Shown here: piece after piece, positions 1 to 64,000 of the stretch
Layout of the letters: each line of letters begins with the position of its first letter
How positions within the stretch are numbered: position 1 is the first letter of the stretch
Assembly (NCBI GenBank): GCA_021295965.1
Contig: JAGWBI010000006.1
Span: 1,005-65,004, forward strand
Origin: Dehalococcoidia bacterium
GTDB lineage: Bacteria; Chloroflexota; Dehalococcoidia; Lucifugimonadales; UBA3495
Reading direction: 5' to 3'
Length of the DNA stretch: 64,000 nucleotides
The notes under the pieces: generated by a model
The model's input: only the letters and a program-made list of their open reading frames with translations
Told to the model about the DNA's origin: nothing
Databases searched by the model: none
Translations under genes and position numbers: made by a program

Positions 1-77
1 TGGCGCTCCGGCGGGTCGGGTAGCCGGTAACGTCCGAGTTGCCACGGTGTTTTGCCGGCGGTGTTGGTGGTGGTCAT
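1..77 (-). CDS. N-terminal start of an unidentified CDS running off the left edge (MTTTNTAGKTPWQLGRYRLPDPPER...)
   Basis: Minus-strand ATG at 77 with an uninterrupted frame to the window edge; too short to identify. Confidence 0.35.
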   Translation of the reverse strand, partial: MTTTNTAGKTPWQLGRYRLPDPPER

Positions 78-329
78 GTCACAACTGTCATCGTGAGGAG
101 CGCAATGAGGGGGAAATCCTCATGCGTACCCAGTTTGATCAAACCTTCATGGTGCTCACGCAACAGGATCCCGAGGTTCATCATTGGACACTCCCCTTGC
201 AAGGCCAATTGTCCCTTTGCGTCTTTGCGTCTTTGCGTTAAAGCTCCGCGCCATGGGCCCGCCGTAGCTCATGCCAACAAACTGGGTACGCATGAGGGGG
301 GAAATCCTATCGCGGTAGCAGTTAGGCGG

Positions 330-1562
330 TTACTGAACCTTTTCGGACTCGTACCGTAAAGCCGCGAGGTATCCCTCTGCGGCCTTGATGTCGTCCAACG
401 CTAGATACCGTCTTGCGCGAGCATCCCACTTTGTCATACCGACAGCGGAGAAGATTAGAGCGATATTGCTAAGGCTGGCCGTCACGGATTGTAGTGCGCG
501 ATCCACATCGCGGCATTCGACAGGGGGCCAAGGCATTTGGCGAACAAATTGTTCAATCTGGCTGATCTGGCCTCTTGCCTCGGCAGTCAATGTGCGGAAA
601 GCCGTTTCTGATGAGGTCCCGTCGGCCAGGTCGTTCAGCGAGCTTGCCAAACACTTTGTGATCGGATCGATGGTGCCAATGATGGGGGTTATTCGGGAAA
701 TATACACCCGTTTAGAAGGCCTAGTCAGCGTTAATTGACCTAACTCTAGATAAGATGTTTTCCAATCTATGATGATGCCATGTCCGATGTTCTCGCCTGT
801 CAATGGCAATGGTCTGAAGCTACATGGAAGCTCGTCGTCGACCCATTGGCTAAGGCAAACCGGATTGGTGTTGGCATGGTCACTGAGTGAACGATAAACG
901 AACGTCCATACGACTTGGTGGTCTTCGTCGCCATGGCGTGGGCCGGAGGTTTCGTGGTTCCAGATGCGGCTCTTGGCATACTCGCTGGTGATTTTCCGAA
1001 CTATCGCAGCAATCTCTGATTTGGTGACACTATCATATACCAGTATGTCTAATGAGCATCGCTTTGTTTTCCCTACGCTTGTGTCCGAGTCCTTGAGAAT
1101 GTCATAGCGACTGGTGGGCACTACTGGAGTCAGGATATCTTTGAGGGCCCGTAGGGAACGTAGATCCACTTTTTGGTCTTTGGGCACCTTGAGCTTGTAG
1201 CCTTTACCCGTGCTGACGGTTGTTTCGCAGTTCACCACTTGCCAATAGACATGGTCTTTGTCTAGGTCGCACAGGCAAACGGCAACTGGGAGAGAGTGGT
1301 CCATCCAGTAACGGTGGTGACGGCTATCGTACGGAAACACGAAGCTGTCGCCTTCGGTTCTCCGTAGGAAACTATCGCCTGATTTTACCTGCAGGGCGAG
1401 AAGTCTCCCCGTGGCTTGTTCATCGTCGATTAGTTCGACATGGAAATCGACGCCGTAGTCCCGCTCGTTTTGGCGACGCACCGCGAAGCCCAGTTCCGAA
1501 AACTTACGAGTGATGAGGCTTTCACCTAGCTGGGCTGTTTTTTCAGCGGAAGACGATTTCAT
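330..1562 (-). CDS. DUF4365-like N-terminal domain protein (PD-(D/E)XK-like) with uncharacterised C-terminus
   Basis: ORF; TAQLGESLITRKFSELGFAVRRQNERDYGVDFHVEL...LLALQVKSG resembles DUF4365; likely start is the internal MKSSSAEK. Confidence 0.65.
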   Translation of the reverse strand: MKSSSAEKTAQLGESLITRKFSELGFAVRRQNERDYGVDFHVELIDDEQATGRLLALQVKSGDSFLRRTEGDSFVFPYDSRHHRYWMDHSLPVAVCLCDLDKDHVYWQVVNCETTVSTGKGYKLKVPKDQKVDLRSLRALKDILTPVVPTSRYDILKDSDTSVGKTKRCSLDILVYDSVTKSEIAAIVRKITSEYAKSRIWNHETSGPRHGDEDHQVVWTFVYRSLSDHANTNPVCLSQWVDDELPCSFRPLPLTGENIGHGIIIDWKTSYLELGQLTLTRPSKRVYISRITPIIGTIDPITKCLASSLNDLADGTSSETAFRTLTAEARGQISQIEQFVRQMPWPPVECRDVDRALQSVTASLSNIALIFSAVGMTKWDARARRYLALDDIKAAEGYLAALRYESEKVQ

Positions 1563-1770
1563 GGTCAAGGCTCTATATCGGGTATTGGATACGCCGCGAT
1601 CAATCGTCTGCGGCCACTGGCTCGGCCAGGCGGTTGTCCACCAGATCACTGCTGAAAGCCGCGCCGTCCAGCAGGCCCCAGCGCACCATCCAGTGGCAAG
1701 TGTCTGCGGCAATCTCGTCCTACCCGGACGAGATTGCCGCGCTTCGTTCGCAATGACAGGCTAGGCAGCC

Positions 1771-3360
1771 TTACCCCGCCGCGACCCAGTCAACCACCCG
1801 CTCCGCCACCATGATGACGGTGGGGTGGATGCCACCCGAGCGGGGGACCCGGGGCATCACCGAGGCGTCGGCGACCCACAGGCCATCCACGCCGCGGACG
1901 CGGCAATACTGGTCAACCACGGCCATGCCGTCGCCGTCCGGCCCCATGCGGCAGGTGCCGGAAACGTGGCGGGCCGTGCCCACGGTCTGTCGCGCCCACA
2001 GGTCCAGCGCATCATCGTCGTTCAGGATCTCGTCCGGTGGGTTGATGCGGAAGTCGAACACGTCCTTGAAGGCGTCCGATTCCAGCAGCCGTGCTCCTTT
2101 GCGCAGTCCGTCACGGATGCGCCGGGCGTCGTTGGGATGATGCAGGTACTGGTAGTTGAACTCCGGCTGCACGCTGGGGTCGGAGGACGCCAGCCGCACG
2201 AAGCCCGACCCGTCGGGCAGGCCCAGCGTGCAGGAGATGCGCGCGGCTCGGTCCGGCGGGACGTCGCCGGTGTTGTAGCGGGTGCGGATGCCGGCAACCT
2301 TCTCCTCTCGCTCGTCAACAACGGTGCTGGACCGCAGCACCATGTCGTTGGTGTACTCCGACCCTTCAGCAGAGTAGTGCAGGCCGAAATGCGGGGCGTC
2401 CAGGTCGCCGACGAGGGTCTTGCCGTCCTTGACCTTGTAGGTGACGTGGACGCTGAGGTGGTTCCACAGTCCCTGCCCAACGCCGGGACTGTCGTGGATC
2501 ACCGGGATGCCGAACTGCTGCAGGTGGTCCCTGGGGCCGACGCCCGACAGCAACAGCAGCTGAGGCGACCGTATCGCGCCGCTGCTGAGGACGACCCGGT
2601 CTGCCGCGACGGTGAAAATCTCGCCGCCGCTCTCGGCCTCCACGCCCACCGCTCGTGGTGAGCCTGTCGAACCATCCTCGAACAGCACCCGGCGGACGTA
2701 CACGTTGCCCCGCACGGTGAGGTTCAACCGGTGGCGCATGGGGCCCAGGTGCGTCAGGGCCGCGCTCATGCGGATGCCGCCCAGGTTATTGGTGGGCGAC
2801 ACGCCGACGCCGGTGGGGTTAGGGCCGTTGGTGTCCTCCACCGCGCCGTAGCCTTCGGCCAGGCAGGCGTCGTAGAAGGCTTTCTGGATGTCCGCCCACG
2901 TACCCGACTGACGCCGGCGTACCGGCATGGGGCCGTCCGCGCCGTGGTAGTCGTCCTGGATGTCCAGATCGCGCTCCATCTTCCGGTAGAAGGGCAGGAT
3001 CTTTGCGTAGGACCACTCGTCGTTGCCCCGGGCGGCCCAGTCGTCAAAGTCCTCGGGAAAGCCCCGCTGCATCGCCTGGCCGTTGATGGACGAGCCGCCC
3101 CCAATGACCTTGCCCTGGGCAACGTGGATTTCGCCCTGCTCCGGGGTGATGGTTCCCCGCAGCGCCCAGTTATGTATCGAGTCCTGGGCTTCCGCGTACC
3201 GGGTGCCGCCGAACTTGATGTCGTCGGGCAGGACTGCCGGGTCGGGGTAGTCGTTGCCGGCCTCCAGCAGGAGCACCGAGGTGTTGATGTCTTCGGCCAG
3301 CCGGGCCGCCAGCGTAGAACCGGCCGCGCCGCCGCCGACCACAATAACGTCGTATTTCAT
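1771..3360 (-). CDS. GMC family oxidoreductase (choline dehydrogenase-like)
   Basis: DVIVVGGGAAGSTLAARLAED FAD motif, GGGSSINGQ, C-terminal HVSGTCRMG. Confidence 0.93.
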   Translation of the reverse strand: MKYDVIVVGGGAAGSTLAARLAEDINTSVLLLEAGNDYPDPAVLPDDIKFGGTRYAEAQDSIHNWALRGTITPEQGEIHVAQGKVIGGGSSINGQAMQRGFPEDFDDWAARGNDEWSYAKILPFYRKMERDLDIQDDYHGADGPMPVRRRQSGTWADIQKAFYDACLAEGYGAVEDTNGPNPTGVGVSPTNNLGGIRMSAALTHLGPMRHRLNLTVRGNVYVRRVLFEDGSTGSPRAVGVEAESGGEIFTVAADRVVLSSGAIRSPQLLLLSGVGPRDHLQQFGIPVIHDSPGVGQGLWNHLSVHVTYKVKDGKTLVGDLDAPHFGLHYSAEGSEYTNDMVLRSSTVVDEREEKVAGIRTRYNTGDVPPDRAARISCTLGLPDGSGFVRLASSDPSVQPEFNYQYLHHPNDARRIRDGLRKGARLLESDAFKDVFDFRINPPDEILNDDDALDLWARQTVGTARHVSGTCRMGPDGDGMAVVDQYCRVRGVDGLWVADASVMPRVPRSGGIHPTVIMVAERVVDWVAAG

Positions 3361-3470
3361 GGATCCTCCACGGGCCGTTTTGCCCCGGATTTAACTGATT
3401 TCTGCCGGTCATTATAGCGGAAACGACGGAAGCGCTCCGACTGCCGGTTGTCCGTTGGCGGCCTCGTCTT

Positions 3471-3563
3471 TGTCATTGCGAGCGCAGCGCGGCAATCTCG
3501 TTGCAGAGGGCGCAGTCGCTCACTCAGCGGGATCACCAGGTCGCGCGCTCCTCGCGATGACAA
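3471..3563. repeat. Paired inverted GTCATTGCGAGnnGCGCGGCAATCTC intergenic element
   Basis: gtcattgcgagcgcagcgcggcaatctcg ... cgcgctcctcgcgatgac; related copies at about 1729, 6778, 8231, 33453. Confidence 0.8.
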
Positions 3564-3684
3564 AGTAGGTAAGCGTGAAAGCAACGGCAGGTTGCGGAAA
3601 GTGGTTACGTATGAGACAAATGAGGGGTCACGGCAAACTGGGTATGAATGAGCCACGACGGTATTGTTTCCGCGGGATAACGTT

Positions 3685-4536
3685 ATGACAACCGCTTCCA
3701 ATGGCATTGATCTCCTGGAACGGGAAGCCGGGGAACTCCTGGACTTCCTCCAAAGGTTGTCCGCCGAGGCATGGCAAAACCCCAGCGCCTGCGAGGGTTG
3801 GAGCGTGGCCGACGTGATCGGGCATCTCACCAGCGTTGACCTGTCCAACCGCCTGGTGCGCGGCCTGGACGGCGACTACTCTGCGCCCGAGGGTTCGCCG
3901 GCGCCGGATCAGCACGACGAAGACGCCTTCGCCAAGAGCATCTACCAGCGGGCCATCGACGCCAGCCAGCGGTTGGGCAACGGCCTGCTTGCCGACTTCG
4001 CCCAGCGCATCAACGAGACTGTAACGCTGTTCCGGCAGGTGGGAGACGATCAGTGGGACAATCTGGTGTACTGGCCACCCGGCCCCATGCCCGTCCGAAC
4101 CCTGCTGACCCAGCGCATCGCCGAGCTGACCATGCACGGCTGGGACATTCGCTCGCGGCTGGAAGACGACTACCACCTTTCCGATGGCAGCGTGACCGCC
4201 CTCCTGGACACCGTGGATCGGGCCGCCCGCCGCGCCTTCCGTCCCGACCCGCTGCTGGAGGGACGCTCCCTGCGCTACCGTTTCTCATTAACCCAGCCGG
4301 GCCAGCGGACGCTGGATCTGGTACTCAGCGACGACGTGGCTTGCATAGTCGAGGATGACACCGACGCGGGAACGGATCCGGCCGATGTTACCTTCCGGTG
4401 CGACGGCGAGACCTGCGTGCTGGTGATGTACGGCCGCCTCACGCCGGACGCGGCGGTTGGGGCCGGCCGGCTGTCGGTGGCCGGCGGCGACGAATACCTG
4501 GCGTCCACCTTCGGCGACCGTTTCGTCGGCGGCTGA
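3685..4536 (+). CDS. Maleylpyruvate isomerase / mycothiol-dependent DinB-like family protein
   Basis: LLDFLQRLSAEAWQNPSACEGWSVADVIGHL and TMHGWDIR patterns typical of the MDMPI family. Confidence 0.75.
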   Translation: MTTASNGIDLLEREAGELLDFLQRLSAEAWQNPSACEGWSVADVIGHLTSVDLSNRLVRGLDGDYSAPEGSPAPDQHDEDAFAKSIYQRAIDASQRLGNGLLADFAQRINETVTLFRQVGDDQWDNLVYWPPGPMPVRTLLTQRIAELTMHGWDIRSRLEDDYHLSDGSVTALLDTVDRAARRAFRPDPLLEGRSLRYRFSLTQPGQRTLDLVLSDDVACIVEDDTDAGTDPADVTFRCDGETCVLVMYGRLTPDAAVGAGRLSVAGGDEYLASTFGDRFVGG

Positions 4537-4583
4537 ACCCGTCGGAAGGACGCGGGAAACGGGAAACGGCCAGCACCCAACCC

Positions 4584-4681
4584 GTCATTCCCGCTTTCGC
4601 GGGAATCCTGCTATCCTAAAACCCGGTCAATGTTCCTGTCGCTTAAGCTTTCCTGGGCTCCTGCTTTCGCAGGAACGACGG
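4584..4681. repeat. Pair of gtcattcccGCnnnnGCgggaat-type short palindromic repeats
   Basis: gtcattcccgctttcgcgggaatcc and gggctcctgctttcgcaggaacgacgg; related copies at 11544, 13274, 13341, 14905. Confidence 0.75.
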
Positions 4682-4729
4682 TGTGATTTGCAATCGGACA
4701 GCTCACTCCAGGCCGAACCGTTGCCGACT

Positions 4730-6556
4730 TTAATCCCGAGAGCGCGCGCCGTCCCGCCGCTGGCGCTTGCGGTCGTGGGCGGAGAGCAGCATCTTGCGGA
4801 TCCGCAGGTTCTCCGGCGTGACCTCCACCAGCTCGTCGTCGGATATGAACTCCAGGGTTTCCTCCAGGCTCATACGCATGGTGGCGTTCAGCCGCTCGGC
4901 GACGTCCGCCGTTGACGAGCGCATATTGGTCAGCTTCTTCTCCCGGCAGACGTTGATCTCAATGTCGCCCTCCTGCCGCCGGCTGCCCACCACCATGCCC
5001 TCGTACACCGGGGTGCCCGGATCGATGAAGGTGTCGCCCCGGCGCTGGGCGTTGAGCAGGCCGTAGGTCACCGCAGGGCCGCCCTCCGACGCCACCAGCG
5101 CGCCGCCGCGTTGGGTCTTGATCTCGCCCTGCATGGGTTCGTAGGACGCGAAACTGCTGTTTTTCACGCCGTCGCCCCGGGTGGTGCGGAGGAAGAAGGC
5201 GTTGAACCCGATGAGGCCCCGAGTGGGTATCAGGTACTCCATGTGGACGTAGCCGTTTTCGCCGTAGCGCATATCCAGCATCTGCGCCAGGTGTCCCGAC
5301 AGATACTCGGTTAACACGCCGACATATTCCTCGCGGGTGTTGATGCTGAGGATTTCGTAGGGCTCGTGGAGCCTGCCGTCGATCCTCTTGGTCACTGGCA
5401 CGGGCCGGGAAACCTGGAACTCGTACCCCTCGCGGCGCATGGTCTCAACGAGTATGGACAGGTGCAGCTCGCCCCGGCCGGCCACCACGAAAATGTCGGG
5501 ACTCTCGGTGGTCTCGACCCGCAGGCTCACGTTGGTGCGCAGCTCGCGGATCAGCCGCTCGTGGAGGTTTCGCGAGGTGCAGCGTCCGCCCTCCCGTCCC
5601 ACAAACGGCGAGGTGCTGACGCCGAAGGTCATCCGCACGGTGGGTTCCTGGATGTCTATGGTCGGCAGGGCCTGGGGTTCCTCCGCGCTGGCGATGGTAT
5701 CGCCGATGGCGACGCCCTCGGGACCGGTCACCGCCGCGATGTCACCGGCATTAGCCTCCGACACCTCGACGCGTTCCATGCCGTGGAACACGAAAATATG
5801 CTCCAGGCTGTGGTGGGATGCCTCGCCGTCGCGGTCCAGCAGAGCCACGTTGTCTCTCGCCCTGAGCGCGCCGCCGGTTACCCGGCCCACGGCCACCTGT
5901 CCCAGGTAGTTGTCGTAGTCCAGCGCGGCCACCAGCATTTGTAGTGGCTCGTCGGGGTCGCCGGCGGGCGGCGGCACCTCGTCCAGGATCGTGTCAAACA
6001 GGGGCTGCATATCTGTGCCCGACCGGTTGGGGTCGGTGGTGGCGTAGCCCTGCCGAGCCGACGTGTACAGCACGGGAAAGTCCAGCTGGTCGGCGTCGGT
6101 GGCCAGATCCAGGAACAGGTCCTGCACCAACCCGAGCACGTCCTGCGGACGAGCCTCCGGGCGGTCAATCTTGTTGATGACGACGATGGGCGCGACGTTC
6201 TGCCGCAGGGCCTGGCGCAGGACGTAGGTGGTCTGGGGCATGGGGCCGTCCACGGCGTCAACCAGCAGCAGGCAGCCGTCGGCCATGTTCATCACCCGTT
6301 CCACCTCGCCGCTGAAGTCAGCATGGCCCGGCGTGTCGATGATGTTGATTTTCACGCCACGATAGGAGACCGATGCGTTCTTGGCCAGGATGGTGATGCC
6401 CCGCTCCCGCTCCAGGGGGTTGGTGTCCATGATGAGTTCGCCCACCTGCTGGTGGTCGCGGAACACCCTTCCCTGCTTCAGCAGCGCATCGACCAGGGTG
6501 GTCTTGCCGTGGTCAACGTGGGCAATGATGGCCAGGTTGCGGATGTCGTTGTTCAT
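4730..6556 (-). CDS. typA: Ribosome-associated translational GTPase TypA/BipA
   Basis: [50 protein letters not shown]; full length. Confidence 0.96.
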
Positions 6557-6659
6557 GCGGTCTTTCAAGCGGTTTCACCTCGCAGCCTATCAAGGATACC
6601 ACCAACTCCCGGCGTTGGCCGTGTTGGAACTCGCGCGAGGTTGCCTTTGGATGATTGTC

Positions 6660-6752
6660 AGAATCAGGAATTGGTAGATTAGCGGATTTGCAGGATTTGA
6701 AATCGTCTGATCCGAAACTTTCCAATCCTGTCAATCCTAAAATCCAGGTCAC
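6660..6752. repeat. AATCAGGATTTGCAGGATT / AATCCTG imperfect inverted repeat
   Basis: cagaatcaggaattggtagattagcggatttgcaggattt ... tccaatcctgtcaatcctaaaatccagg; second copy at about 10426..10518. Confidence 0.6.
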
Positions 6753-6777
6753 GCGTAGCCACTTTCGGTCAAATTGT

Positions 6778-6876
6778 CATTGCGAGCGAAGCGCGGCAAT
6801 CTCGTTTCCGAAGGAGCGATCACGGAGGCAGCGAGATTGCCATCCGCCGCAGGCGGACTGCGCTCCTCGCGATGAC
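6778..6876. repeat. Paired inverted GTCATTGCGAG element
   Basis: gtcattgcgagcgaagcgcggcaatctcg ... gcgagattgcc ... gcgctcctcgcgatgac. Confidence 0.8.
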
Positions 6877-7010
6877 ACACTGGGTACACGTAGTGGGCGC
6901 GGTCGGGCCGCCCACAGCGTCGACGCCCCATTATCGGCGGTGTTAGTATGCTCCCGGAATCGGCTCCACCAGCCGGCGGAGCCGTGCCGAACACATCGGA
7001 GGACCAGCTA

Positions 7011-8216
7011 ATGCCAGGAAACGGCTTGGATTATTCCACGCTCTTCAACAGGAACCTGCCTCCCCCTTCGGGGCCGTGGGAAGGCCACCCGAAGTACAAC
7101 TTCATCGGCGGCCACAGCGACCCTGATATGGTCCCCATGGAAGGGTTCATCGAGTCCGCCAACCGGGTATTTCGCGGCGATCCCCGCAACATCTCCATGT
7201 ACAACTTCGACGGTGGACCCCAGGGCATCATCCCGCTGCGCCAGTTCGTCGTTGACAAGCTGGCGGAGCACCGCGGCATCAACGTGACGACGGATGAAGT
7301 CCTGATCACCTCCGGCTCCGGCCTGGCCATTGAGCTGATTAACGAGATCCTGCTGGAGGAGGGCGACACGGCCATCGTCGAGGCGTTCAGCTTCTCCGGC
7401 GCCCTAGGCAACCTGAGACGCCGCAAGGTCAACATCGTCGGCATCGACGTGGACGAGGACGGTATGCGCATGGACCAACTGGGCCAGGCGCTGGACGACC
7501 TGCGGAACCGAGGTGTGCGCCCCAAGTACATCTACACCATCCCGACGCTCCAGAACCCCACCGGCACGGTGATGAGCATGGAGCGCCGCCGGCAGATGCT
7601 CGAACTCAGCGAGGAATACGGCGTCCCCATATTCGAGGATGAGTGCTACGCCGACCTCATCTTCGAGGGCGAATACGAGAACGCCATCCGCTCCCTGGAC
7701 GACACCAACCGGGTGCTGCACATCGGCTCCTTCTCCAAGTCCTTGGGGCCCGGCACTCGACTCGGCTACGTCGTCGCGTCTTGGGACGTGATGAGCCGCC
7801 TGCTCTCCCGCAAGAACGACGCCGGCACCGGCGTCATGGACCAGATGATCGTCGGCGATTACTTCAACCACCACTACGAGGACCACATCCTCGAAATGCG
7901 GTCGTCCCTCAAGCGTAAGTGCGACACCCTCAGCAGCGCCCTCCGGGAGTCCTTCGGCCCCAGCGTCGATTTCTACGTGCCCCGGGGCGGAATGTACCTG
8001 TGGGTCAAGCTCCCCGAGGGCGTCGACTCTCGCGATCTGGTCGCTCCGGCGCTCCGGGAGGGCATCGCGTTCAACCCGGGGCCGGATTGGTCGGCAGATC
8101 CGGACGCCGCCGCCGGCTACATCCGCCTCTGCTTCGCCCTCCCCAACGACGACGAGATATGGGAAGGCGTTGAAAAACTAGCCGACGTGTTTCGGGCGGA
8201 GGGCGCGGTTCCCTGA
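7011..8216 (+). CDS. PLP-dependent aminotransferase (2-aminoadipate transaminase-like, fold type I)
   Basis: TSGSGLAIELINEILLEEGD, YTIPTLQNPTGTVMS, HIGSFSKSLGPGTRLGY. Confidence 0.92.
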   Translation: MPGNGLDYSTLFNRNLPPPSGPWEGHPKYNFIGGHSDPDMVPMEGFIESANRVFRGDPRNISMYNFDGGPQGIIPLRQFVVDKLAEHRGINVTTDEVLITSGSGLAIELINEILLEEGDTAIVEAFSFSGALGNLRRRKVNIVGIDVDEDGMRMDQLGQALDDLRNRGVRPKYIYTIPTLQNPTGTVMSMERRRQMLELSEEYGVPIFEDECYADLIFEGEYENAIRSLDDTNRVLHIGSFSKSLGPGTRLGYVVASWDVMSRLLSRKNDAGTGVMDQMIVGDYFNHHYEDHILEMRSSLKRKCDTLSSALRESFGPSVDFYVPRGGMYLWVKLPEGVDSRDLVAPALREGIAFNPGPDWSADPDAAAGYIRLCFALPNDDEIWEGVEKLADVFRAEGAVP

Positions 8217-8230
8217 TGCCCTACCTACTC

Positions 8231-8325
8231 TGTCATTGCGAGGAGAGAAGCGACGCGGCAATCTCGCCAACTGAGCGACAGCCCCTCCGGAAACGGGATT
8301 GCTACGCTTCGCTCGCAATGACAGG
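8231..8325. repeat. Paired inverted GTCATTGCGAG element
   Basis: gtcattgcgaggagagaagcgacgcggcaatctcg ... ttgctacgcttcgctcgcaatgacag. Confidence 0.8.
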
Positions 8326-8411
8326 TTGCAAAATGCGAGCGTGCCTGGAAGAGCATCGGAAATGACCGTCGTCCAACTTGTCGAAACCTTACATTGATGC
8401 AGGAGGGAACC

Positions 8412-8849
8412 ATGTCGATATTGAAAGTGGAAGGCGTGACCCACTGGTCCATACCGGTCAATGACCTGGCGGAAGCCGAAGAATTCTACGGGGAGTTGCT
8501 CGGCCTCGCGCCGGTGGGTCGGTTGGGCAACAACGTCATGTCGTGCTTCAACGTGGGCGACCACAACATCCTGCTGTGCGAACGCCAGAGCCCGGTGGAC
8601 GGCCAGGCGGTGGAGAACGGCGGCGCGCACCACTCCTTCACCGTTTCTCCAGAGACCTTCGATCTTGCCTGCAAGGTCTTCCGCGAGCGAAACATCAGGA
8701 TCGAGCACCTTACGTACCGGGCGCGGGGCGTGTTCTGCGGCCGCGAACTGTACTTCTTCGACCCCAGCGGCAACCGTCTGGAACTGCGGGACCCCACGTG
8801 GGTCGAGGGTATGCCGGAAATTCCGTATGAGGAACTGGCCGGCGCCTAG
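8412..8849 (+). CDS. VOC (glyoxalase/dioxygenase) family protein
   Basis: VTHWSIPVNDLAEAEEFYGELLGL ... GRELYFFDPSGNRLELRDP. Confidence 0.9.
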   Translation: MSILKVEGVTHWSIPVNDLAEAEEFYGELLGLAPVGRLGNNVMSCFNVGDHNILLCERQSPVDGQAVENGGAHHSFTVSPETFDLACKVFRERNIRIEHLTYRARGVFCGRELYFFDPSGNRLELRDPTWVEGMPEIPYEELAGA

Positions 8850-8889
8850 GGGTGGCTGCCAATCTGAGTCACCCGCGCTGGTCAGGTGG

Positions 8890-9249
8890 TCAAACCCAAT
8901 TCAGCAGGGTCGCCAGCCGGGCCAGCAAAGCCTGTACGTCGTTGAGGCTCTCGGCGATGTCCTCGGCTGACATCTGGTCCTCGTAGAAGTTGCCGTGGAG
9001 GGATTCGGCGACCTGGAACCAGCGGTAAACGTCCCGGTCGCCCGTTTCGGATCGGACCCTGCTGGCGACGCGGGACAGGTGACGGCGCCGGCCGTGCTCC
9101 CACCCACGTTCCTCGGCGACGGCTTTTAGCATCTGGGCGGCTGCGCCCCAGCCCTTTCCTGAGGCCTGTATCAGGTCGCCGGCAGTCAGTCCGGCGCGGG
9201 CTTGGACCAGGAACCGCCGGCTGGCTTGCTGATACCGTGGGGTGGTCAT
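8890..9249 (-). CDS. PaREP1/HEPN-like small helical protein, paralog 1
   Basis: AGDLIQASGKGWGAAAQMLKAVAEERGWEH...SLHGNFYED; two further paralogs in window. Confidence 0.7.
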   Translation of the reverse strand: MTTPRYQQASRRFLVQARAGLTAGDLIQASGKGWGAAAQMLKAVAEERGWEHGRRRHLSRVASRVRSETGDRDVYRWFQVAESLHGNFYEDQMSAEDIAESLNDVQALLARLATLLNWV

Positions 9250-9302
9250 GGGTACTCTCTCAGGTTATCGAGTCTGGTGTACCAGCGGCAAGGTCTGAGA
9301 GC

Positions 9303-9330
9303 GTAGAGGCGAATAATTATTCGCCCCTAC
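9303..9330. repeat. GTAGGGGCG-AATAATTATT-CGCCCCTAC palindrome (AATAAT core)
   Basis: gtagaggcgaataattattcgcccctac. Confidence 0.85.
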
Positions 9331-9353
9331 CGGTCGCCGAACCGCAACATCGC

Positions 9354-10391
9354 CTACAGCGGCAGATAAACGGCCTGCCCCGTCATGGCGCTGCGCCCCA
9401 CCGCTTCGGTCCACTCCATGTAGTGCACGCCGGTCTCGAAGGCCACCATATCGACGATCTCGGTGCCCCGGATGGCGTTGGTGAACTGCTCCTCGACGCG
9501 GTAACGGGCCTGGGTCTCCGGCGGGTTGGGAACCTCGCTCAGCTCCGTATCGCCACGCTTGCCGGCCCACACCCGGCGCTGGGAGTCCACGTGGATGGTG
9601 CCATCCGTGCCGAACATCCAGATGTGATTGCCGCCGTTCAGGCCGGAGGTGGCGCTCATCTGCATATGAACCTGGGCGCCGTTGGCCAACTCGTAGAGTA
9701 TGTCGATGTGGTCCGGGATGGTTACGGACGTGAGATGGCCGGTGTCGTCCCGGCGGTAGGGCACGTGGATTTTGGACATGGCCATAACGCGAGTGCCGCG
9801 CCCCAGCCAGCGCATCATGGACTCGTAGGACGCGCCGATGTTCAGGGTGTTGTAGCCGCTGAGCGCCCGGTCCTGTCGCCAGTGGACGGGACTGTCCAGA
9901 TCGGCGAAGTTGTTCTGCAATGACGTGAAGTCCACGGATAGCAGCTCGCCCAGGTGGCCTTCGTCGATGAGACGCTTGATGACGTTGTCGATGGTGTAGC
10001 TGGTGGAGGTCGGCGTGAGCTGGCAGACCAGGTGCGGGTACGCCCGTGAGGCGGCCAGCATATCCCTGGCTTCCGCCGCGTCGTTGGCCATGCGGGCCTC
10101 GGTGAGCACGTGCTTTCCCGCCTCCAGCGCGGCCAGGGTCATGGTGCGGTGCATGTACGGCCAGGTGCCGATGCAGACGGCGTTGATCTCGTCGTCCTCC
10201 AGCAGCTCCCGCCAGTGGCTGTACACTTTGGGGATGTTGAACTGGTCCGCGATCACCCGTCCGGACTGGACGGTGCGGTTGGCGACGGCCAAGATCTCGC
10301 AGTCGTCCGCGCCCTGGAATCCGGGAATATGGCGGTTGCGCACGTTGCCGCCGGCGCCGATCAGGCCCACTCGGATTGGTTGTTCAGCCAT
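9354..10391 (-). CDS. Gfo/Idh/MocA family oxidoreductase
   Basis: IRVGLIGAGGNVRNRHIPGFQ; GTWPYMHRTMTLAALEAGKHVLTE. Confidence 0.93.
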   Translation of the reverse strand: MAEQPIRVGLIGAGGNVRNRHIPGFQGADDCEILAVANRTVQSGRVIADQFNIPKVYSHWRELLEDDEINAVCIGTWPYMHRTMTLAALEAGKHVLTEARMANDAAEARDMLAASRAYPHLVCQLTPTSTSYTIDNVIKRLIDEGHLGELLSVDFTSLQNNFADLDSPVHWRQDRALSGYNTLNIGASYESMMRWLGRGTRVMAMSKIHVPYRRDDTGHLTSVTIPDHIDILYELANGAQVHMQMSATSGLNGGNHIWMFGTDGTIHVDSQRRVWAGKRGDTELSEVPNPPETQARYRVEEQFTNAIRGTEIVDMVAFETGVHYMEWTEAVGRSAMTGQAVYLPL

Positions 10392-10598
10392 CGTTTTTCC
10401 TCCTGTTTGGAAAGTCCGTCAGAAGCAGGATTTGCCGGATTAGAGGATTGGCAGGATTGGGAATGCCTTACCGCGTTTGGGTTCACTCCGGTAAATCCTC
10501 AAATCCTGATTCTGACGTTTCATCCGGGCTGTATAATGCGCCCGAATAATGCCGTGAGCGGCGGAATATGGCAAATCAACCCGACACGGAGGCGTGAC

Positions 10599-11474
10599 AT
10601 GGTTACCAGCAAGCAGTCAACTACCTATGAGGTAGATATCCAGGACGTGGAATATCTCCGCCACGGCGACAATCCCCTGCTGGCGCGGCTGTTCAGGCCC
10701 CGGGGGAGCGGGCCGTTCCCGATCATGGTCGAACTGCACGGCGGCGCGTGGGTGCGGGGCGACCGTCTCATCGGCAACGCCGCCAACGAAGCGTTGGCGC
10801 GCAATGGCGTGATCGTGGCGGCGTTGGACTTCAGGGTCCCGCCGATTGCTTCTTATCCCGCCTCTTTTGCCGACATCCACTACGGCATCCGCTGGTGCAA
10901 GGCCAATGCCGAAGCCTGGAATGGCATACCCGACCGCGTCGGCGCGATGGGCACCTCCAGCGGCGCGCACCAGGCGATGCTGCTGGGTATGCGGCCCAAC
11001 GATGCCCGCTACGCCGCGCTGCCCTATTCCAACGGCGCCCGGCAGGCGGACGGAACCCTGGGCTGCGTCATCATGGTATCCCCCGTGATCGATCCGCTGG
11101 GACGCTACAACTACGCCAAGGGCCTTCGGGACGACGTTACCCCGCCGGCCGGCATGGCCGAGCGAGTCGTGCCGATGCACGATCTGTACTGGGAGACCGA
11201 GGAGAACATGATCGAGGCCGCGCCGGCCCGGGCCCTTGCCGCCGGCGAGCGCATGGAACTCCCGCCCACGCTGTGCCTGGCCCGCTCGTATGAGGAAGCG
11301 CACCCACGCCCGGACCTCGACGAGTTCATCATGCAATACCGCAAGGCCGGCGGCCCGATCGACGTGCATATCTTCGAGGGCGAGGGCGAAAGGATCCTGG
11401 AGAATATTTCCACGCCCGTCGCCCAGGACGCCATCGAGCGGATGACCGCGTTCATCCGCCGACACCTCGGGTAA
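10599..11474 (+). CDS. Alpha/beta hydrolase (acetyl esterase/lipase-like)
   Basis: PIMVELHGGAWVRGDR; nucleophile elbow GTSSGAH; longer ORF start at 10110 is artefactual. Confidence 0.88.
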   Translation: MVTSKQSTTYEVDIQDVEYLRHGDNPLLARLFRPRGSGPFPIMVELHGGAWVRGDRLIGNAANEALARNGVIVAALDFRVPPIASYPASFADIHYGIRWCKANAEAWNGIPDRVGAMGTSSGAHQAMLLGMRPNDARYAALPYSNGARQADGTLGCVIMVSPVIDPLGRYNYAKGLRDDVTPPAGMAERVVPMHDLYWETEENMIEAAPARALAAGERMELPPTLCLARSYEEAHPRPDLDEFIMQYRKAGGPIDVHIFEGEGERILENISTPVAQDAIERMTAFIRRHLG

Positions 11475-11689
11475 GCCGGATGGTTTTTGTCGCAGCGCCC
11501 CTTGATTGGCGCTGCGCTGAATCCAGGGCGTGTTGATAAATGCTGTCATTCCCGTGACCGCGGGTATCCAGCGGATGCAAGGTTGCCCGCCGCCGTATCG
11601 GGTGACGCGGTGCTATACTCTCGCCCATAGCGAGTTCTTGTTGAAAACCGACGGGAAGGTCCAAATCATTACCGAAAAGGGAGGATGTC

Positions 11690-12145
11690 ATGTCAAGAGT
11701 TACGATGATTCAGCACATCAACATCCAGATCAGCGACAAGGAGCGGAGCCGGGACTGGTACGAGAAGGTGCTGGGCGCGGAGTTCCTGGACCGCGGGCCG
11801 GAACTCAACCAGCGTCAGTTGCAGTTGCGCATCGGCAACGGGGAGATCCACAGCACCTTCACGTCCAGCCCCAACCCGTCGGGGCACTTTGCCGTCGAGA
11901 TCCACGACTGGGACGAGATGATCGCCAACCTGGACACCCTGGGCGTGGACTACACGCCGCCCAGCGTCCGCGAGTACAGCGGCGGCCACTCAACCTACAT
12001 CAAGGACCCGGACGGCAACATGATCGAACTGGTGCAACATCCTCTGGGCCTGCGGGACTCCAAGGGCAAAAAGGTGGAAGTGGCCCACGATCCGGACGGC
12101 ATGGTATGGGCCAGGCGCCCCGGCTACGGCCCGGACACGGACTGA
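11690..12145 (+). CDS. VOC family protein
   Basis: IQHINIQISDKERSRDWYEKVLGAEF ... STYIKDPDGNMIELVQH. Confidence 0.9.
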   Translation: MSRVTMIQHINIQISDKERSRDWYEKVLGAEFLDRGPELNQRQLQLRIGNGEIHSTFTSSPNPSGHFAVEIHDWDEMIANLDTLGVDYTPPSVREYSGGHSTYIKDPDGNMIELVQHPLGLRDSKGKKVEVAHDPDGMVWARRPGYGPDTD

Positions 12146-12166
12146 GGCCGCAGTTCTCGTAACCGC

Positions 12167-12194
12167 GTAGGGGCGGGTTTGAAACCCGCCCCTA
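12167..12194. repeat. GTAGGGGCG-GGTTTGAAACC-CGCCCCTA palindrome (GGTTTGAAACC core)
   Basis: gtaggggcgggtttgaaacccgccccta. Confidence 0.9.
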
Positions 12195-12228
12195 TCCCCA
12201 AACACCCGGAAGGGTGCAGGAGGCAATC

Positions 12229-13251
12229 ATGCCCTACTACATGTACGTCGCCGTGCAGGGAGACAACAAGATTTCGGTCTTCACCATCGACCCCGATACC
12301 GGCGGGATGACGCTGCAATCCGATGTGGCCGTGGACGGCGGGCCGTTCACTATGGCCATCAGCCCGGACCGGCGGTTCCTCTACGTGGGCTGCCGGGAGA
12401 TTACGCAATTGGTCAGTTTCGAGATTGACCAGGCCAGCGGCGGGCTGACCCGGAACGGCTCCATCGCGCTGGACTCCTGGCCCGTGTACGTTGCCACCGA
12501 CCGGCGAGGCCGGTTCGTGCTGTCGTCCTACTACCAGGGCGCCCGGGTGGCGGTGCATCCCATCGGCGACGACGGCTCGGTGGGCGGCGAACCCGTGGAA
12601 TGGCTGGAGACGGCCACCGGCGCGCACGCCATGCAGACCGACCCGACCAACGCCTACGCCTTCGTGCCTCACATCGCCGGCAACGGTCCCAATTCCATCT
12701 GGCAGTTCCGGTTCGACCAGGACACCGGCCACATCACGCCCAACTCGCCGGCCACGGTGGACCCGGAGGAGTTCCTGGGGCCACGCCACTTCTGCTTCCA
12801 TCCGTCTCTGGACGTCCTTTACTTCTCCAACGAGCAGGGCTGCAGCGTGAGCGCGTACAACCTGGACACCTCCAACGGCACCCTGTCCCTGTTCCAGACC
12901 GTGACCACTCTGCCGCCGGAGGGATTCAGCGAGCGCAACACCTGCTCGCAGATCCAGATAACGTCGTCGGGCCGGTTCCTGTACGCCCCCAACCGGGGCC
13001 ACGACAGCATCGCCTGCTACACGGTGGACGCGGCGACGGGGGCGCTGACATCCAACGGCATCATGCCATCCGAGCCGAGACCCAACGCCCTGTGCCTGGA
13101 CCTGCAGGACAAGTTCGCCTACTCCGCCGGGCAGGATTCGGGCCAAATGGCTATCTTCGGAGTAGGGGACTCAGGTCAGTTGACCCGTCTGGGGTCGCAC
13201 CCGCTGGGCGAAGGGCCGGGCTGGATTTCCATAACCGAATTACCGGGATAG
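12229..13251 (+). CDS. Lactonase family beta-propeller protein (6-phosphogluconolactonase-like)
   Basis: YMYVAVQGDNKISVFTIDPDTGGM and repeated blades (DRRFLYVGCRE, SGRFLYAPNRGHDSIACY). Confidence 0.87.
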   Translation: MPYYMYVAVQGDNKISVFTIDPDTGGMTLQSDVAVDGGPFTMAISPDRRFLYVGCREITQLVSFEIDQASGGLTRNGSIALDSWPVYVATDRRGRFVLSSYYQGARVAVHPIGDDGSVGGEPVEWLETATGAHAMQTDPTNAYAFVPHIAGNGPNSIWQFRFDQDTGHITPNSPATVDPEEFLGPRHFCFHPSLDVLYFSNEQGCSVSAYNLDTSNGTLSLFQTVTTLPPEGFSERNTCSQIQITSSGRFLYAPNRGHDSIACYTVDAATGALTSNGIMPSEPRPNALCLDLQDKFAYSAGQDSGQMAIFGVGDSGQLTRLGSHPLGEGPGWISITELPG

Positions 13252-13273
13252 TATCCCGGCGGTCCAGTCAACC

Positions 13274-13368
13274 GTCATTCCCGCGAAAGCGGGAATCCAG
13301 AACTCTACGCATGGTTCAACGTCAACAGGGCAAATATTCCTGGATACCGGCTTTCGCCGGTATGACGG
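13274..13368. repeat. Inverted pair of cattcccgcgaaagcgggaatccag-type repeats
   Basis: gtcattcccgcgaaagcgggaatccag and tggataccggctttcgccggtatgacgg. Confidence 0.8.
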
Positions 13369-13390
13369 GTCTGAAGAGGAGGCAATAATC

Positions 13391-14362
13391 ATGAGCAAGA
13401 ACTACAGCATCTGCGTGGGCGCCACCGGCTTCGGCGGCGGTGTTTGGCACAGCCCTGACGGGGGCGAGAACTGGACCCGAATCAGGGACCCGTTCCCGCT
13501 GGGCAGCCAGGTCCGGGCGATGGCCGCGTATCCCGACAACCCGAACCGCATCCTGGCCGGCGCGGACAACGGCATCTATCGCAGCGAGGACAAGGGGGCC
13601 ACCTGGGAAAAACTGTGGTCGCCCATGGACGGCGTGCCGATCTGGTCCATCGCCATCGACCCGCAGGACACCGACACCATCTTCGTCGGCATCAAGCCGG
13701 CGGCGCTGTTCCGGTCCCGCGACGGCGGCGAAAGCTGGACCAAGCTGCCCGTGCAGATGGCCCAGGAATGCCACATCGGGCCACCCATGGTTACCATGCT
13801 GATGGTTGACCCCAAAGACCACCGCACGGTTTGGGCCGGCGTCGAGGTGGACGGGGTGTACCGGAGCCTGGACGGCGGCGATACCTGGACCCACGTTGAA
13901 GGCGGCGTGCATCCGGACATCCACGGCATGACCATCAGCCCCGGTGAGCCGAACCGGGTCATCGCCAGCACACCCCGGGAGATCTACGCCACCACCGACA
14001 TGGGCGAAAGCTGGGAGTCCGTGGTCACCACCGATAAATTCGTGCTCCCGTACAGCCGGGGCATCGCCGTCAAGACCGACGATCCCAACGTGCTTTTCTC
14101 CGCCGTCGGCGACACCGCCATCGGCGGCGCGGGCGCCATCCATCGTTCCAGTGACGGCGGCCAGACCTGGGAGCGGCGTCCCCTGCCTGTGGAACCCAAC
14201 TCCAACATCTGGGCCTTCGCCACTAACCCGGCGGACCCCGACTTCGTCCTCGCTTCCAGTCTTATGGGCGAGCTGTATTCCACCAGCGACGCCGGCGACT
14301 CTTGGGAGAAGGTAAACCGCGAGTTCACCGAGGTCGGCGCAATGGTCTGGGTGCCTAACTGA
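13391..14362 (+). CDS. BNR/Asp-box repeat (sialidase/sortilin-type beta-propeller) protein
   Basis: Repeated S-x-D-G-G-x-x-W blocks: SPDGGENWTRI, SEDKGATWEKL, SRDGGESWTKL, SLDGGDTWTHV, SSDGGQTWERR. Confidence 0.85.
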   Translation: MSKNYSICVGATGFGGGVWHSPDGGENWTRIRDPFPLGSQVRAMAAYPDNPNRILAGADNGIYRSEDKGATWEKLWSPMDGVPIWSIAIDPQDTDTIFVGIKPAALFRSRDGGESWTKLPVQMAQECHIGPPMVTMLMVDPKDHRTVWAGVEVDGVYRSLDGGDTWTHVEGGVHPDIHGMTISPGEPNRVIASTPREIYATTDMGESWESVVTTDKFVLPYSRGIAVKTDDPNVLFSAVGDTAIGGAGAIHRSSDGGQTWERRPLPVEPNSNIWAFATNPADPDFVLASSLMGELYSTSDAGDSWEKVNREFTEVGAMVWVPN

Positions 14363-14600
14363 TCGGTAGGGTTTCAATCCGGATGGGACTGCACATGAGT
14401 CATTCCGAATTCGGGTTGAGGTGAGGGAAGGACGGTGGATGGGTTAGCCAGAGGGTACTGAGTGGGGAGCGAAGCCTGGCGAGCGGTAATCTGGCTTGTC
14501 GGTACCGCTCCCCCGCTCGGCGGCGCTGGTTTCTCAACCGGGTCTGGAGACCACCAGCTACGGGGGATGATCCAACTGGGGATGGTGTAATGGTACGGTC

Positions 14601-14948
14601 GTCCGCCTCAGGCGGACCGGCTTTGCGGTGCTGTGGCGGTTGTAGTCCCAGATTATGCGGTAATCTGGGAGCGTTTGTCCGGGGAGATCTGCCCCGGGCA
14701 AACGCTCCTGGCCTGGGGCAGCCACCGGGCGATGGGGGTAGGCCAGCGCATAATGAAGGGGAGTTGATGTTCGGTCAGTTCCTCAAGGAAGGGAGCGCTT
14801 GCGTAGCCTCGATCAAAGCGGGAGTTACGACGCCACCGCGAGTTTGAACAGATACATCGCCGCTGGTAGCGTTTCGTTTTAGGTGGTTCGGCGGATAATC
14901 CATCGCTCCGGCGAAAGCCGGAATACAGACTAAATTGCAACGCTACCA
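14601..14948. other. Non-coding region with clustered strong hairpins (possible structured RNA or decayed mobile element)
   Basis: GTCCGCC-TCA-GGCGGAC 14601..14617; CCCAGATTA-TGCGG-TAATCTGGG 14647..14669; 17-bp stem GGAGCGTTTGTCCGGGG/CCCCGGGCAAACGCTCC 14668..14708; 10-bp IR TGGTAGCGTT/AACGCTACCA 14864..14948. Confidence 0.55.
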
Positions 14949-15186
14949 ACGCCGCCCGGGCGTGTGCAAAGTAATCCGCCTCTTTCGTTTCCGCTCATTC
15001 GGAGCATATCGACGGATGCCACCGTTGCCGGAGTCGTGGTTCGACAGGCCCACCATGAGCGGCTAAGGGACTTTGCACAAGCCCTGCATCGCCGCCGCGC
15101 CGCTTGCGCCCGGCCCGTCCCCTCGTTATGCTTACGGCTGGCGCCATCGCCGAACCAACGAAATCCCTACTGGAGATCAGCACGAT

Positions 15187-15627
15187 ATGACCCAGGCCGC
15201 CCCCCAGATACCGTTGCCGCCGCCCCAACCGGAATCCGATTTCTATTGGGAGAAATGCAAGGAAGGCGAACTGTGGCTCCGCCACTGCACCGCCTGCGAC
15301 CGGGCTTACTTCTATCCTCGGGACATTTGCCCATTCCCCGAATGTTTCTCCCGCGATACCGACTGGATACAGAGCAGTGGGCGTGGCGCCTTGCACACTT
15401 TCGCCATCGTTCATCGAGGGCCAACCCCGGCGTTCCGGGACAAGGTTCCGTATATTCCCGCCGTGGTTGAGCTGGAAGAAGGACCAAGGATCCCGACCTG
15501 GATCGTAGGTATCGACTTCGCCGAAGGCGAGATCCGACCTGCTTCCGTGCAGTGCGGTATGTCGGTTGAGGTGGTCTTCGAGGAAATCGACGAAAACATC
15601 AGCCTGCCCATGTTCCGCCCGGCGTAA
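15187..15627 (+). CDS. Zn-ribbon/OB-fold protein (DUF35-like acyl-CoA-associated)
   Basis: EGELWLRHCTACDRAYFYPRDICPFPEC Zn ribbon followed by OB-fold-like region. Confidence 0.85.
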   Translation: MTQAAPQIPLPPPQPESDFYWEKCKEGELWLRHCTACDRAYFYPRDICPFPECFSRDTDWIQSSGRGALHTFAIVHRGPTPAFRDKVPYIPAVVELEEGPRIPTWIVGIDFAEGEIRPASVQCGMSVEVVFEEIDENISLPMFRPA

Positions 15628-15697
15628 AGCTCAACCCTCAATCCCAACCCGCCGTTTGCGACGTGGAGAACCCACCCCCCACCACACAGGAGGCATC

Positions 15698-16018
15698 ATG
15701 ACGCAACCCGCAGCCCGTACCGTAATGCAGGAAGTCATCCCTCGGCTGGCCGAATTTTCCGCCGACGTTCTGTTCGGGGACGTTTGGGAACGTCCCGGCC
15801 TATCCAAGCGCGACCGCAGCCTCATCACTGTGGCCACTCTCACCGCCCTTTACCGCACCGGCCAACTGCGGGGACACATTGGCCGCGCCCTGGACAACGG
15901 CGTTACCCGCGACGAGATTGCCGAAGTGATCATGCACATGGCTTTCTACGCCGGCTGGCCCGTGGCCGCCAACGCCGTCCAGGTTGCCAAGGAAGTGTTC
16001 GACGAGCGTGGCGTCTGA
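15698..16018 (+). CDS. Carboxymuconolactone decarboxylase family protein
   Basis: LFGDVWERPGLSKRDRSLITVATLTAL...HIGRALDNGVTRDEIAEVIMHMAFYAGWP. Confidence 0.93.
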   Translation: MTQPAARTVMQEVIPRLAEFSADVLFGDVWERPGLSKRDRSLITVATLTALYRTGQLRGHIGRALDNGVTRDEIAEVIMHMAFYAGWPVAANAVQVAKEVFDERGV

Positions 16019-16120
16019 CCCGACTTAATTCGCCGCGACAACATCTCCGGTTTCACATCGGCCGTCCGCCGCTCGGCGTGCCGGCCGATTTTTCAACCTA
16101 ATCTCAAAGGAGGCCCTCCG

Positions 16121-17791
16121 ATGCCCACCATGACCGGCGCCCGGTTCCTCGCCGAAACCCTTCGCGAATACGGCGTGACCCACGTTTTCTTCGTCCCCGC
16201 CATCATCCGCCGCGCGTTGGTTGAGATGGAGGACGTGGGCATCAAGCGCATCATCAGCCACGGCGAGAAATCGGCGGCATACATGGCCGACGCCTACGCC
16301 CGCGTCACGGGCAAGCCGGGCCTCTGCTTCGCCCAGTCCGTCGGCGCCGCTAACCTGGCCGCCGGTTTGCAGGACGCTTACTTGGGAGTCTCCCCGGTCA
16401 TCGCCATCACCGGCCACCGCCCGCCCATGCACCGGCACCGCAATTCCTACCAGGAAATCGAGCATTCCCGCCCCTTCGCCTCAGTCACCAAGTACAGCGT
16501 CGAGGTGGAAACGGCGGAACAGTTGCCCCACCTGTTGCGCCAGGCTTTCCGCGAGGTAACCACGGGCCAGACCCTGCCGGCGCACCTGGACTTTTCCGGC
16601 ATTTCCGGCGACGTCATCACCGACGGCATTCTGGACACGGACGTAATCGTCGAGGATCCCTTCACCCAGCGCCCAGCTTTCCGGCCTGAACCGGAACCGG
16701 AAAGGGTGCGGGAGGCGGCGCGCATCCTGTCGCAGGCCGAACGACCGGTGATCGTGGCTGGCGGCGGCGTGACGGCTTCGGGCGCGGAGGCAGAGGTGGT
16801 GCGTTTGGCCGAGATGCTCAACATTCCCGTCGCCACCGCCCTCAACGCCAAGGGCTGCATCCCCGAAAACCATCCGCTGTCCGTCGGCGTCGTGGGCAGC
16901 TACTCCCGTTGGTCTGCCAACCGCGTGGTATCCGAGGCCGACTTGGTGCTGTTTATCGGCAGCCACACCGGGAGTCAGGTGACTCTGGACTGGCGTATCC
17001 CCGCTGAGGGCACTCCCGTCATCCAGATTGACATTGACGCCAGCGAGTTGGGCCGCTCCTACCAGGGAGCCTATGGGCTGCTGGGCGACGCCAAGCGCAC
17101 GCTGGAACGCCTCATCGACGTTCTGGAACCCACGGGCGGCAACGCATCGTGGGTGCAAAGCGCCCAGGAGCACGTGCAAAACTGGCGCGACGAAAACGAG
17201 CCTGTGCTCACTTCCGACGCGGTCCCAATCCGTCCGGAGCGGCTGTGCCAGGAGTTGACCGACTTCCTGCCGTCCGACGCCGTTCTGCTCGCCGATACGG
17301 GCCACGCTGGCATCTGGACGGGCAGCATGGTTGAATTGCACCATCCGGAGCAGTCCTACCTGCGCGCCGCCGGCTCGTTGGGCTGGGGCCTGCCCGCCGC
17401 TTTGGGCGCCAAGTGCGGCGTACCCGACCGCCCGGTGGTCTGCTGGACCGGCGACGGCGGAATGTGGTACCACATCGGCGAACTTGAAACCGCCGTCCGC
17501 TACGGCATCAACGCCGTTATCGTCGTTCATAACAACGGCGGCCTGAACCAGGACCGACGCGGCGACGAGGCTGCCTATGAAGGACGAGAAGGGAACTCCG
17601 GCGAGCTGTGGCGTTTCAACGACACCGACTTCGCCCAGATCGCGGAGTCCATGGGCGCTTTGGGCATCCGCGTCACCGACCCCAACCAGATCAACTCCGC
17701 TTTGGACCAGGCCGTTAGCGCCAACCGTCCGGCGGTAGTGGATATCGTCAGCGACGGCGAAGTAGCCGCCGTGCCGCCCTGGGGACCTTAG
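16121..17791 (+). CDS. Thiamine pyrophosphate-dependent enzyme (acetolactate synthase-like)
   Basis: GEKSAAYMADAYARVTGKPGLCFAQSVGAANLA; C-terminal TPP motif GDGGMWYHIGELETAVRYGINAVIVVHNN. Confidence 0.92.
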   Translation: MPTMTGARFLAETLREYGVTHVFFVPAIIRRALVEMEDVGIKRIISHGEKSAAYMADAYARVTGKPGLCFAQSVGAANLAAGLQDAYLGVSPVIAITGHRPPMHRHRNSYQEIEHSRPFASVTKYSVEVETAEQLPHLLRQAFREVTTGQTLPAHLDFSGISGDVITDGILDTDVIVEDPFTQRPAFRPEPEPERVREAARILSQAERPVIVAGGGVTASGAEAEVVRLAEMLNIPVATALNAKGCIPENHPLSVGVVGSYSRWSANRVVSEADLVLFIGSHTGSQVTLDWRIPAEGTPVIQIDIDASELGRSYQGAYGLLGDAKRTLERLIDVLEPTGGNASWVQSAQEHVQNWRDENEPVLTSDAVPIRPERLCQELTDFLPSDAVLLADTGHAGIWTGSMVELHHPEQSYLRAAGSLGWGLPAALGAKCGVPDRPVVCWTGDGGMWYHIGELETAVRYGINAVIVVHNNGGLNQDRRGDEAAYEGREGNSGELWRFNDTDFAQIAESMGALGIRVTDPNQINSALDQAVSANRPAVVDIVSDGEVAAVPPWGP

Positions 17792-17815
17792 GGTCATTGC
17801 ATAGAATGATCTCAA

Positions 17816-18289
17816 ATGATCAATCGCGATGAACGCCGGCCAAACTGGCGGTTTTTCGACGGGGCGGTGTCCATCAGCGTCAGTATGTGGTTTGCAATCG
17901 CGCTTCACCAATGCGCTGCGTGCTACGGGTGGCCAGTGCTGGGTTTCCTCAGTAGGCTGGCCGCCGACGCAACTGGGATTATAATAGTGGCAACGGCGCT
18001 GCTGTTCCCTACGGCGGCGTTGCTGTACGGAGGTATCGCGATGTTCTTCGCCGCCAAAGACACTGTTGAACGATGGGCAAGAGCCAAAGATGAAAAGGCC
18101 ATTGCCAAGGGCTTGAAACAGGGCTTGAAACAGGGCTTGGAACAGGGCCTGGAGCAGGGCCTGGAGCAGGGCCTGGCGAGAGGCCGCAAGGAGGAACGGG
18201 AACGCATCGCTGCGTTGTTGAAGGAGCACGATGTGCGACTCCCGCCCGAAATCCTCAGCCAAATGAACGGCGACGGCGGATCAGCATAG
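17816..18289 (+). CDS. Small membrane protein with (GLxQ)n repeat-coded tail, paralog A
   Basis: RRPNWRFFDGAVSISVSM, two hydrophobic segments, then GLKQGLKQGLEQGLEQGLEQGLARGRKEERERIAALL; paralogous to 41668..42099. Confidence 0.75.
   Translation: MINRDERRPNWRFFDGAVSISVSMWFAIALHQCAACYGWPVLGFLSRLAADATGIIIVATALLFPTAALLYGGIAMFFAAKDTVERWARAKDEKAIAKGLKQGLKQGLEQGLEQGLEQGLARGRKEERERIAALLKEHDVRLPPEILSQMNGDGGSA
18110..18181 (+). repeat. In-frame 12-nt tandem repeat, 6 units (GGCTTGAAACAG/GGCCTGGAGCAG)
   Basis: Direct reading of consecutive 12-mers. Confidence 0.9.
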
Positions 18290-18389
18290 CTGGACTGACG
18301 TCGAGTTGGTCCATTCAACCGAAATTACTGTGTTTTCATGTTGGCGACGATAGTAGAGGCAACCAATTGCACAACCTCTGGCGCATCGA

Positions 18390-18902
18390 TCACTGCGCTG
18401 GCTGGGACAACTCATCTATAAATTCCAGGCCCGGCAGCTTGGACAATTCCTGCGGCGGCATCTTGACCTTGCCCGACCGGCTGCCCGCTCCCAGGATTAT
18501 GTAGTCCATCTCAAGCAGCCGGTCGCAGGCGTAAATCGGCAGGCCATCGGGCAACGCCAGCGCGGTTACTCCGCCGATCATCATGCCCGTTAGTTCCATC
18601 GTTTCTTCTGCGGAGGCGAAGGACGCTCGGGACACCCCCATCAGGTGGCGCACCCGGCGGTTCACGTCCAAACGGTCGCTGGCGCGGACGATGCAAGCGG
18701 AAAATGCTGCCGCCCCCCGTTTGCTGGCCACGATGATGGTGTTGGCGGAATGTGGCAGGTCGTATCCGTACTGGGCGCAGAAATCGGCGGTGTCTCCATA
18801 CTGGGGATCAATGGCGATCCACTCCCAGTCCTTGATACCCAAGTCAGTCAGCACGGCCCGGACGCGGGCTTCGATGGCTTCGCTATCGGCGAACATATTC
18901 AT
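18390..18902 (-). CDS. YbaK/aminoacyl-tRNA deacylase domain protein
   Basis: IVASKRGAAAFSACIVRASDRLDVNRRVRHLMG ... MTGMMIGGVTALALPDGLPIYACD. Confidence 0.8.
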   Translation of the reverse strand: MNMFADSEAIEARVRAVLTDLGIKDWEWIAIDPQYGDTADFCAQYGYDLPHSANTIIVASKRGAAAFSACIVRASDRLDVNRRVRHLMGVSRASFASAEETMELTGMMIGGVTALALPDGLPIYACDRLLEMDYIILGAGSRSGKVKMPPQELSKLPGLEFIDELSQPAQ

Positions 18903-18907
18903 TTTGG

Positions 18908-19915
18908 TTATCCCACGGTGACGGTGGCGTCGGAGAGGCAGACCAGCTCGTCCCGCTGGTTGGTTCCGCGAATGCGGCACTGAACCTTGCGCTGACCATA
19001 GAGATTGCCGCCGGATCCGGTAACTTCTCCGGAGAACGTCACCACGTCACCGGCGCGGAAAGGCGTGATGGCCCGCATCACCAGGTTGCCGCCGTTGTAA
19101 AGAGCCTCCGGCGGAAAATTCAGGCCCAGGAACCGGTCAACGTAGGACATGGTGGCCGGGCCGGCGTTCACGGCGCCGCCGAATATGTTCTGACGGGCAA
19201 ACTCCTCGTCGGTGTGGATATTGCTCTCGCTGGGTCGGCCGGCCAGGCGCTGGGCGTTTTTGCGCAGGATGTTCTCGGTGCTTTCACCAACCGCCAGGGT
19301 GCGCGGCAAGGGCGTGCCGACGTGGGCCTGCTCCCAGGTGAGAAACTGCGCCGCGTCGGGAATGGCAGAAGCATCGGCAGCGGCCGGCGTGCCATCGGAG
19401 AGTTCGGGAACCGAACGCTGTCCAGCGGAGTACTCGAAAATGCAGGTGTAGTCATAGCTGGCGACCACCGCCCCGGCTTCGTCAAACGCGGAAACGCGGA
19501 AGGTCACGAACTTGCTGCCGCGACGCTCGTACTTCTGGTAAACGCGCCGGTTCCCCGTAAGGGTTTCTCCGGCGTACACCGGGCGATACCAGCGAATCTC
19601 GCACTTGGCGAACGGCGTCTGCCTTCGTGCGGTGGTGGAACGCTCCTGGGCGACTAACCCGTTGGCCTCCGCGATTTCGTCCCGCAGCAGAGGCGCGTAG
19701 GTCAACGCCATGGTGGGCATTGCCATCATCCGTCCCCCGGCCTGTTGCGGCGACGGCATCAGGTAGCGCGGATCGGGGTTCTGGGCGCAGGCAGCGTACT
19801 CGGCGATATGCTCCGCCGACAGCGTGACCTGGGTGGACGGACCGGCCTGGCCAACGCGGACGGCGTCGTAGGTCCAAAGGCGTTCTTCAGTTGCAGTGGC
19901 GTTTGATTGGGTCAT
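18908..19915 (-). CDS. MaoC family dehydratase (double hot-dog)
   Basis: DPRYLMPSPQQAGGRMMAMPTM; ...SNIHTDEEFARQNIFGGAVNAGPATMSYVDRFL. Confidence 0.85.
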   Translation of the reverse strand: MTQSNATATEERLWTYDAVRVGQAGPSTQVTLSAEHIAEYAACAQNPDPRYLMPSPQQAGGRMMAMPTMALTYAPLLRDEIAEANGLVAQERSTTARRQTPFAKCEIRWYRPVYAGETLTGNRRVYQKYERRGSKFVTFRVSAFDEAGAVVASYDYTCIFEYSAGQRSVPELSDGTPAAADASAIPDAAQFLTWEQAHVGTPLPRTLAVGESTENILRKNAQRLAGRPSESNIHTDEEFARQNIFGGAVNAGPATMSYVDRFLGLNFPPEALYNGGNLVMRAITPFRAGDVVTFSGEVTGSGGNLYGQRKVQCRIRGTNQRDELVCLSDATVTVG

Positions 19916-19999
19916 GGTTGGGCGCGGCCTCCTGGAGACTTACGGCATTATACCCGGCATCCGCCGCGGCGATGTTCTCCGAGAAGCGGCGGGAGCCGG

Positions 20000-20380
20000 C
20001 TAAATTGACACATTGCGGTGGCTTTGCAGATGGTTCAGCAAAACCGCTGTATCTTCACGCAACCGGCACTCCCAAACTATAAACACCGTCCAGCCCAGTT
20101 CATGCAACTTGGCGAGATTGGCCGCGTCGCGTGCCAGGTTGCCGTCCAACTTTCGATTCCAGAACTCCATGTTGGTAGCGGGGCGGCGTTGCCCTTTGCG
20201 GCAATCATGGCCGTGCCAGAAACAGCCCTGCACCAGCACGGCGGTTTGGTAACGGCGTAACACCAAATCGGGCGCGCCGGGCAACTTGCGGACATTCAGC
20301 CGGTAGCGAAAGCCCGCGCTCCATAGGGCCTGTCGAACATACCGCTCCGCCGCAGTGCCCCAGTTGCGAACACGGGACAT
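20000..20380 (-). CDS. vsr: Very short patch repair endonuclease Vsr
   Basis: GFRYRLNVRKLPGAPDLVLRRYQTAVLVQGCFWHGHDCRKGQRRPATNMEFWNRKLDGNLARD...GWTVFIVWEC. Confidence 0.93.
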   Translation of the reverse strand: MSRVRNWGTAAERYVRQALWSAGFRYRLNVRKLPGAPDLVLRRYQTAVLVQGCFWHGHDCRKGQRRPATNMEFWNRKLDGNLARDAANLAKLHELGWTVFIVWECRLREDTAVLLNHLQSHRNVSI

Positions 20381-20390
20381 CGTCAGTTGC

Positions 20391-21161
20391 TCACCCCTGA
20401 AAGATACGCTCGCGGTGATAGGCCAAGAAATCCCGATGTGGCGCGAATTTTTCCGGCAGTCGAATCGGTTGCCCATCATAGGCAGCAATGGACGTTGAGA
20501 AAAACTTGCCACCGATAGCGGTATGCTCATGTGACACTCGAATGGTCATGTCGTCTTGAATAGTCAGCAACCCGGCGTCAAATGCCTTGTGGTGCAATAC
20601 TGACAGCAAAAGGCCGTTGCGGGGATTTGTCCGGTTCGCCCTGTCGTGTTGCCATGGGACGATATGGCTGGCCTGGAGCAGTGTAGGAATCGCAAGCCCG
20701 GTGATGCAGCATTGTTCGTTATATGCGCTCATAATTGCCGCTCGGAAGAACCGCTGCCCGATGCGAATAGTGGCCTGTACAACCCGGTCTTCGCCAATAG
20801 GCACGTCGTAATAGTTTGGCATGACCTGTTCGACAGTAGGCTCTGGCATTGCCTCCGTTGCCAGCAGGGCCTGTTCGCACTCGACGGCAAAGCGATCCCA
20901 ATCGCTGGTCATTTCCTCCCACATCGCGCGGTCGTTGGCGGATGCAGCCCGCAGCCCCTTATGGCCCTTGGACGTAACCGCAGGGTCCAGACTGGCGATG
21001 TTGTCCATCTTCATTGACAAGGCCGCCGGCGTCCTGCCAATAGCGGCGGCCACCCGAATGATGTCCGGGTGCCGCGAGTTGATCCTGGAAAACGGAATCC
21101 GGCAATACATCGCAAACGCCACCAACAATTGCTGGCGCGTCCAGTTAGTTCGGGGGGGCAT
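20391..21161 (-). CDS. HNH endonuclease (restriction-endonuclease-like)
   Basis: FFRAAIMSAYNEQCCITGLAIPTLLQASHIVPWQHDRANRTNPRNGLLLSVLHHKAFDAGL HNH core. Confidence 0.9.
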   Translation of the reverse strand: MPPRTNWTRQQLLVAFAMYCRIPFSRINSRHPDIIRVAAAIGRTPAALSMKMDNIASLDPAVTSKGHKGLRAASANDRAMWEEMTSDWDRFAVECEQALLATEAMPEPTVEQVMPNYYDVPIGEDRVVQATIRIGQRFFRAAIMSAYNEQCCITGLAIPTLLQASHIVPWQHDRANRTNPRNGLLLSVLHHKAFDAGLLTIQDDMTIRVSHEHTAIGGKFFSTSIAAYDGQPIRLPEKFAPHRDFLAYHRERIFQG

Positions 21162-21290
21162 AATAAACGTTCACATAACACCAACGATCTGACCATTGCA
21201 TAACTATTGGTGACATTGATTTTGTTATATTTCGTATTGTCAATAGTAATATAATCTCTGTAAATATAAAGAATATGCTATTTCATAGCA

Positions 21291-21776
21291 TCAAGTGCAT
21301 TTCTGTGTTAATGAAGTGAAGGCTACGTCATTAAGATATTGAAAGCTTTGTGGGGGATGCTCAATACCTATTTCAGGCAAATACATTTCCGTAGTGAATG
21401 GAATGAACTTTCGGATCACAATTGCGGTTGCTGTGAGTAGCCCTTCAAGGTATGCGAAAAGTGCTTCGCGGGTTATACCACCTTTGTCTCCGTGGTCGTA
21501 CCACAGAGCAGCCGGCGTGTCCCTTACAACCCGTTCTACCTCGCAGACGCCTATTAGCCGTTTTACGGGTGTTGTCGAGTAAATCACGATATGGCTTATT
21601 ATCCTCGCAAAAGGGCGTCGCCGGAACTCCACGCTTTTTTCCCCCTTCCTGATGAGGTCCACGTAACGAGGATGAATTGACAGCAGCGCTACAGATCCTT
21701 CTTGTCGATGTTGGCCTCCAGCCAAACGTTTCCCTCGGGCGGCACCTTCATGATTGATTGAGTCGGTGCCTGCCAT
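21291..21776 (-). CDS. ASCH-like domain protein (start uncertain; overlaps upstream gene)
   Basis: VALLSIHPRYVDLIRKGEKSVEFRRRPFARIISHIVIYSTTPVKRLIGVCEVERV. Confidence 0.75.
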   Translation of the reverse strand: MAGTDSINHEGAARGKRLAGGQHRQEGSVALLSIHPRYVDLIRKGEKSVEFRRRPFARIISHIVIYSTTPVKRLIGVCEVERVVRDTPAALWYDHGDKGGITREALFAYLEGLLTATAIVIRKFIPFTTEMYLPEIGIEHPPQSFQYLNDVAFTSLTQKCT

Positions 21777-23181
21777 ACTTGTGCCTCCCTCAGTTGTGCG
21801 TCTGTTGGTCCGGACCTCAAGATGCGAGATTGGCGAAATAATATCGCAAGTACTTCCCTGTTGCCGTCTTCGGTCATATCCCGTATTTGGTCGGGCGAGT
21901 ACACGCTTCGTTTGCCCACGTAGTCAGAGATTGCTTCGTGTGATTTTGACACCAAGGTGCTTTCTGCAATGCCAACGACCGTTAGCCTCCTGCGGTCGTG
22001 TGACCGGTAGAAGCACAGGATGTCCCCGGGCTTTATTTGTCTGTTGCCGCCCCGTGACAGGTAGGCTTTCTGGATGCTGTTGCCAGCAGGCAACAACGTG
22101 CCAAGCTCCCTCAGTTGTCCCTGTTGGTCTGCTTCAGGGAACAATATTTTGTGGAATTTGGGTTCTATTGGCACTATGAACCGCTGAACGTTGGTTGCGT
22201 AGTGCCATGGCCCATATTTCACGTGGTAATCCAGAGTGTCTAGCGCCTCTGACGTCGCCTCCTGCGGCGTCAGGGACTTCACCATCACCAGTTCACCCAG
22301 TCCGGTTCGTTCGTCGGTGCAGAAGAAGCCGTAGTTGTCTAGGAAGTCCGCTATGTTTGGTACTTTGGGAAAGCCGTGACGTACGCTGAGGCAGCTTGAT
22401 TCGCGTAGGCGTAGTCAAAAACCGATTTCAGCAATAGTTCGCCGTACCGCATCCCTGGGTACTGCTCCGAAACCTTGAACAAGCACACCTTGAGGGTTTT
22501 GCCGCCCGGTCCGTACTCCGGAGGTTCTTCCCACTTGACGATAGTCAGGGCGGCCAAGCGCCCGTCTCGCTCTACGGTCCAGCACGTCCTGTGCTCCGTT
22601 TTGCATTTCTGCAACCAATTGTCGAAACCGGAGTAATCCGCCCTCAACGTGTCGAATATTGGGTCTCCAGCGTCCAGCGTGTGCGCCACTGTTCCTAGCG
22701 GTAGTAGAGCAATATCCGCAGGTTGCGGCGCGATGGCTCGGAGATAAGCAACAGCGTCCTCAATACGTGCGACTCGCTCACCCAGTCCAAGCCGTCGCGC
22801 CTTCTTGTGAATGTTGCCGTCTTCAGTGACCAGCAGATTCACCGCATCCCCTAACACGGCCGCTAATATGTGATGATCTACCCAGTCATTGCTTCCCTGT
22901 TGTGGGTTACCGCATTGCAAAGCGATTTCAAGTTGAATGCGTGGGGGTTCAGGAAGAGCGGGATGATTGGATGTGATCATTCGCCGCCATTCCCTGCTAG
23001 ACCGGTCCGGCACGTTCGCGAAGTCGTACTGCATAGCCAGCGAGTGGTAGTGGGTCGTGTGCCCGTGCTCGTTGGCCAGCCGGAGCAAGGCTCGTGCAGC
23101 TTCGGCAGTCGGTTCGGGTGTCTTACCTAGATCGGGGTAAGCGGAGATAAGGATGTTGGAGTCCAGCAGGATGTTTAACAT
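21689..23181 (-). pseudogene. PIN-GNAT-EVE/ASCH-like fusion protein split by a -1 frameshift near 22352..22366
   Basis: ORF 22351..23181 (MLNILLDSNILISAYPDL PIN; KVCLFKVSEQYPGMRYGELLLK GNAT) ends inside AFPKYQT*; the other frame continues NIADFLDNYGF...GELVMVKSLTPQ, matching the usual GNAT FPKH-x-x-x-x-x-LL-x-x-FGF spacing. Confidence 0.7.
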
Positions 23182-23579
23182 GGGCGATAGTCCAGAGACG
23201 CAAAGTCAACGGTCATCCGACGCTGGACGAACTTGGTGAACGATTGGCGTGGCGCGCAAATCGCAAACAGCAAGGGTATGCCTGGGGCCAGATCGCGGTA
23301 CATCGGTATAAGCCATTCCAGATTCTCCGAAACCTTAATCTGCTGCCCCTGTGGATAGTCGTTACTGGCCGGGAACATATCAAGGGCCAGGAACGCCGGA
23401 TCGTCTCCGTCCAGTTTTTCATTCGGGTTGTTCAGCACGTAGGTATCGTGGCAACCCGAGTCCTTGTCAATGCCGGCAATAACGTAGCCGCCGGCATCCA
23501 GCAGGCCGCGGGTGGTGCCGCCGGCTCCGCAGTAGAAATCGACGGCGAGGAACTTGGGTATGTCGAGCGCGTTCAGCAC
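23175..23579 (-). pseudogene. Truncated, probably inactive DNA cytosine-5 methyltransferase (N-terminal half only)
   Basis: FLAVDFYCGAGGTTRGLLDAGGYVIAGIDKD motif I; motif IV reads ICAPRQSFTK instead of CAPCQPFTK; ends about 20 aa later. Confidence 0.8.
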
Positions 23580-23618
23580 CTTTATTTGCCAGGTTGGAGG
23601 TTCGGCCTTTTAAACTAT

Positions 23619-23649
23619 ACGACGGCGGGTTAGTCAACCCCGCCGTCGT
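23619..23649 (-). terminator. Candidate hairpin downstream of the alpha/beta hydrolase gene
   Basis: acgacggcgggtt-agtc-aaccccgccgtcgt; strong stem, no clear U-tract. Confidence 0.35.
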
Positions 23650-23676
23650 CGCTGCTTTTCCAGCCGTCAATCCGGC

Positions 23677-24474
23677 CTACGCCAGGAAGTCCTCCACCAG
23701 GCTCACAAACCGGTCGGTGGCTTCCAGTTCCGGGTGATGGCCGCAATTCTCGATGATCTCCAGGCGGCTGCCGGGGATGCGTCGGTGGTACTCCCGTCCG
23801 GCGCTCACCGGAACGATGGCGTCCTGGTCGCCCCAGACCAGCAGCGTCGGGATCCGCTCCAGGCGGTACACCTGGTGGACCAGACCGGGATCGTGCATGT
23901 AGGGACGCCAGGCCACGCGGCAGGTGGCTTCCATACCGTATTCCCATCGCTCCAGCACGTCCTCCTCCGGCTCAGCCGGGCAGATGGTACGGTACTCCGG
24001 CGTCCCGTCGGGGTCCAGCAGGGAATCGCGGATGTACATGGGCGGCGTGACTTCGAAGATGTCGTAGATCTGTCCTTCCGGCGGGCGTATGCCGCTGGCG
24101 CCCACGAGGATCAGGCGGCGGAACTGCTGAGGACACATGGTCGCCAGCTCGGCGGCCAGCCACCCGCCCAGGGAGAACCCCATCAGATCCGCGCCCTCCA
24201 GGCCCAGCTTGTCCAGCGCGCCCAGGTACCAGATCGCCACGTCGTGGATGCTCATGGACCAGTCCAACTGGTCGGAAGCGCCGCATCCGGGATGGGACGG
24301 AATGTGCAGCGTGTGGTTCTGGGCCAGAGCCTGGTGATACCCGAGCCAGCCGGGATGTCCCAGCTCGTCGTGCAGGATGACCAGCGGACTTCCGGAGCCA
24401 CCGGTGACCACCTCCATGCTGGAACCGGATACCTCGGTGATGCTGGAAGTCCAGGGTTGGGTTGCAGTAGTCAT
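23677..24474 (-). CDS. Alpha/beta fold hydrolase
   Basis: ADLMGFSLGGWLAAELA nucleophile elbow; LLVWGDQDAIVP; IIENCGHHPELE. Confidence 0.92.
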   Translation of the reverse strand: MTTATQPWTSSITEVSGSSMEVVTGGSGSPLVILHDELGHPGWLGYHQALAQNHTLHIPSHPGCGASDQLDWSMSIHDVAIWYLGALDKLGLEGADLMGFSLGGWLAAELATMCPQQFRRLILVGASGIRPPEGQIYDIFEVTPPMYIRDSLLDPDGTPEYRTICPAEPEEDVLERWEYGMEATCRVAWRPYMHDPGLVHQVYRLERIPTLLVWGDQDAIVPVSAGREYHRRIPGSRLEIIENCGHHPELEATDRFVSLVEDFLA

Positions 24475-24707
24475 ATCGTAAAATGTCCTTCCAAAATCCC
24501 AGGTAGGGAAGCAATGCGCAACGGGAATTCCGCAACATCATAGCCGGCGGCCTAATGTAGCGCAACTGTTCAGAGCAGACGGCGGTGTCCGGACCCCAAT
24601 CCGCCATGTACTCGAAAAGCGCCATCCCCAAATCCGATCATGTTGGGCGTGTATAATCGGCGGATGCTTTGCCTCAACCCCGTGTCCGGGCGCCCTCCGA
24701 GCCGCCC

Positions 24708-25976
24708 ATGCTGTTAGCAGCCCGTTCCCGGCTGCATTACGGCTGGGCGATCTTCGTCCTTTCCCTGGGCAACCTTACCGTCGAGGGCGGCACCAAAAAC
24801 AGCGAGGCCGTCTATTTCAACGCCCTGAGGGACGCCTTTGGCAGAAGCGCGACCTACACCTCGGCGGTTTTCTCCCTCGCCGGCCTCATCGGAGCCATTT
24901 CCGCACCGCTGCTGGGTATCCTGCTGGACCGCTGGGGAGCGCGAATCCTTTTCCCGCTGGCGGGACTGTGCATCCTCTTCGGTTGGTGGGCATCCAGCTT
25001 CGCCACCGACCTGTGGCAGATGTTCATCTTCTACGGAATATTTGCCGGCATCGGCCACACTGCTATATCGTCCTTCTCAATGACGGCGACGCTGGCGCCC
25101 TGGTTCCCCCGAACCCGGGGCCGTATGCTGGGGTTGGCCGACAGCGGGAACCCCTTGGGGCAAGCCATTTTCGCCCCCTTGGCCGGCGTGCTGACCAGCA
25201 ACTTGGGTTGGCAGTGGGCCTACCGCATTTTCGGCGTCATCTTCGCTACGCTGATTGCCATACCCAACGGTCTGCTGCAACGACGCGCACCGGAGGGTTT
25301 CGGTGATTCGCCGGCGTCGCATCCTCCGCCGCTCGCGGCGTCCGAACCATCGGCGCCGGCGCCACCACCGGCGTCGCCGTCCCTTGGCGGAGTCGTCCAT
25401 GACCCGGCGATGTGGCTGTTGGTGCTGACCCGGATCACCGGCTCCGTCTGTACTCAGATGGTAAGGGTCCATCAGGTGGCGTTCTTCGTCCTTGCCGGCT
25501 ACAGCTTACAGACGGCAGCCAACACCTTGGGCCTGCTGGGGGCGGTTAGCCTGTTCGCTCGTCCGCTGGTGGGTTTGGCGACCGACCGCTGGGGACGGGA
25601 GTCGGTTTACACCATCGGGATGAGCGTATATGCCGCCGCAGTGCTGCTGGTCCTGTGGCTGGGAGACGGCGAAAGCTGGTGGCCCCTCGCCCTCTACATA
25701 GCCCTCGCCGGAGTAACCGACGGCATCAGCGGCCTCATCGTGGGCGCAAAAGCCGCCGATCTATTTCCCGCCGAATCGCTGGGTACCGTGATGGGTTTTG
25801 TGGAGATGGGTCGGGGCGCGGCCATATTTCTCGGCCCCATCATCGCCGGCTTACTGTTCGACGTGCAGGGAAACTACGTGCAGGCGTTCATCCTCTCCGC
25901 CGCCCTGTCCCTCGCCTCCATCTGCACCATGTGGGCGGCGGATTTCATCGGCCGCCGGCGACGCCACCTTCCCTAG
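24708..25976 (+). CDS. MFS transporter
   Basis: Multiple TM segments; LGILLDRWGARILFPLAG; LATDRWGRESVYTIG. Confidence 0.9.
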   Translation: MLLAARSRLHYGWAIFVLSLGNLTVEGGTKNSEAVYFNALRDAFGRSATYTSAVFSLAGLIGAISAPLLGILLDRWGARILFPLAGLCILFGWWASSFATDLWQMFIFYGIFAGIGHTAISSFSMTATLAPWFPRTRGRMLGLADSGNPLGQAIFAPLAGVLTSNLGWQWAYRIFGVIFATLIAIPNGLLQRRAPEGFGDSPASHPPPLAASEPSAPAPPPASPSLGGVVHDPAMWLLVLTRITGSVCTQMVRVHQVAFFVLAGYSLQTAANTLGLLGAVSLFARPLVGLATDRWGRESVYTIGMSVYAAAVLLVLWLGDGESWWPLALYIALAGVTDGISGLIVGAKAADLFPAESLGTVMGFVEMGRGAAIFLGPIIAGLLFDVQGNYVQAFILSAALSLASICTMWAADFIGRRRRHLP

Positions 25977-25978
25977 CC

Positions 25979-26401
25979 CTACGGATCCGCCTCGGCAAGC
26001 CAGTTGAAGAAGCTCAAGCCGCCCGTGTACCGCTCCGGCAGCAGCAGCCAGAACGTTTGCAGGAGACTTTCGACCCGGGCCAACCCCCGTTCCACGGCAA
26101 TCCGGTCTAAGTCCACTTCGTAGAAGTTGGCGTGCATCGTGCGCGCTACCTCCATCCCGTCTCTGATTGCGCCAGGATCATTCGATTCATCGGCTACCTG
26201 ACGGGCTGAGGCCAAAATTTCGGCGTGGCCGAAGTGTCGCCATCCCCGATGGCTGGCCACCGCCTTGGTCATCTGCGCGAACGCTCTCCAGCCCTTTTCC
26301 CCAGCCTGGCACAGGTCTCCCTCCGCCAGACACGCGGGGCATTTCAGCCAATATTCCCTGGCCTGCGCCAGATGCTTGCGCACGCGCTCGTCCCGCAGCA
26401 T
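25979..26401 (-). CDS. PaREP1/HEPN-like small helical protein, paralog 2
   Basis: EGDLCQAGEKGWRAFAQMTKAVASHRGWRH...ARTMHANFYE. Confidence 0.65.
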   Translation of the reverse strand: MLRDERVRKHLAQAREYWLKCPACLAEGDLCQAGEKGWRAFAQMTKAVASHRGWRHFGHAEILASARQVADESNDPGAIRDGMEVARTMHANFYEVDLDRIAVERGLARVESLLQTFWLLLPERYTGGLSFFNWLAEADP

Positions 26402-26611
26402 GGGCGATTCCGTGTGTACGGCCGGTGGCATATTACCCTCCGCACAGCAGACAAATCTCTGGTTTGAATTGTTGCCCGACGGGTATGGTTTGTCAATTCA
26501 CGGCGCTCGCTCGGTGCAATTAGCAAGCTTTCGGTTGTGGCCTCCGATTGAGGGGCGGAAGAAACGCTATGCTATACTTCCGGCATCCTGTTATCTAGGT
26601 AGGAAACCGGG

Positions 26612-28288
26612 ATGACAACGCTGACCACCACGCTGCAAGGTTCCGATTTGCGGCAGGCCATGCTGGGGGCGGTGGCCTATATGGAACTCTACCGGGACGC
26701 GGCCAATGCGCTCAACGTGTTCCCGGTACCGGACGGAGACACCGGCACCAATATGCTCCTTACGCTTCGCGCCGGCGTGGAGCAGATGAACAAGGACGCC
26801 GAAGCCACTTCCGCCGGAGACGTCGCCGAGTCCATCGCCACCGGCGCCTTCTGGGGAGCCCGGGGCAACAGTGGCGTCATCCTCTCCCAACTGCTCCGCG
26901 GTTTCGCCGACGGAGTCGCCGGATCCGACGAGATCGATTCCTCCCATGCCGTCGCCGCCTTCCGCTCCGCCACCGACTCTGCATACGGCGCAGTCAGCCA
27001 GCCCCGCGAAGGCACCATGCTCTCGGTCATCCGCGGGGCCTCTGACGCCACCGTCACTGCCAACGATGGCGGCGAACGCGACGTGATTACACTGTGGCAG
27101 ATCGCCTACGACGGAGCCATTGAAGCGCTGGCCCGCACCCCGGAACAGTTGCCCGTGCTCAAAGAGGCCGGCGTCGTCGATTCTGGCGGCTTGGGTGTTG
27201 TCGCCATAATCGGCGGCGCGCTCAGACACCTCCTGGGCGAGACCGACCAGCCCGTTGACCTGGGCCTGCGCAGTGTCGGCGGCCTGATCGACCCCAGGCA
27301 GACCGCCTCGGTGGCCATCGACACTGAGTTTCTGGACGCCCATGAAGAAACCGAGTTCGGCTACTGCACCCAATTCGTCATCCACGGCAACGACCTGAGT
27401 GTGGACGTGCTTCGCGCGGGCCTCGACGCCTTGGCCGAGTCCACCGTCATCATCGGAGGGGGGTCTGCGGTTCGCGTCCACGTGCATACGGAAGACCCGG
27501 GCGCGGCTCTCACCTTTGGAATAGCCCACGGTGACCTCGATGAGGTCAAAATTGACAATATGAGCCTGCAAAACCGGGACTGGACCGCCGGTCACCGGGA
27601 GCGCACTCGGCCCGACGAAATCCGGCCCGGCGTATCAGTCATTGCCGTCGCCTCCGGTCCCGGCATCGCGGCCCTGTTCCAGGACGCCGGCTGCGCCGCC
27701 ATTGTCCCCGGCGGGCAGACCCTCAACCCCAGCGCCAGCGAAATCATCGACGCCGCACTGTCCGCCGGTACCAGCGACGTGATCGTCCTTCCCAACAATC
27801 ACAACGTCGTCCTCACCGCGTCCCAGGCCGCCGACGCCGATACCGGCGAAGTCACCCTCCACGTAGTGGGAACCCGAACCATGCCCCAGGGTACCGCCGC
27901 CATGCTGGGATTCAATCCGGAAACGTCATTGGACGACAATCTGGCCAGCATGGGGTCAGCTAGCCGGTCCGTGGAGACCCTGGAAATCACCCAGGCGGTG
28001 CGCGACTCCGTGGTGGACGGCCAGCAGGTGCGTGATGGCGAATACATGGCGATCCTGGACGGCAAGCTGGCCGCATTGGCTGACTCACCCGACGACGCCT
28101 TGAAAGAAGGCTTGCAACAGTCTGCCGTTGACCAGGACAGTATCATCACTTTGTACTGGGGCGAGGGAGCTACGACGGAACAGGCCACCGCCTTGCAGGA
28201 AGAGTTGGAAGAGACTTATGAGGGCGCCCAAGTTGACGTGTACGAAGGCGGACAGCCCCATTACCCATATCTGGTCTCAGTCGAATAG
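26612..28288 (+). CDS. DAK2 domain fatty-acid-kinase-like protein (FakA/YloV family)
   Basis: NVFPVPDGDTGTNMLLTLRAG; ARGNSGVILSQLLRGFA; EFGYCTQFVI. Confidence 0.92.
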   Translation: MTTLTTTLQGSDLRQAMLGAVAYMELYRDAANALNVFPVPDGDTGTNMLLTLRAGVEQMNKDAEATSAGDVAESIATGAFWGARGNSGVILSQLLRGFADGVAGSDEIDSSHAVAAFRSATDSAYGAVSQPREGTMLSVIRGASDATVTANDGGERDVITLWQIAYDGAIEALARTPEQLPVLKEAGVVDSGGLGVVAIIGGALRHLLGETDQPVDLGLRSVGGLIDPRQTASVAIDTEFLDAHEETEFGYCTQFVIHGNDLSVDVLRAGLDALAESTVIIGGGSAVRVHVHTEDPGAALTFGIAHGDLDEVKIDNMSLQNRDWTAGHRERTRPDEIRPGVSVIAVASGPGIAALFQDAGCAAIVPGGQTLNPSASEIIDAALSAGTSDVIVLPNNHNVVLTASQAADADTGEVTLHVVGTRTMPQGTAAMLGFNPETSLDDNLASMGSASRSVETLEITQAVRDSVVDGQQVRDGEYMAILDGKLAALADSPDDALKEGLQQSAVDQDSIITLYWGEGATTEQATALQEELEETYEGAQVDVYEGGQPHYPYLVSVE

Positions 28289-28326
28289 CATCGACACATA
28301 CTTTTTCACAACCAGGAGCGAATGAC

Positions 28327-29160
28327 ATGGCCATAAAAATCGTCACCGACAGCACCTGTGACATCTCCCGCGACACCGTTGAGCGTTTTGAAATTTCCGT
28401 GGTCCCAGCCTATGTCATGTTCGGAGAACAGTCCTACCGCCAGGGCATCGACATCAATCCAACCCAGTTCTATGCTCGTTTGCAGTCTTCGGCACAGTTG
28501 CCCAGCACCTCCCAGCCCACCCCCGGCGACTTCACCGAACAATTGCAGCCCCTGGTTTCAGAGGGACATCAGGTCATCTGCATCACCGTGGCGCGGCAAC
28601 TGAGCGGCACCTACAACTCGGCAGTCCAGGCGGCTGCCCAGTTTGACGATGGCGCGGTCACTATCATTGACTCCGGCACCGCGTCGGTGGGCCATATGCT
28701 ACAGGTGGTCGCCGCCGCCGAGGACGCCGCCGCGTCCGATGCTACGGCGGAGTCGGTGGCCGAAGCGTCCCGTGTCCGCGCCGGCAACGGCTACGGTTAC
28801 GCTATGGTGGACACGCTGGAATACCTGCAAAAGGGCGGACGCATCGGCAAAGCCCAAGCCTTTATGGGTTCTCTGCTCAAGGTCAAGCCCATCCTCCGGG
28901 TCGCCAACGGTGAAGTGTTGCCCGTTGACCGCCCTCGCAACGTGCGCCGCGGTCTGCAACGTCTTGAGGAATTGGTCCGTGAAGCCGGCTCTGCGTCCAA
29001 GCTGGCCGTGGCCTACACCACCGACGCCCGCCCAGCGGAGGAAATGCGGAATCGCTTGTCCGATCTTGCCGACCCTGAAAACACCTACACCATCCAGATC
29101 GGTTCCGCTATCGGCACTCACACCGGCCCCGGCGCCGTGGCGGTGTCCACCCTACCTTGA
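28327..29160 (+). CDS. DegV family protein (FakB-like)
   Basis: KIVTDSTCDISRDTVERFEISVVPAYVMFGEQSYRQGID; TSQPTPGDF; LQKGGRIGKAQAF. Confidence 0.95.
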   Translation: MAIKIVTDSTCDISRDTVERFEISVVPAYVMFGEQSYRQGIDINPTQFYARLQSSAQLPSTSQPTPGDFTEQLQPLVSEGHQVICITVARQLSGTYNSAVQAAAQFDDGAVTIIDSGTASVGHMLQVVAAAEDAAASDATAESVAEASRVRAGNGYGYAMVDTLEYLQKGGRIGKAQAFMGSLLKVKPILRVANGEVLPVDRPRNVRRGLQRLEELVREAGSASKLAVAYTTDARPAEEMRNRLSDLADPENTYTIQIGSAIGTHTGPGAVAVSTLP

Positions 29161-29189
29161 CCGGGGCCATTTCAAAGCCCCTTGACATC

Positions 29190-29216
29190 CGCTCATGGTG
29201 AGCTTGTCGAACCATG
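29190..29216. repeat. CGCTCATGGTGAGCTTGTCGAACCATG dispersed repeat overlapping the recG start codon
   Basis: Near-identical units at 2649..2675 and 15037..15062 (reverse). Confidence 0.75.
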
Positions 29217-31799
29217 GATGCTGACCGCCGCGAAAATCAACCGCTGTGGCGTGATGCCCTGGGCAAGATTCTGGCCCTTGAGGGGCATAAAGGCTTTGCG
29301 GACAGCGCCGTGAGCGGCGGCATCCGTCGTTTCATGGACCGCTGGGAAACGGAGTTGCGTGAATTCCTGGGCGACGACCCGGCTCGCGCGGCCCGGTTGA
29401 TCGATCAACCATACCGGGAACTGTCTCCCGACCAACGACGGCAGTGGGTAGCCGGTTGGCAGCAGGCATTGTCCGGTATTCCCGACGAAACGCCCTTCGC
29501 CGGGGCAGAACCTCCGCAACCCGTGTCCACTCCTGACGATCTTGTTGCCGCAACGCCGGCGGATCACGCTCCGAGTGCCGGGCCGCCGCTGTTTTCCGTG
29601 GAGGAAACCCGGTCACCCGTGCGGACCCGTCGCCGTGCCTACGTCGCTCCCCGGCCGGCATCCAATCCCGGCGACCCCGACGATTCGGTATCCAAGGTCC
29701 GCCGCATGGACGCAAAAACCGTGCAGCGGTTCGAGGCGTTGGAAGTCCAGACCGTCCGCGACTTGCTCTATATGCTGCCCCGTCGCCATGACAACCGCGC
29801 CGACATCACCGCCATCGCGGACGTATTTCCCGGTGGAACGTTCACACTGGAAGGCGAGTTGGTTGACGTCCGCTCCGCCAACGTCGGCCAGCGGAAGCTG
29901 CAACTGGCCGAGGGGGTTCTTCGTGATGACAGCGGCGCCGTCGAACTGCAATGGTTCGGGCAGGGCTACCTGGCTCGCTCCCTCCGCGTCGGCAGCCGCA
30001 TGGTGGTCCATGGCAAAGCGGAGACCTACCGGGGCCGCGTCACGCTGTCGTCGCCCGAGTACGACGTCGTCACACCGAACCAGCCACCCCTCAATGCCGG
30101 CCGCATTACTCCCGTCTATCGTCTCACGAAGGGCATGACAGCCCGCAACCTGCGCAGCCTGACGTGGCAGGCCATCGTCCGTTTCCTCGCCGCCATCGAG
30201 GACCCGTTGCCCGAGAATATGCTCCGGCGCACCGGCCTGGTTGCGCTACCGGAAGCCATCAGCAACGCCCACTACCCATCCGACTTTGCCGCTGCCGACC
30301 GGGGCCGGCGGCGGTTGGCCTTCGATGAAATCCTGGCGTTCCAACTCGCCATCCTGGGCCGTCGCCACCACCGGGAACGGGATGCTGTGGGAACGCCGGT
30401 AAAGTACCATCAGGCCGTGGTGGACGGCTTGCTCACCAACCTGCCCTTCAATCCTACCGCCGCCCAGCTGCGCTGCATCGCCGAAATTCTGGCCGATATG
30501 GCCCGAGGCACGCCCCCCATGAGCCGGCTGTTGCAGGGTGAGGTGGGCAGCGGAAAAACGTTGGTGGCATTGGCGGCGGTCCTTGCCGCTGCGTCGGCCC
30601 ACCGCCAATCCGCGCTGATGGCCCCCACCGAGGTATTGGCCGAACAGCACTTCGCCACGGTCTGCCGGCTGCTGGACACTTTCGATCAGCCCCTCCAGCA
30701 GCCCAATGTTACGTCCGCGTACTTGCCCCAAATGCCTCGCCCCTTCACGGTGGGCCTGCTCACCGGCAGCACCCGAGCGGCGCCCCGCCGGGAGGTGCTG
30801 CGAATGGCATCCGAAGGACACCTGGATCTCCTGGTCGGCACCCACGCGCTGATACAGGACGGCGTGGAACTGCCCGACCTGGCGCTGGCGATAACCGACG
30901 AACAGCATCGTTTCGGCGTGGCCCAGCGCACCGCCCTGCGCGGCAACGGCCCGGAACAGCCCCACGCGCTGATGATGTCGGCAACGCCCATCCCGCGAAC
31001 GTTGCAGCTGACCCTGTACGGTGACCTGGACGTTTCCACCATCGACCAGCTGCCCCCGGGACGACAGGAAATCATGACCCGGGTTGTGCCAGAGGGCAAA
31101 CGTCACGCCGCTTACGGCTTCGTCCGACAGCAGGTCAACGCCGGTCGGCAGGCGTTCATCATCTGTCCTTTGGTTGAAGAATCTGACAATCTGGACGTCC
31201 GCGCCGCCGTGGCAGAACACAAACGCCTGTCCGGGGAGGTGTTTCCCGATCTGCGCGTTGGCCTTCTCCACGGCCGCCTTTCCTCCCGCGATAAAGATAA
31301 GGTGATGCGCCAATTTCGTGACGGCGAACTCGACATTCTGGTGGCGACGGCGGTGGTCGAAGTGGGCATCGACGTGCCCAACGCCACCGTGATGCTCATT
31401 GACGGCGCCGACCGCTTCGGCCTTTCCCAACTGCACCAGTTTCGCGGGCGTGTGGGCCGAGGCGAACACCGCAGCTACTGCCTGCTCATGTCAGAGTCGG
31501 AATCGGAGCGAACGCAAGAACGCCTGTCCGCCCTGGAATCAACCCGCGACGGTTTCAAACTGGCCGAGATCGACCTCCAGATGCGTCACGAGGGCGACAT
31601 ATTCGGCACCTCCCAAAGCGGTGACCAGACCATGCTCCGCATCGCCAATGTTTTCGACCAGGACTTGATGGCTCTGGCCCGTCAAGAAGCAGCTTTGATC
31701 ATTGACGCCGACCCCGATCTGGCCGACTCGAAACACTCCGGCATCGCCGCCGCCCGCGACCGCTTCCTCACCCGCGTTCAGCAGCACATCAGTGATTGA
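29214..31799 (+). CDS. recG: ATP-dependent DNA helicase RecG
   Basis: RLLQGEVGSGKTLVALAA, ITDEQHRFGVAQR, MSATPIPRTLQLTLYGDLDVSTIDQLPPGR, QFRGRVGRGEHRSYC. Confidence 0.96.
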   Translation: MDADRRENQPLWRDALGKILALEGHKGFADSAVSGGIRRFMDRWETELREFLGDDPARAARLIDQPYRELSPDQRRQWVAGWQQALSGIPDETPFAGAEPPQPVSTPDDLVAATPADHAPSAGPPLFSVEETRSPVRTRRRAYVAPRPASNPGDPDDSVSKVRRMDAKTVQRFEALEVQTVRDLLYMLPRRHDNRADITAIADVFPGGTFTLEGELVDVRSANVGQRKLQLAEGVLRDDSGAVELQWFGQGYLARSLRVGSRMVVHGKAETYRGRVTLSSPEYDVVTPNQPPLNAGRITPVYRLTKGMTARNLRSLTWQAIVRFLAAIEDPLPENMLRRTGLVALPEAISNAHYPSDFAAADRGRRRLAFDEILAFQLAILGRRHHRERDAVGTPVKYHQAVVDGLLTNLPFNPTAAQLRCIAEILADMARGTPPMSRLLQGEVGSGKTLVALAAVLAAASAHRQSALMAPTEVLAEQHFATVCRLLDTFDQPLQQPNVTSAYLPQMPRPFTVGLLTGSTRAAPRREVLRMASEGHLDLLVGTHALIQDGVELPDLALAITDEQHRFGVAQRTALRGNGPEQPHALMMSATPIPRTLQLTLYGDLDVSTIDQLPPGRQEIMTRVVPEGKRHAAYGFVRQQVNAGRQAFIICPLVEESDNLDVRAAVAEHKRLSGEVFPDLRVGLLHGRLSSRDKDKVMRQFRDGELDILVATAVVEVGIDVPNATVMLIDGADRFGLSQLHQFRGRVGRGEHRSYCLLMSESESERTQERLSALESTRDGFKLAEIDLQMRHEGDIFGTSQSGDQTMLRIANVFDQDLMALARQEAALIIDADPDLADSKHSGIAAARDRFLTRVQQHISD

Positions 31800-32075
31800 G
31801 GAATCCCCGCCGTAACTCGTCGCGGCGCAGTACGTTGCAATTTGGGTGGTTCGCCCGGTAGCAGCGACCGGCTGGTCGCCTCTAATCGCGCCGGCAACCG
31901 TGTCCGCAGAAATAAAACCATCTAAAGAGGAACGCTACCGTCACGCCACCATAACATTGCCCCGCGCCATCAATCGGCGTATGGTGTGTTCTTCAGACGG
32001 CGCGGAGGGGAACTCAGGCGGCCATGACACCCGCATCGTTCCACGTGCCGCCGCACCCGACGGGGGAACGGCCCT

Positions 32076-33371
32076 TTGCTCCAGATACGCAACGTTCCGG
32101 CGCTGGAAGTCCTGCAGAACCGCAACTTCCGCTACCTTTGGGCGGCCCGGTGGATCCACGAGAATTCCCGGCGCATGGAACTGATTGTCCTGGGCTACCT
32201 GATCTACCAACTTACGGATTCCGCGTTCCAGGTTGGGTTGATTTCGGTCTTCCTCAACGGCCCGCGCCCCCCTCTTTCGTTGATGGCCGGAATGCTGGCC
32301 GACCGTCTGGACCGTAAGCGCATTCTGGCGGGCATCCACACCAGTTATCTGGTCATTGCCTCCTGCCTTCTGGCGCTCCTGCTCCTCGATCGGGTTGAAC
32401 CGTGGCATGTTTTCCTGGCCGTTCTGCTGCAAGGCACAGTCAAGACGTTGGACGATCCCACCCGCCGGGCGGCCCTGTTCGACCTGGCCGGACAGGATCG
32501 GGTTGCTCACGCCATGTCCCTGGAGACCATCACCAACAATGGGGGCAAGATACTGGGTCCGATAGTCGGCGGAATGCTGGTTCAGTTTTTCGGTTTCACC
32601 GTCGCGTTCATGGTTCTGGTTGCCCTGGACCTCGTATCGGCCCTGCTCATTCTCAAGATGCACCTGCCCGAAAGGGCGACCACGCTGGTGCGCGACACCC
32701 AGTTCTGGCGAGGCATCCAGTCCGGAATCGGCTTCTCTTTCTCCAACAAGTTCGTCCTGGGTGTGCTTTGCATATCGTTAATCATGAACGGGATGGTGCT
32801 GCCATTGCAGTACTTCATACCCGTGATCGCCACCGAGGTGCTGAAGGTGGGCGAGGCCATGGGTGGGCTGCTCGGGTCCGCCGACGGTATCGGAGCGTTG
32901 GTAGGGGCGATAATCATCGGGAGCCGACAGCGTTTCGCATTCCACGGGCGGTACTACGCCTTCGGCGCGGCCATAGTGGCCTTTGGCGTGGTGGCGGTGG
33001 CCTGGTCTCCCTGGTTCGTGGTGTCCTTCCTGCTGCTGTTCGCCTCCGGCGTGGGCCAATCCGGATTCAGCACCATGCAGAGCACCATTTTGCTCCTGTC
33101 CGCGCCGGCCGAAATGCGGGGTCGGATTATGGGATCCCAGAGCCTGGTCAACGGACTTGGGCACCTGGTCGGCGGAGTTGAGATCGGAGCCATCGCCCAG
33201 GCGTTCACCATCTCCCTGGCCATCGGGGTCAACGCCGGCATTGGAATCCTGCTGATGTTGCCGGTGGTGCTGCTAACGCCGCTGGTATGGCGTCCGGTGG
33301 AACCACACCAACGCCAGCCGGAACCGGAACCGGTAGCGCCCGTTCCGGCAGAGACCCCAGGGAACGGATGA
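32076..33371 (+). CDS. MFS transporter (EntS/MFS_3-like)
   Basis: NRNFRYLWAARWIHENSRRMELIVLGYLIYQLT; MLADRLDRKRIL; TM-rich. Confidence 0.9.
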   Translation: MLQIRNVPALEVLQNRNFRYLWAARWIHENSRRMELIVLGYLIYQLTDSAFQVGLISVFLNGPRPPLSLMAGMLADRLDRKRILAGIHTSYLVIASCLLALLLLDRVEPWHVFLAVLLQGTVKTLDDPTRRAALFDLAGQDRVAHAMSLETITNNGGKILGPIVGGMLVQFFGFTVAFMVLVALDLVSALLILKMHLPERATTLVRDTQFWRGIQSGIGFSFSNKFVLGVLCISLIMNGMVLPLQYFIPVIATEVLKVGEAMGGLLGSADGIGALVGAIIIGSRQRFAFHGRYYAFGAAIVAFGVVAVAWSPWFVVSFLLLFASGVGQSGFSTMQSTILLLSAPAEMRGRIMGSQSLVNGLGHLVGGVEIGAIAQAFTISLAIGVNAGIGILLMLPVVLLTPLVWRPVEPHQRQPEPEPVAPVPAETPGNG

Positions 33372-33452
33372 GCAACGGGATCTCCCCGGATCCAACCACT
33401 ACAAACGGAATGCCGCTGTAGCGTGGCTCATGCGTACCCAATTTGCACGACC

Positions 33453-33575
33453 TGTCATTGCGAGCGAAGCGCGGCAATCTCGGTACCGAGGGCATCCGCC
33501 GCTTACTCAACGGGATCGCCGCGCCGCTACGCTCACGCGTACCCAGTTTGTCATCTCGAGGAGCGTAGCGTTGCT
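33453..33575. repeat. GTCATTGCGAG / CGTACCCAGTTTG composite intergenic repeat
   Basis: gtcattgcgagcgaagcgcggcaatctcgg ... acgcgtacccagtttgtcatctcgaggagcgtagcg. Confidence 0.7.
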
Positions 33576-33667
33576 CTTGCTTTACCCGCCTTTAGCCCAT
33601 CAGTAATATGGCGGAACAGGTGGTAATTGGCGGTATGGTCCGCCGGAGTTTGCAACGAGGGCGAGCT

Positions 33668-34318
33668 ATGGCAACGGTATCGGATATTACGCGAAAGGCT
33701 GTTTGGGACACCCTTTGCGACCTGGAATGGCAGATGCGCTACTATCGGGCCATGGCTGACCGGCGGCAGCGCATCTACCGCTGGGTGCGCTTGGCGTTGC
33801 TGGTGGGCGTCGCCGTGGAAGGCGGCATACTCTACGGCGGAACTCTATACCCCTGGCTGTTCTACGTCGGCATAGTGGGGGGCCTCGCGCTGGCTGGCCT
33901 GACCGTGTGGGATGCGCTGTCCAACTATGCCAAGGATGTCGCCGTCTGCCGTTTGGCTGCCGAGACGTGCAGTGTGTTGATGAACGACGCCGATGACCTG
34001 TGGCGAAGGATTGAGACCGGCCGGGTTGAGGACGCCGACATGGAGGCAACGCTGAGTTACATCCGCCGTTGGTGGAACCATGCCACCCAGCGGGTTGATT
34101 TGGAAGTGGATCATGCTTTGAATCTGCCATCCGCGGAAGCCGCCCATGCGGAAGTGGTGAACCGCTATGATCCCTGGCGACGGGATGCCCGCCAGCAAAC
34201 CGTCGCAGAGCAGCCACGTCAACAGCAGGCCGAGCCGCCGGCTGAGCATTGGCGAGGCAATTATCATCTGCCTCGTCCCAATCCACGGCCCCAACCGCCG
34301 CCGCGTCCATCCCGATAG
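33668..34318 (+). CDS. Two-TM helical membrane protein of unknown function (SLATT-like topology) with Pro/Gln-rich C-terminus
   Basis: Helix, two TM segments (LALLVGVAVEGGILY; LFYVGIVGGLALAGLTVW), long polar helices, tail PQPPPRPSR. Confidence 0.55.
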   Translation: MATVSDITRKAVWDTLCDLEWQMRYYRAMADRRQRIYRWVRLALLVGVAVEGGILYGGTLYPWLFYVGIVGGLALAGLTVWDALSNYAKDVAVCRLAAETCSVLMNDADDLWRRIETGRVEDADMEATLSYIRRWWNHATQRVDLEVDHALNLPSAEAAHAEVVNRYDPWRRDARQQTVAEQPRQQQAEPPAEHWRGNYHLPRPNPRPQPPPRPSR

Positions 34319-34327
34319 TTGTCTGTT

Positions 34328-35362
34328 TCAGGGCATCAGCACCACGCGCCCCAACGCCCGCCGCTCCGAAACCAGCCGCCACGCTTCCATCGCCCCGTCT
34401 TCCGTCAGGGGCAGGGTTTGGGACACCACGGGCTGTAGCCGGCCCGTTTCCGCCAAGCCCACGGCCCTCCCCAGGGTAGCCCGGGATACGCCGGAGACGC
34501 CGATTATGTGCAGGTCACGGAAAATCACCTCGGCCAGGCCCAGCGGTGTCGCCTCGCCGGTGACGTCCCCCAGCAATGCCAATCGACCGTACTGGCCCAG
34601 GCAACGCAACGCGGCCGGCCAGAGCGGTGGCCCGACCGTATCCAGTACGGCGTCCGCGCCAACGTCTTCCGTGACGGCCATCACGATGTCGGCAATATCC
34701 AACCCGGCCTCGACCTCGATTACCAAGGAAGCGCCCATCGTTTCTAATTCCGGCGTCTTGGCGGGCGAGGTGGTTAAGGCGATTACCTCCGCTCCCTCCA
34801 TTGCGGCCAGTTGCACCGCGTGGGCGCCCAGGCCGCCGCCGGCTCCGGTTACCACGACCGTTTCGCCGGGGGCCAGGTTCAACGCCTCGATGCCGGACAG
34901 GGCGACACCGGCGGGACAGGCCAGCAGCGCCGCCCGCTCCGCCGGGATGGTGTCGGGTATGGGAATCAGCGCCGTTGCCGGCAGCGCGACGTACTGGGCA
35001 AACCCGCCGTCCCGCCCGTGTCCAACGCCGGCCCCCGTTAGGCAGCGATGTTCCCGGCCGGCCCGACAGCGGGCGCACGTGCCGCAGGCGGCGGTCAGCA
35101 GGCTCACCACCCGGTCGCCGGGATGCAGTCCCATTGCATCATCGGCCACTCGGACGACGGTGCCGGCAACCTCGTGTCCCAGCGTCACCCCTTCGGCCAC
35201 CCCGCGCCGCAGCGTACCAGCCATCACCAGCAGGTCGTGATGGCAGAAACCGCAAGCGTCCACCCGCAGCAGCGCCTCGCCGGGGTCGAGCGCGGGAATG
35301 GTCCGCTCTACCATCTCCAACACCGGCGGACGCCCCGTCTGCACAACCTGCAAGACGGCCAT
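34328..35362 (-). CDS. Zinc-dependent alcohol dehydrogenase family (MDR)
   Basis: RVDACGFCHHDLLVMAG; LGHEVAGTVV; CGTCARCRAGREHRC; GAGGGLGAHAVQLA. Confidence 0.94.
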   Translation of the reverse strand: MAVLQVVQTGRPPVLEMVERTIPALDPGEALLRVDACGFCHHDLLVMAGTLRRGVAEGVTLGHEVAGTVVRVADDAMGLHPGDRVVSLLTAACGTCARCRAGREHRCLTGAGVGHGRDGGFAQYVALPATALIPIPDTIPAERAALLACPAGVALSGIEALNLAPGETVVVTGAGGGLGAHAVQLAAMEGAEVIALTTSPAKTPELETMGASLVIEVEAGLDIADIVMAVTEDVGADAVLDTVGPPLWPAALRCLGQYGRLALLGDVTGEATPLGLAEVIFRDLHIIGVSGVSRATLGRAVGLAETGRLQPVVSQTLPLTEDGAMEAWRLVSERRALGRVVLMP

Positions 35363-35449
35363 CGTGCTGGGAATGGATGAAAGCGGCGCGGGCATGGCTA
35401 TTACCGGCATCGGTGAATTTGCGATACTGTGCCATAGTACAGGTTTATC

Positions 35450-35480
35450 GCAAAGGCGCAGAGGCGCAAAGACGCAAAGT
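35450..35480. repeat. CGCAAAGGCGCAGAGGCGCAAAGACGCAAAG repeat upstream of nfo
   Basis: Related string tttgcgtctttgcgtctttgcgtt at about 216..240. Confidence 0.65.
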
Positions 35481-35499
35481 ATTTGATGAGGGGAATGAA

Positions 35500-36357
35500 A
35501 TGATTATCGGAGCGCACGTTTCCGCCGCCGGCGGCATAGGCAACGCAGTTGACCGCGCCGTTGAAATCGGTGCCGAGGCGGTCCAGATTTTCGGCTCCTC
35601 CACCCGCTCGTGGCGTTTCAAAGCCCTCACCGATGCTCAGGCCGACGCGTTCCGGGAAAAGAACGCCGCGGCCGGCCTCGCGCCGCCCTTCCTGCACGCC
35701 ATCTACCTCATCAACCTGGGCAACTCCAACCCGGAGAACGTGGAGAAGTCGGTGACCTCGTTGGTCCAGTATATGCAGTTGGCCGAGCAGATTGGGGCTG
35801 GCGGAGTGATCTTTCACCCCGGCAGCCACGGCGGAGCCGGCTATGACGGCGTCTTCCCCCAGGTGGTGGAGAGCGTCAACCGGGTGTTGGAGCAGACACC
35901 GGAGGGCCCGATACTGTGCTTGGAGAACATGGCCGGCATGGGCCAGCACATCGGCGCCAAGTTCAGCGAGCTGGGCGAGGTGCTACGCGCCGTGGACAGC
36001 GACCGCCTAGGCATCTGCCTGGACACCCAGCACGCCTTCGCCGCCGGCTATGACCTTACCAACCCCGAAGGCGTGGCCGGAATGATCGATGAGTTCGACC
36101 GGGACATCGGCCTGGACCGCCTCACCGCCGTCCACGCCAACGACTCCAAGCGTCCCTGCGGTTCCGGCGTGGACCGACACGACAATATCGGCGAGGGATT
36201 GATCGGCGAGGAGGGGTTCGCCAACATCATGTCCCATCCGGCCTTCGCCGACGTCCCCTTCTTCCTGGAAGTGCCCGGGTTTGACAAAGAAAGTCGCGGC
36301 CCAGACAAGCCCAACGTGGACATTCTCAAAGCCATCCGCGAGCGGGTTGCCACATAA
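35500..36357 (+). CDS. nfo: Deoxyribonuclease IV (AP endonuclease)
   Basis: MIIGAHVSAAGGIGNAVDRAVEIGAEAVQIF; CLDTQHAFAAGYDL; HANDSKRPCGSGVDRHDNIGEG. Confidence 0.95.
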   Translation: MIIGAHVSAAGGIGNAVDRAVEIGAEAVQIFGSSTRSWRFKALTDAQADAFREKNAAAGLAPPFLHAIYLINLGNSNPENVEKSVTSLVQYMQLAEQIGAGGVIFHPGSHGGAGYDGVFPQVVESVNRVLEQTPEGPILCLENMAGMGQHIGAKFSELGEVLRAVDSDRLGICLDTQHAFAAGYDLTNPEGVAGMIDEFDRDIGLDRLTAVHANDSKRPCGSGVDRHDNIGEGLIGEEGFANIMSHPAFADVPFFLEVPGFDKESRGPDKPNVDILKAIRERVAT

Positions 36358-36389
36358 CTTATCGGGAATGAGCAGCACAGCCAACCGGC

Positions 36390-36417
36390 GTAGGGGCGAA
36401 TAATTATTCGCCCCTAC
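36390..36417. repeat. GTAGGGGCG-AATAATTATT palindrome (AATAAT core)
   Basis: gtaggggcgaataattattcgcccctac. Confidence 0.9.
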
Positions 36418-36443
36418 CTGCGCCACCGCGGTCCTGACAATCC

Positions 36444-36824
36444 ATGCAAATTCCCATCGAGCAATTTGAGCTTTTGGTCCAACAAGCCTATTGGGACCTC
36501 CCGGAGTCGGTGCGGGATACCCTCGACAATCTCGACATCGTGGTGGAGGACTTCCCCGGCCCGGAGGCGGAAGGCTCTTTCGATTCTCACGATCATGAGC
36601 ATGGCGGCACGCTGCTCGGCCTGTACGTCGGCGTACCCCTTGTCGAACGCCACTCCGCCGACCCGCTGATGCCCGACTGCATCTACATCTATCGTCTGCC
36701 CATTTTGAGTATGTGCGACACCCACGATGAGGTCGTCCGCGAAGTCCGCACCACGCTGCTGCACGAAATCGGACACTACCTGGGCCTGAGCGAGCAAGAT
36801 CTGGACCGGCTGGGCTATGCCTGA
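36444..36824 (+). CDS. Metallopeptidase family protein (zincin-like, DUF1025)
   Basis: RTTLLHEIGHYLGLSEQDLDRLGY HExxH motif. Confidence 0.88.
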   Translation: MQIPIEQFELLVQQAYWDLPESVRDTLDNLDIVVEDFPGPEAEGSFDSHDHEHGGTLLGLYVGVPLVERHSADPLMPDCIYIYRLPILSMCDTHDEVVREVRTTLLHEIGHYLGLSEQDLDRLGYA

Positions 36825-37371
36825 CTGGCGTCAACTATCTTGGGCGGATCGGGTGGCGTGGGTGATTGGCACGGGGTTTGGCAGCGGTTTTTCCCCTATC
36901 GCGCCGGGGACGGTTGGTTCGGCAGCGGCCGGCGCTCTATTTCTCGCCCTCATAGCATCATGGAGCGCGCCCGCTTTCGGCTATCGGTTCCTCGTTGTCG
37001 TCTGCCTCTCTGCCGTTTTGATCGGTTTTCTGGTCGGCGTTTGGGCCACTGGACGGATGTCAACCGCAACCGTTCCCGATCCCGGCGCCGCGGTGTGGGA
37101 TGAATTCGTCGGGATGTGGGTGGCGTGCTTGCCTATAGTGTTACTGGCGTACATTGGAGGCCCGCTGCTCCCGCCGCTCTACATTGTTGTGCCCTTTATC
37201 GTGTTTCGCGCTCTTGACATACTTAAACCGTGGCCCTGCCGGTCGTTGGAACGGCTCCACGGCGGATGGGGCATTATGCTTGACGACGTGGCGGCCGGGA
37301 TTTGGAGTTTCCTGGGCATCAGCGTTGTGCTGGCCATTTGGGCAGTGACGGGCGAACTGTTCGGCAACTGA
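36817..37371 (+). CDS. pgpA: Phosphatidylglycerophosphatase A
   Basis: GFGSGFSPIAPGTVGSAAA; VWDEFVGMWVAC; DILKPWPCRSLERLHGGWGIMLDDVAAGI. Confidence 0.93.
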   Translation: MPDWRQLSWADRVAWVIGTGFGSGFSPIAPGTVGSAAAGALFLALIASWSAPAFGYRFLVVVCLSAVLIGFLVGVWATGRMSTATVPDPGAAVWDEFVGMWVACLPIVLLAYIGGPLLPPLYIVVPFIVFRALDILKPWPCRSLERLHGGWGIMLDDVAAGIWSFLGISVVLAIWAVTGELFGN

Positions 37372-37387
37372 TGCCGCCCGGAGACTG

Positions 37388-37963
37388 TTATAACCGCAGC
37401 GACGACGCGGACGCCCCGCCGTAGTCAACGTCGCCAAATACCTCAGCCAGCGCAGCACGTTCCAACCGCTGCATTTCGCCCCGTTCGGCGTCCTCGTAGT
37501 GGTCGTGCCCCAGCAGGTGCAGCGCGCCGTGGACGATGAGCAGCGCCAGTTCCCGTAACAACGGAACGCCCTGGGCCTCTGCTTGCCGGTTGGCTTGCGG
37601 TACGGAAACGACAATATCGCCCAGGGGTGGCGGTTCGCCATCCGGCATTGGAAAATCCATGTGCCAGGATTCGATGGCATCGGGCGGCGCCTCATCCCCG
37701 GCCCAATGGCCAGCGTGAGCGGCGGAGAATGAAAGTACGTCCGTCGTTCGGTCAACACCCCGAAACTCCCGGTTGAGTTCACGCACAGTATCGTCATCAG
37801 TGAGCAGCAGGCTGACCTGCCCGGATGCGTCGGGAGACAGAACCTGCGCTAAGCCACACCTGACCACCGTCTCCAACCAATCCGAATCCGCGACACTGTC
37901 GTAACCGTCCTGTAGTTCGATTTGCACGGCGACGGATATGTTGGGCAGAAGGACGCGCATCAT
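37388..37963 (-). CDS. ybeY: Endoribonuclease YbeY (rRNA maturation)
   Basis: LNREFRGVDRTTDVLSF; GDIVVSVPQANRQA; LLIVHGALHLLGHDHYED. Confidence 0.95.
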   Translation of the reverse strand: MMRVLLPNISVAVQIELQDGYDSVADSDWLETVVRCGLAQVLSPDASGQVSLLLTDDDTVRELNREFRGVDRTTDVLSFSAAHAGHWAGDEAPPDAIESWHMDFPMPDGEPPPLGDIVVSVPQANRQAEAQGVPLLRELALLIVHGALHLLGHDHYEDAERGEMQRLERAALAEVFGDVDYGGASASSLRL

Positions 37964-38029
37964 CGCATTATAAGGCCCCTCCAGCTACGTGATACAATGA
38001 ATCCGCATTCTGGCCCACAGGACGATGCC

Positions 38030-38503
38030 ATGAGCGAAGACCAGTTCACCCCCAACTCGGAGCCGTCCGACGACCAGTGGGTCGATTACGCTCTCCCCGA
38101 AGATGGAGTGGCCGACCTCACCGACCGGCTCACCGAGTTCCTCCCGGAGCAGGACGATAATGACCCGCCGCTCATCATCGGGCAGGTGTTGGACGACTTT
38201 ATCGACCAGTCGGGAGCCTTGCCGGAGAACATTCGTGAGGAAGACGCCCATGCCCTGATTTGCCAGATGCAAATGGCGGTTACCCTGGCGTACCAGTTGG
38301 GCCGCCTGGAGGCTCGCTCCCCGGAAATGGTGCGCCGCTTCATCCTCGAGGCCATCCAGAAGTGGGAGGCCAAGCCGCTGCCCGACTCCCTCGACTTCGT
38401 TGAAGCCGATTTCCGCAAACCCAAGGAACTGGTCCTGCCCCGTCTGCGCCGTTGGTGGCAGGAAAACCTCACCGCCGAGGACTATTATTGGGACGAGGAC
38501 TGA
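38030..38503 (+). CDS. Hypothetical acidic protein
   Basis: 157-aa ORF, coding-like composition, no family recognised; start 37997 also possible. Confidence 0.6.
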   Translation: MSEDQFTPNSEPSDDQWVDYALPEDGVADLTDRLTEFLPEQDDNDPPLIIGQVLDDFIDQSGALPENIREEDAHALICQMQMAVTLAYQLGRLEARSPEMVRRFILEAIQKWEAKPLPDSLDFVEADFRKPKELVLPRLRRWWQENLTAEDYYWDED

Positions 38504-38533
38504 CCGGCAGCAGGCATCGACCGCCGCCGAAAC

Positions 38534-38562
38534 GTAGGGGCGGGTTTGAAACCCGCCCCTAC
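38534..38562. repeat. GTAGGGGCG-GGTTTGAAACC palindrome (GGTTTGAAACC core)
   Basis: gtaggggcgggtttgaaacccgcccctac. Confidence 0.95.
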
Positions 38563-38609
38563 TGGCTGTGGCGCTTGAATTACGACATTGACCGGAGGGA
38601 TTGTTTCCC

Positions 38610-39788
38610 ATGACCACCGCAACCTATGACCTGGTGTTGAACGGCGGCAACCTGCTCGACCCGGCCCAGGGCATCAACAACGCGCCCCGCGACATCGCCT
38701 TCAAGGATGGCAAGGTAGCCGCTGTCGCCGAGCGCATCGACCCGGCCAGTGGCGCCCAAAGCATCGACGTTGCCGGCAAGCTGATAACCCCCGGCCTGAT
38801 TGACCTGCACGGCCACTTTTACCACGGCGCCAGCGGCAGCGCCGTCCACGCCGATCAAACCTGCCTCGGCAGCGGCGTGACCACCGGCGTTGACGCCGGC
38901 AGCGCCGGCTTCCTCAACTATGGGGCCATGCGCGATTACGTGTTCCCGGCCCACCGCACCCGGCTCATCGCCTTCCTGCACATCGGCGCGGTTGGCCTGG
39001 CCGCCAACCGAGTGCTGGGCGGCGGCCTGCACGATATGCGCATCATCGACGTAGGGGAAACGGTACAGGCCATCAAGGCCAACCCCGGTTTCCTTTTCGG
39101 CGTGAAGGTGCGGATGCACTACGACGCCGTGGCCCGCTGGAACGCCCACGAAGCCATGGCCAGGGCCAAGGAGGCCGCCACCGAAGCCGGCGTCAGACTC
39201 ATGGTTCACGTCAGCGGCACACCTATACCCCTACCGGACGTGCTGGAGCATCTCGGCCCCGGCGACATATCCACCCATGCCTTCAACGGTCTCCCGGAGA
39301 ATATGCTGGACAATGACGGCAAAGTCCGCCCCGAGGTCCGCGCCGCCGCCGACCGGGGCGTCATCATGGACGTGGCCCACGCCGGAGTCCACTGCGATGT
39401 TGAGGTGGTCAAGGCAGCCATGGATCAGGGCATCATCCCGGATACCATCAGCACCGACATTCACGTCCCGCCTCCCGGTCGAATTGTCTATCTGATGAAT
39501 GACCTGGTGAGCAAGTTCCACGCGCTGGGGATGCCCCTGGCCGACGCCATAACCGCCAGCACCAGCCGCCCCGCGGAAATCCTGGGCTTGCAGGACAGCA
39601 TCGGCTCTCTCGGCGTGGGTATGGAGGGTGACGCCGCCGTGTGGGAGCAACGCGAGGGCCGTTTCGTCTGGCACGACATGGCCGGCCACAACGTGGATGG
39701 CAAGCTGCGCCTGGACACCTTCGCCACCGTCAAGGGCGGCATCGTCATGTGGCGGGAAGGCCGCCTGACCGAGATGGGCAATTGCTAG
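38610..39788 (+). CDS. Amidohydrolase/deacetylase family metallohydrolase
   Basis: DLVLNGGNLLDPAQGIN; KLITPGLIDLHGHFYHGAS; TISTDIHVPP. Confidence 0.9.
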   Translation: MTTATYDLVLNGGNLLDPAQGINNAPRDIAFKDGKVAAVAERIDPASGAQSIDVAGKLITPGLIDLHGHFYHGASGSAVHADQTCLGSGVTTGVDAGSAGFLNYGAMRDYVFPAHRTRLIAFLHIGAVGLAANRVLGGGLHDMRIIDVGETVQAIKANPGFLFGVKVRMHYDAVARWNAHEAMARAKEAATEAGVRLMVHVSGTPIPLPDVLEHLGPGDISTHAFNGLPENMLDNDGKVRPEVRAAADRGVIMDVAHAGVHCDVEVVKAAMDQGIIPDTISTDIHVPPPGRIVYLMNDLVSKFHALGMPLADAITASTSRPAEILGLQDSIGSLGVGMEGDAAVWEQREGRFVWHDMAGHNVDGKLRLDTFATVKGGIVMWREGRLTEMGNC

Positions 39789-40528
39789 AGGCGCGAGACC
39801 AACTCCCTCACCAACAGCGTCGCGCAGCCGCCGATAATCACGAACAGCACGGCGTATCGGAAGACTCTAAGAGACATCCGCCGCGCCAGCCAGCCGCCGG
39901 CGATCGCGCCCACCAGCACGACCGGTATGCCCAGAGCGATGTTGTAAGCCGTCTCCACGGGGAATAAGCCCGCCACGAAATACAGGGCCAATCCCAACAC
40001 GCCGGCCAGCAGGAAATACATCGCCAGGGTCGCCCGCATCGTTTCCCGGGGCCAACCCTGCTCGATGGCGTATATGCCGGCTAGCGGGCCTCCAATGCTC
40101 AGCGTCGTGGTCAGCAGGGTGGTAGTAAAACCGAAACCCACCGCGCCCCGACGGGTCCGCGCCGCCGGAACGCGCACGTTGAACAGGCTCAGCACCGCTA
40201 TGGACAGTATCAGCGTGGTGATCGCGATCCGTAGGGGAGCCGGCGCTGCCACGCTCAGCAGTACCACCCCCAACGGAACCGGCGGCAACCCGGCAATCAG
40301 GAACAGCCAGGACTCCCGCCAGCGCAGGTGCCGCCAGGTCTGCGCCAGCACCAGCAGCGTGGTAATCGCTATCATCGCGTTGACCAGCACCACCGTCTTT
40401 TGGGGGACCATAATCAACAGGAGAATGGGCGCTGCCGCCAAAGCCATGCCGAAGCCGACGGCGCTGAAGACGAAAGATCCCAGCAGCAGCGCGGCCAGAC
40501 CAATGACCAGCTCCCAGCCGGCCAGCAT
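39785..40528 (-). CDS. TauE/SafE family sulfite exporter-like membrane protein
   Basis: Eight-TM-like hydrophobic profile; GSFVFSAVGFGMALAAAPILLLI; VGFGFTTTLLTTTLSIGGPLAGIY. Confidence 0.87.
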   Translation of the reverse strand: MLAGWELVIGLAALLLGSFVFSAVGFGMALAAAPILLLIMVPQKTVVLVNAMIAITTLLVLAQTWRHLRWRESWLFLIAGLPPVPLGVVLLSVAAPAPLRIAITTLILSIAVLSLFNVRVPAARTRRGAVGFGFTTTLLTTTLSIGGPLAGIYAIEQGWPRETMRATLAMYFLLAGVLGLALYFVAGLFPVETAYNIALGIPVVLVGAIAGGWLARRMSLRVFRYAVLFVIIGGCATLLVRELVSRL

Positions 40529-41529
40529 CAGGACAGGTTGAACAGGCCCTGCTGGGCGGCGCGGAGCAGGGTGCGCTGGATCTGCACCACCGGCGGGCCG
40601 TCTCTGGCCAGCACGATTTCCACCTCATCATCGGGTGTCAGCGTTAGCGAACGCTCGCCGTCCAGCGCCACCGTGCAGTACCGGGGTTCCAACGGCACGG
40701 GTATCCCTTCCTGCAGGAGTTCCCACTCGGCAATAGCCGCCGGTCCCACGATGCCGGGAGCCACGGGCGCGATCACGGTGGCAGCCGGCGCGTCCTCGTC
40801 GGCGTCCCGGGCCAGCTTGTAGCGCAGCCCGCCCACGTCGGCAAGAGACAGAGGATGCAGCCTCCCGCCCACCGACGACAGGCCGATACCGGCCGGCTCG
40901 GCCCGGGTCAGAAACACCTCATGCACCGTGTCCAGGTCCCAGATCGCGCGGGTCGCAACGTAGCGTTCCCGCGAAATCGCAACGTCAACCAGGGCCATTT
41001 CCCGGAACTCGCCGTTCACCCGTATTTGGAGGATCTTGCTGACCACCGAGGTATCGGACAGTTCCAACCGCCCGGAGGCCACCAGGCCAGCCGCGATGCC
41101 GGCCAGCGTCCCTTCGACCATCACCGGAAAGACGTTGTTGGTTCCAGTCGAGATCGCCACCAGCGGAATCTGGCTGGTGGCTGCGGCCACGGCGCGGTTG
41201 GTGCCGTCGCCGCCCAGGGTGATGAGGCAGCCCACGCCCATTTCGGTCATCATCGTGGCGGCGCGCATGGTGTCGCCTTCGGTGTAAAGGGGCGACATGG
41301 GCAGCATTTCCAGGGGAATGGAGATGCTGGAATCTTCTGCGGCGCGCCGGCACAGATTGCCACTGTCGGGCATCGCCACCACCTTTTCGACCTCAGTGGA
41401 TTGCAGGCCGATGAGAGCCCGCCGGACGGTGTTAACCTTCTCCCAGTCCGGCACCACCCGGCCTTGGGCCACCAGGCGGCGAATGTCTTTGCTGGCTGCT
41501 GGGTTGGCGATGATGCCGACGGTGGACAT
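40528..41529 (-). CDS. ATP-NAD kinase family protein (AcoX-like)
   Basis: VGIIANPAASKDIRRLVAQG; GVGCLITLGGDGTNRAVA; STGTNNVFPVMVEGTLAG. Confidence 0.9.
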   Translation of the reverse strand: MSTVGIIANPAASKDIRRLVAQGRVVPDWEKVNTVRRALIGLQSTEVEKVVAMPDSGNLCRRAAEDSSISIPLEMLPMSPLYTEGDTMRAATMMTEMGVGCLITLGGDGTNRAVAAATSQIPLVAISTGTNNVFPVMVEGTLAGIAAGLVASGRLELSDTSVVSKILQIRVNGEFREMALVDVAISRERYVATRAIWDLDTVHEVFLTRAEPAGIGLSSVGGRLHPLSLADVGGLRYKLARDADEDAPAATVIAPVAPGIVGPAAIAEWELLQEGIPVPLEPRYCTVALDGERSLTLTPDDEVEIVLARDGPPVVQIQRTLLRAAQQGLFNLS

Positions 41530-41667
41530 GACAAATATAAGTTATGATGGACGAAGCTGCCGCAGGTGGATAACGGGGGCTTACTATACACCATCGCCAA
41601 CGGTCTGCGGCCCACTATCGGGCTTGCCAATAGCCGAAAACCGCAGTCTGCAAGCAAGGATGGTACA

Positions 41668-42099
41668 ATGCGGGATAATGAAGGAACCCGCCCAACGTGG
41701 CGTTTTTTCGACGGGGCGGTGTCGATCAGCGTCAGTATGCTGCTGGCAGTACTGTTAAGTGATTGTGGAAGTTGCGGCGGCCTGCCGCTGTTGGGTTATC
41801 TGAAGCTGCTGACGGAGCGGGATGACGGGATCATCATAGTAGCGACGCTGCTCCTGTTCCCCGCGTCGATTGCGTTGTACGGAGGAATGACTGTGTTTTT
41901 CGCCGCCAGAGAGACCGCGAAAGCGTGGGCTGAAAAAAGAGAGATGAAACGCCGCGAGGAAGGTCGCCGGGAAGGTCGCCGGGAAGGTCGCCGGGAGGAG
42001 CGCGAGCGCATCCGCCAAGAATTGGCAAAACTCGGTGCGCCGCTGACGCCGGAACAGGCTGAAATTTTGGCCGTTGAGGCTGAAGACGAACTCAAATAG
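41668..42099 (+). CDS. Small membrane protein with (GRRE)n repeat-coded tail, paralog B
   Basis: TRPTWRFFDGAVSISVSMLLAVLLSDCGSCGGLPLLGYL ... EGRREGRREGRREERERIRQELAKL; paralogous to 17816..18289. Confidence 0.75.
   Translation: MRDNEGTRPTWRFFDGAVSISVSMLLAVLLSDCGSCGGLPLLGYLKLLTERDDGIIIVATLLLFPASIALYGGMTVFFAARETAKAWAEKREMKRREEGRREGRREGRREERERIRQELAKLGAPLTPEQAEILAVEAEDELK
41962..41997 (+). repeat. In-frame 12-nt tandem repeat, 3 units (GGTCGCCGGGAA)
   Basis: ggtcgccgggaaggtcgccgggaaggtcgccgggag. Confidence 0.9.
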
Positions 42100-42147
42100 G
42101 CCAGTCCCGGTTTTGGATACGGCTATTGCCAATTACAGGAGCGCGTC

Positions 42148-43569
42148 ATGGACCCCGAACTCGCCTTCACTCCCGCCACCGACATACGGCGCATGATTGC
42201 CGACGGCGAAATTTCCTCGGTGGAACTCACCGAGTTTTTCTACCAGCGGATCGAAGAACTGAACCCCCAACTCAATGCCTACCTTACGCTCTGCCCGGAT
42301 CAGGCTTTGGCCGATGCCAGGGCAGCCGACGAGGCGGTGCAGCGCGGCGACGAATTGGGCCCCCTGCACGGTATCCCGATCTCCGTCAAGGACCTGGAGT
42401 TGACCAACGGGGTCAGGACGACGATGGGCTCAGCCATTTTCCGCGACCGCGTGCCCGACATGGACTCCATCGTGGTGGAGCGTGTGAAAGCGGCCGGCGG
42501 CGTAATCCTGGGCAAGACCAACACGCCGGAGTTCGGGCAGTCTGGTACCACCGAAAACCTGGTCAGCGAGCCGTGCCGCAACCCGTGGAACACCGACTAC
42601 ACGCCCGGCGGCAGCAGCGGCGGCGCAGCGGCGGCATTGGCCGCCGGCCTCTGCACCCTCGCCACCGGCAGCGACGGCGGCGGCAGCATTCGCATTCCGT
42701 CCAGCTTCAGCGGCGTCACGGGCATCAAACCGTCGCAGGGCCGTGTGCCCCGCTACGGAGGCTACGGCGGGCCGGCAGTGAACCACTTCTCCCAGAGCGG
42801 CCCCATGAGCCGCACCGTTCGCGATACTGCCATGCTGCTCCAGGCGCTCGCCGGCCCCGACTCCCGGGACGCCAACACCATGACCGACCTCCCACCGGAC
42901 TACATGGCGGCGCTGGAGGGCGGCGTCGCCGGCTGGCGCATTGCGTGGAGCGACGATCTGGGCTACGCCGCCGTGGACCCCGAGGTAGTGCAGATCACCC
43001 GCGCCGCCGCCCAGATCTTCCAGGAGATGGGGGCGACTGTCGAAGAAGCGGCGCCGGAGATTGAGGGCGGCGACCCGTTCCCGGCTTTCTCCACCGTGTT
43101 TGGCACCGCATCCTACACTTCATACGAGAGCCTCTATCCCGAGCGGCGAGATGAATTGACCCACTACGTGCGGAACACCTTTGATGCGGCGTCAAAGCAC
43201 ACCGCTGCCGACTTGTCGAGGGCCTTGGCTTACGTTGACCGGCTCAAGCGCCGGTTCGCTGACTTCTTCAACACCTACGACCTGCTGTTGACGCCGGCCA
43301 TGGCGGTTACGGCCTTCCCCATCGGCCAGCATCCCACCAGCATCGCCGGTCGCTCGGTGGAGCCGTGGTGGGGCTATCTGCCCTTCACCTTCCCCATCAA
43401 CATGAGCGGGCAAACGGCGTCCAGCGTACCCTGCGGTTTCTCCGCCGCCGGCCTTCCTGTCGGTCTGCACATCGTGGGCCCGGCCGGGGGAGAGGGCCGA
43501 GTGTTGCGGGCAATGGCGGCCTTCGAGGATGCCCAGCCCTGGGCACAGCGCCGGCCGCCGGTCTCTTAG
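42148..43569 (+). CDS. Amidase (amidase signature family)
   Basis: GIPISVKDLELTNGVRTTMGS; TPGGSSGGAAAALAAGLCTLATGSDGGGSIRIPSSFSGVTGIKPSQGR. Confidence 0.96.
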   Translation: MDPELAFTPATDIRRMIADGEISSVELTEFFYQRIEELNPQLNAYLTLCPDQALADARAADEAVQRGDELGPLHGIPISVKDLELTNGVRTTMGSAIFRDRVPDMDSIVVERVKAAGGVILGKTNTPEFGQSGTTENLVSEPCRNPWNTDYTPGGSSGGAAAALAAGLCTLATGSDGGGSIRIPSSFSGVTGIKPSQGRVPRYGGYGGPAVNHFSQSGPMSRTVRDTAMLLQALAGPDSRDANTMTDLPPDYMAALEGGVAGWRIAWSDDLGYAAVDPEVVQITRAAAQIFQEMGATVEEAAPEIEGGDPFPAFSTVFGTASYTSYESLYPERRDELTHYVRNTFDAASKHTAADLSRALAYVDRLKRRFADFFNTYDLLLTPAMAVTAFPIGQHPTSIAGRSVEPWWGYLPFTFPINMSGQTASSVPCGFSAAGLPVGLHIVGPAGGEGRVLRAMAAFEDAQPWAQRRPPVS

Positions 43570-43589
43570 CGCACCGAAGCGGCGCAGCC

Positions 43590-43615
43590 GGGGCGGGTTT
43601 CAAACCCGCCCCTAC
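43590..43615. repeat. GGGGCGGGTTTCAAACCCGCCCCTAC palindrome (GGTTT core)
   Basis: Same family as 12167, 38534, 45122. Confidence 0.85.
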
Positions 43616-43632
43616 GATTTACCGCTGGAGGT

Positions 43633-44463
43633 TTATTCCTCGTCGCGGATGCGGGAGTACATCGCCAGCGGCGTTGCCGCCAGCAAACCGGCATCCACCG
43701 GCAGCACCACGCCGGAAACCCAGCGTGCTTCGTCACTGGCCAGGAACAGGGCGGCGTAGGCGATGTCCCACGCGTTACCCTCGATTCCCAGGGGACCGGC
43801 CTTGCGCCGATTCTGCCGTGTCTCCTCGGCCATCGCGCCGGCGACCATGGGCGTGTAGATATGTCCGGGCGCAATCACGTTGACGCGGATGTTGTCACGG
43901 CCCAGATGCACCGCCATCGTCTCCGACATCCCGATCACACCCGACTTGGAAGCCGAATACGGAATGCTGGCAAGGCCGCTGCCGGCCCGCACGCCGGCGA
44001 TGGAGGACATATTGATGATGCTGCCGCCGCCGGCGGCGATCATCTTCGGCGCGGCGTACTTGGTGGTCAGCATCATGCTCTTCAAATTCACGTCCAGCAC
44101 GTTGTCCCAAACGCTTTCCTCAACGTCGGTGGGCGTGCCCGGGCCGGTGATGCCGACGTTATTGAACAGGATGTGCAGCGCCCCGTAGCGTTCCACGGCG
44201 GCGTTCACGATGGCCTCGCAATCGGAGGCGTCGGTCACGTCGGCCGCCATGACCGACGCCTCGCCACCCTGCTCGTGGATGATGGCCAACGTCTCCTCGG
44301 CGGCTTGCGTGTTGCGATCCACCAGCAGAACCTTCGCGCCTTCCTGGGCAAACAGGATTGAAGCGGCCTTGCCGGTTCCGGTACCGGGGCCGCTGGAGCC
44401 GGCTCCCGTGACAATAGCGACTTTATCTTGCAGGCGGGGACGGCCCGACGGCAGCAGGGTCAT
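43633..44463 (-). CDS. SDR family oxidoreductase
   Basis: KVAIVTGAGSSGPGTGTGKAASILF; NNVGITGPG; YSASKSGVIGMSE. Confidence 0.93.
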   Translation of the reverse strand: MTLLPSGRPRLQDKVAIVTGAGSSGPGTGTGKAASILFAQEGAKVLLVDRNTQAAEETLAIIHEQGGEASVMAADVTDASDCEAIVNAAVERYGALHILFNNVGITGPGTPTDVEESVWDNVLDVNLKSMMLTTKYAAPKMIAAGGGSIINMSSIAGVRAGSGLASIPYSASKSGVIGMSETMAVHLGRDNIRVNVIAPGHIYTPMVAGAMAEETRQNRRKAGPLGIEGNAWDIAYAALFLASDEARWVSGVVLPVDAGLLAATPLAMYSRIRDEE

Positions 44464-44484
44464 TTTCAACCTCCGGCAAATTGG

Positions 44485-44510
44485 TGGGGGCGAATAATCA
44501 TTCGCCCCCA
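44485..44510. repeat. TGGGGGCGAATAATCATTCGCCCCCA palindrome (AATAAT core)
   Basis: Arm variant of the GTAGGGGCG-AATAAT family. Confidence 0.85.
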
Positions 44511-44532
44511 TGGAGTTGTGAGTTGACGAGGG

Positions 44533-45099
44533 CTAGGTTGCCGACACCGGCTGCGGGCTGAGCAGCCAGTCCTGAGCTTGTTTGGCGGCGTCAGAAAGCC
44601 ATTGGCTCATGATGGCTTCTCGGCCTTCGGGAATTTCCACGCCCAGACCGTCGGCCAGGCGGTTCATGAAGTTGAACACACAGGTTATCGCCACCGTGGA
44701 CAGTATCTGCTGATCGGTGAGGCCCACGGTGCGCAGGCCCTCAACATCCGATTCCCGCATCAATGCGGGTGTCAACGTCAGTTTGACGGCATAATCCAGA
44801 ATGGCCCGGGTCTGGGGGTCCAGGTCGGCTTGCTTGTAATCATGGATGATGTGGCTGGAATACTCAGGATCGCCGGAATGCTGACGGAGGAACCCTCCGT
44901 GGGCGACGGCTCAATAACGGCAGCGGTTGACCAGCGAAACCACCGTAGCGATTGCCTCTTCCTGGGTGCGTGTCAACGCCGAGGAGCCAAAGGTGGCTTT
45001 GTGATTAAGATTCTGCACCGCTGCCATCAAGTCGGGGTTGATGGACATACACTTGATGACCGACGGCACCGCCGCGTCGTCTTCGCGTATCCAGGACAT
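44533..45099 (-). CDS. AhpD-like/peroxidase-related protein, probable selenoprotein with in-frame UGA (Sec) at 44911..44913
   Basis: Same frame continues through TGA: ...EEAIATVVSLVNRCRY[TGA]AVAHGGFLRQHSGD...LTDQQILSTVAITCVFNFMNRLADGLG...*; TGA occupies the second Cys of CxxC-x3-H; hairpin follows. Confidence 0.8.
44884..44900 (-). promoter_or_regulatory. Candidate bacterial SECIS hairpin
   Basis: Minus strand UGA-GCCGUCGCCC-ACGGAGG-GUU-CCUCCGU; 7-bp stem, or 6-bp stem with GGUUC apical loop, starting 10 nt after UGA. Confidence 0.6.
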
Positions 45100-45121
45100 T
45101 TGAAAGGCTCCTTCATTCGGT

Positions 45122-45150
45122 GTAGGGGCGGGTTTGAAACCCGCCCCTAC
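45122..45150. repeat. GTAGGGGCG-GGTTTGAAACC palindrome (GGTTTGAAACC core)
   Basis: gtaggggcgggtttgaaacccgcccctac. Confidence 0.95.
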
Positions 45151-45542
45151 GGATGCTCGGTTCGTGGCACCACCGCCATCTTGTGCTCCGCCGTCCCCAG
45201 CACCAGGTCTCCCAGTTTCGCCACCACCTCGAACCGCAACTTGTTGCCGGACACGTCGGTCAGTACGGAACGGGCCTCCACATCGCTGCCCAGGTCCGCC
45301 GGCGCGAGATGCTTTACGTTGACTTCGTACCCTACCGCCGTTTGTTGGGGGTGAAGCAACGGCAGCACCGCGTGGTATGACGCCTGTTCCATCAGCATAA
45401 TCATGGCCGGCGTGCTGAACTTGGGTGTGTGGGGCGCCAGGTGCTCGTCGGCAACCGTTAATTGCGTTTCGCCTGCCAAACCAGGCCGTATGGCCGGGTT
45501 GATCGGCAGGCGAACCGGATCCGAAGCGCCGGGAGTTGCCAT
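45147..45542 (-). CDS. Thioesterase family protein (fluoroacetyl-CoA thioesterase-like hot-dog)
   Basis: FSTPAMIMLMEQASYHAVLPLLHPQQTAVGYEVNVKHLAPADLGSDVEARSVLTDV. Confidence 0.87.
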   Translation of the reverse strand: MATPGASDPVRLPINPAIRPGLAGETQLTVADEHLAPHTPKFSTPAMIMLMEQASYHAVLPLLHPQQTAVGYEVNVKHLAPADLGSDVEARSVLTDVSGNKLRFEVVAKLGDLVLGTAEHKMAVVPRTEHP

Positions 45543-45568
45543 GGGCAGCAGCCCGGTAGAGGCGGCGA

Positions 45569-46105
45569 CTACGCTGCGACGGGTTGCCCCGTCAGGATGG
45601 ACTCCACCTCGTCCGCAAGCTCAGCGGCCCGCTGTTTGACCTCAGCATCAGTGAGGCTGGACAGTGGGTGCTGGGCCACCACGTAGCGATACTCAGGCAC
45701 GCCCATCATGCGGGTCATGGCCTGGGCGGTGTTGAGGAACACGTGGGTGATGATGGCCGCGGTGGGGACGCCGCGCTTTTCCATGTCGATTCCGTCGTGC
45801 ACACTGCACGAGCTGCAGGTGATGAGGTAATCAACCTCCCCGAGGATGGAGTCGATAACGTCCTGCTTGGCCGGCAGGCTGGCGTGGTGCTTGCTGAAGT
45901 ACTTAACCTCAGAGAAGCCGTGCCGCTCGTTGAGGATGTTGCCCAACTCATGCAGCAGCTGGTCGGCATTGGCCTTGGAGTTCTCCATGAGGCCCAGCCG
46001 CTTGCCGGCAAGCCCGGCGGAGCGGTCGTTCATGCGGAACGGCGTTTGAGGCAACTCGGTGCCCTTGGGGTTCACGAGCCTGAGGCTCGTTTCGGCGGTC
46101 GTCAT
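45569..46105 (-). CDS. UGSC family protein (Cys-form, CSSC motif)
   Basis: GLMENSKANADQLL...EVDYLITCSSCSVHDGIDMEKRGVPTAAIITHVF. Confidence 0.75.
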   Translation of the reverse strand: MTTAETSLRLVNPKGTELPQTPFRMNDRSAGLAGKRLGLMENSKANADQLLHELGNILNERHGFSEVKYFSKHHASLPAKQDVIDSILGEVDYLITCSSCSVHDGIDMEKRGVPTAAIITHVFLNTAQAMTRMMGVPEYRYVVAQHPLSSLTDAEVKQRAAELADEVESILTGQPVAA

Positions 46106-46161
46106 ATCTAACCTCCGTTGGCGTGGTGGTCTAAACTCTACTGGATGGGGTGATTGTACAT

Positions 46162-46980
46162 TCAAACGGTGGCGTCGCGTAACCCCTTTTCGCGGAGCAG
46201 TTGGTCGAGCCAGATGCGGTCGGAGTCGGAAAGTGGCGGCTCCGGATCCTGCTGGTAGTCAATGTCCCGGTCATAGGACCCGAGGATGTACACTTCATCG
46301 ATGATTGGGTTCAGGTCTATGGCGATACCTTCGGAGCCTTGGGCCAACGGCATCATGAAGATGGGTATTGGCTGGCGCATACTGAAGACGTACAGCGACG
46401 CATCGGGCGCAAGCCGCGCATTGCTGATGAGGATGCGGTAGTCGCCGCCGGGAACGTCTCCGACGACCGGCATCGGCGGTCCGGCCCGCAGCAGATCAAT
46501 TTCCACCAAATGGGCGAGGCTGTACTGCACCTCGGCGCGTTTGGACAGGTATTCCTGCCGTCCTTTGCTGGATTTGTTCGTGGGCGACAACAGTTCAAGC
46601 ACCGCCACGACCTCGCGGTTGCTGACCCTGATGATTTTCAGGTAATTCTCTCTTTCCACTTCCAACGCCGGCAGTTCTACGGTGATGGCGTCTTCGGTTT
46701 GCCGGGGTTCCGTCTCCAGGGCAACAGCTCTCTCGGCGGCCCAACCAGGATCCAAAACCATGATGTCCGGTATGCGGGAAGAGCGTCGACCGCTGGTATC
46801 GGGCTCCTCAGATACATACGCCCGTTGTTCGATACGCACCAAATAGTCAGGCCGTAGTTGCGAACCTAAAGTACGGGCCAACTCGGCAATCACCCATTGA
46901 TGTATACCGTGCCAAAGCTCAGGGCGCTCCAAGTACGGATTCATCCCGGCGAACGGGTTTTCCGACAATTGCGTCGTCAT
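46162..46980 (-). CDS. DUF4058 family protein
   Basis: NPFAGMNPYLERPELWHGIHQWVIAELARTLGSQLRPDYLVRIEQRAYV; VAVLELLSPTNKSSKGRQEYLSKRAEV. Confidence 0.9.
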   Translation of the reverse strand: MTTQLSENPFAGMNPYLERPELWHGIHQWVIAELARTLGSQLRPDYLVRIEQRAYVSEEPDTSGRRSSRIPDIMVLDPGWAAERAVALETEPRQTEDAITVELPALEVERENYLKIIRVSNREVVAVLELLSPTNKSSKGRQEYLSKRAEVQYSLAHLVEIDLLRAGPPMPVVGDVPGGDYRILISNARLAPDASLYVFSMRQPIPIFMMPLAQGSEGIAIDLNPIIDEVYILGSYDRDIDYQQDPEPPLSDSDRIWLDQLLREKGLRDATV

Positions 46981-46981
46981 G

Positions 46982-48010
46982 CTAGTCGCCGCCGATCTTC
47001 CTGGTGCGAATGCGGTAGCCGGTGGTGTCGATGATGGCGCTGTAGCGGCCGCCGGTGCCGCCGCCGTGCATGACAAGGATGTCGTTCGGGTCGTTGGCGC
47101 AGCGCATGATGAGTTCCTCGTCGCCGGGACGCTCGGGACCTTGCTTGGAGCCGAGGCGAACCAACTCAGCGCGAGAGCGCCCGCTGTTCTCGATGAGGAA
47201 GTCCTGGATGTCGCGGCGGCTCCAGCCGTCCTGCTGTAGCGTCAGGGCGTGTTCTGGGCCAATGACGATTACCCACTGGGCCGGATAGCGATGGGCCAGC
47301 GCGGTTGACCGCAGAGCATCGCAGATGGAGTACAGGATCTGACGACCCGTGTGGCCGTAGCTGTTGGGCACGCTGACCGGGTTGTAGGCCACCGCCACGG
47401 TGACCACGCTGTCCGACGCCTCAAAGCCACGACTTACGTGCAGCGGTTCCCAGGGAGAGGTCTCCTCATTTTCTGCGACGCAGAAGGTGTACTTGGCGGG
47501 CGTGCCCAGGGTGCCCCGGTCCAGTTGGCCGGGCCAGGCGTCAAAGCCGTTCATGAAGCACAGCCGGACGGCCCGCCCGATGCTCGCGTTGGCGCGAAAG
47601 CCCGGGCCGAACAGTCCGTCCCGGCTGTTGATGCCCAAGGATTCGCGGATGGGGCCGTTGAGTATCATCAGGATGCTGGGGGAACTGGTCGAAGAGGCCG
47701 CCATGTTGACGAAGTTGCGCTCTTCTTCCAGCGTCCGCAGGGCGGTCACCAGCACCGGGAAGTATTCGGCCTGGCAACCGGCCATCACGGCGTTGGCGGC
47801 GGCGTTTTCGGAGGTGATAACCCGGCTCCGCATATCCAGGTTGAGCAACTCTTCTTCTCCGGTGAGGCCGGCGAAAGACAGCATCTCGCGGACTTTGTAA
47901 TCGGCCGGCGGCACTACCGGCAGGCCGTCAGTCCAGCCGAGGCGGAAACATTCCTCAATAGCCTCAATGGTGTCGGCGGTTTCAACATGGCGTTCGGCGC
48001 TGGTGGTCAT
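46982..48010 (-). CDS. Conserved protein of unknown function, candidate partner of UGSC-family proteins
   Basis: IEECFRLGWTDGLPVVPPADYKVREMLSFAG; NAVMAGCQAEYFPVLVTALRTL; adjacency to UGSC-type gene. Confidence 0.6.
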   Translation of the reverse strand: MTTSAERHVETADTIEAIEECFRLGWTDGLPVVPPADYKVREMLSFAGLTGEEELLNLDMRSRVITSENAAANAVMAGCQAEYFPVLVTALRTLEEERNFVNMAASSTSSPSILMILNGPIRESLGINSRDGLFGPGFRANASIGRAVRLCFMNGFDAWPGQLDRGTLGTPAKYTFCVAENEETSPWEPLHVSRGFEASDSVVTVAVAYNPVSVPNSYGHTGRQILYSICDALRSTALAHRYPAQWVIVIGPEHALTLQQDGWSRRDIQDFLIENSGRSRAELVRLGSKQGPERPGDEELIMRCANDPNDILVMHGGGTGGRYSAIIDTTGYRIRTRKIGGD

Positions 48011-48019
48011 CGTAATCTC

Positions 48020-48433
48020 CTAATTTTGGGCGGTTTCCGTAAGGGGTTCGAGGATCTCGAGGAGGGTTGCCATCTGGTCGAGGCTGAGGGCGATGCCTTC
48101 AGCATCCAAGAATCTCTTGCGGGTGTAAAAATTTCCGTGCAAATCGTTGGCGATACCTGCCATGCCCAGCAATCGTGGGTCGCCGGTCACACGGCGTGCG
48201 TTGTTCAGCACCACGTTGAATTGGGCGTGTCTTGCATATTCCCACCCCTGAGCCTCGGCGACAGCCTTGGCCATCCAGGCCGCCGCGCCCCAACCCTTCT
48301 CGGATGCCTGATGCAAATCGTCCTCGTCGAGGTACTGCCGGCTTTTGACCAGGAAGGCGCGGGCCTGCTGGCGATAATCATCGATTGCGACCGTCGCTTC
48401 TTCGAAAGGTTCCATCGGTGACGTTTGGGGCAT
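48020..48433 (-). CDS. PaREP1/HEPN-like small helical protein, paralog 3
   Basis: EDDLHQASEKGWGAAAWMAKAVAEAQGWEYARH...DLHGNFYTRKR. Confidence 0.7.
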   Translation of the reverse strand: MPQTSPMEPFEEATVAIDDYRQQARAFLVKSRQYLDEDDLHQASEKGWGAAAWMAKAVAEAQGWEYARHAQFNVVLNNARRVTGDPRLLGMAGIANDLHGNFYTRKRFLDAEGIALSLDQMATLLEILEPLTETAQN

Positions 48434-48437
48434 GATT

Positions 48438-48761
48438 TCAGTCTCTCAACTTGCCCGTTACCAACAGACCGTCGGTGACGCTGTAGCCATGTCCGGGATC
48501 TGCCAACTCGGTGTTCGTCGCCATATAGGAGGTTCTTCCGCTGACCACAGGGGTGATGGAAATAACGTCGTAGCCGGCGGCATCCAAATCATTGCAGCAG
48601 CGTTCCAGAAATTCGGCCATCTGCTGCAATCGAGTGTGTTCCTCGCTGGTGACGCTGACCTTGCCAACGTTTCCCCCGTGAGTGGACAACGTGGTGTCCG
48701 CGTACACGTAACGGGTAGTGTACCGGGGTTTGTCGGCAGGTGGATGAGCCGAACGGAACAA
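48438..48761 (-). CDS. Hypothetical small protein directly upstream of PaREP1 paralog 3
   Basis: 107-aa ORF, few bp from the next gene; VTSEEHTRLQQMAEFLERCCNDLDAAGYDVISITPVVSG. Confidence 0.5.
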   Translation of the reverse strand: MFRSAHPPADKPRYTTRYVYADTTLSTHGGNVGKVSVTSEEHTRLQQMAEFLERCCNDLDAAGYDVISITPVVSGRTSYMATNTELADPGHGYSVTDGLLVTGKLRD

Positions 48762-48810
48762 CGCGGTTACCTCGCGGGAGCGGCAAACCGGGCGGCGAGT
48801 GGCCGAAAGA

Positions 48811-49716
48811 TTAATCGCCTCCCATGCCCTCGAACCGCAACTGAACGCCGGATTTCTCCTCCTGCAATTTCGCCACCGCGTCGGAGTCCTCGGGTCCCCA
48901 GCCCCGCAGCAGAGCCTCTACGTGGCGCTGGTCCACCAGGTTGGACAGTTCCATGGGAATGCCGTACTCTCGGCCCAGATCCGTCGCCAGGCGCACGTCC
49001 TTGGCCGCCAGAGCGGTGGCGAATCCCGGCTCAAAGTTGTTGGAGAACAGGTAGCGGGGGAACTTCTCGGTGAGGCGACGGTTGCCGCCGCTGCTGTTGG
49101 CGATAACGTCGGCCAGGGTCTCCAGCGACACGCCGGCCTTGACGCCCAGTGTGAGCGATTCCGCCATCAGCACGCCGATGCCCATGGACAGCAGGTTGTT
49201 GCAGATCTTGGTGACCATGCCGTTGCCGATTTCGCCGCAATAGACCACGTGGGTTCCGATGGCGTCCAGCATGGGCTTGACGGTGTCGTAAGTGGAGCGG
49301 TCGCCACCAACCATGACGGCCAGAGTGCCGGCCGCCGCTCCGTACACGCCCCCGCTCACCGGAGCGTCCAGCACGGTCACGCCCCGGGCCGCGCATTCTT
49401 CATGGATGCGCCGGATCACCGTAGGTGAGTTGGTCGAAAGGTCAACGTACACGTCGCCGGAACCGGCAGCGGACATGATCCCGTTTTCCCCCATCACCAC
49501 CGCCTCCACATCGCGAGGCACGGGCAGGGAGGTGAAAATCGCGTCCTTGCCGGCAACGCATCCGGCGGGCGTGTCGGCCCACTCTGCGCCCATCTCCAGC
49601 AGGTTAGTGGCCGACTCCCGGCGCAGGTCGTGCACCGTAAGTTGGTGGCCGGCCTTGATCATATTGGCGGCCATGGGGTTCCCCATGTTGCCCACGCCAA
49701 TAAACCCAGCTTTCAT
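48811..49716 (-). CDS. NAD(P)-dependent oxidoreductase (3-hydroxyisobutyrate dehydrogenase family)
   Basis: MKAGFIGVGNMGNPMAANMIKAGHQLTVHD; VLDAPVSGGVYGAAAGTLAVMVGG. Confidence 0.95.
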   Translation of the reverse strand: MKAGFIGVGNMGNPMAANMIKAGHQLTVHDLRRESATNLLEMGAEWADTPAGCVAGKDAIFTSLPVPRDVEAVVMGENGIMSAAGSGDVYVDLSTNSPTVIRRIHEECAARGVTVLDAPVSGGVYGAAAGTLAVMVGGDRSTYDTVKPMLDAIGTHVVYCGEIGNGMVTKICNNLLSMGIGVLMAESLTLGVKAGVSLETLADVIANSSGGNRRLTEKFPRYLFSNNFEPGFATALAAKDVRLATDLGREYGIPMELSNLVDQRHVEALLRGWGPEDSDAVAKLQEEKSGVQLRFEGMGGD

Positions 49717-49888
49717 AATCAATCGCTCCTGAAACGCCCCCGATGCCATCGACCGGTGGCAGGTGGCCGCATTATAGCATCGCCACCGGAACACCAACCC
49801 GCGGGGTGGAAAGCAATGTATAATGCCCGCCATCATCCATGGTCGGCGTCAAGCCGGCTCAAGCCATATCAGCAAAATCCCCCTAGCC

Positions 49889-50782
49889 ATGGTTACGCAA
49901 GATCCGGAGCTACACGCCCTCAACGTCGCCCGGGCCGCCCAGCAAAACGCGGCCCCGGCAATGGTTATATTGTTCGGCTCCCGCGCCACCGGACGGTACC
50001 GGGAAGGTTCCGACGTGGATTTGCTGGTGGTCACCGATGACGACAATCCCCGCGGCGCCGAAATTAGAGCGTACCACGCCGCGCGGGAATATATGCGAGC
50101 CAACCCGCCGCGCCTGGGAACCGACGTAATCGGTATGACCAGAGCCGAGTTCGACCGCTGTCGCCGCGCCAATCAGCACATCGCCGGACAGGCTGCGCGC
50201 TATGGAATAGTTATGAATGGCGAAACGCTGGCCCCGCCGCCGCCGCCGCCCGACCGCTACCCGGACCACTGGCCGGAAACGCGGCGGCGCATCGAAAGCG
50301 CGGAAGCGTGGCAACGGAGCCTCGCCGACATGGTTGACGCTGAGCATTGGCGCCAGGAATTGGTTGGCTTCACCGCCCAGCAAGCCGTCGAAAACGCGCT
50401 GAAAGGCTGGCTGTCCGCCCACAACGACAGCCGAACCTGGGGACACGAACTCCTTGAACTTTGGGTTGACATCCAGAATATTGAGGACTGGTCGGACGAC
50501 ACCCTGAGCGAAGCGTACCGAGCCTTGCCGGAACTATTCCGATACACCCATTACGTTGACCCCGGCCATCCCCAGGAAGCGAAAGACTGGCTGACCGATT
50601 ATGCCGCCAGATACCGCTACGGCGGAACCGCCCACCGGATGAGCGCCTCTGAACGGCGGGAATTAAACGAGAAAGTCAGCGCCGTTGTTGTCGTCGCAGT
50701 GAACCGGATACACGGACTCAGCGGCACCAACGAGCGGGACGTTTACCCGGACGGCATCAGACCCTGGGATAATCCACCGTAA
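49889..50782 (+). CDS. Fused MNT-type nucleotidyltransferase + HEPN domain protein
   Basis: VILFGSRATGRYREGSDVDLLVV (GS-x10-DxD), then HEPN-like EAWQRSLADMVDAEHWRQELVGFTAQQAVENALKGWLSAHNDSRTWGHELLEL. Confidence 0.85.
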   Translation: MVTQDPELHALNVARAAQQNAAPAMVILFGSRATGRYREGSDVDLLVVTDDDNPRGAEIRAYHAAREYMRANPPRLGTDVIGMTRAEFDRCRRANQHIAGQAARYGIVMNGETLAPPPPPPDRYPDHWPETRRRIESAEAWQRSLADMVDAEHWRQELVGFTAQQAVENALKGWLSAHNDSRTWGHELLELWVDIQNIEDWSDDTLSEAYRALPELFRYTHYVDPGHPQEAKDWLTDYAARYRYGGTAHRMSASERRELNEKVSAVVVVAVNRIHGLSGTNERDVYPDGIRPWDNPP

Positions 50783-50797
50783 GGCGGGAGAGATTTC

Positions 50798-51733
50798 ATG
50801 GCAACCCAATCGGACCTCGTGTCCTTCGAGACACAAGTAACCTGCCCCGACGACTTTGACCAGTTTTGGAATAGCGTGCTCGCCGACCTCGCCGCAATCC
50901 CCCTGGACGCTACCGCTGAGGCCGACCCGTTGCGCAACACCGATGCCGTGAAGGTGTACCAGGCCGGCTACCGGAGCCTGGACGGACTGGACATATTCGC
51001 GTGGTACAGCGTGCCGGCTCGAGGCGATGGGCCGTTCCCGGCCATACTCCACCTTCCGGGATACAAGTCGGAGCCGGCCCTGCGCCGAGACTGGGGTGCA
51101 AAAGGCGTGGCCGTGCTGTCGGTGGCCGTGCGCGGCAAGCTGCCCAGCAGCGCCGAGTTCAATCCCGGCTATCCCGGCCTGCTGACTTACGGTGTGGAGC
51201 AGCGGGACACCTACGGCTACAAAGGCGTTATATCCGATTGCGTGCGCGGAGTGGACTTCCTAATGTCCCGCCCCGAGATCGATCCGGAACGAATCTACTG
51301 CTGCGGCAGCAGCCAGGGCGGTGGACTTACGCTGATAACCTCGGGGTTGCGCTCGGAAATCAAGGCCGGCGTTTCGGGCTATCCGTTCTTGTGCTGTTAC
51401 CCCGAATCCATGCGGATGCTCCGCAGCTACCCCTACGACGAACTCTCCTGCTACGCCAGGGCTTATCCGGACCGGGTTGAACAGATGCTGGATACCCTGC
51501 GCTATTTCGATGCCGTGAACTTTGCCCCCCGCATCAAGTGTCCCATGGCGGTGGGCATTGCCATGGAGGACGAAGTCTGCCCGCCCGAGACCAGCTATGC
51601 CGCCTACCGGCTGCTGGGCGGCCAGCGGGAACTGCGGCTGTTCCCCAACTCAGGACACGGCAACGCCCACGCATACCCGGCTTGGGAGGCGGCGTGGTTG
51701 CAGCAGCACATCGGCGTCGCCGCACAAGGGTGA
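50798..51733 (+). CDS. Acetylxylan esterase/cephalosporin-C deacetylase family
   Basis: YCCGSSQGGGLTLI nucleophile; VGIAMEDEVCPPETSYAAY; NSGHGN. Confidence 0.92.
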   Translation: MATQSDLVSFETQVTCPDDFDQFWNSVLADLAAIPLDATAEADPLRNTDAVKVYQAGYRSLDGLDIFAWYSVPARGDGPFPAILHLPGYKSEPALRRDWGAKGVAVLSVAVRGKLPSSAEFNPGYPGLLTYGVEQRDTYGYKGVISDCVRGVDFLMSRPEIDPERIYCCGSSQGGGLTLITSGLRSEIKAGVSGYPFLCCYPESMRMLRSYPYDELSCYARAYPDRVEQMLDTLRYFDAVNFAPRIKCPMAVGIAMEDEVCPPETSYAAYRLLGGQRELRLFPNSGHGNAHAYPAWEAAWLQQHIGVAAQG

Positions 51734-51740
51734 TCACCTC

Positions 51741-52616
51741 ATGACCAGCGCATCAGCGCAAAACGGCGGTTTCTGGGAACGGATCGAGGCGGGTCTGGCC
51801 GAAACCACCCCCAATGTCTCGCTGGAGCGCGACCCGTTCTACTCCCAGCCGGAGTGGGACGTGTACCGCATGCACTATGACACCACCGCCGGTCACCGCC
51901 TTTTTGCGTGGTTCTCGGTACCTCACGGCGATGGCCCGTTTCCCGCTTTGGTGCGGATGCCGGACTACGCCAGCGTCCACGACATCATCTATACGCCTTT
52001 GCGGAACGCCACCCATCGGGGCCAGCGCAACAGCGACGGGCTGATACGCTCTAGCTATCCCGGGCTTCTGACGGAGGGCATCGAAAGCGCCGACTCCTAC
52101 GTGTTGCTCGGGGCCTACGCCGACGCACTGCGCGCGTTGGACGCTTTGGAAACTCAAGGCGCCGCTGAAATCGGCGCGGTGGCGTTGATTGGAGCCGGCA
52201 TGGGAGCCTCCCTGGCCCTGTCGGTGGCGGCGCGCCGATCCGGCATATCCGCCGTTGCCGCTGACACGCCGCTGGCGCTGGGCCATTCGTCTGCGCTTGA
52301 ACCCGGCCTGGGCTACCCGCTGGGCGAGCTGGGCGACTACCTGCGGATGCGCCCGGAGCGCCGGGGAGCGGTGGCGGAGGTGTTGTCGCCCGTGAATCCT
52401 CTGAACTTCGCGGCATCGGTGACGGCGCCCGTGCTGATGAGCGCGGGCCGTCTCGACCGGAGTGTTTGCCCCCTGGCCTTCGCCGAGGAGCTGGCCGCCG
52501 TACTGCCCAACTGCGATCTGAGAGTCTATGAAGGAGCGGCAGAGGGTGGCGGGCATGAACATGCTCAGGTGCGCGGGGGCTGGCTGGCGGAGCGGTTGGG
52601 CGTGACGGTTTCTTGA
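51741..52616 (+). CDS. Acetylxylan-esterase-like paralog lacking the nucleophile Ser
   Basis: RLFAWFSVPHGDGPFPALVRMPDY parallels neighbour; elbow reads ALIGAGMGASLAL; Asp and His regions retained (SAGRLDRSVCPL, GGGHEH). Confidence 0.8.
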   Translation: MTSASAQNGGFWERIEAGLAETTPNVSLERDPFYSQPEWDVYRMHYDTTAGHRLFAWFSVPHGDGPFPALVRMPDYASVHDIIYTPLRNATHRGQRNSDGLIRSSYPGLLTEGIESADSYVLLGAYADALRALDALETQGAAEIGAVALIGAGMGASLALSVAARRSGISAVAADTPLALGHSSALEPGLGYPLGELGDYLRMRPERRGAVAEVLSPVNPLNFAASVTAPVLMSAGRLDRSVCPLAFAEELAAVLPNCDLRVYEGAAEGGGHEHAQVRGGWLAERLGVTVS

Positions 52617-52684
52617 CCCTGTAAAACGCCGCTGCCTATAATTTTCTATCCCAGTATTTCCCAACCTCTTTGGTGTCCCTAATC

Positions 52685-53734
52685 ATGCCGCAAGTGCCAT
52701 CGGTCGAATCAATCGATGCGCTCACGGGCAACGCCCTGAGCGAACTGGAAGCCATTGCCGATTCCGAAAATGCCGAACAATGGCGCGTCGCCTACCTGGG
52801 CCGGCGGGGAGAACTCACGACGCTGCTCCGTTCGATCTCCACGCTGGAACCGGACGAACGCCGGGCCGTCGGTTCGCGGGCCAACCAGGCCAAGAACGCG
52901 CTGGAAGAAGCCCTGGCCCGTCGCACGCGCGAGATCGCCCAAGCCGCGTTGGCGTCCCGCGACGCCCTCGATGTTACCCTGCCGGGCCGCCCTGTGGTCA
53001 CTGGAAGGCTCCATCCCACCACTCAGATTGTGCGGGAGATTTGCGGCGCGTTCATCGCCATGGGGTTCAACGTGGTGGAAGGACCGGAGGTGGAACTGGA
53101 CCACTACAACTTCGAGATGCTAAACATCCCCGCCGGCCATCCCGCCCGCGATATGTGGAACTCGCTGTGGGTGGACTACGTCAACGAGGATGGCCAGCAA
53201 CCCATGCTGCTCCGAACCCACACCTCACCCATGCAGGCCCGGGTGATGGAGGCCCAGGATCCACCGGTGCGCGTGGTCGTTCCCGGCAAGTGCTACCGCT
53301 ACGAAGCCACCGACGCCACCCACGAATGGCACTTCTACCAGATCGAGGGCCTGGCGGTCGCCGAAGGCATTACCTTCGCCGACCTGAAAGGGACTCTGTA
53401 CGAATTCGCCCGCCGCGTCTTCGGCGAAGACCGGCAGATTCGCTTCCGCTGCGACTACTTCCCCTTCGTCGAGCCGGGCGTCGATATGTCCATCTCCAAC
53501 TTCGTTGACCCGGAGACGGGCCGGCGTCCCATCAACCGCGACGAGGACTGGATCGAGATCATGGGCGCCGGCATGGTCCATCCCCGCGTGCTGGAGGGCG
53601 TCGGTTACGACCCCCAGCGCTACACCGGCTTCGCCTTCGGCATGGGCCCCGAGCGCATCGGAATGCTGAAATACGGCATCGACGACATCCGCCACTTCTA
53701 CCGGAATGACGTGAGGTTTTTGCGACAGTTCTGA
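52685..53734 (+). CDS. pheS: Phenylalanine--tRNA ligase alpha subunit
   Basis: GRLHPTTQIVREICGAFIAMGFNVVEGPEVELDHYNFEMLNIPAGHPARDMWNSLWV; YRYEATDATHEWHFYQIEGLAV; GFAFGMGPERIGMLKYGIDDIRHFY. Confidence 0.97.
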   Translation: MPQVPSVESIDALTGNALSELEAIADSENAEQWRVAYLGRRGELTTLLRSISTLEPDERRAVGSRANQAKNALEEALARRTREIAQAALASRDALDVTLPGRPVVTGRLHPTTQIVREICGAFIAMGFNVVEGPEVELDHYNFEMLNIPAGHPARDMWNSLWVDYVNEDGQQPMLLRTHTSPMQARVMEAQDPPVRVVVPGKCYRYEATDATHEWHFYQIEGLAVAEGITFADLKGTLYEFARRVFGEDRQIRFRCDYFPFVEPGVDMSISNFVDPETGRRPINRDEDWIEIMGAGMVHPRVLEGVGYDPQRYTGFAFGMGPERIGMLKYGIDDIRHFYRNDVRFLRQF

Positions 53735-53749
53735 CGTACCGGCTTTGAT

Positions 53750-53992
53750 ATGATTGAATACAGCCGGCTCGCGCGGGAGCGAATGAAAGAACGTGGTATC
53801 ACAGAAGCCCAAATCGCGCTTTGTTTAGCCGACCCGGACGGAATCGAGCCTGACGACTTGCTTGACCGCATCCGCTATGTGCGGTGCGTACCGGGCCACA
53901 GTGTGGCGCTCAGAGTGGTAGTACGCATCGAGCAGCGCAACTTCGTAATCACTGTGCTTCCAGACAAAAGATTCAGGTGTCCACCAACATGA
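53750..53992 (+). CDS. DUF4258 small protein (RelE-like/BECR toxin candidate)
   Basis: YSRLARERMKERGITEAQIALCLADPDGIEPDD...YVRCVPGHSVALRVVVRIEQRNFVITVLPDKRF. Confidence 0.75.
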   Translation: MIEYSRLARERMKERGITEAQIALCLADPDGIEPDDLLDRIRYVRCVPGHSVALRVVVRIEQRNFVITVLPDKRFRCPPT

Positions 53993-54708
53993 AAAGCACG
54001 CCACAAGTGCGATGGGACGGCGAGGGCGCTTGGATCAAGTTAGCGGACCTCCCGTATGAAACCAGTGAAGAGATCGCCAACGGCTTCATAGTCGATTCTA
54101 GTCCTGACCATCGGGTTGTTGGATTGGAGATTCTCTGGCCCGAAGCTCAACGCGCCGGATATTCCGAGGAGCCGGTGTTGGCTTTCGGCCTTTTCTGCGC
54201 TGCCTTAGCCGGTTTGAGTTGGCAGTACAATGACTATCTGCGCAGTCCGGTAAGGCATCCCGAAGTTGGTATGTATCGTCGTTTGGAGTGGATGATTGAT
54301 GCGACCAACCTCGATTTGCGCGTGTCGCGGGAAACACGGGTCGCTGTCGATACCGGAGCGTCTCTGCTGGACTTGGCGATACTGGATAAATCCGACCGAC
54401 CCCTGGTTTGTGCAGAAATTAAACGGGGTGAGTTTCAAAAGGAAATCGTGCAACGCTACACTGAGTTGTTGAGCAGTACCACGCTGCCGTCCTATCCATA
54501 CGCAATTGGTGTCGGCGTGTTCATCGACGAAACCGGGCAAGGCTATCGCGACAAACCGGTGGAGCCCGGCGTGTGGACGGATTGGCACAACACCGATATT
54601 CAAGGTGGCAAGGTTTGGGCGCACAACACGATACTGCCGCCATTGGGAACCAATTATCCGTGGCTTCCCAAAGAACTAAGAGACCCCATGTCCAAGGCTC
54701 AGATCTGA
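53989..54708 (+). CDS. DUF2283-like N-terminus fused to PD-(D/E)XK-like C-terminal domain
   Basis: MKSTPQVRWDGEGAWIKLADLPYETSEEIANGFIVDSSPDHRVVGLEIL; then SLLDLAILDKSDRPLVCAEIKRG (D...ExK); ATGA overlap with preceding gene. Confidence 0.65.
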   Translation: MKSTPQVRWDGEGAWIKLADLPYETSEEIANGFIVDSSPDHRVVGLEILWPEAQRAGYSEEPVLAFGLFCAALAGLSWQYNDYLRSPVRHPEVGMYRRLEWMIDATNLDLRVSRETRVAVDTGASLLDLAILDKSDRPLVCAEIKRGEFQKEIVQRYTELLSSTTLPSYPYAIGVGVFIDETGQGYRDKPVEPGVWTDWHNTDIQGGKVWAHNTILPPLGTNYPWLPKELRDPMSKAQI

Positions 54709-54709
54709 A

Positions 54710-57148
54710 ATGCTAATCCCATTCTCCTGGCTCTCCCAGTACGTTGACATCACCCTGCCGGCCGATGAGTTGGCTCACCGCCTCACCATGGGAGGCATTG
54801 AGGTCGGCGACGTCATCACCCGCGGCGGTTGGGAAGGCTGCGTGGTGGGCTATGTCCGCGCCACCCGGCCGCATCCCAACGCGGATACCCTGACCCTGTG
54901 CGAGGTGGATCCCGGCGACGGCCCGCCCATCGAGGTGGTGTGCGGCGCGCCCAACGTGGCCGCCGGCCAGAAGATCTGCTTCGCGCGCCCCGGTGTCACG
55001 TTGATGAATATGCACACCGGACGCCGCGAGGAACTCAAACCGGCCCGCATTCGCGGCGTGGTGTCCGAGGGCATGATCTGCTCCGAGGCCGAATTGGAAA
55101 TCAGCGACGAGCACGAGGGCATCATCGTGCTGTCGGACGACGCCACGGTCGGCGCGCCGCTGGACGACGTGCTCGGCGATACCTTCCTGGAACTGGAACT
55201 CACCCCCAACCGGGGCGACTGCCTGTCCATCTTGGGCGTGGCTCGGGAGATTGGCGCCATCACCGGCCAGCCGGTGCAGGTTCCCGATATTTCCTATCCT
55301 GAGACCGGCCCGCCCGTGGACACGTTGGCCCGAGTCACCATCGCCGACCCGGACCTGTGTTACCGCTACACCGCTTCCGTGATCACCGGGATCACCATCG
55401 GGCCGTCCCCCCATTGGATGCAGGACCGCCTCATCCGCGCCGGCCTGCGCCCTATCAACAACGTGGTGGACGTCACCAACTACGTGATGCTGGAGTTCAA
55501 CCAGCCCTTGCACGCCTTCGACCTGGATACCGTCACCGACCGCCACGTCGTGGTACGGCGCGCCGCCGCTGGCGAGAAGTTCACCACCCTGGACGGCGTG
55601 GAACGGACGCTGACCAGCGACAACCTGCTCATCGCCGACCCCGCCCAAGCCATCGGCATCGGCGGCGTGATGGGCGGCGCCAACAGCGAGATAACCCACG
55701 CCACCACCAATATGCTCCTGGAATCCGCCACGTTCCATCCTCTGAACAACCGGCGCACCTCAACCGATCTGAACCTCCGCACCGAGGCCAGCCTGCGCTT
55801 CGAAAAGGGACTGCGTTCCGAACTCGCGCCCATAGCTTTGCGCCGGGCCACCCAACTCATCCTGGCAACCGCCGGCGGAGAGGCCGCCGCCGGCATCATC
55901 GACGTATTCCCCGAAGGCGACACACCCGTTACGCCGGTGCCGCTGACCGTGGCCCGTCTCCGCCAGGTGCTGGGCATGGACCTGGACATCGCCCGCGCCG
56001 AAACGGTGCTGGACAGCCTGGGCATCTCCACCCACCGCACCGGTCCGGACCGCCTGGAAGCCGACCCGCCCTACTGGCGCAGCGACATCGCCATCGAAGA
56101 AGACCTCATCGAGGAAGTGGTCCGCATCATCGGTTACGACGAAGTGCCCACCACCATGCTGTCCTCGGCCATCCCCTATCATCAGCCCAACCCGATAACT
56201 ACCCTGAAGGACGCCTTGCGCGATGCTCTGGCCTCCGCCGGGATGCAGGAAACCATCAGCTACCCATTGGTCAGCCCGGATGATTTGGCCCGTCTCGGCG
56301 CGGAACCGTATGACGCTGACGGGAACGGCGGGGCCCTGCTCCGCGTCGCCAACCCCATGTCCACCGAGCAGGACGTGTTGCGTCCCACCCTCGCCGCCAG
56401 CATCCTGAGCACCTTGGCCTACAACCGGGGACACAACGACGGCGGGTTTCGCCTGTTCGAGCTGGGGCGGGCATTCATTCCCCAGAGCGCCGGTCTGCCG
56501 CAGGAAGTTGAAATCGCCGCCGGCGTGATGTCGGGGCCGCGCTATGACTCCAACTGGTTGAGCGCCTCCCAGCCGCTGGACTTCTACGACCTGTCTGGAA
56601 CATTGGCCGCCGCCCTGGGCCGGATGGGTGTCAACGCCGCCTTTGAGGCGGACGACCGGCCCTTGTTCCATCCCGGGCGATGCGCCCGCGTTACCATTGG
56701 CGCCGGTGGTGCCGCTGACGTCGGCGTGGTCGGCGAGCTCCATCCCGACGTTTGCGACGCCTTTGATCTGGCCGGCGACCCGGTGGTCTATTTTGAACTG
56801 CGGTTGGCCGATATGCAGGCCGCGGTCTCCGACGAGGCCCCCAGCGCAAACCGTTTCCAGTCCCTTTCCCGGTTCCCGGCCGCCAACCGCGACTTGGCGC
56901 TGGTGGTGCCGACGGATGTGCCGGCAGCTCAGGTGCAACGGCTCATCGAGCGGGTGCGACTGGTGGAACGCGCCGAGCTTTTCGACGTGTACGTAGGGGA
57001 AAACGTCCCGCTGGGTACGCGTTCGCTGGCTTTTCGCATCCACTTCCGCGCCGCCGACCGCACGCTGACCGCCGAGGACGTGAACCGGGCGGTAAACGGC
57101 CTCACCCGGGCTTTGGAGCGGGAAGTCGGTGCGACGGTGCGGGGGTAG
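54710..57148 (+). CDS. pheT: Phenylalanine--tRNA ligase beta subunit
   Basis: MLIPFSWLSQYVDITLPADELAHRLTMGGIEV; VCGAPNVAAGQKICFARPG; FDVYVGENVPLGTRSLAFRIHFRAADRTLT. Confidence 0.97.
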   Translation: MLIPFSWLSQYVDITLPADELAHRLTMGGIEVGDVITRGGWEGCVVGYVRATRPHPNADTLTLCEVDPGDGPPIEVVCGAPNVAAGQKICFARPGVTLMNMHTGRREELKPARIRGVVSEGMICSEAELEISDEHEGIIVLSDDATVGAPLDDVLGDTFLELELTPNRGDCLSILGVAREIGAITGQPVQVPDISYPETGPPVDTLARVTIADPDLCYRYTASVITGITIGPSPHWMQDRLIRAGLRPINNVVDVTNYVMLEFNQPLHAFDLDTVTDRHVVVRRAAAGEKFTTLDGVERTLTSDNLLIADPAQAIGIGGVMGGANSEITHATTNMLLESATFHPLNNRRTSTDLNLRTEASLRFEKGLRSELAPIALRRATQLILATAGGEAAAGIIDVFPEGDTPVTPVPLTVARLRQVLGMDLDIARAETVLDSLGISTHRTGPDRLEADPPYWRSDIAIEEDLIEEVVRIIGYDEVPTTMLSSAIPYHQPNPITTLKDALRDALASAGMQETISYPLVSPDDLARLGAEPYDADGNGGALLRVANPMSTEQDVLRPTLAASILSTLAYNRGHNDGGFRLFELGRAFIPQSAGLPQEVEIAAGVMSGPRYDSNWLSASQPLDFYDLSGTLAAALGRMGVNAAFEADDRPLFHPGRCARVTIGAGGAADVGVVGELHPDVCDAFDLAGDPVVYFELRLADMQAAVSDEAPSANRFQSLSRFPAANRDLALVVPTDVPAAQVQRLIERVRLVERAELFDVYVGENVPLGTRSLAFRIHFRAADRTLTAEDVNRAVNGLTRALEREVGATVRG

Positions 57149-57159
57149 GCAAGGAGACT

Positions 57160-57732
57160 ATGGCTATGGAAACTGAAAACCAGTTCCAGCTCCGTAAGGA
57201 CAAGTTGATTGAAGCCGTACTCTATCTGAGCGAACGCTCCGCCGACGACCCCAACTTCGGCGTCATCAAGCTGGTCCACCTGCTCTACTACGCTGATTGT
57301 GCCACTTTCTTGAAACGCGGCTCGCCCGTCACCGGCGTCACCTATCTGCACTTCCCCCACGGCCCCTACCCGGAGCATTGGTACCAGATCCGGCGGGAGA
57401 TGCAGGCGGCCGGCGACGTGGAGGTAGTGTACGAGGACAACGATGACGGCCATCGCCGCTACCGGATGTTGCCTAAGCGCACCGTCAAGCCGGAAGTGCT
57501 TACTGCTGAGGAATGCGCCATCCTGGATGAGCAGCGGGAGCGCTTCGCGCTTTTTAACACCGCCGGCATCTCCGAACATTCACGCCATGAATTGGGCTGG
57601 CGCGACACCGAAGATGGGGAACCCATAACTTACGATACTGCTGGAATGATCGCTCTGCCGTTGAGCGCCAACGCCATCAGGCGGGGTCGAAAGATAGCCG
57701 ATGACATCGCCAAACGACGCAAATCTGTGTGA
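57160..57732 (+). CDS. Panacea/SocA-like antitoxin-family protein (DUF4065-like)
   Basis: KDKLIEAVLYLSERSADDPNFGVIKLVHLLYYADCATFLKRGSPVTGVTYLHFPHGPYPEHWYQI. Confidence 0.85.
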   Translation: MAMETENQFQLRKDKLIEAVLYLSERSADDPNFGVIKLVHLLYYADCATFLKRGSPVTGVTYLHFPHGPYPEHWYQIRREMQAAGDVEVVYEDNDDGHRRYRMLPKRTVKPEVLTAEECAILDEQRERFALFNTAGISEHSRHELGWRDTEDGEPITYDTAGMIALPLSANAIRRGRKIADDIAKRRKSV

Positions 57733-58006
57733 TGTACGAGAGACCGACCAGTTTGCCGCCGACTGGCAGCGCGGCGTCCGTATTCCGGCCGGCGGCTGCC
57801 TGACACTCCTGTCGATTTGTACTCACTCCCATTTCCTCGCCTCGTCGGTCCACCCATTATAGAACTTTGGTACTCCGTTGTTGAGGACGACCGCGCTGTG
57901 TATCTGGAATCCGTCCTGCGAGTTGCGCCCAACTAACCTGTCCGCGATACTACGCTGTGATACGATACTTGAAGAGTAGCAGCACAACCTTACGGACGCC
58001 ATCTTT

Positions 58007-59392
58007 ATGACCACCCACCAACACTCCCGCCATCTGCACGCCCACGACGCCCACGGTGACGGCGACCACGAGAGCATCCACGACCACGGGCATCGCCATC
58101 ACGGCGGCCACAACGGCCACGGCCATGAGGATATGCTGGAGGTGGAACAGGCTTTCCAGCGCATCATCGGTCACTTTGACCCCTTGGATACAGTGGAACT
58201 TCCGGTGCTGGAATGCCTGGGCTTGACCCTGGCCGAGGACATCAACTCCCCCTTGGATCTGCCGCCCCTGGCCAACTCAGCCATGGATGGCTACGCCGTG
58301 CTCCACACCGACATTGCCCACGCCAACGGCGCCCCGCCAACCCTCTCCGTCATCTCGGCAGTGGCCGCCGGGCAGGTATCCGACCAAACCGTCACCGCCG
58401 GCAACGCCATCCGCATCATGACCGGCGCGCCCGTGCCGGCCGGCGCCGATACCGTGGTGCCCTTTGAGGAAACGGACGAGATGGACCGGCGCCGCAATGG
58501 GCAGCCTCTCAACGAAATCGAGATCCGCAAAGCCCTGCCCCTGGGCAGCAACGTGCGCCCCGCCGGCGAGGACGTGCACTCCGGCGAACTGGTGCTGCCC
58601 ACCGGAACGGTGGTGCGCCCCGCCGAAGCCGGCGTTATGGCCTCTTTGGGTCTGAGCAAAGCCAGGGTGATCCGCCGGCCGGTGGTGGCCGTGCTGTCCA
58701 CCGGAGACGAACTCACCACCGCGGGCGACCCGCTGACCCCCGGCCACATCTACGACAGCAACAGCAGCAGTGTCGCCGCCGCCGTCATTGCGGCCGGTGG
58801 CGTTCCCCGGATCATCGGTATCGCCCGGGACAACCTGGACGATCTGCACCGCTGCATCGACACCGCAGCCGACGCCGACCTGCTGGTAACTTCGGCCGGC
58901 GTGTCCAAGGGCGACTACGATATGGTCAAGGACGTCCTGGAGCAGCGGGGCGACATGAACTTCTGGTCGGTGCGGATGCGGCCCGCCAAACCGCTGGCCT
59001 TCGGCCTGTTGCATCGCAATGGCCGCAGTCCTCTGCCCCTCCTCGGTTTGCCCGGCAACCCGGTGAGCGCCCTGCTGGCCTTTGAGATGTTCGGACGGCC
59101 CGCAGTGCGCCGAATGCTCGGTCGGGATCTGCTGGCGCGCCCGATGGTGGAAGGTGTGTTGACCGGCCCCATATACAACAGCGACGGTCGCCGGGTGTAC
59201 GCGCGGGTGGAGGTCGAAAGACGCGACGGAGCCTGGTTCGCCACTCCCACCGGGCCCCAGGGTTCCAATATTCTTACTTCCCTGTCCCGTGCCAACGGAT
59301 TGGCGATTTGCCCGTCCGACCTGACCCGAAAAGAGGCCGGGCAGGCCGTTAAAATTATTATGCTGGACTGGAACGAAGAGGTTGAACTATGA
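58007..59392 (+). CDS. moeA: Molybdopterin molybdotransferase MoeA with His-rich N-terminal extension
   Basis: NSAMDGYAVLHTD; IMTGAPVPAGADTVVPFE; LLVTSAGVSKGDYDMVKDVL; GLPGNPVSALLAFEMF; N-terminus HQHSRHLHAHDAHGDGDHESIHDHGHRHHGGHNGHGHEDM. Confidence 0.95.
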   Translation: MTTHQHSRHLHAHDAHGDGDHESIHDHGHRHHGGHNGHGHEDMLEVEQAFQRIIGHFDPLDTVELPVLECLGLTLAEDINSPLDLPPLANSAMDGYAVLHTDIAHANGAPPTLSVISAVAAGQVSDQTVTAGNAIRIMTGAPVPAGADTVVPFEETDEMDRRRNGQPLNEIEIRKALPLGSNVRPAGEDVHSGELVLPTGTVVRPAEAGVMASLGLSKARVIRRPVVAVLSTGDELTTAGDPLTPGHIYDSNSSSVAAAVIAAGGVPRIIGIARDNLDDLHRCIDTAADADLLVTSAGVSKGDYDMVKDVLEQRGDMNFWSVRMRPAKPLAFGLLHRNGRSPLPLLGLPGNPVSALLAFEMFGRPAVRRMLGRDLLARPMVEGVLTGPIYNSDGRRVYARVEVERRDGAWFATPTGPQGSNILTSLSRANGLAICPSDLTRKEAGQAVKIIMLDWNEEVEL

Positions 59393-60006
59393 CCACCACA
59401 ATTGCCGGCGATAGCCGGCTCGCCAGAACGGAGTATCGCTTCAGCCTGGAGCGCCTTGAAGAGCTGAACCGCTCGGCGATCCCGCTGTTGCTTGCCCGTC
59501 TCAACACTGCTTGCCCGTCTTATGGCAAAACGCCGGCAGATGTTGCAAGCCCGGCGGACCTGGTTGACGAAATCAACGCCCATTGCGGCGGTGATGACAA
59601 CTTCATCAATCCTTCAATGCCATTGCAGGAAATACTCTTCCGCACCCTTCTCTTGCAGGCCGGCCAGCCAATGACTCTTGCCGACCTCTACGAAGAGTTG
59701 ACCGAGCGGCGGTCGTCCCCCGTTCGTCCGATATCGGTGACCCTCGGTGGGCTGGCCCGCGTCCTGGACCACGATGTCTTCTACGGTTTCGCCGCCGTCC
59801 CCGTGGAGCAGACCGAACCGGAAGAACCCCTGTTGCCAATGCTCGGGGCCGCTCCGGACGATGATCCCGGTCTTCCAGGAGACGTGGTATCCGCCGTCGT
59901 CAGAGACTTGGACGACGACGACGATGTCGATCTGTTCGACGACGATGATGACGACGAAGTGGATGACCCGTTCGACGATGACGATGAAGCTGACACCGAG
60001 GACTGA
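59389..60006 (+). CDS. Hypothetical protein with poly-Asp/Glu C-terminal tail
   Basis: ATGA overlap with moeA stop; tail DLDDDDDVDLFDDDDDDEVDDPFDDDDEADTED. Confidence 0.7.
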   Translation: MTTTIAGDSRLARTEYRFSLERLEELNRSAIPLLLARLNTACPSYGKTPADVASPADLVDEINAHCGGDDNFINPSMPLQEILFRTLLLQAGQPMTLADLYEELTERRSSPVRPISVTLGGLARVLDHDVFYGFAAVPVEQTEPEEPLLPMLGAAPDDDPGLPGDVVSAVVRDLDDDDDVDLFDDDDDDEVDDPFDDDDEADTED

Positions 60007-60079
60007 TAGCAACTTCGGATGCGCCTTCTCTCGACACACCGCTCTGCCCTGACACGCAACCTGACTACGGCGAGGGTAT

Positions 60080-60814
60080 GTGATGACTGCAACGGGAATC
60101 CAAATCGCCATGCTGCCCTACGTCGAGCGCGGCGCAATCGACTACGCCAGTCTGGACTATAACCCCGACGAACCAGAGCCGATGCCGGACGCAATGGAGC
60201 AGGAATTCGTCGTACAGGAAATCCTCGGCATAATGCACAGCCGGTTCACCGGCTTTAAGACGCGACCGGACGTCTTCCTCAGCAGCAACACCATCCTCTG
60301 CCATGACCCGACCAACCTCAACGTCCGTCGCCAGCCCGACATCTATCTGGCTTTCGGCGTTGACCAGGCCGCCATCCGCCGTCGCAAACTCTATCTGCCC
60401 TGGGAGGCCGGCAAACCCCCCGATCTGGCGCTGGAAGTGGGGTCCGAAAGCACCGGCTCGGAGGACACCATAGTCAAACCCCGGGTGTACGCCGCCATTG
60501 GCATTTCCGAGTACTGGCGATTTGACCCCAGCGGCGGTGACCATCACGGAGAACCGATGTCGGGATGGGTTCTGCGCCATGGCGAGTATCAGCCCGTTGA
60601 GCTCACCACCGAACCCGACGGCATCCTGAAGGGCTACAGCGATCTGATGGGGCTGTACCTGTGCTGGGACGAGGGCTGGCCCCGCTTCTACGATCCGGCA
60701 GCTGAAACTTACCTGGAAAACTGGCGACAGGAGCGGGCTTCGTTTGAGGCAACTTTGGCCGACCGTGAGGCCAGAATCCGGGAACTGGAAGACAAGCTGC
60801 GCCGCCGCCGATAG
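60080..60814 (+). CDS. Uma2 family endonuclease-like protein (DUF820)
   Basis: RPDVFLSSNTILCHDPTNLNVRRQPDIYLAF; PDLALEVGSESTGSEDTIVKPRVYAAIGISEYWRFDPSG. Confidence 0.87.
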   Translation: MMTATGIQIAMLPYVERGAIDYASLDYNPDEPEPMPDAMEQEFVVQEILGIMHSRFTGFKTRPDVFLSSNTILCHDPTNLNVRRQPDIYLAFGVDQAAIRRRKLYLPWEAGKPPDLALEVGSESTGSEDTIVKPRVYAAIGISEYWRFDPSGGDHHGEPMSGWVLRHGEYQPVELTTEPDGILKGYSDLMGLYLCWDEGWPRFYDPAAETYLENWRQERASFEATLADREARIRELEDKLRRRR

Positions 60815-60887
60815 TCGGGCGAGAAACCTACGCCTGCTATAATGCCTCCGTAGCGCAGCAGTTTTGACCGAGGCAGGAGGTTTCACC

Positions 60888-61658
60888 ATGCGGTTGGAAG
60901 GTAAGGTAGCGTTGATCAGCGGCGCGGCTAGCGGCGTGGAGGGCCAGTTGATGGGCTTCGGCGGCGCGGCGGCCCGGATGTTCTGCCAGGAAGGGGCCAA
61001 GGTCGTCCTGGGTGACATCAACGTCGAAAACGGCCAGCGTACCGCTGAGCAGATCCGCGCCGCCGGCGGCGACGCTATATTCGTCAAGCTGGACGTCACC
61101 AATGAGCAGGACTGGATCGACGCCGTGGCCGCCACCGTGTCCGCATATGGCAAGCTAAACGTACTGGTCAACAACGCCGGCACCGGCGCCCGCTACACCG
61201 TGGAAGAGACCACCGAAGAGGCCTGGGACGGACAGATCGACGTCCACGCCAAGGGGACCTTCCTCGGCACCAAGTACGCCATCCCTGAGATGCTCAAAGA
61301 AGGCGGCGGCTCTATCGTCAACATCTCTTCAATCTATGGCCTGGTGGGCAGCCCAACTTCCACCGCCTATCACGCCGCCAAAGGCGCGATCCGACTCCTC
61401 ACCAAGTCAACCGCCATGCAATACGCCGGCGACAACATCCGCGCCAACTCCGTCCACCCCGGCTACTGCCACACGCCCCTGACCACCCGCAGCTACGAAA
61501 ACGAACGCTACTTCGACTGGATCCAGGAGCGCATTCCTGTGGGTCGGGTGGGCAACGCCGACGACATCGCCTACGGCATCGTGTTCCTCGCCTGCGACGA
61601 ATCGTCCTTTATGACCGGCTCCGAACTGGTCATCGACGGCGGCACCACGGCACAGTAG
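60888..61658 (+). CDS. SDR family oxidoreductase
   Basis: GKVALISGAASGVEGQLMGFGGAAARMF; NNAGTGARY; YHAAKGAIRLLTKS. Confidence 0.94.
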   Translation: MRLEGKVALISGAASGVEGQLMGFGGAAARMFCQEGAKVVLGDINVENGQRTAEQIRAAGGDAIFVKLDVTNEQDWIDAVAATVSAYGKLNVLVNNAGTGARYTVEETTEEAWDGQIDVHAKGTFLGTKYAIPEMLKEGGGSIVNISSIYGLVGSPTSTAYHAAKGAIRLLTKSTAMQYAGDNIRANSVHPGYCHTPLTTRSYENERYFDWIQERIPVGRVGNADDIAYGIVFLACDESSFMTGSELVIDGGTTAQ

Positions 61659-61679
61659 GGGCGAATAATCATTCGCCCC
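61655..61679. repeat. GTAGGGGCG-AATAATCATT palindrome; overlaps SDR stop codon
   Basis: gtaggggcgaataatcattcgcccc; TAG stop of SDR is inside the unit. Confidence 0.9.
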
Positions 61680-61706
61680 GTTCCCACGGTATTGGAAGCC
61701 TCCATC

Positions 61707-62174
61707 ATGGCCGTATCCAAAGACCGCGTGCTGTTCAAGGAACACGGCGTCCTGGTCACCTACGAGCGGTTCATCGAGCCGGAAGGCAGAGAGTACCGCA
61801 TCGAGGACATCCTCGCGGTGGAGATGGAAGTCGTCGAAGAGGAAAGAGACCGGCCGCCCATTCGCTGGTGGCGCACCGTGGGCGGCGCCTCCATCATCGG
61901 AATAATCGTCGCGTTTTTAGGTGGTTTCGCCGGCTTCGCGCTCACCGCCGGCATCATGATCGTCCTGGCCGGCGTAGCGGTAACCTGGTGGAGCAGCCGC
62001 ATTCGCTCCACCAAGTTCAAGGTGTACCACGTTATCGTCACCCTGCCCACTCGCCGGGAAGACCGCCAGGAACACCGCATCATCTCATCCACCAGTCGCT
62101 TCTTCAGCGAACGCCTGAAAGTGGCGTTGGAACGTGCGATTATCGAGCGCCCGGCCAGATACGAGCGTCGTTAG
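61707..62174 (+). CDS. DUF6232-like membrane protein
   Basis: DRVLFKEHGVLVTYERFIEPEGREYRIEDILAVEMEVVEEERDRP followed by two TM segments. Confidence 0.7.
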   Translation: MAVSKDRVLFKEHGVLVTYERFIEPEGREYRIEDILAVEMEVVEEERDRPPIRWWRTVGGASIIGIIVAFLGGFAGFALTAGIMIVLAGVAVTWWSSRIRSTKFKVYHVIVTLPTRREDRQEHRIISSTSRFFSERLKVALERAIIERPARYERR

Positions 62175-62205
62175 GGTCGGGGTAAGGTCCCGACTACGTG
62201 GGGGA

Positions 62206-63174
62206 TCACACGTCAATCACCACCTTCCCCACCGTCGCCGCCCGCACCGCCTCGTGCGCCCCGGCCGTATCTTCCAGCGGGAAGTGCGGCCCGTCCATTC
62301 CCACCAACTCACCTGACGCCAACCAGCGGTTGGTGTCGTCCACTCCGGCGGCTTTGGCCTCCTCCGGCATGTCGTACACCAGCACGTGCCGCACGTTGAC
62401 GTTGCTCACCGGAAACTCAAAGGGCGGCGCCGGCCCGTCCCCTGCGGCGTAGATTGTGATGCTCCCGGAGCGCTTGATGATCCGCTGGCTCACGGCAAAG
62501 TTCCCCGAGTAGTCAACCTCCACGATCAGATCAACGCCCTCCCCGTCGGTCAGTTCCAGTATTCGCGCCGCTGTATCCTCGGTGCGGTAGTTCACCGTGT
62601 GATGCGCTCCGGCCTGCTTGGCTATCTCAGCCTTGGCATCCCCGCTCACCGTGCTGATGATGTTGCTCGCCCCTCCGATCCGCGCCATCTGCAACGCCAT
62701 GTTGCCCACCGCGCCCGCCCCGCCGGGCACCAGCACCGTCTTCCCTTCCACCGGCCCGTCGGCGAACACGCACCGATGCGCCGTCAACGCCGGCACGCCC
62801 AGTCCGGCCCCCAGCGCAAAGTCCACGTTGTCGGGCATCCGTATCGCCCGTATCGACGGCTGTACCGTGTACTCGGCGGCGGTGCCAAATGCCCGCCCGA
62901 TCTGCGACTGGTACACCCAGACCCGCTCTCCGACCCTGCTCTCCGGCACGCCCGCGCCGACCATATCAATGACGCCCGCGCCGTCCTGGTTGGGAATGAT
63001 GCGCGGGAAGTTGATCCGTGCCGTTGAACCCTGCCGCCGCTTCCAGTCGGACGGGTTCACCCCGGACGTAACCACCCGCACCCGCACCTCGCCAGGACCC
63101 GGCTCCGGGTCCGGCATCTCCCCCACCTGCAACACCGAAGCGTCACCATTCTCCTCATACCAAACCGCTCGCAT
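62206..63174 (-). CDS. NADPH:quinone reductase-like zinc-independent MDR oxidoreductase
   Basis: MRAVWYEENGDASVLQVGEMPDPEPGPGEVRVRV; VLVPGGAGAVGNMALQMARIGGA. Confidence 0.94.
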   Translation of the reverse strand: MRAVWYEENGDASVLQVGEMPDPEPGPGEVRVRVVTSGVNPSDWKRRQGSTARINFPRIIPNQDGAGVIDMVGAGVPESRVGERVWVYQSQIGRAFGTAAEYTVQPSIRAIRMPDNVDFALGAGLGVPALTAHRCVFADGPVEGKTVLVPGGAGAVGNMALQMARIGGASNIISTVSGDAKAEIAKQAGAHHTVNYRTEDTAARILELTDGEGVDLIVEVDYSGNFAVSQRIIKRSGSITIYAAGDGPAPPFEFPVSNVNVRHVLVYDMPEEAKAAGVDDTNRWLASGELVGMDGPHFPLEDTAGAHEAVRAATVGKVVIDV

Positions 63175-63194
63175 ATCTACATCTCCCTAAATCT

Positions 63195-63222
63195 GTAGGG
63201 GCGAATAATCATTCGCCCCTAC
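63195..63222. repeat. GTAGGGGCG-AATAATCATT palindrome (AATAAT core)
   Basis: gtaggggcgaataatcattcgcccctac. Confidence 0.95.
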
Positions 63223-63267
63223 CCGCATTCGCGCCGATTGCTGATCGGAACGCTATCTTACCTTTGC

Positions 63268-64000
63268 TCAGTGCGCCACCGGGCTCGGCGCGAACCCGCC
63301 GTAGCGCGGATACTGCGAGCAGATGAACTCCAGGTACGACGGCTGCCCGGCATCGTTGGCTGCCAGCGCCCGTTGCAGCGCCGGAACCACGTCCGACGGC
63401 TCGGTGACCCGCTCCGTGTACAACCCCATCTCGGCGATGGCCCGCGACATATTCACGTCCTCCGGCCCCAGCACCCGGTGGGTGTACGGGTCGTGTCCGT
63501 CGCCCCAGAACCCGGGGCCGTAGCCGGCGAACCCGCCGTTGGCCACGTGCGCCACGGTGATGCCAAGGCCCTGCCGCACCGGAACCTCCAGGTTACCCAG
63601 CATGTAGCCCACGCCGGCGTCGCCCGTCACCGCCACCGACTGCCGCTCCGGATAGGCCAGCTTGGCCGCCATGGCCCCGGCGAGCCCGAACCCCAGCGTG
63701 GAGATGTTGCCCCAGCCCAGGAACCCCCGCGGTATCAGCGTGTCGTACACCGTGCTCAGCTGGTCTCGCGTGTTCCCGGAATCGTGCGTCACGAACGAGT
63801 TCTGCGGGTCCAGCACCTTCATCATGTCGCCGAACACCCGGTACGGATTGATCGGCGTGTCGCTGGACGCCATCGCCTCCCGGTACTCGGCCAGCCCGGC
63901 GTCGCGAGTTTCGCGAACCTCGGCCACCACGTTGCCGGCGGCCCGACCCGCCCCATCCGTGCGGCGCGAAACCTCGTCGGCCAGCGCCTGCAGCGTGTAC
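63268..64000 (-). CDS. Thiamine pyrophosphate-dependent enzyme, C-terminal part (continues past right edge)
   Basis: LGFGLAGAMAAKLAYPERQSVAVTGDAGVGYMLGNLEVPVRQGLGITVAHVANGG; frame open to window end. Confidence 0.88.
   Translation of the reverse strand, partial: YTLQALADEVSRRTDGAGRAAGNVVAEVRETRDAGLAEYREAMASSDTPINPYRVFGDMMKVLDPQNSFVTHDSGNTRDQLSTVYDTLIPRGFLGWGNISTLGFGLAGAMAAKLAYPERQSVAVTGDAGVGYMLGNLEVPVRQGLGITVAHVANGGFAGYGPGFWGDGHDPYTHRVLGPEDVNMSRAIAEMGLYTERVTEPSDVVPALQRALAANDAGQPSYLEFICSQYPRYGGFAPSPVAH

Follow-up and report, generated by a model that had tools for sequence, protein, structure and literature searches.

A candidate AhpD-like selenoprotein gene with an in-frame UGA and a SECIS-like hairpin in a SAR202-order Chloroflexota genome

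Gene frame and internal TGA

Two short open reading frames lie in the same minus-strand frame of a 64,000-nucleotide stretch of DNA (the window) from a Dehalococcoidia bacterium (GCA_021295965.1, contig JAGWBI010000006.1), separated by a single TGA codon. This raises the question whether they are the halves of a broken gene or one gene in which UGA is read as selenocysteine (Sec). A preliminary description had proposed the latter, a 'probable new selenoprotein' of the AhpD type with the TGA in place of the second Cys of a CxxC-x3-H active site.

Direct reading of the minus strand gave the same coordinates (Table 1) and the same peptide, NRCRY-U-AVAHGGFLRQH. The frame runs from ATG to TAG and the TGA is its sole internal stop; the motif reads CRY-U-x3-H and the column of the TGA is occupied by Cys in distant homologues. 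The long open AhpD-like frame described past the TGA amounts to 125 codons, and the read-through protein scored well above the cut-offs of TIGR01926 (peroxidase-related enzyme; 134.6 versus 81.8 bits) and Pfam CMD (41 versus 23 bits).

Table 1. Positions of the gene, its predicted recoding signals and its neighbours in the window.
Feature	Position	Strand	Basis or remark
AhpD-like (TIGR01926) gene, predicted selenoprotein	44533..45099	minus	188 codons with one UGA read through
UGA codon 63, CRYU (CxxU), predicted Sec	44911..44913	minus	TGA column in homologues
Shine-Dalgarno-like AGGAG	45108..45112	minus	8 nt 5' of ATG; read directly
Predicted bacterial SECIS hairpin	44884..44900	minus	loop GUU on 7 bp, alternatively loop GGUUC on 6 bp; from +11 to +27 relative to the UGA
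FlK/4HBT-type hot-dog thioesterase-like gene	45147..45542	minus	Pfam FlK 90.4 bits; synteny
UGSC-family gene without the GVGD-U-GS codons	45569..46165	minus	comparison with genus orthologues
SDR-family oxidoreductase gene, downstream of the AhpD-like gene	43633..44511	minus	kept in genus

A stop-to-stop scan of the window for other genes read through TGA revealed none that was convincing, in a scan that is not exhaustive and that also missed the AhpD-like gene. Its best coding case, at 15509-17791, was rejected as two adjoining genes, CMD followed by a TPP enzyme, that meet at a normal TGA stop. Two families of REP-like palindromic repeats were also noted, GGGCGGGTTTCAAACCCGCCC with four copies (at 12171, 38538, 43591 and 45126) and GGGGCGAATNATTATTCGCCCC with five (at 9306, 36393, 44487, 61658 and 63198), where none are expected by chance. 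One copy of each family flanks the AhpD-like gene.

Conservation of the TGA codon

Translation with table 11 splits the reading frame in two, as it would a pseudogene cut at codon 63 by a nonsense mutation or a sequencing error. A survey of 250 genomes of the order yielded an AhpD-like homologue in 101 of them, mostly with exactly one internal TGA. Among 94 distinct homologues, TGA occupies the Sec column in 76, down to about 46% identity; these 76 genes belong to SAR202-order Chloroflexota, apart from five Binatia-type MAG loci at that lowest level of identity. The remaining codons at this column specify Cys (nine sequences, all distant), Gly (six), Glu (one) and Leu (one), and one is TAA. 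Close relatives have TGA rather than TGC or TGT and show no other inactivating change. Both Sec and Cys forms occur in other Chloroflexota, the Cys form in the more distant ones. The gene thus has an in-frame UGA where homologues have Cys, a pattern used to recognise selenoproteins.

Both sides of the TGA are under strong purifying selection. Within the genus, dN/dS 3' of the TGA is 0.04-0.13 and dN 5' of it is similarly low. The combination of a low dN (0.05-0.13) and a dS above 1 after the TGA indicates that the sequence past this codon is translated and under selection. A TGA shared by dozens of independently assembled genomes, with selection continuing beyond it, refutes the pseudogene reading and leaves it a negligible probability.

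Recoding of UAG or UAA was considered and rejected, as the TAG codons seen in four genomes (G202, G222, G062 and G010) fall off the Sec column. The single homologue with TAA at the Sec codon (L064, G207:C85) keeps a perfect hairpin and lies near a contig end. As the contig end is close and the tRNA-Sec of that genome has the anticodon TCA, Sec coded by UAA is not claimed; the TAA may be a mutation, an error or something else.

A hairpin downstream of the UGA

The ACGGAGG-GUU-CCUCCGU stem that had been described shortly 3' of the UGA was located on the minus strand, its first nucleotide at +11. Over the TGA genes the consensus at this place is ACGGAG-5 nt-CUCCGU. Published rules for bacterial SECIS elements specify a stem of 4-16 bp, a loop of 3-9 nt with G in one of its first two positions, a distance of 16-37 nt between UGA and loop, and a minimum free energy (MFE) of at most -7.5 (PMC13188914). 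The hairpin has a loop of 3-5 nt with G in the required place, located 16-17 nt after the UGA, and an MFE of -10.5 kcal/mol. An Rfam search of the region at E<=10 gave no match of the hairpin to any family, SECIS included.

The upper stem pairs at all six positions in 72 of the 76 TGA genes versus 0.38 expected, a value obtained by redrawing synonymous codons from local codon usage, while a perfect hairpin was found in none of the 17 homologues with Cys, Gly, Glu or Leu. The Binatia genes have ACGCAG/CUGCGU, a compensated swap of G-C to C-G; it combines GGA to GCA, a second-position change, with CTC to CTG, a third-position change in a Leu codon, so that one of the two is synonymous. Within the genus, the six codons of the hairpin (67-72) are identical in 270 of 270 comparisons of the same residue versus 57.5% elsewhere in the gene. 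The hairpin thus showed covariation in addition to agreement with the published constraints, and its retention at synonymous positions again speaks against a pseudogene. The recurrence of the TGA column and the preservation of the stem at synonymous positions beyond expectation imply that the observation is not due to chance.

The six Gly paralogues and the one with Glu (L063, L068-L073) form one clade with support 100, nested in the Sec radiation; the tree is a quick one, with moderate support for the exact position of the clade. Its members keep the first Cys, but the UGA is gone and so is the perfect hairpin. This joint loss serves as a natural control linking hairpin and UGA, and shows for a Sec-to-Gly replacement that the hairpin goes when the UGA goes. 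Gly, instead of Cys, is an unusual replacement of Sec.

Selenocysteine machinery of the source genome

The source genome consists of 3.23 Mb in 86 contigs and is 86.6% complete with 5.9% contamination; its close relatives are labelled SAR202/Dehalococcoidia MAGs. It contains a tRNA-Sec with anticodon TCA (69 bits), selA (546 bits), a full-length selB (356 bits, on contig C7) and selD, so that the three Sec proteins and the tRNA are united in one genome, as is expected of a selenoprotein gene's host. The selD match itself has a TGA at the catalytic site, read HCAG-U-AAK. In the order, selA exceeds the cut-off in 201 of 250 genomes; some of the TGA-bearing MAGs, several of which are incomplete, gave no selA match. 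Two adjoining partial matches to the selB model, beside the full gene on C7, were noted at C82:58921-60016 (L007 and L012); they may represent a second selB that is broken, a different GTPase or contamination.

Nine regions of the UGSC family were found in the source genome, on contigs C45, C69, C8, C51, C67, C19 and C37 (where a pair of fragments was taken as a single region), eight of them with an in-frame TGA. On these counts the organism is probably a rich user of Sec, and UGSC would be an expanded selenoprotein family in it.

UGA is read through at a low level in bacteria, and UGA 63 could in that way be decoded as an amino acid other than Sec, such as Trp through near-cognate suppression, or could mark a regulated truncation. 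This is very improbable here, given Cys at the same column in distant homologues, a complete Sec machinery and a SECIS-like hairpin, which genes lacking the UGA either do not have or have only in imperfect form. From the computed frame, conservation, hairpin and machinery we infer Sec insertion at codon 63, which is strongly supported as a prediction from sequence. The two fragments are thus almost certainly one 188-residue AhpD-like (TIGR01926) selenoprotein gene. In the proposed mechanism, the hairpin, starting 11 nt 3' of the UGA, would recruit SelB, and tRNA-Sec(UCA) delivered by SelB would decode UGA 63, which would put Sec in place of the second Cys of CxxC.

Fold and active site

An AlphaFold model built from an alignment of 43 sequences reached a pLDDT of 93. 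Its top Foldseek matches were 3c1l, 2pfx, 6k40, 2oyo and 2prr (E about 1e-9), Cys-containing proteins of the TIGR01926 type that are alike in fold (TM 0.75-0.80) and related in sequence. The two shown aligned, 2pfx and 2oyo, have Cys at the second position of CxxC, where the present gene has TGA.

Glu48 and Cys60 are invariant in the homologue alignment and His67 nearly so. These residues and Sec63 place a Glu 12 residues before the first Cys and a His four residues after the second Cys/Sec, and the spacing of Glu48-Cys60-Tyr62-Sec63-His67 equals that of the proton relay Glu36-Cys48-Tyr50-Cys51-His55 of Pseudomonas PA0269 (PMC3141380). The relay Glu, both Cys positions and the His are equally spaced in Mycobacterium tuberculosis AhpD, whose Cys133 corresponds to the Sec column, but that protein differs in its CSHC motif and helix topology (PMC3141380) and matches the whole fold weakly (TM about 0.5).

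The mature protein would be an all-helical thiol/selenol oxidoreductase of the CMD/AhpD fold using this relay. Most likely, Sec63 would reduce peroxide or another oxidised substrate, with resolution through a Cys60-Sec63 selenenylsulfide. Catalysis, substrate and reductant are what we infer from the computed fold and the family, and the peroxidase function is putative; its chemistry is uncertain, since among TIGR01926-like relatives there are some whose peroxidase activity is weak or uncharacterised. A selenoprotein that is instead a reductive dehalogenase or other reductase is brought to mind by the CMD-fold debrominase Bmp8, whose structures 6ohj and 6ohi come up among the fold matches that follow the TIGR01926 proteins (19-20% identity, TM 0.74, E about 1e-5). 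The peroxidase-related proteins are closer by both sequence and fold, and such a role is considered unlikely.

Gene neighbourhood

The UGSC, FlK-like thioesterase, AhpD-like (Sec) and SDR genes follow each other on one strand, a run conserved in the genus. These neighbours would also fit a function other than peroxidase, but the gene order is lost outside the genus and the neighbourhood was therefore dropped as a general functional clue. In the orthologous loci of the genus only the thioesterase gene separates the UGSC and AhpD-like genes. That these two, both Sec-coding, serve one selenium-dependent pathway in the genus rather than general peroxide defence is a speculation to which we give little chance; such a pathway might be reductive dehalogenation or acyl-thioester redox chemistry.

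The motif GVGD-U-GSC was present in the UGSC orthologues of all 12 other same-genus genomes in which the site was found. The copy in the window lacks exactly 21 nt in frame, the seven codons of GVGD-U-GS, at the junction 45817/45818, and the hairpin after the Sec site survives despite this gap. Its substitution pattern is otherwise ordinary, which points to a recent deletion or an assembly fault.

Comparison with known selenoproteins

AhpD-like proteins with CxxU were reported from the Sargasso Sea in 2005 (27 sequences, COG2128; PMC1088965) and in the 2008 GOS survey as AhpD-like 1 (299 sequences; PMC2398784), which bears out the statement that such proteins are known from metagenomes. A 2026 review places them under TIGR01926 (PMC13188914). 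The genomic evidence upholds the 'selenoprotein' of the preliminary description; 'new' holds for this member, the SAR202 gene, and not for the family, a kind described since 2005. A text search of the literature for both terms brought up no paper on selenoproteins in SAR202, and within the searchable literature their spread across SAR202 appears not to have been described. SAR202 is a major uncultivated ocean lineage; as standard gene calling splits this gene and the same in-frame TGA recurs across the order, the same mis-calling is likely there. The 76 TGA genes and 17 controls with Cys, Gly or other residues further offer a clean covariation view of a bacterial SECIS within coding sequence.

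The related family AhpD_rel_CFYUT (NF041238, a model of 357 positions) likewise comprises AhpD-related CxxU (seleno)proteins, but a score of 58 bits against its cut-off of 175 places the present protein outside it. With the published AhpD-like selenoprotein (TIGR01926/COG2128, 'AhpD-like 1') it shares the NCBIfam model, the CxxU motif and a SECIS directly downstream. The published sequences are mainly marine metagenome reads, whereas the present ones come from whole genomes of the SAR202 order, with covariation and genomic context.
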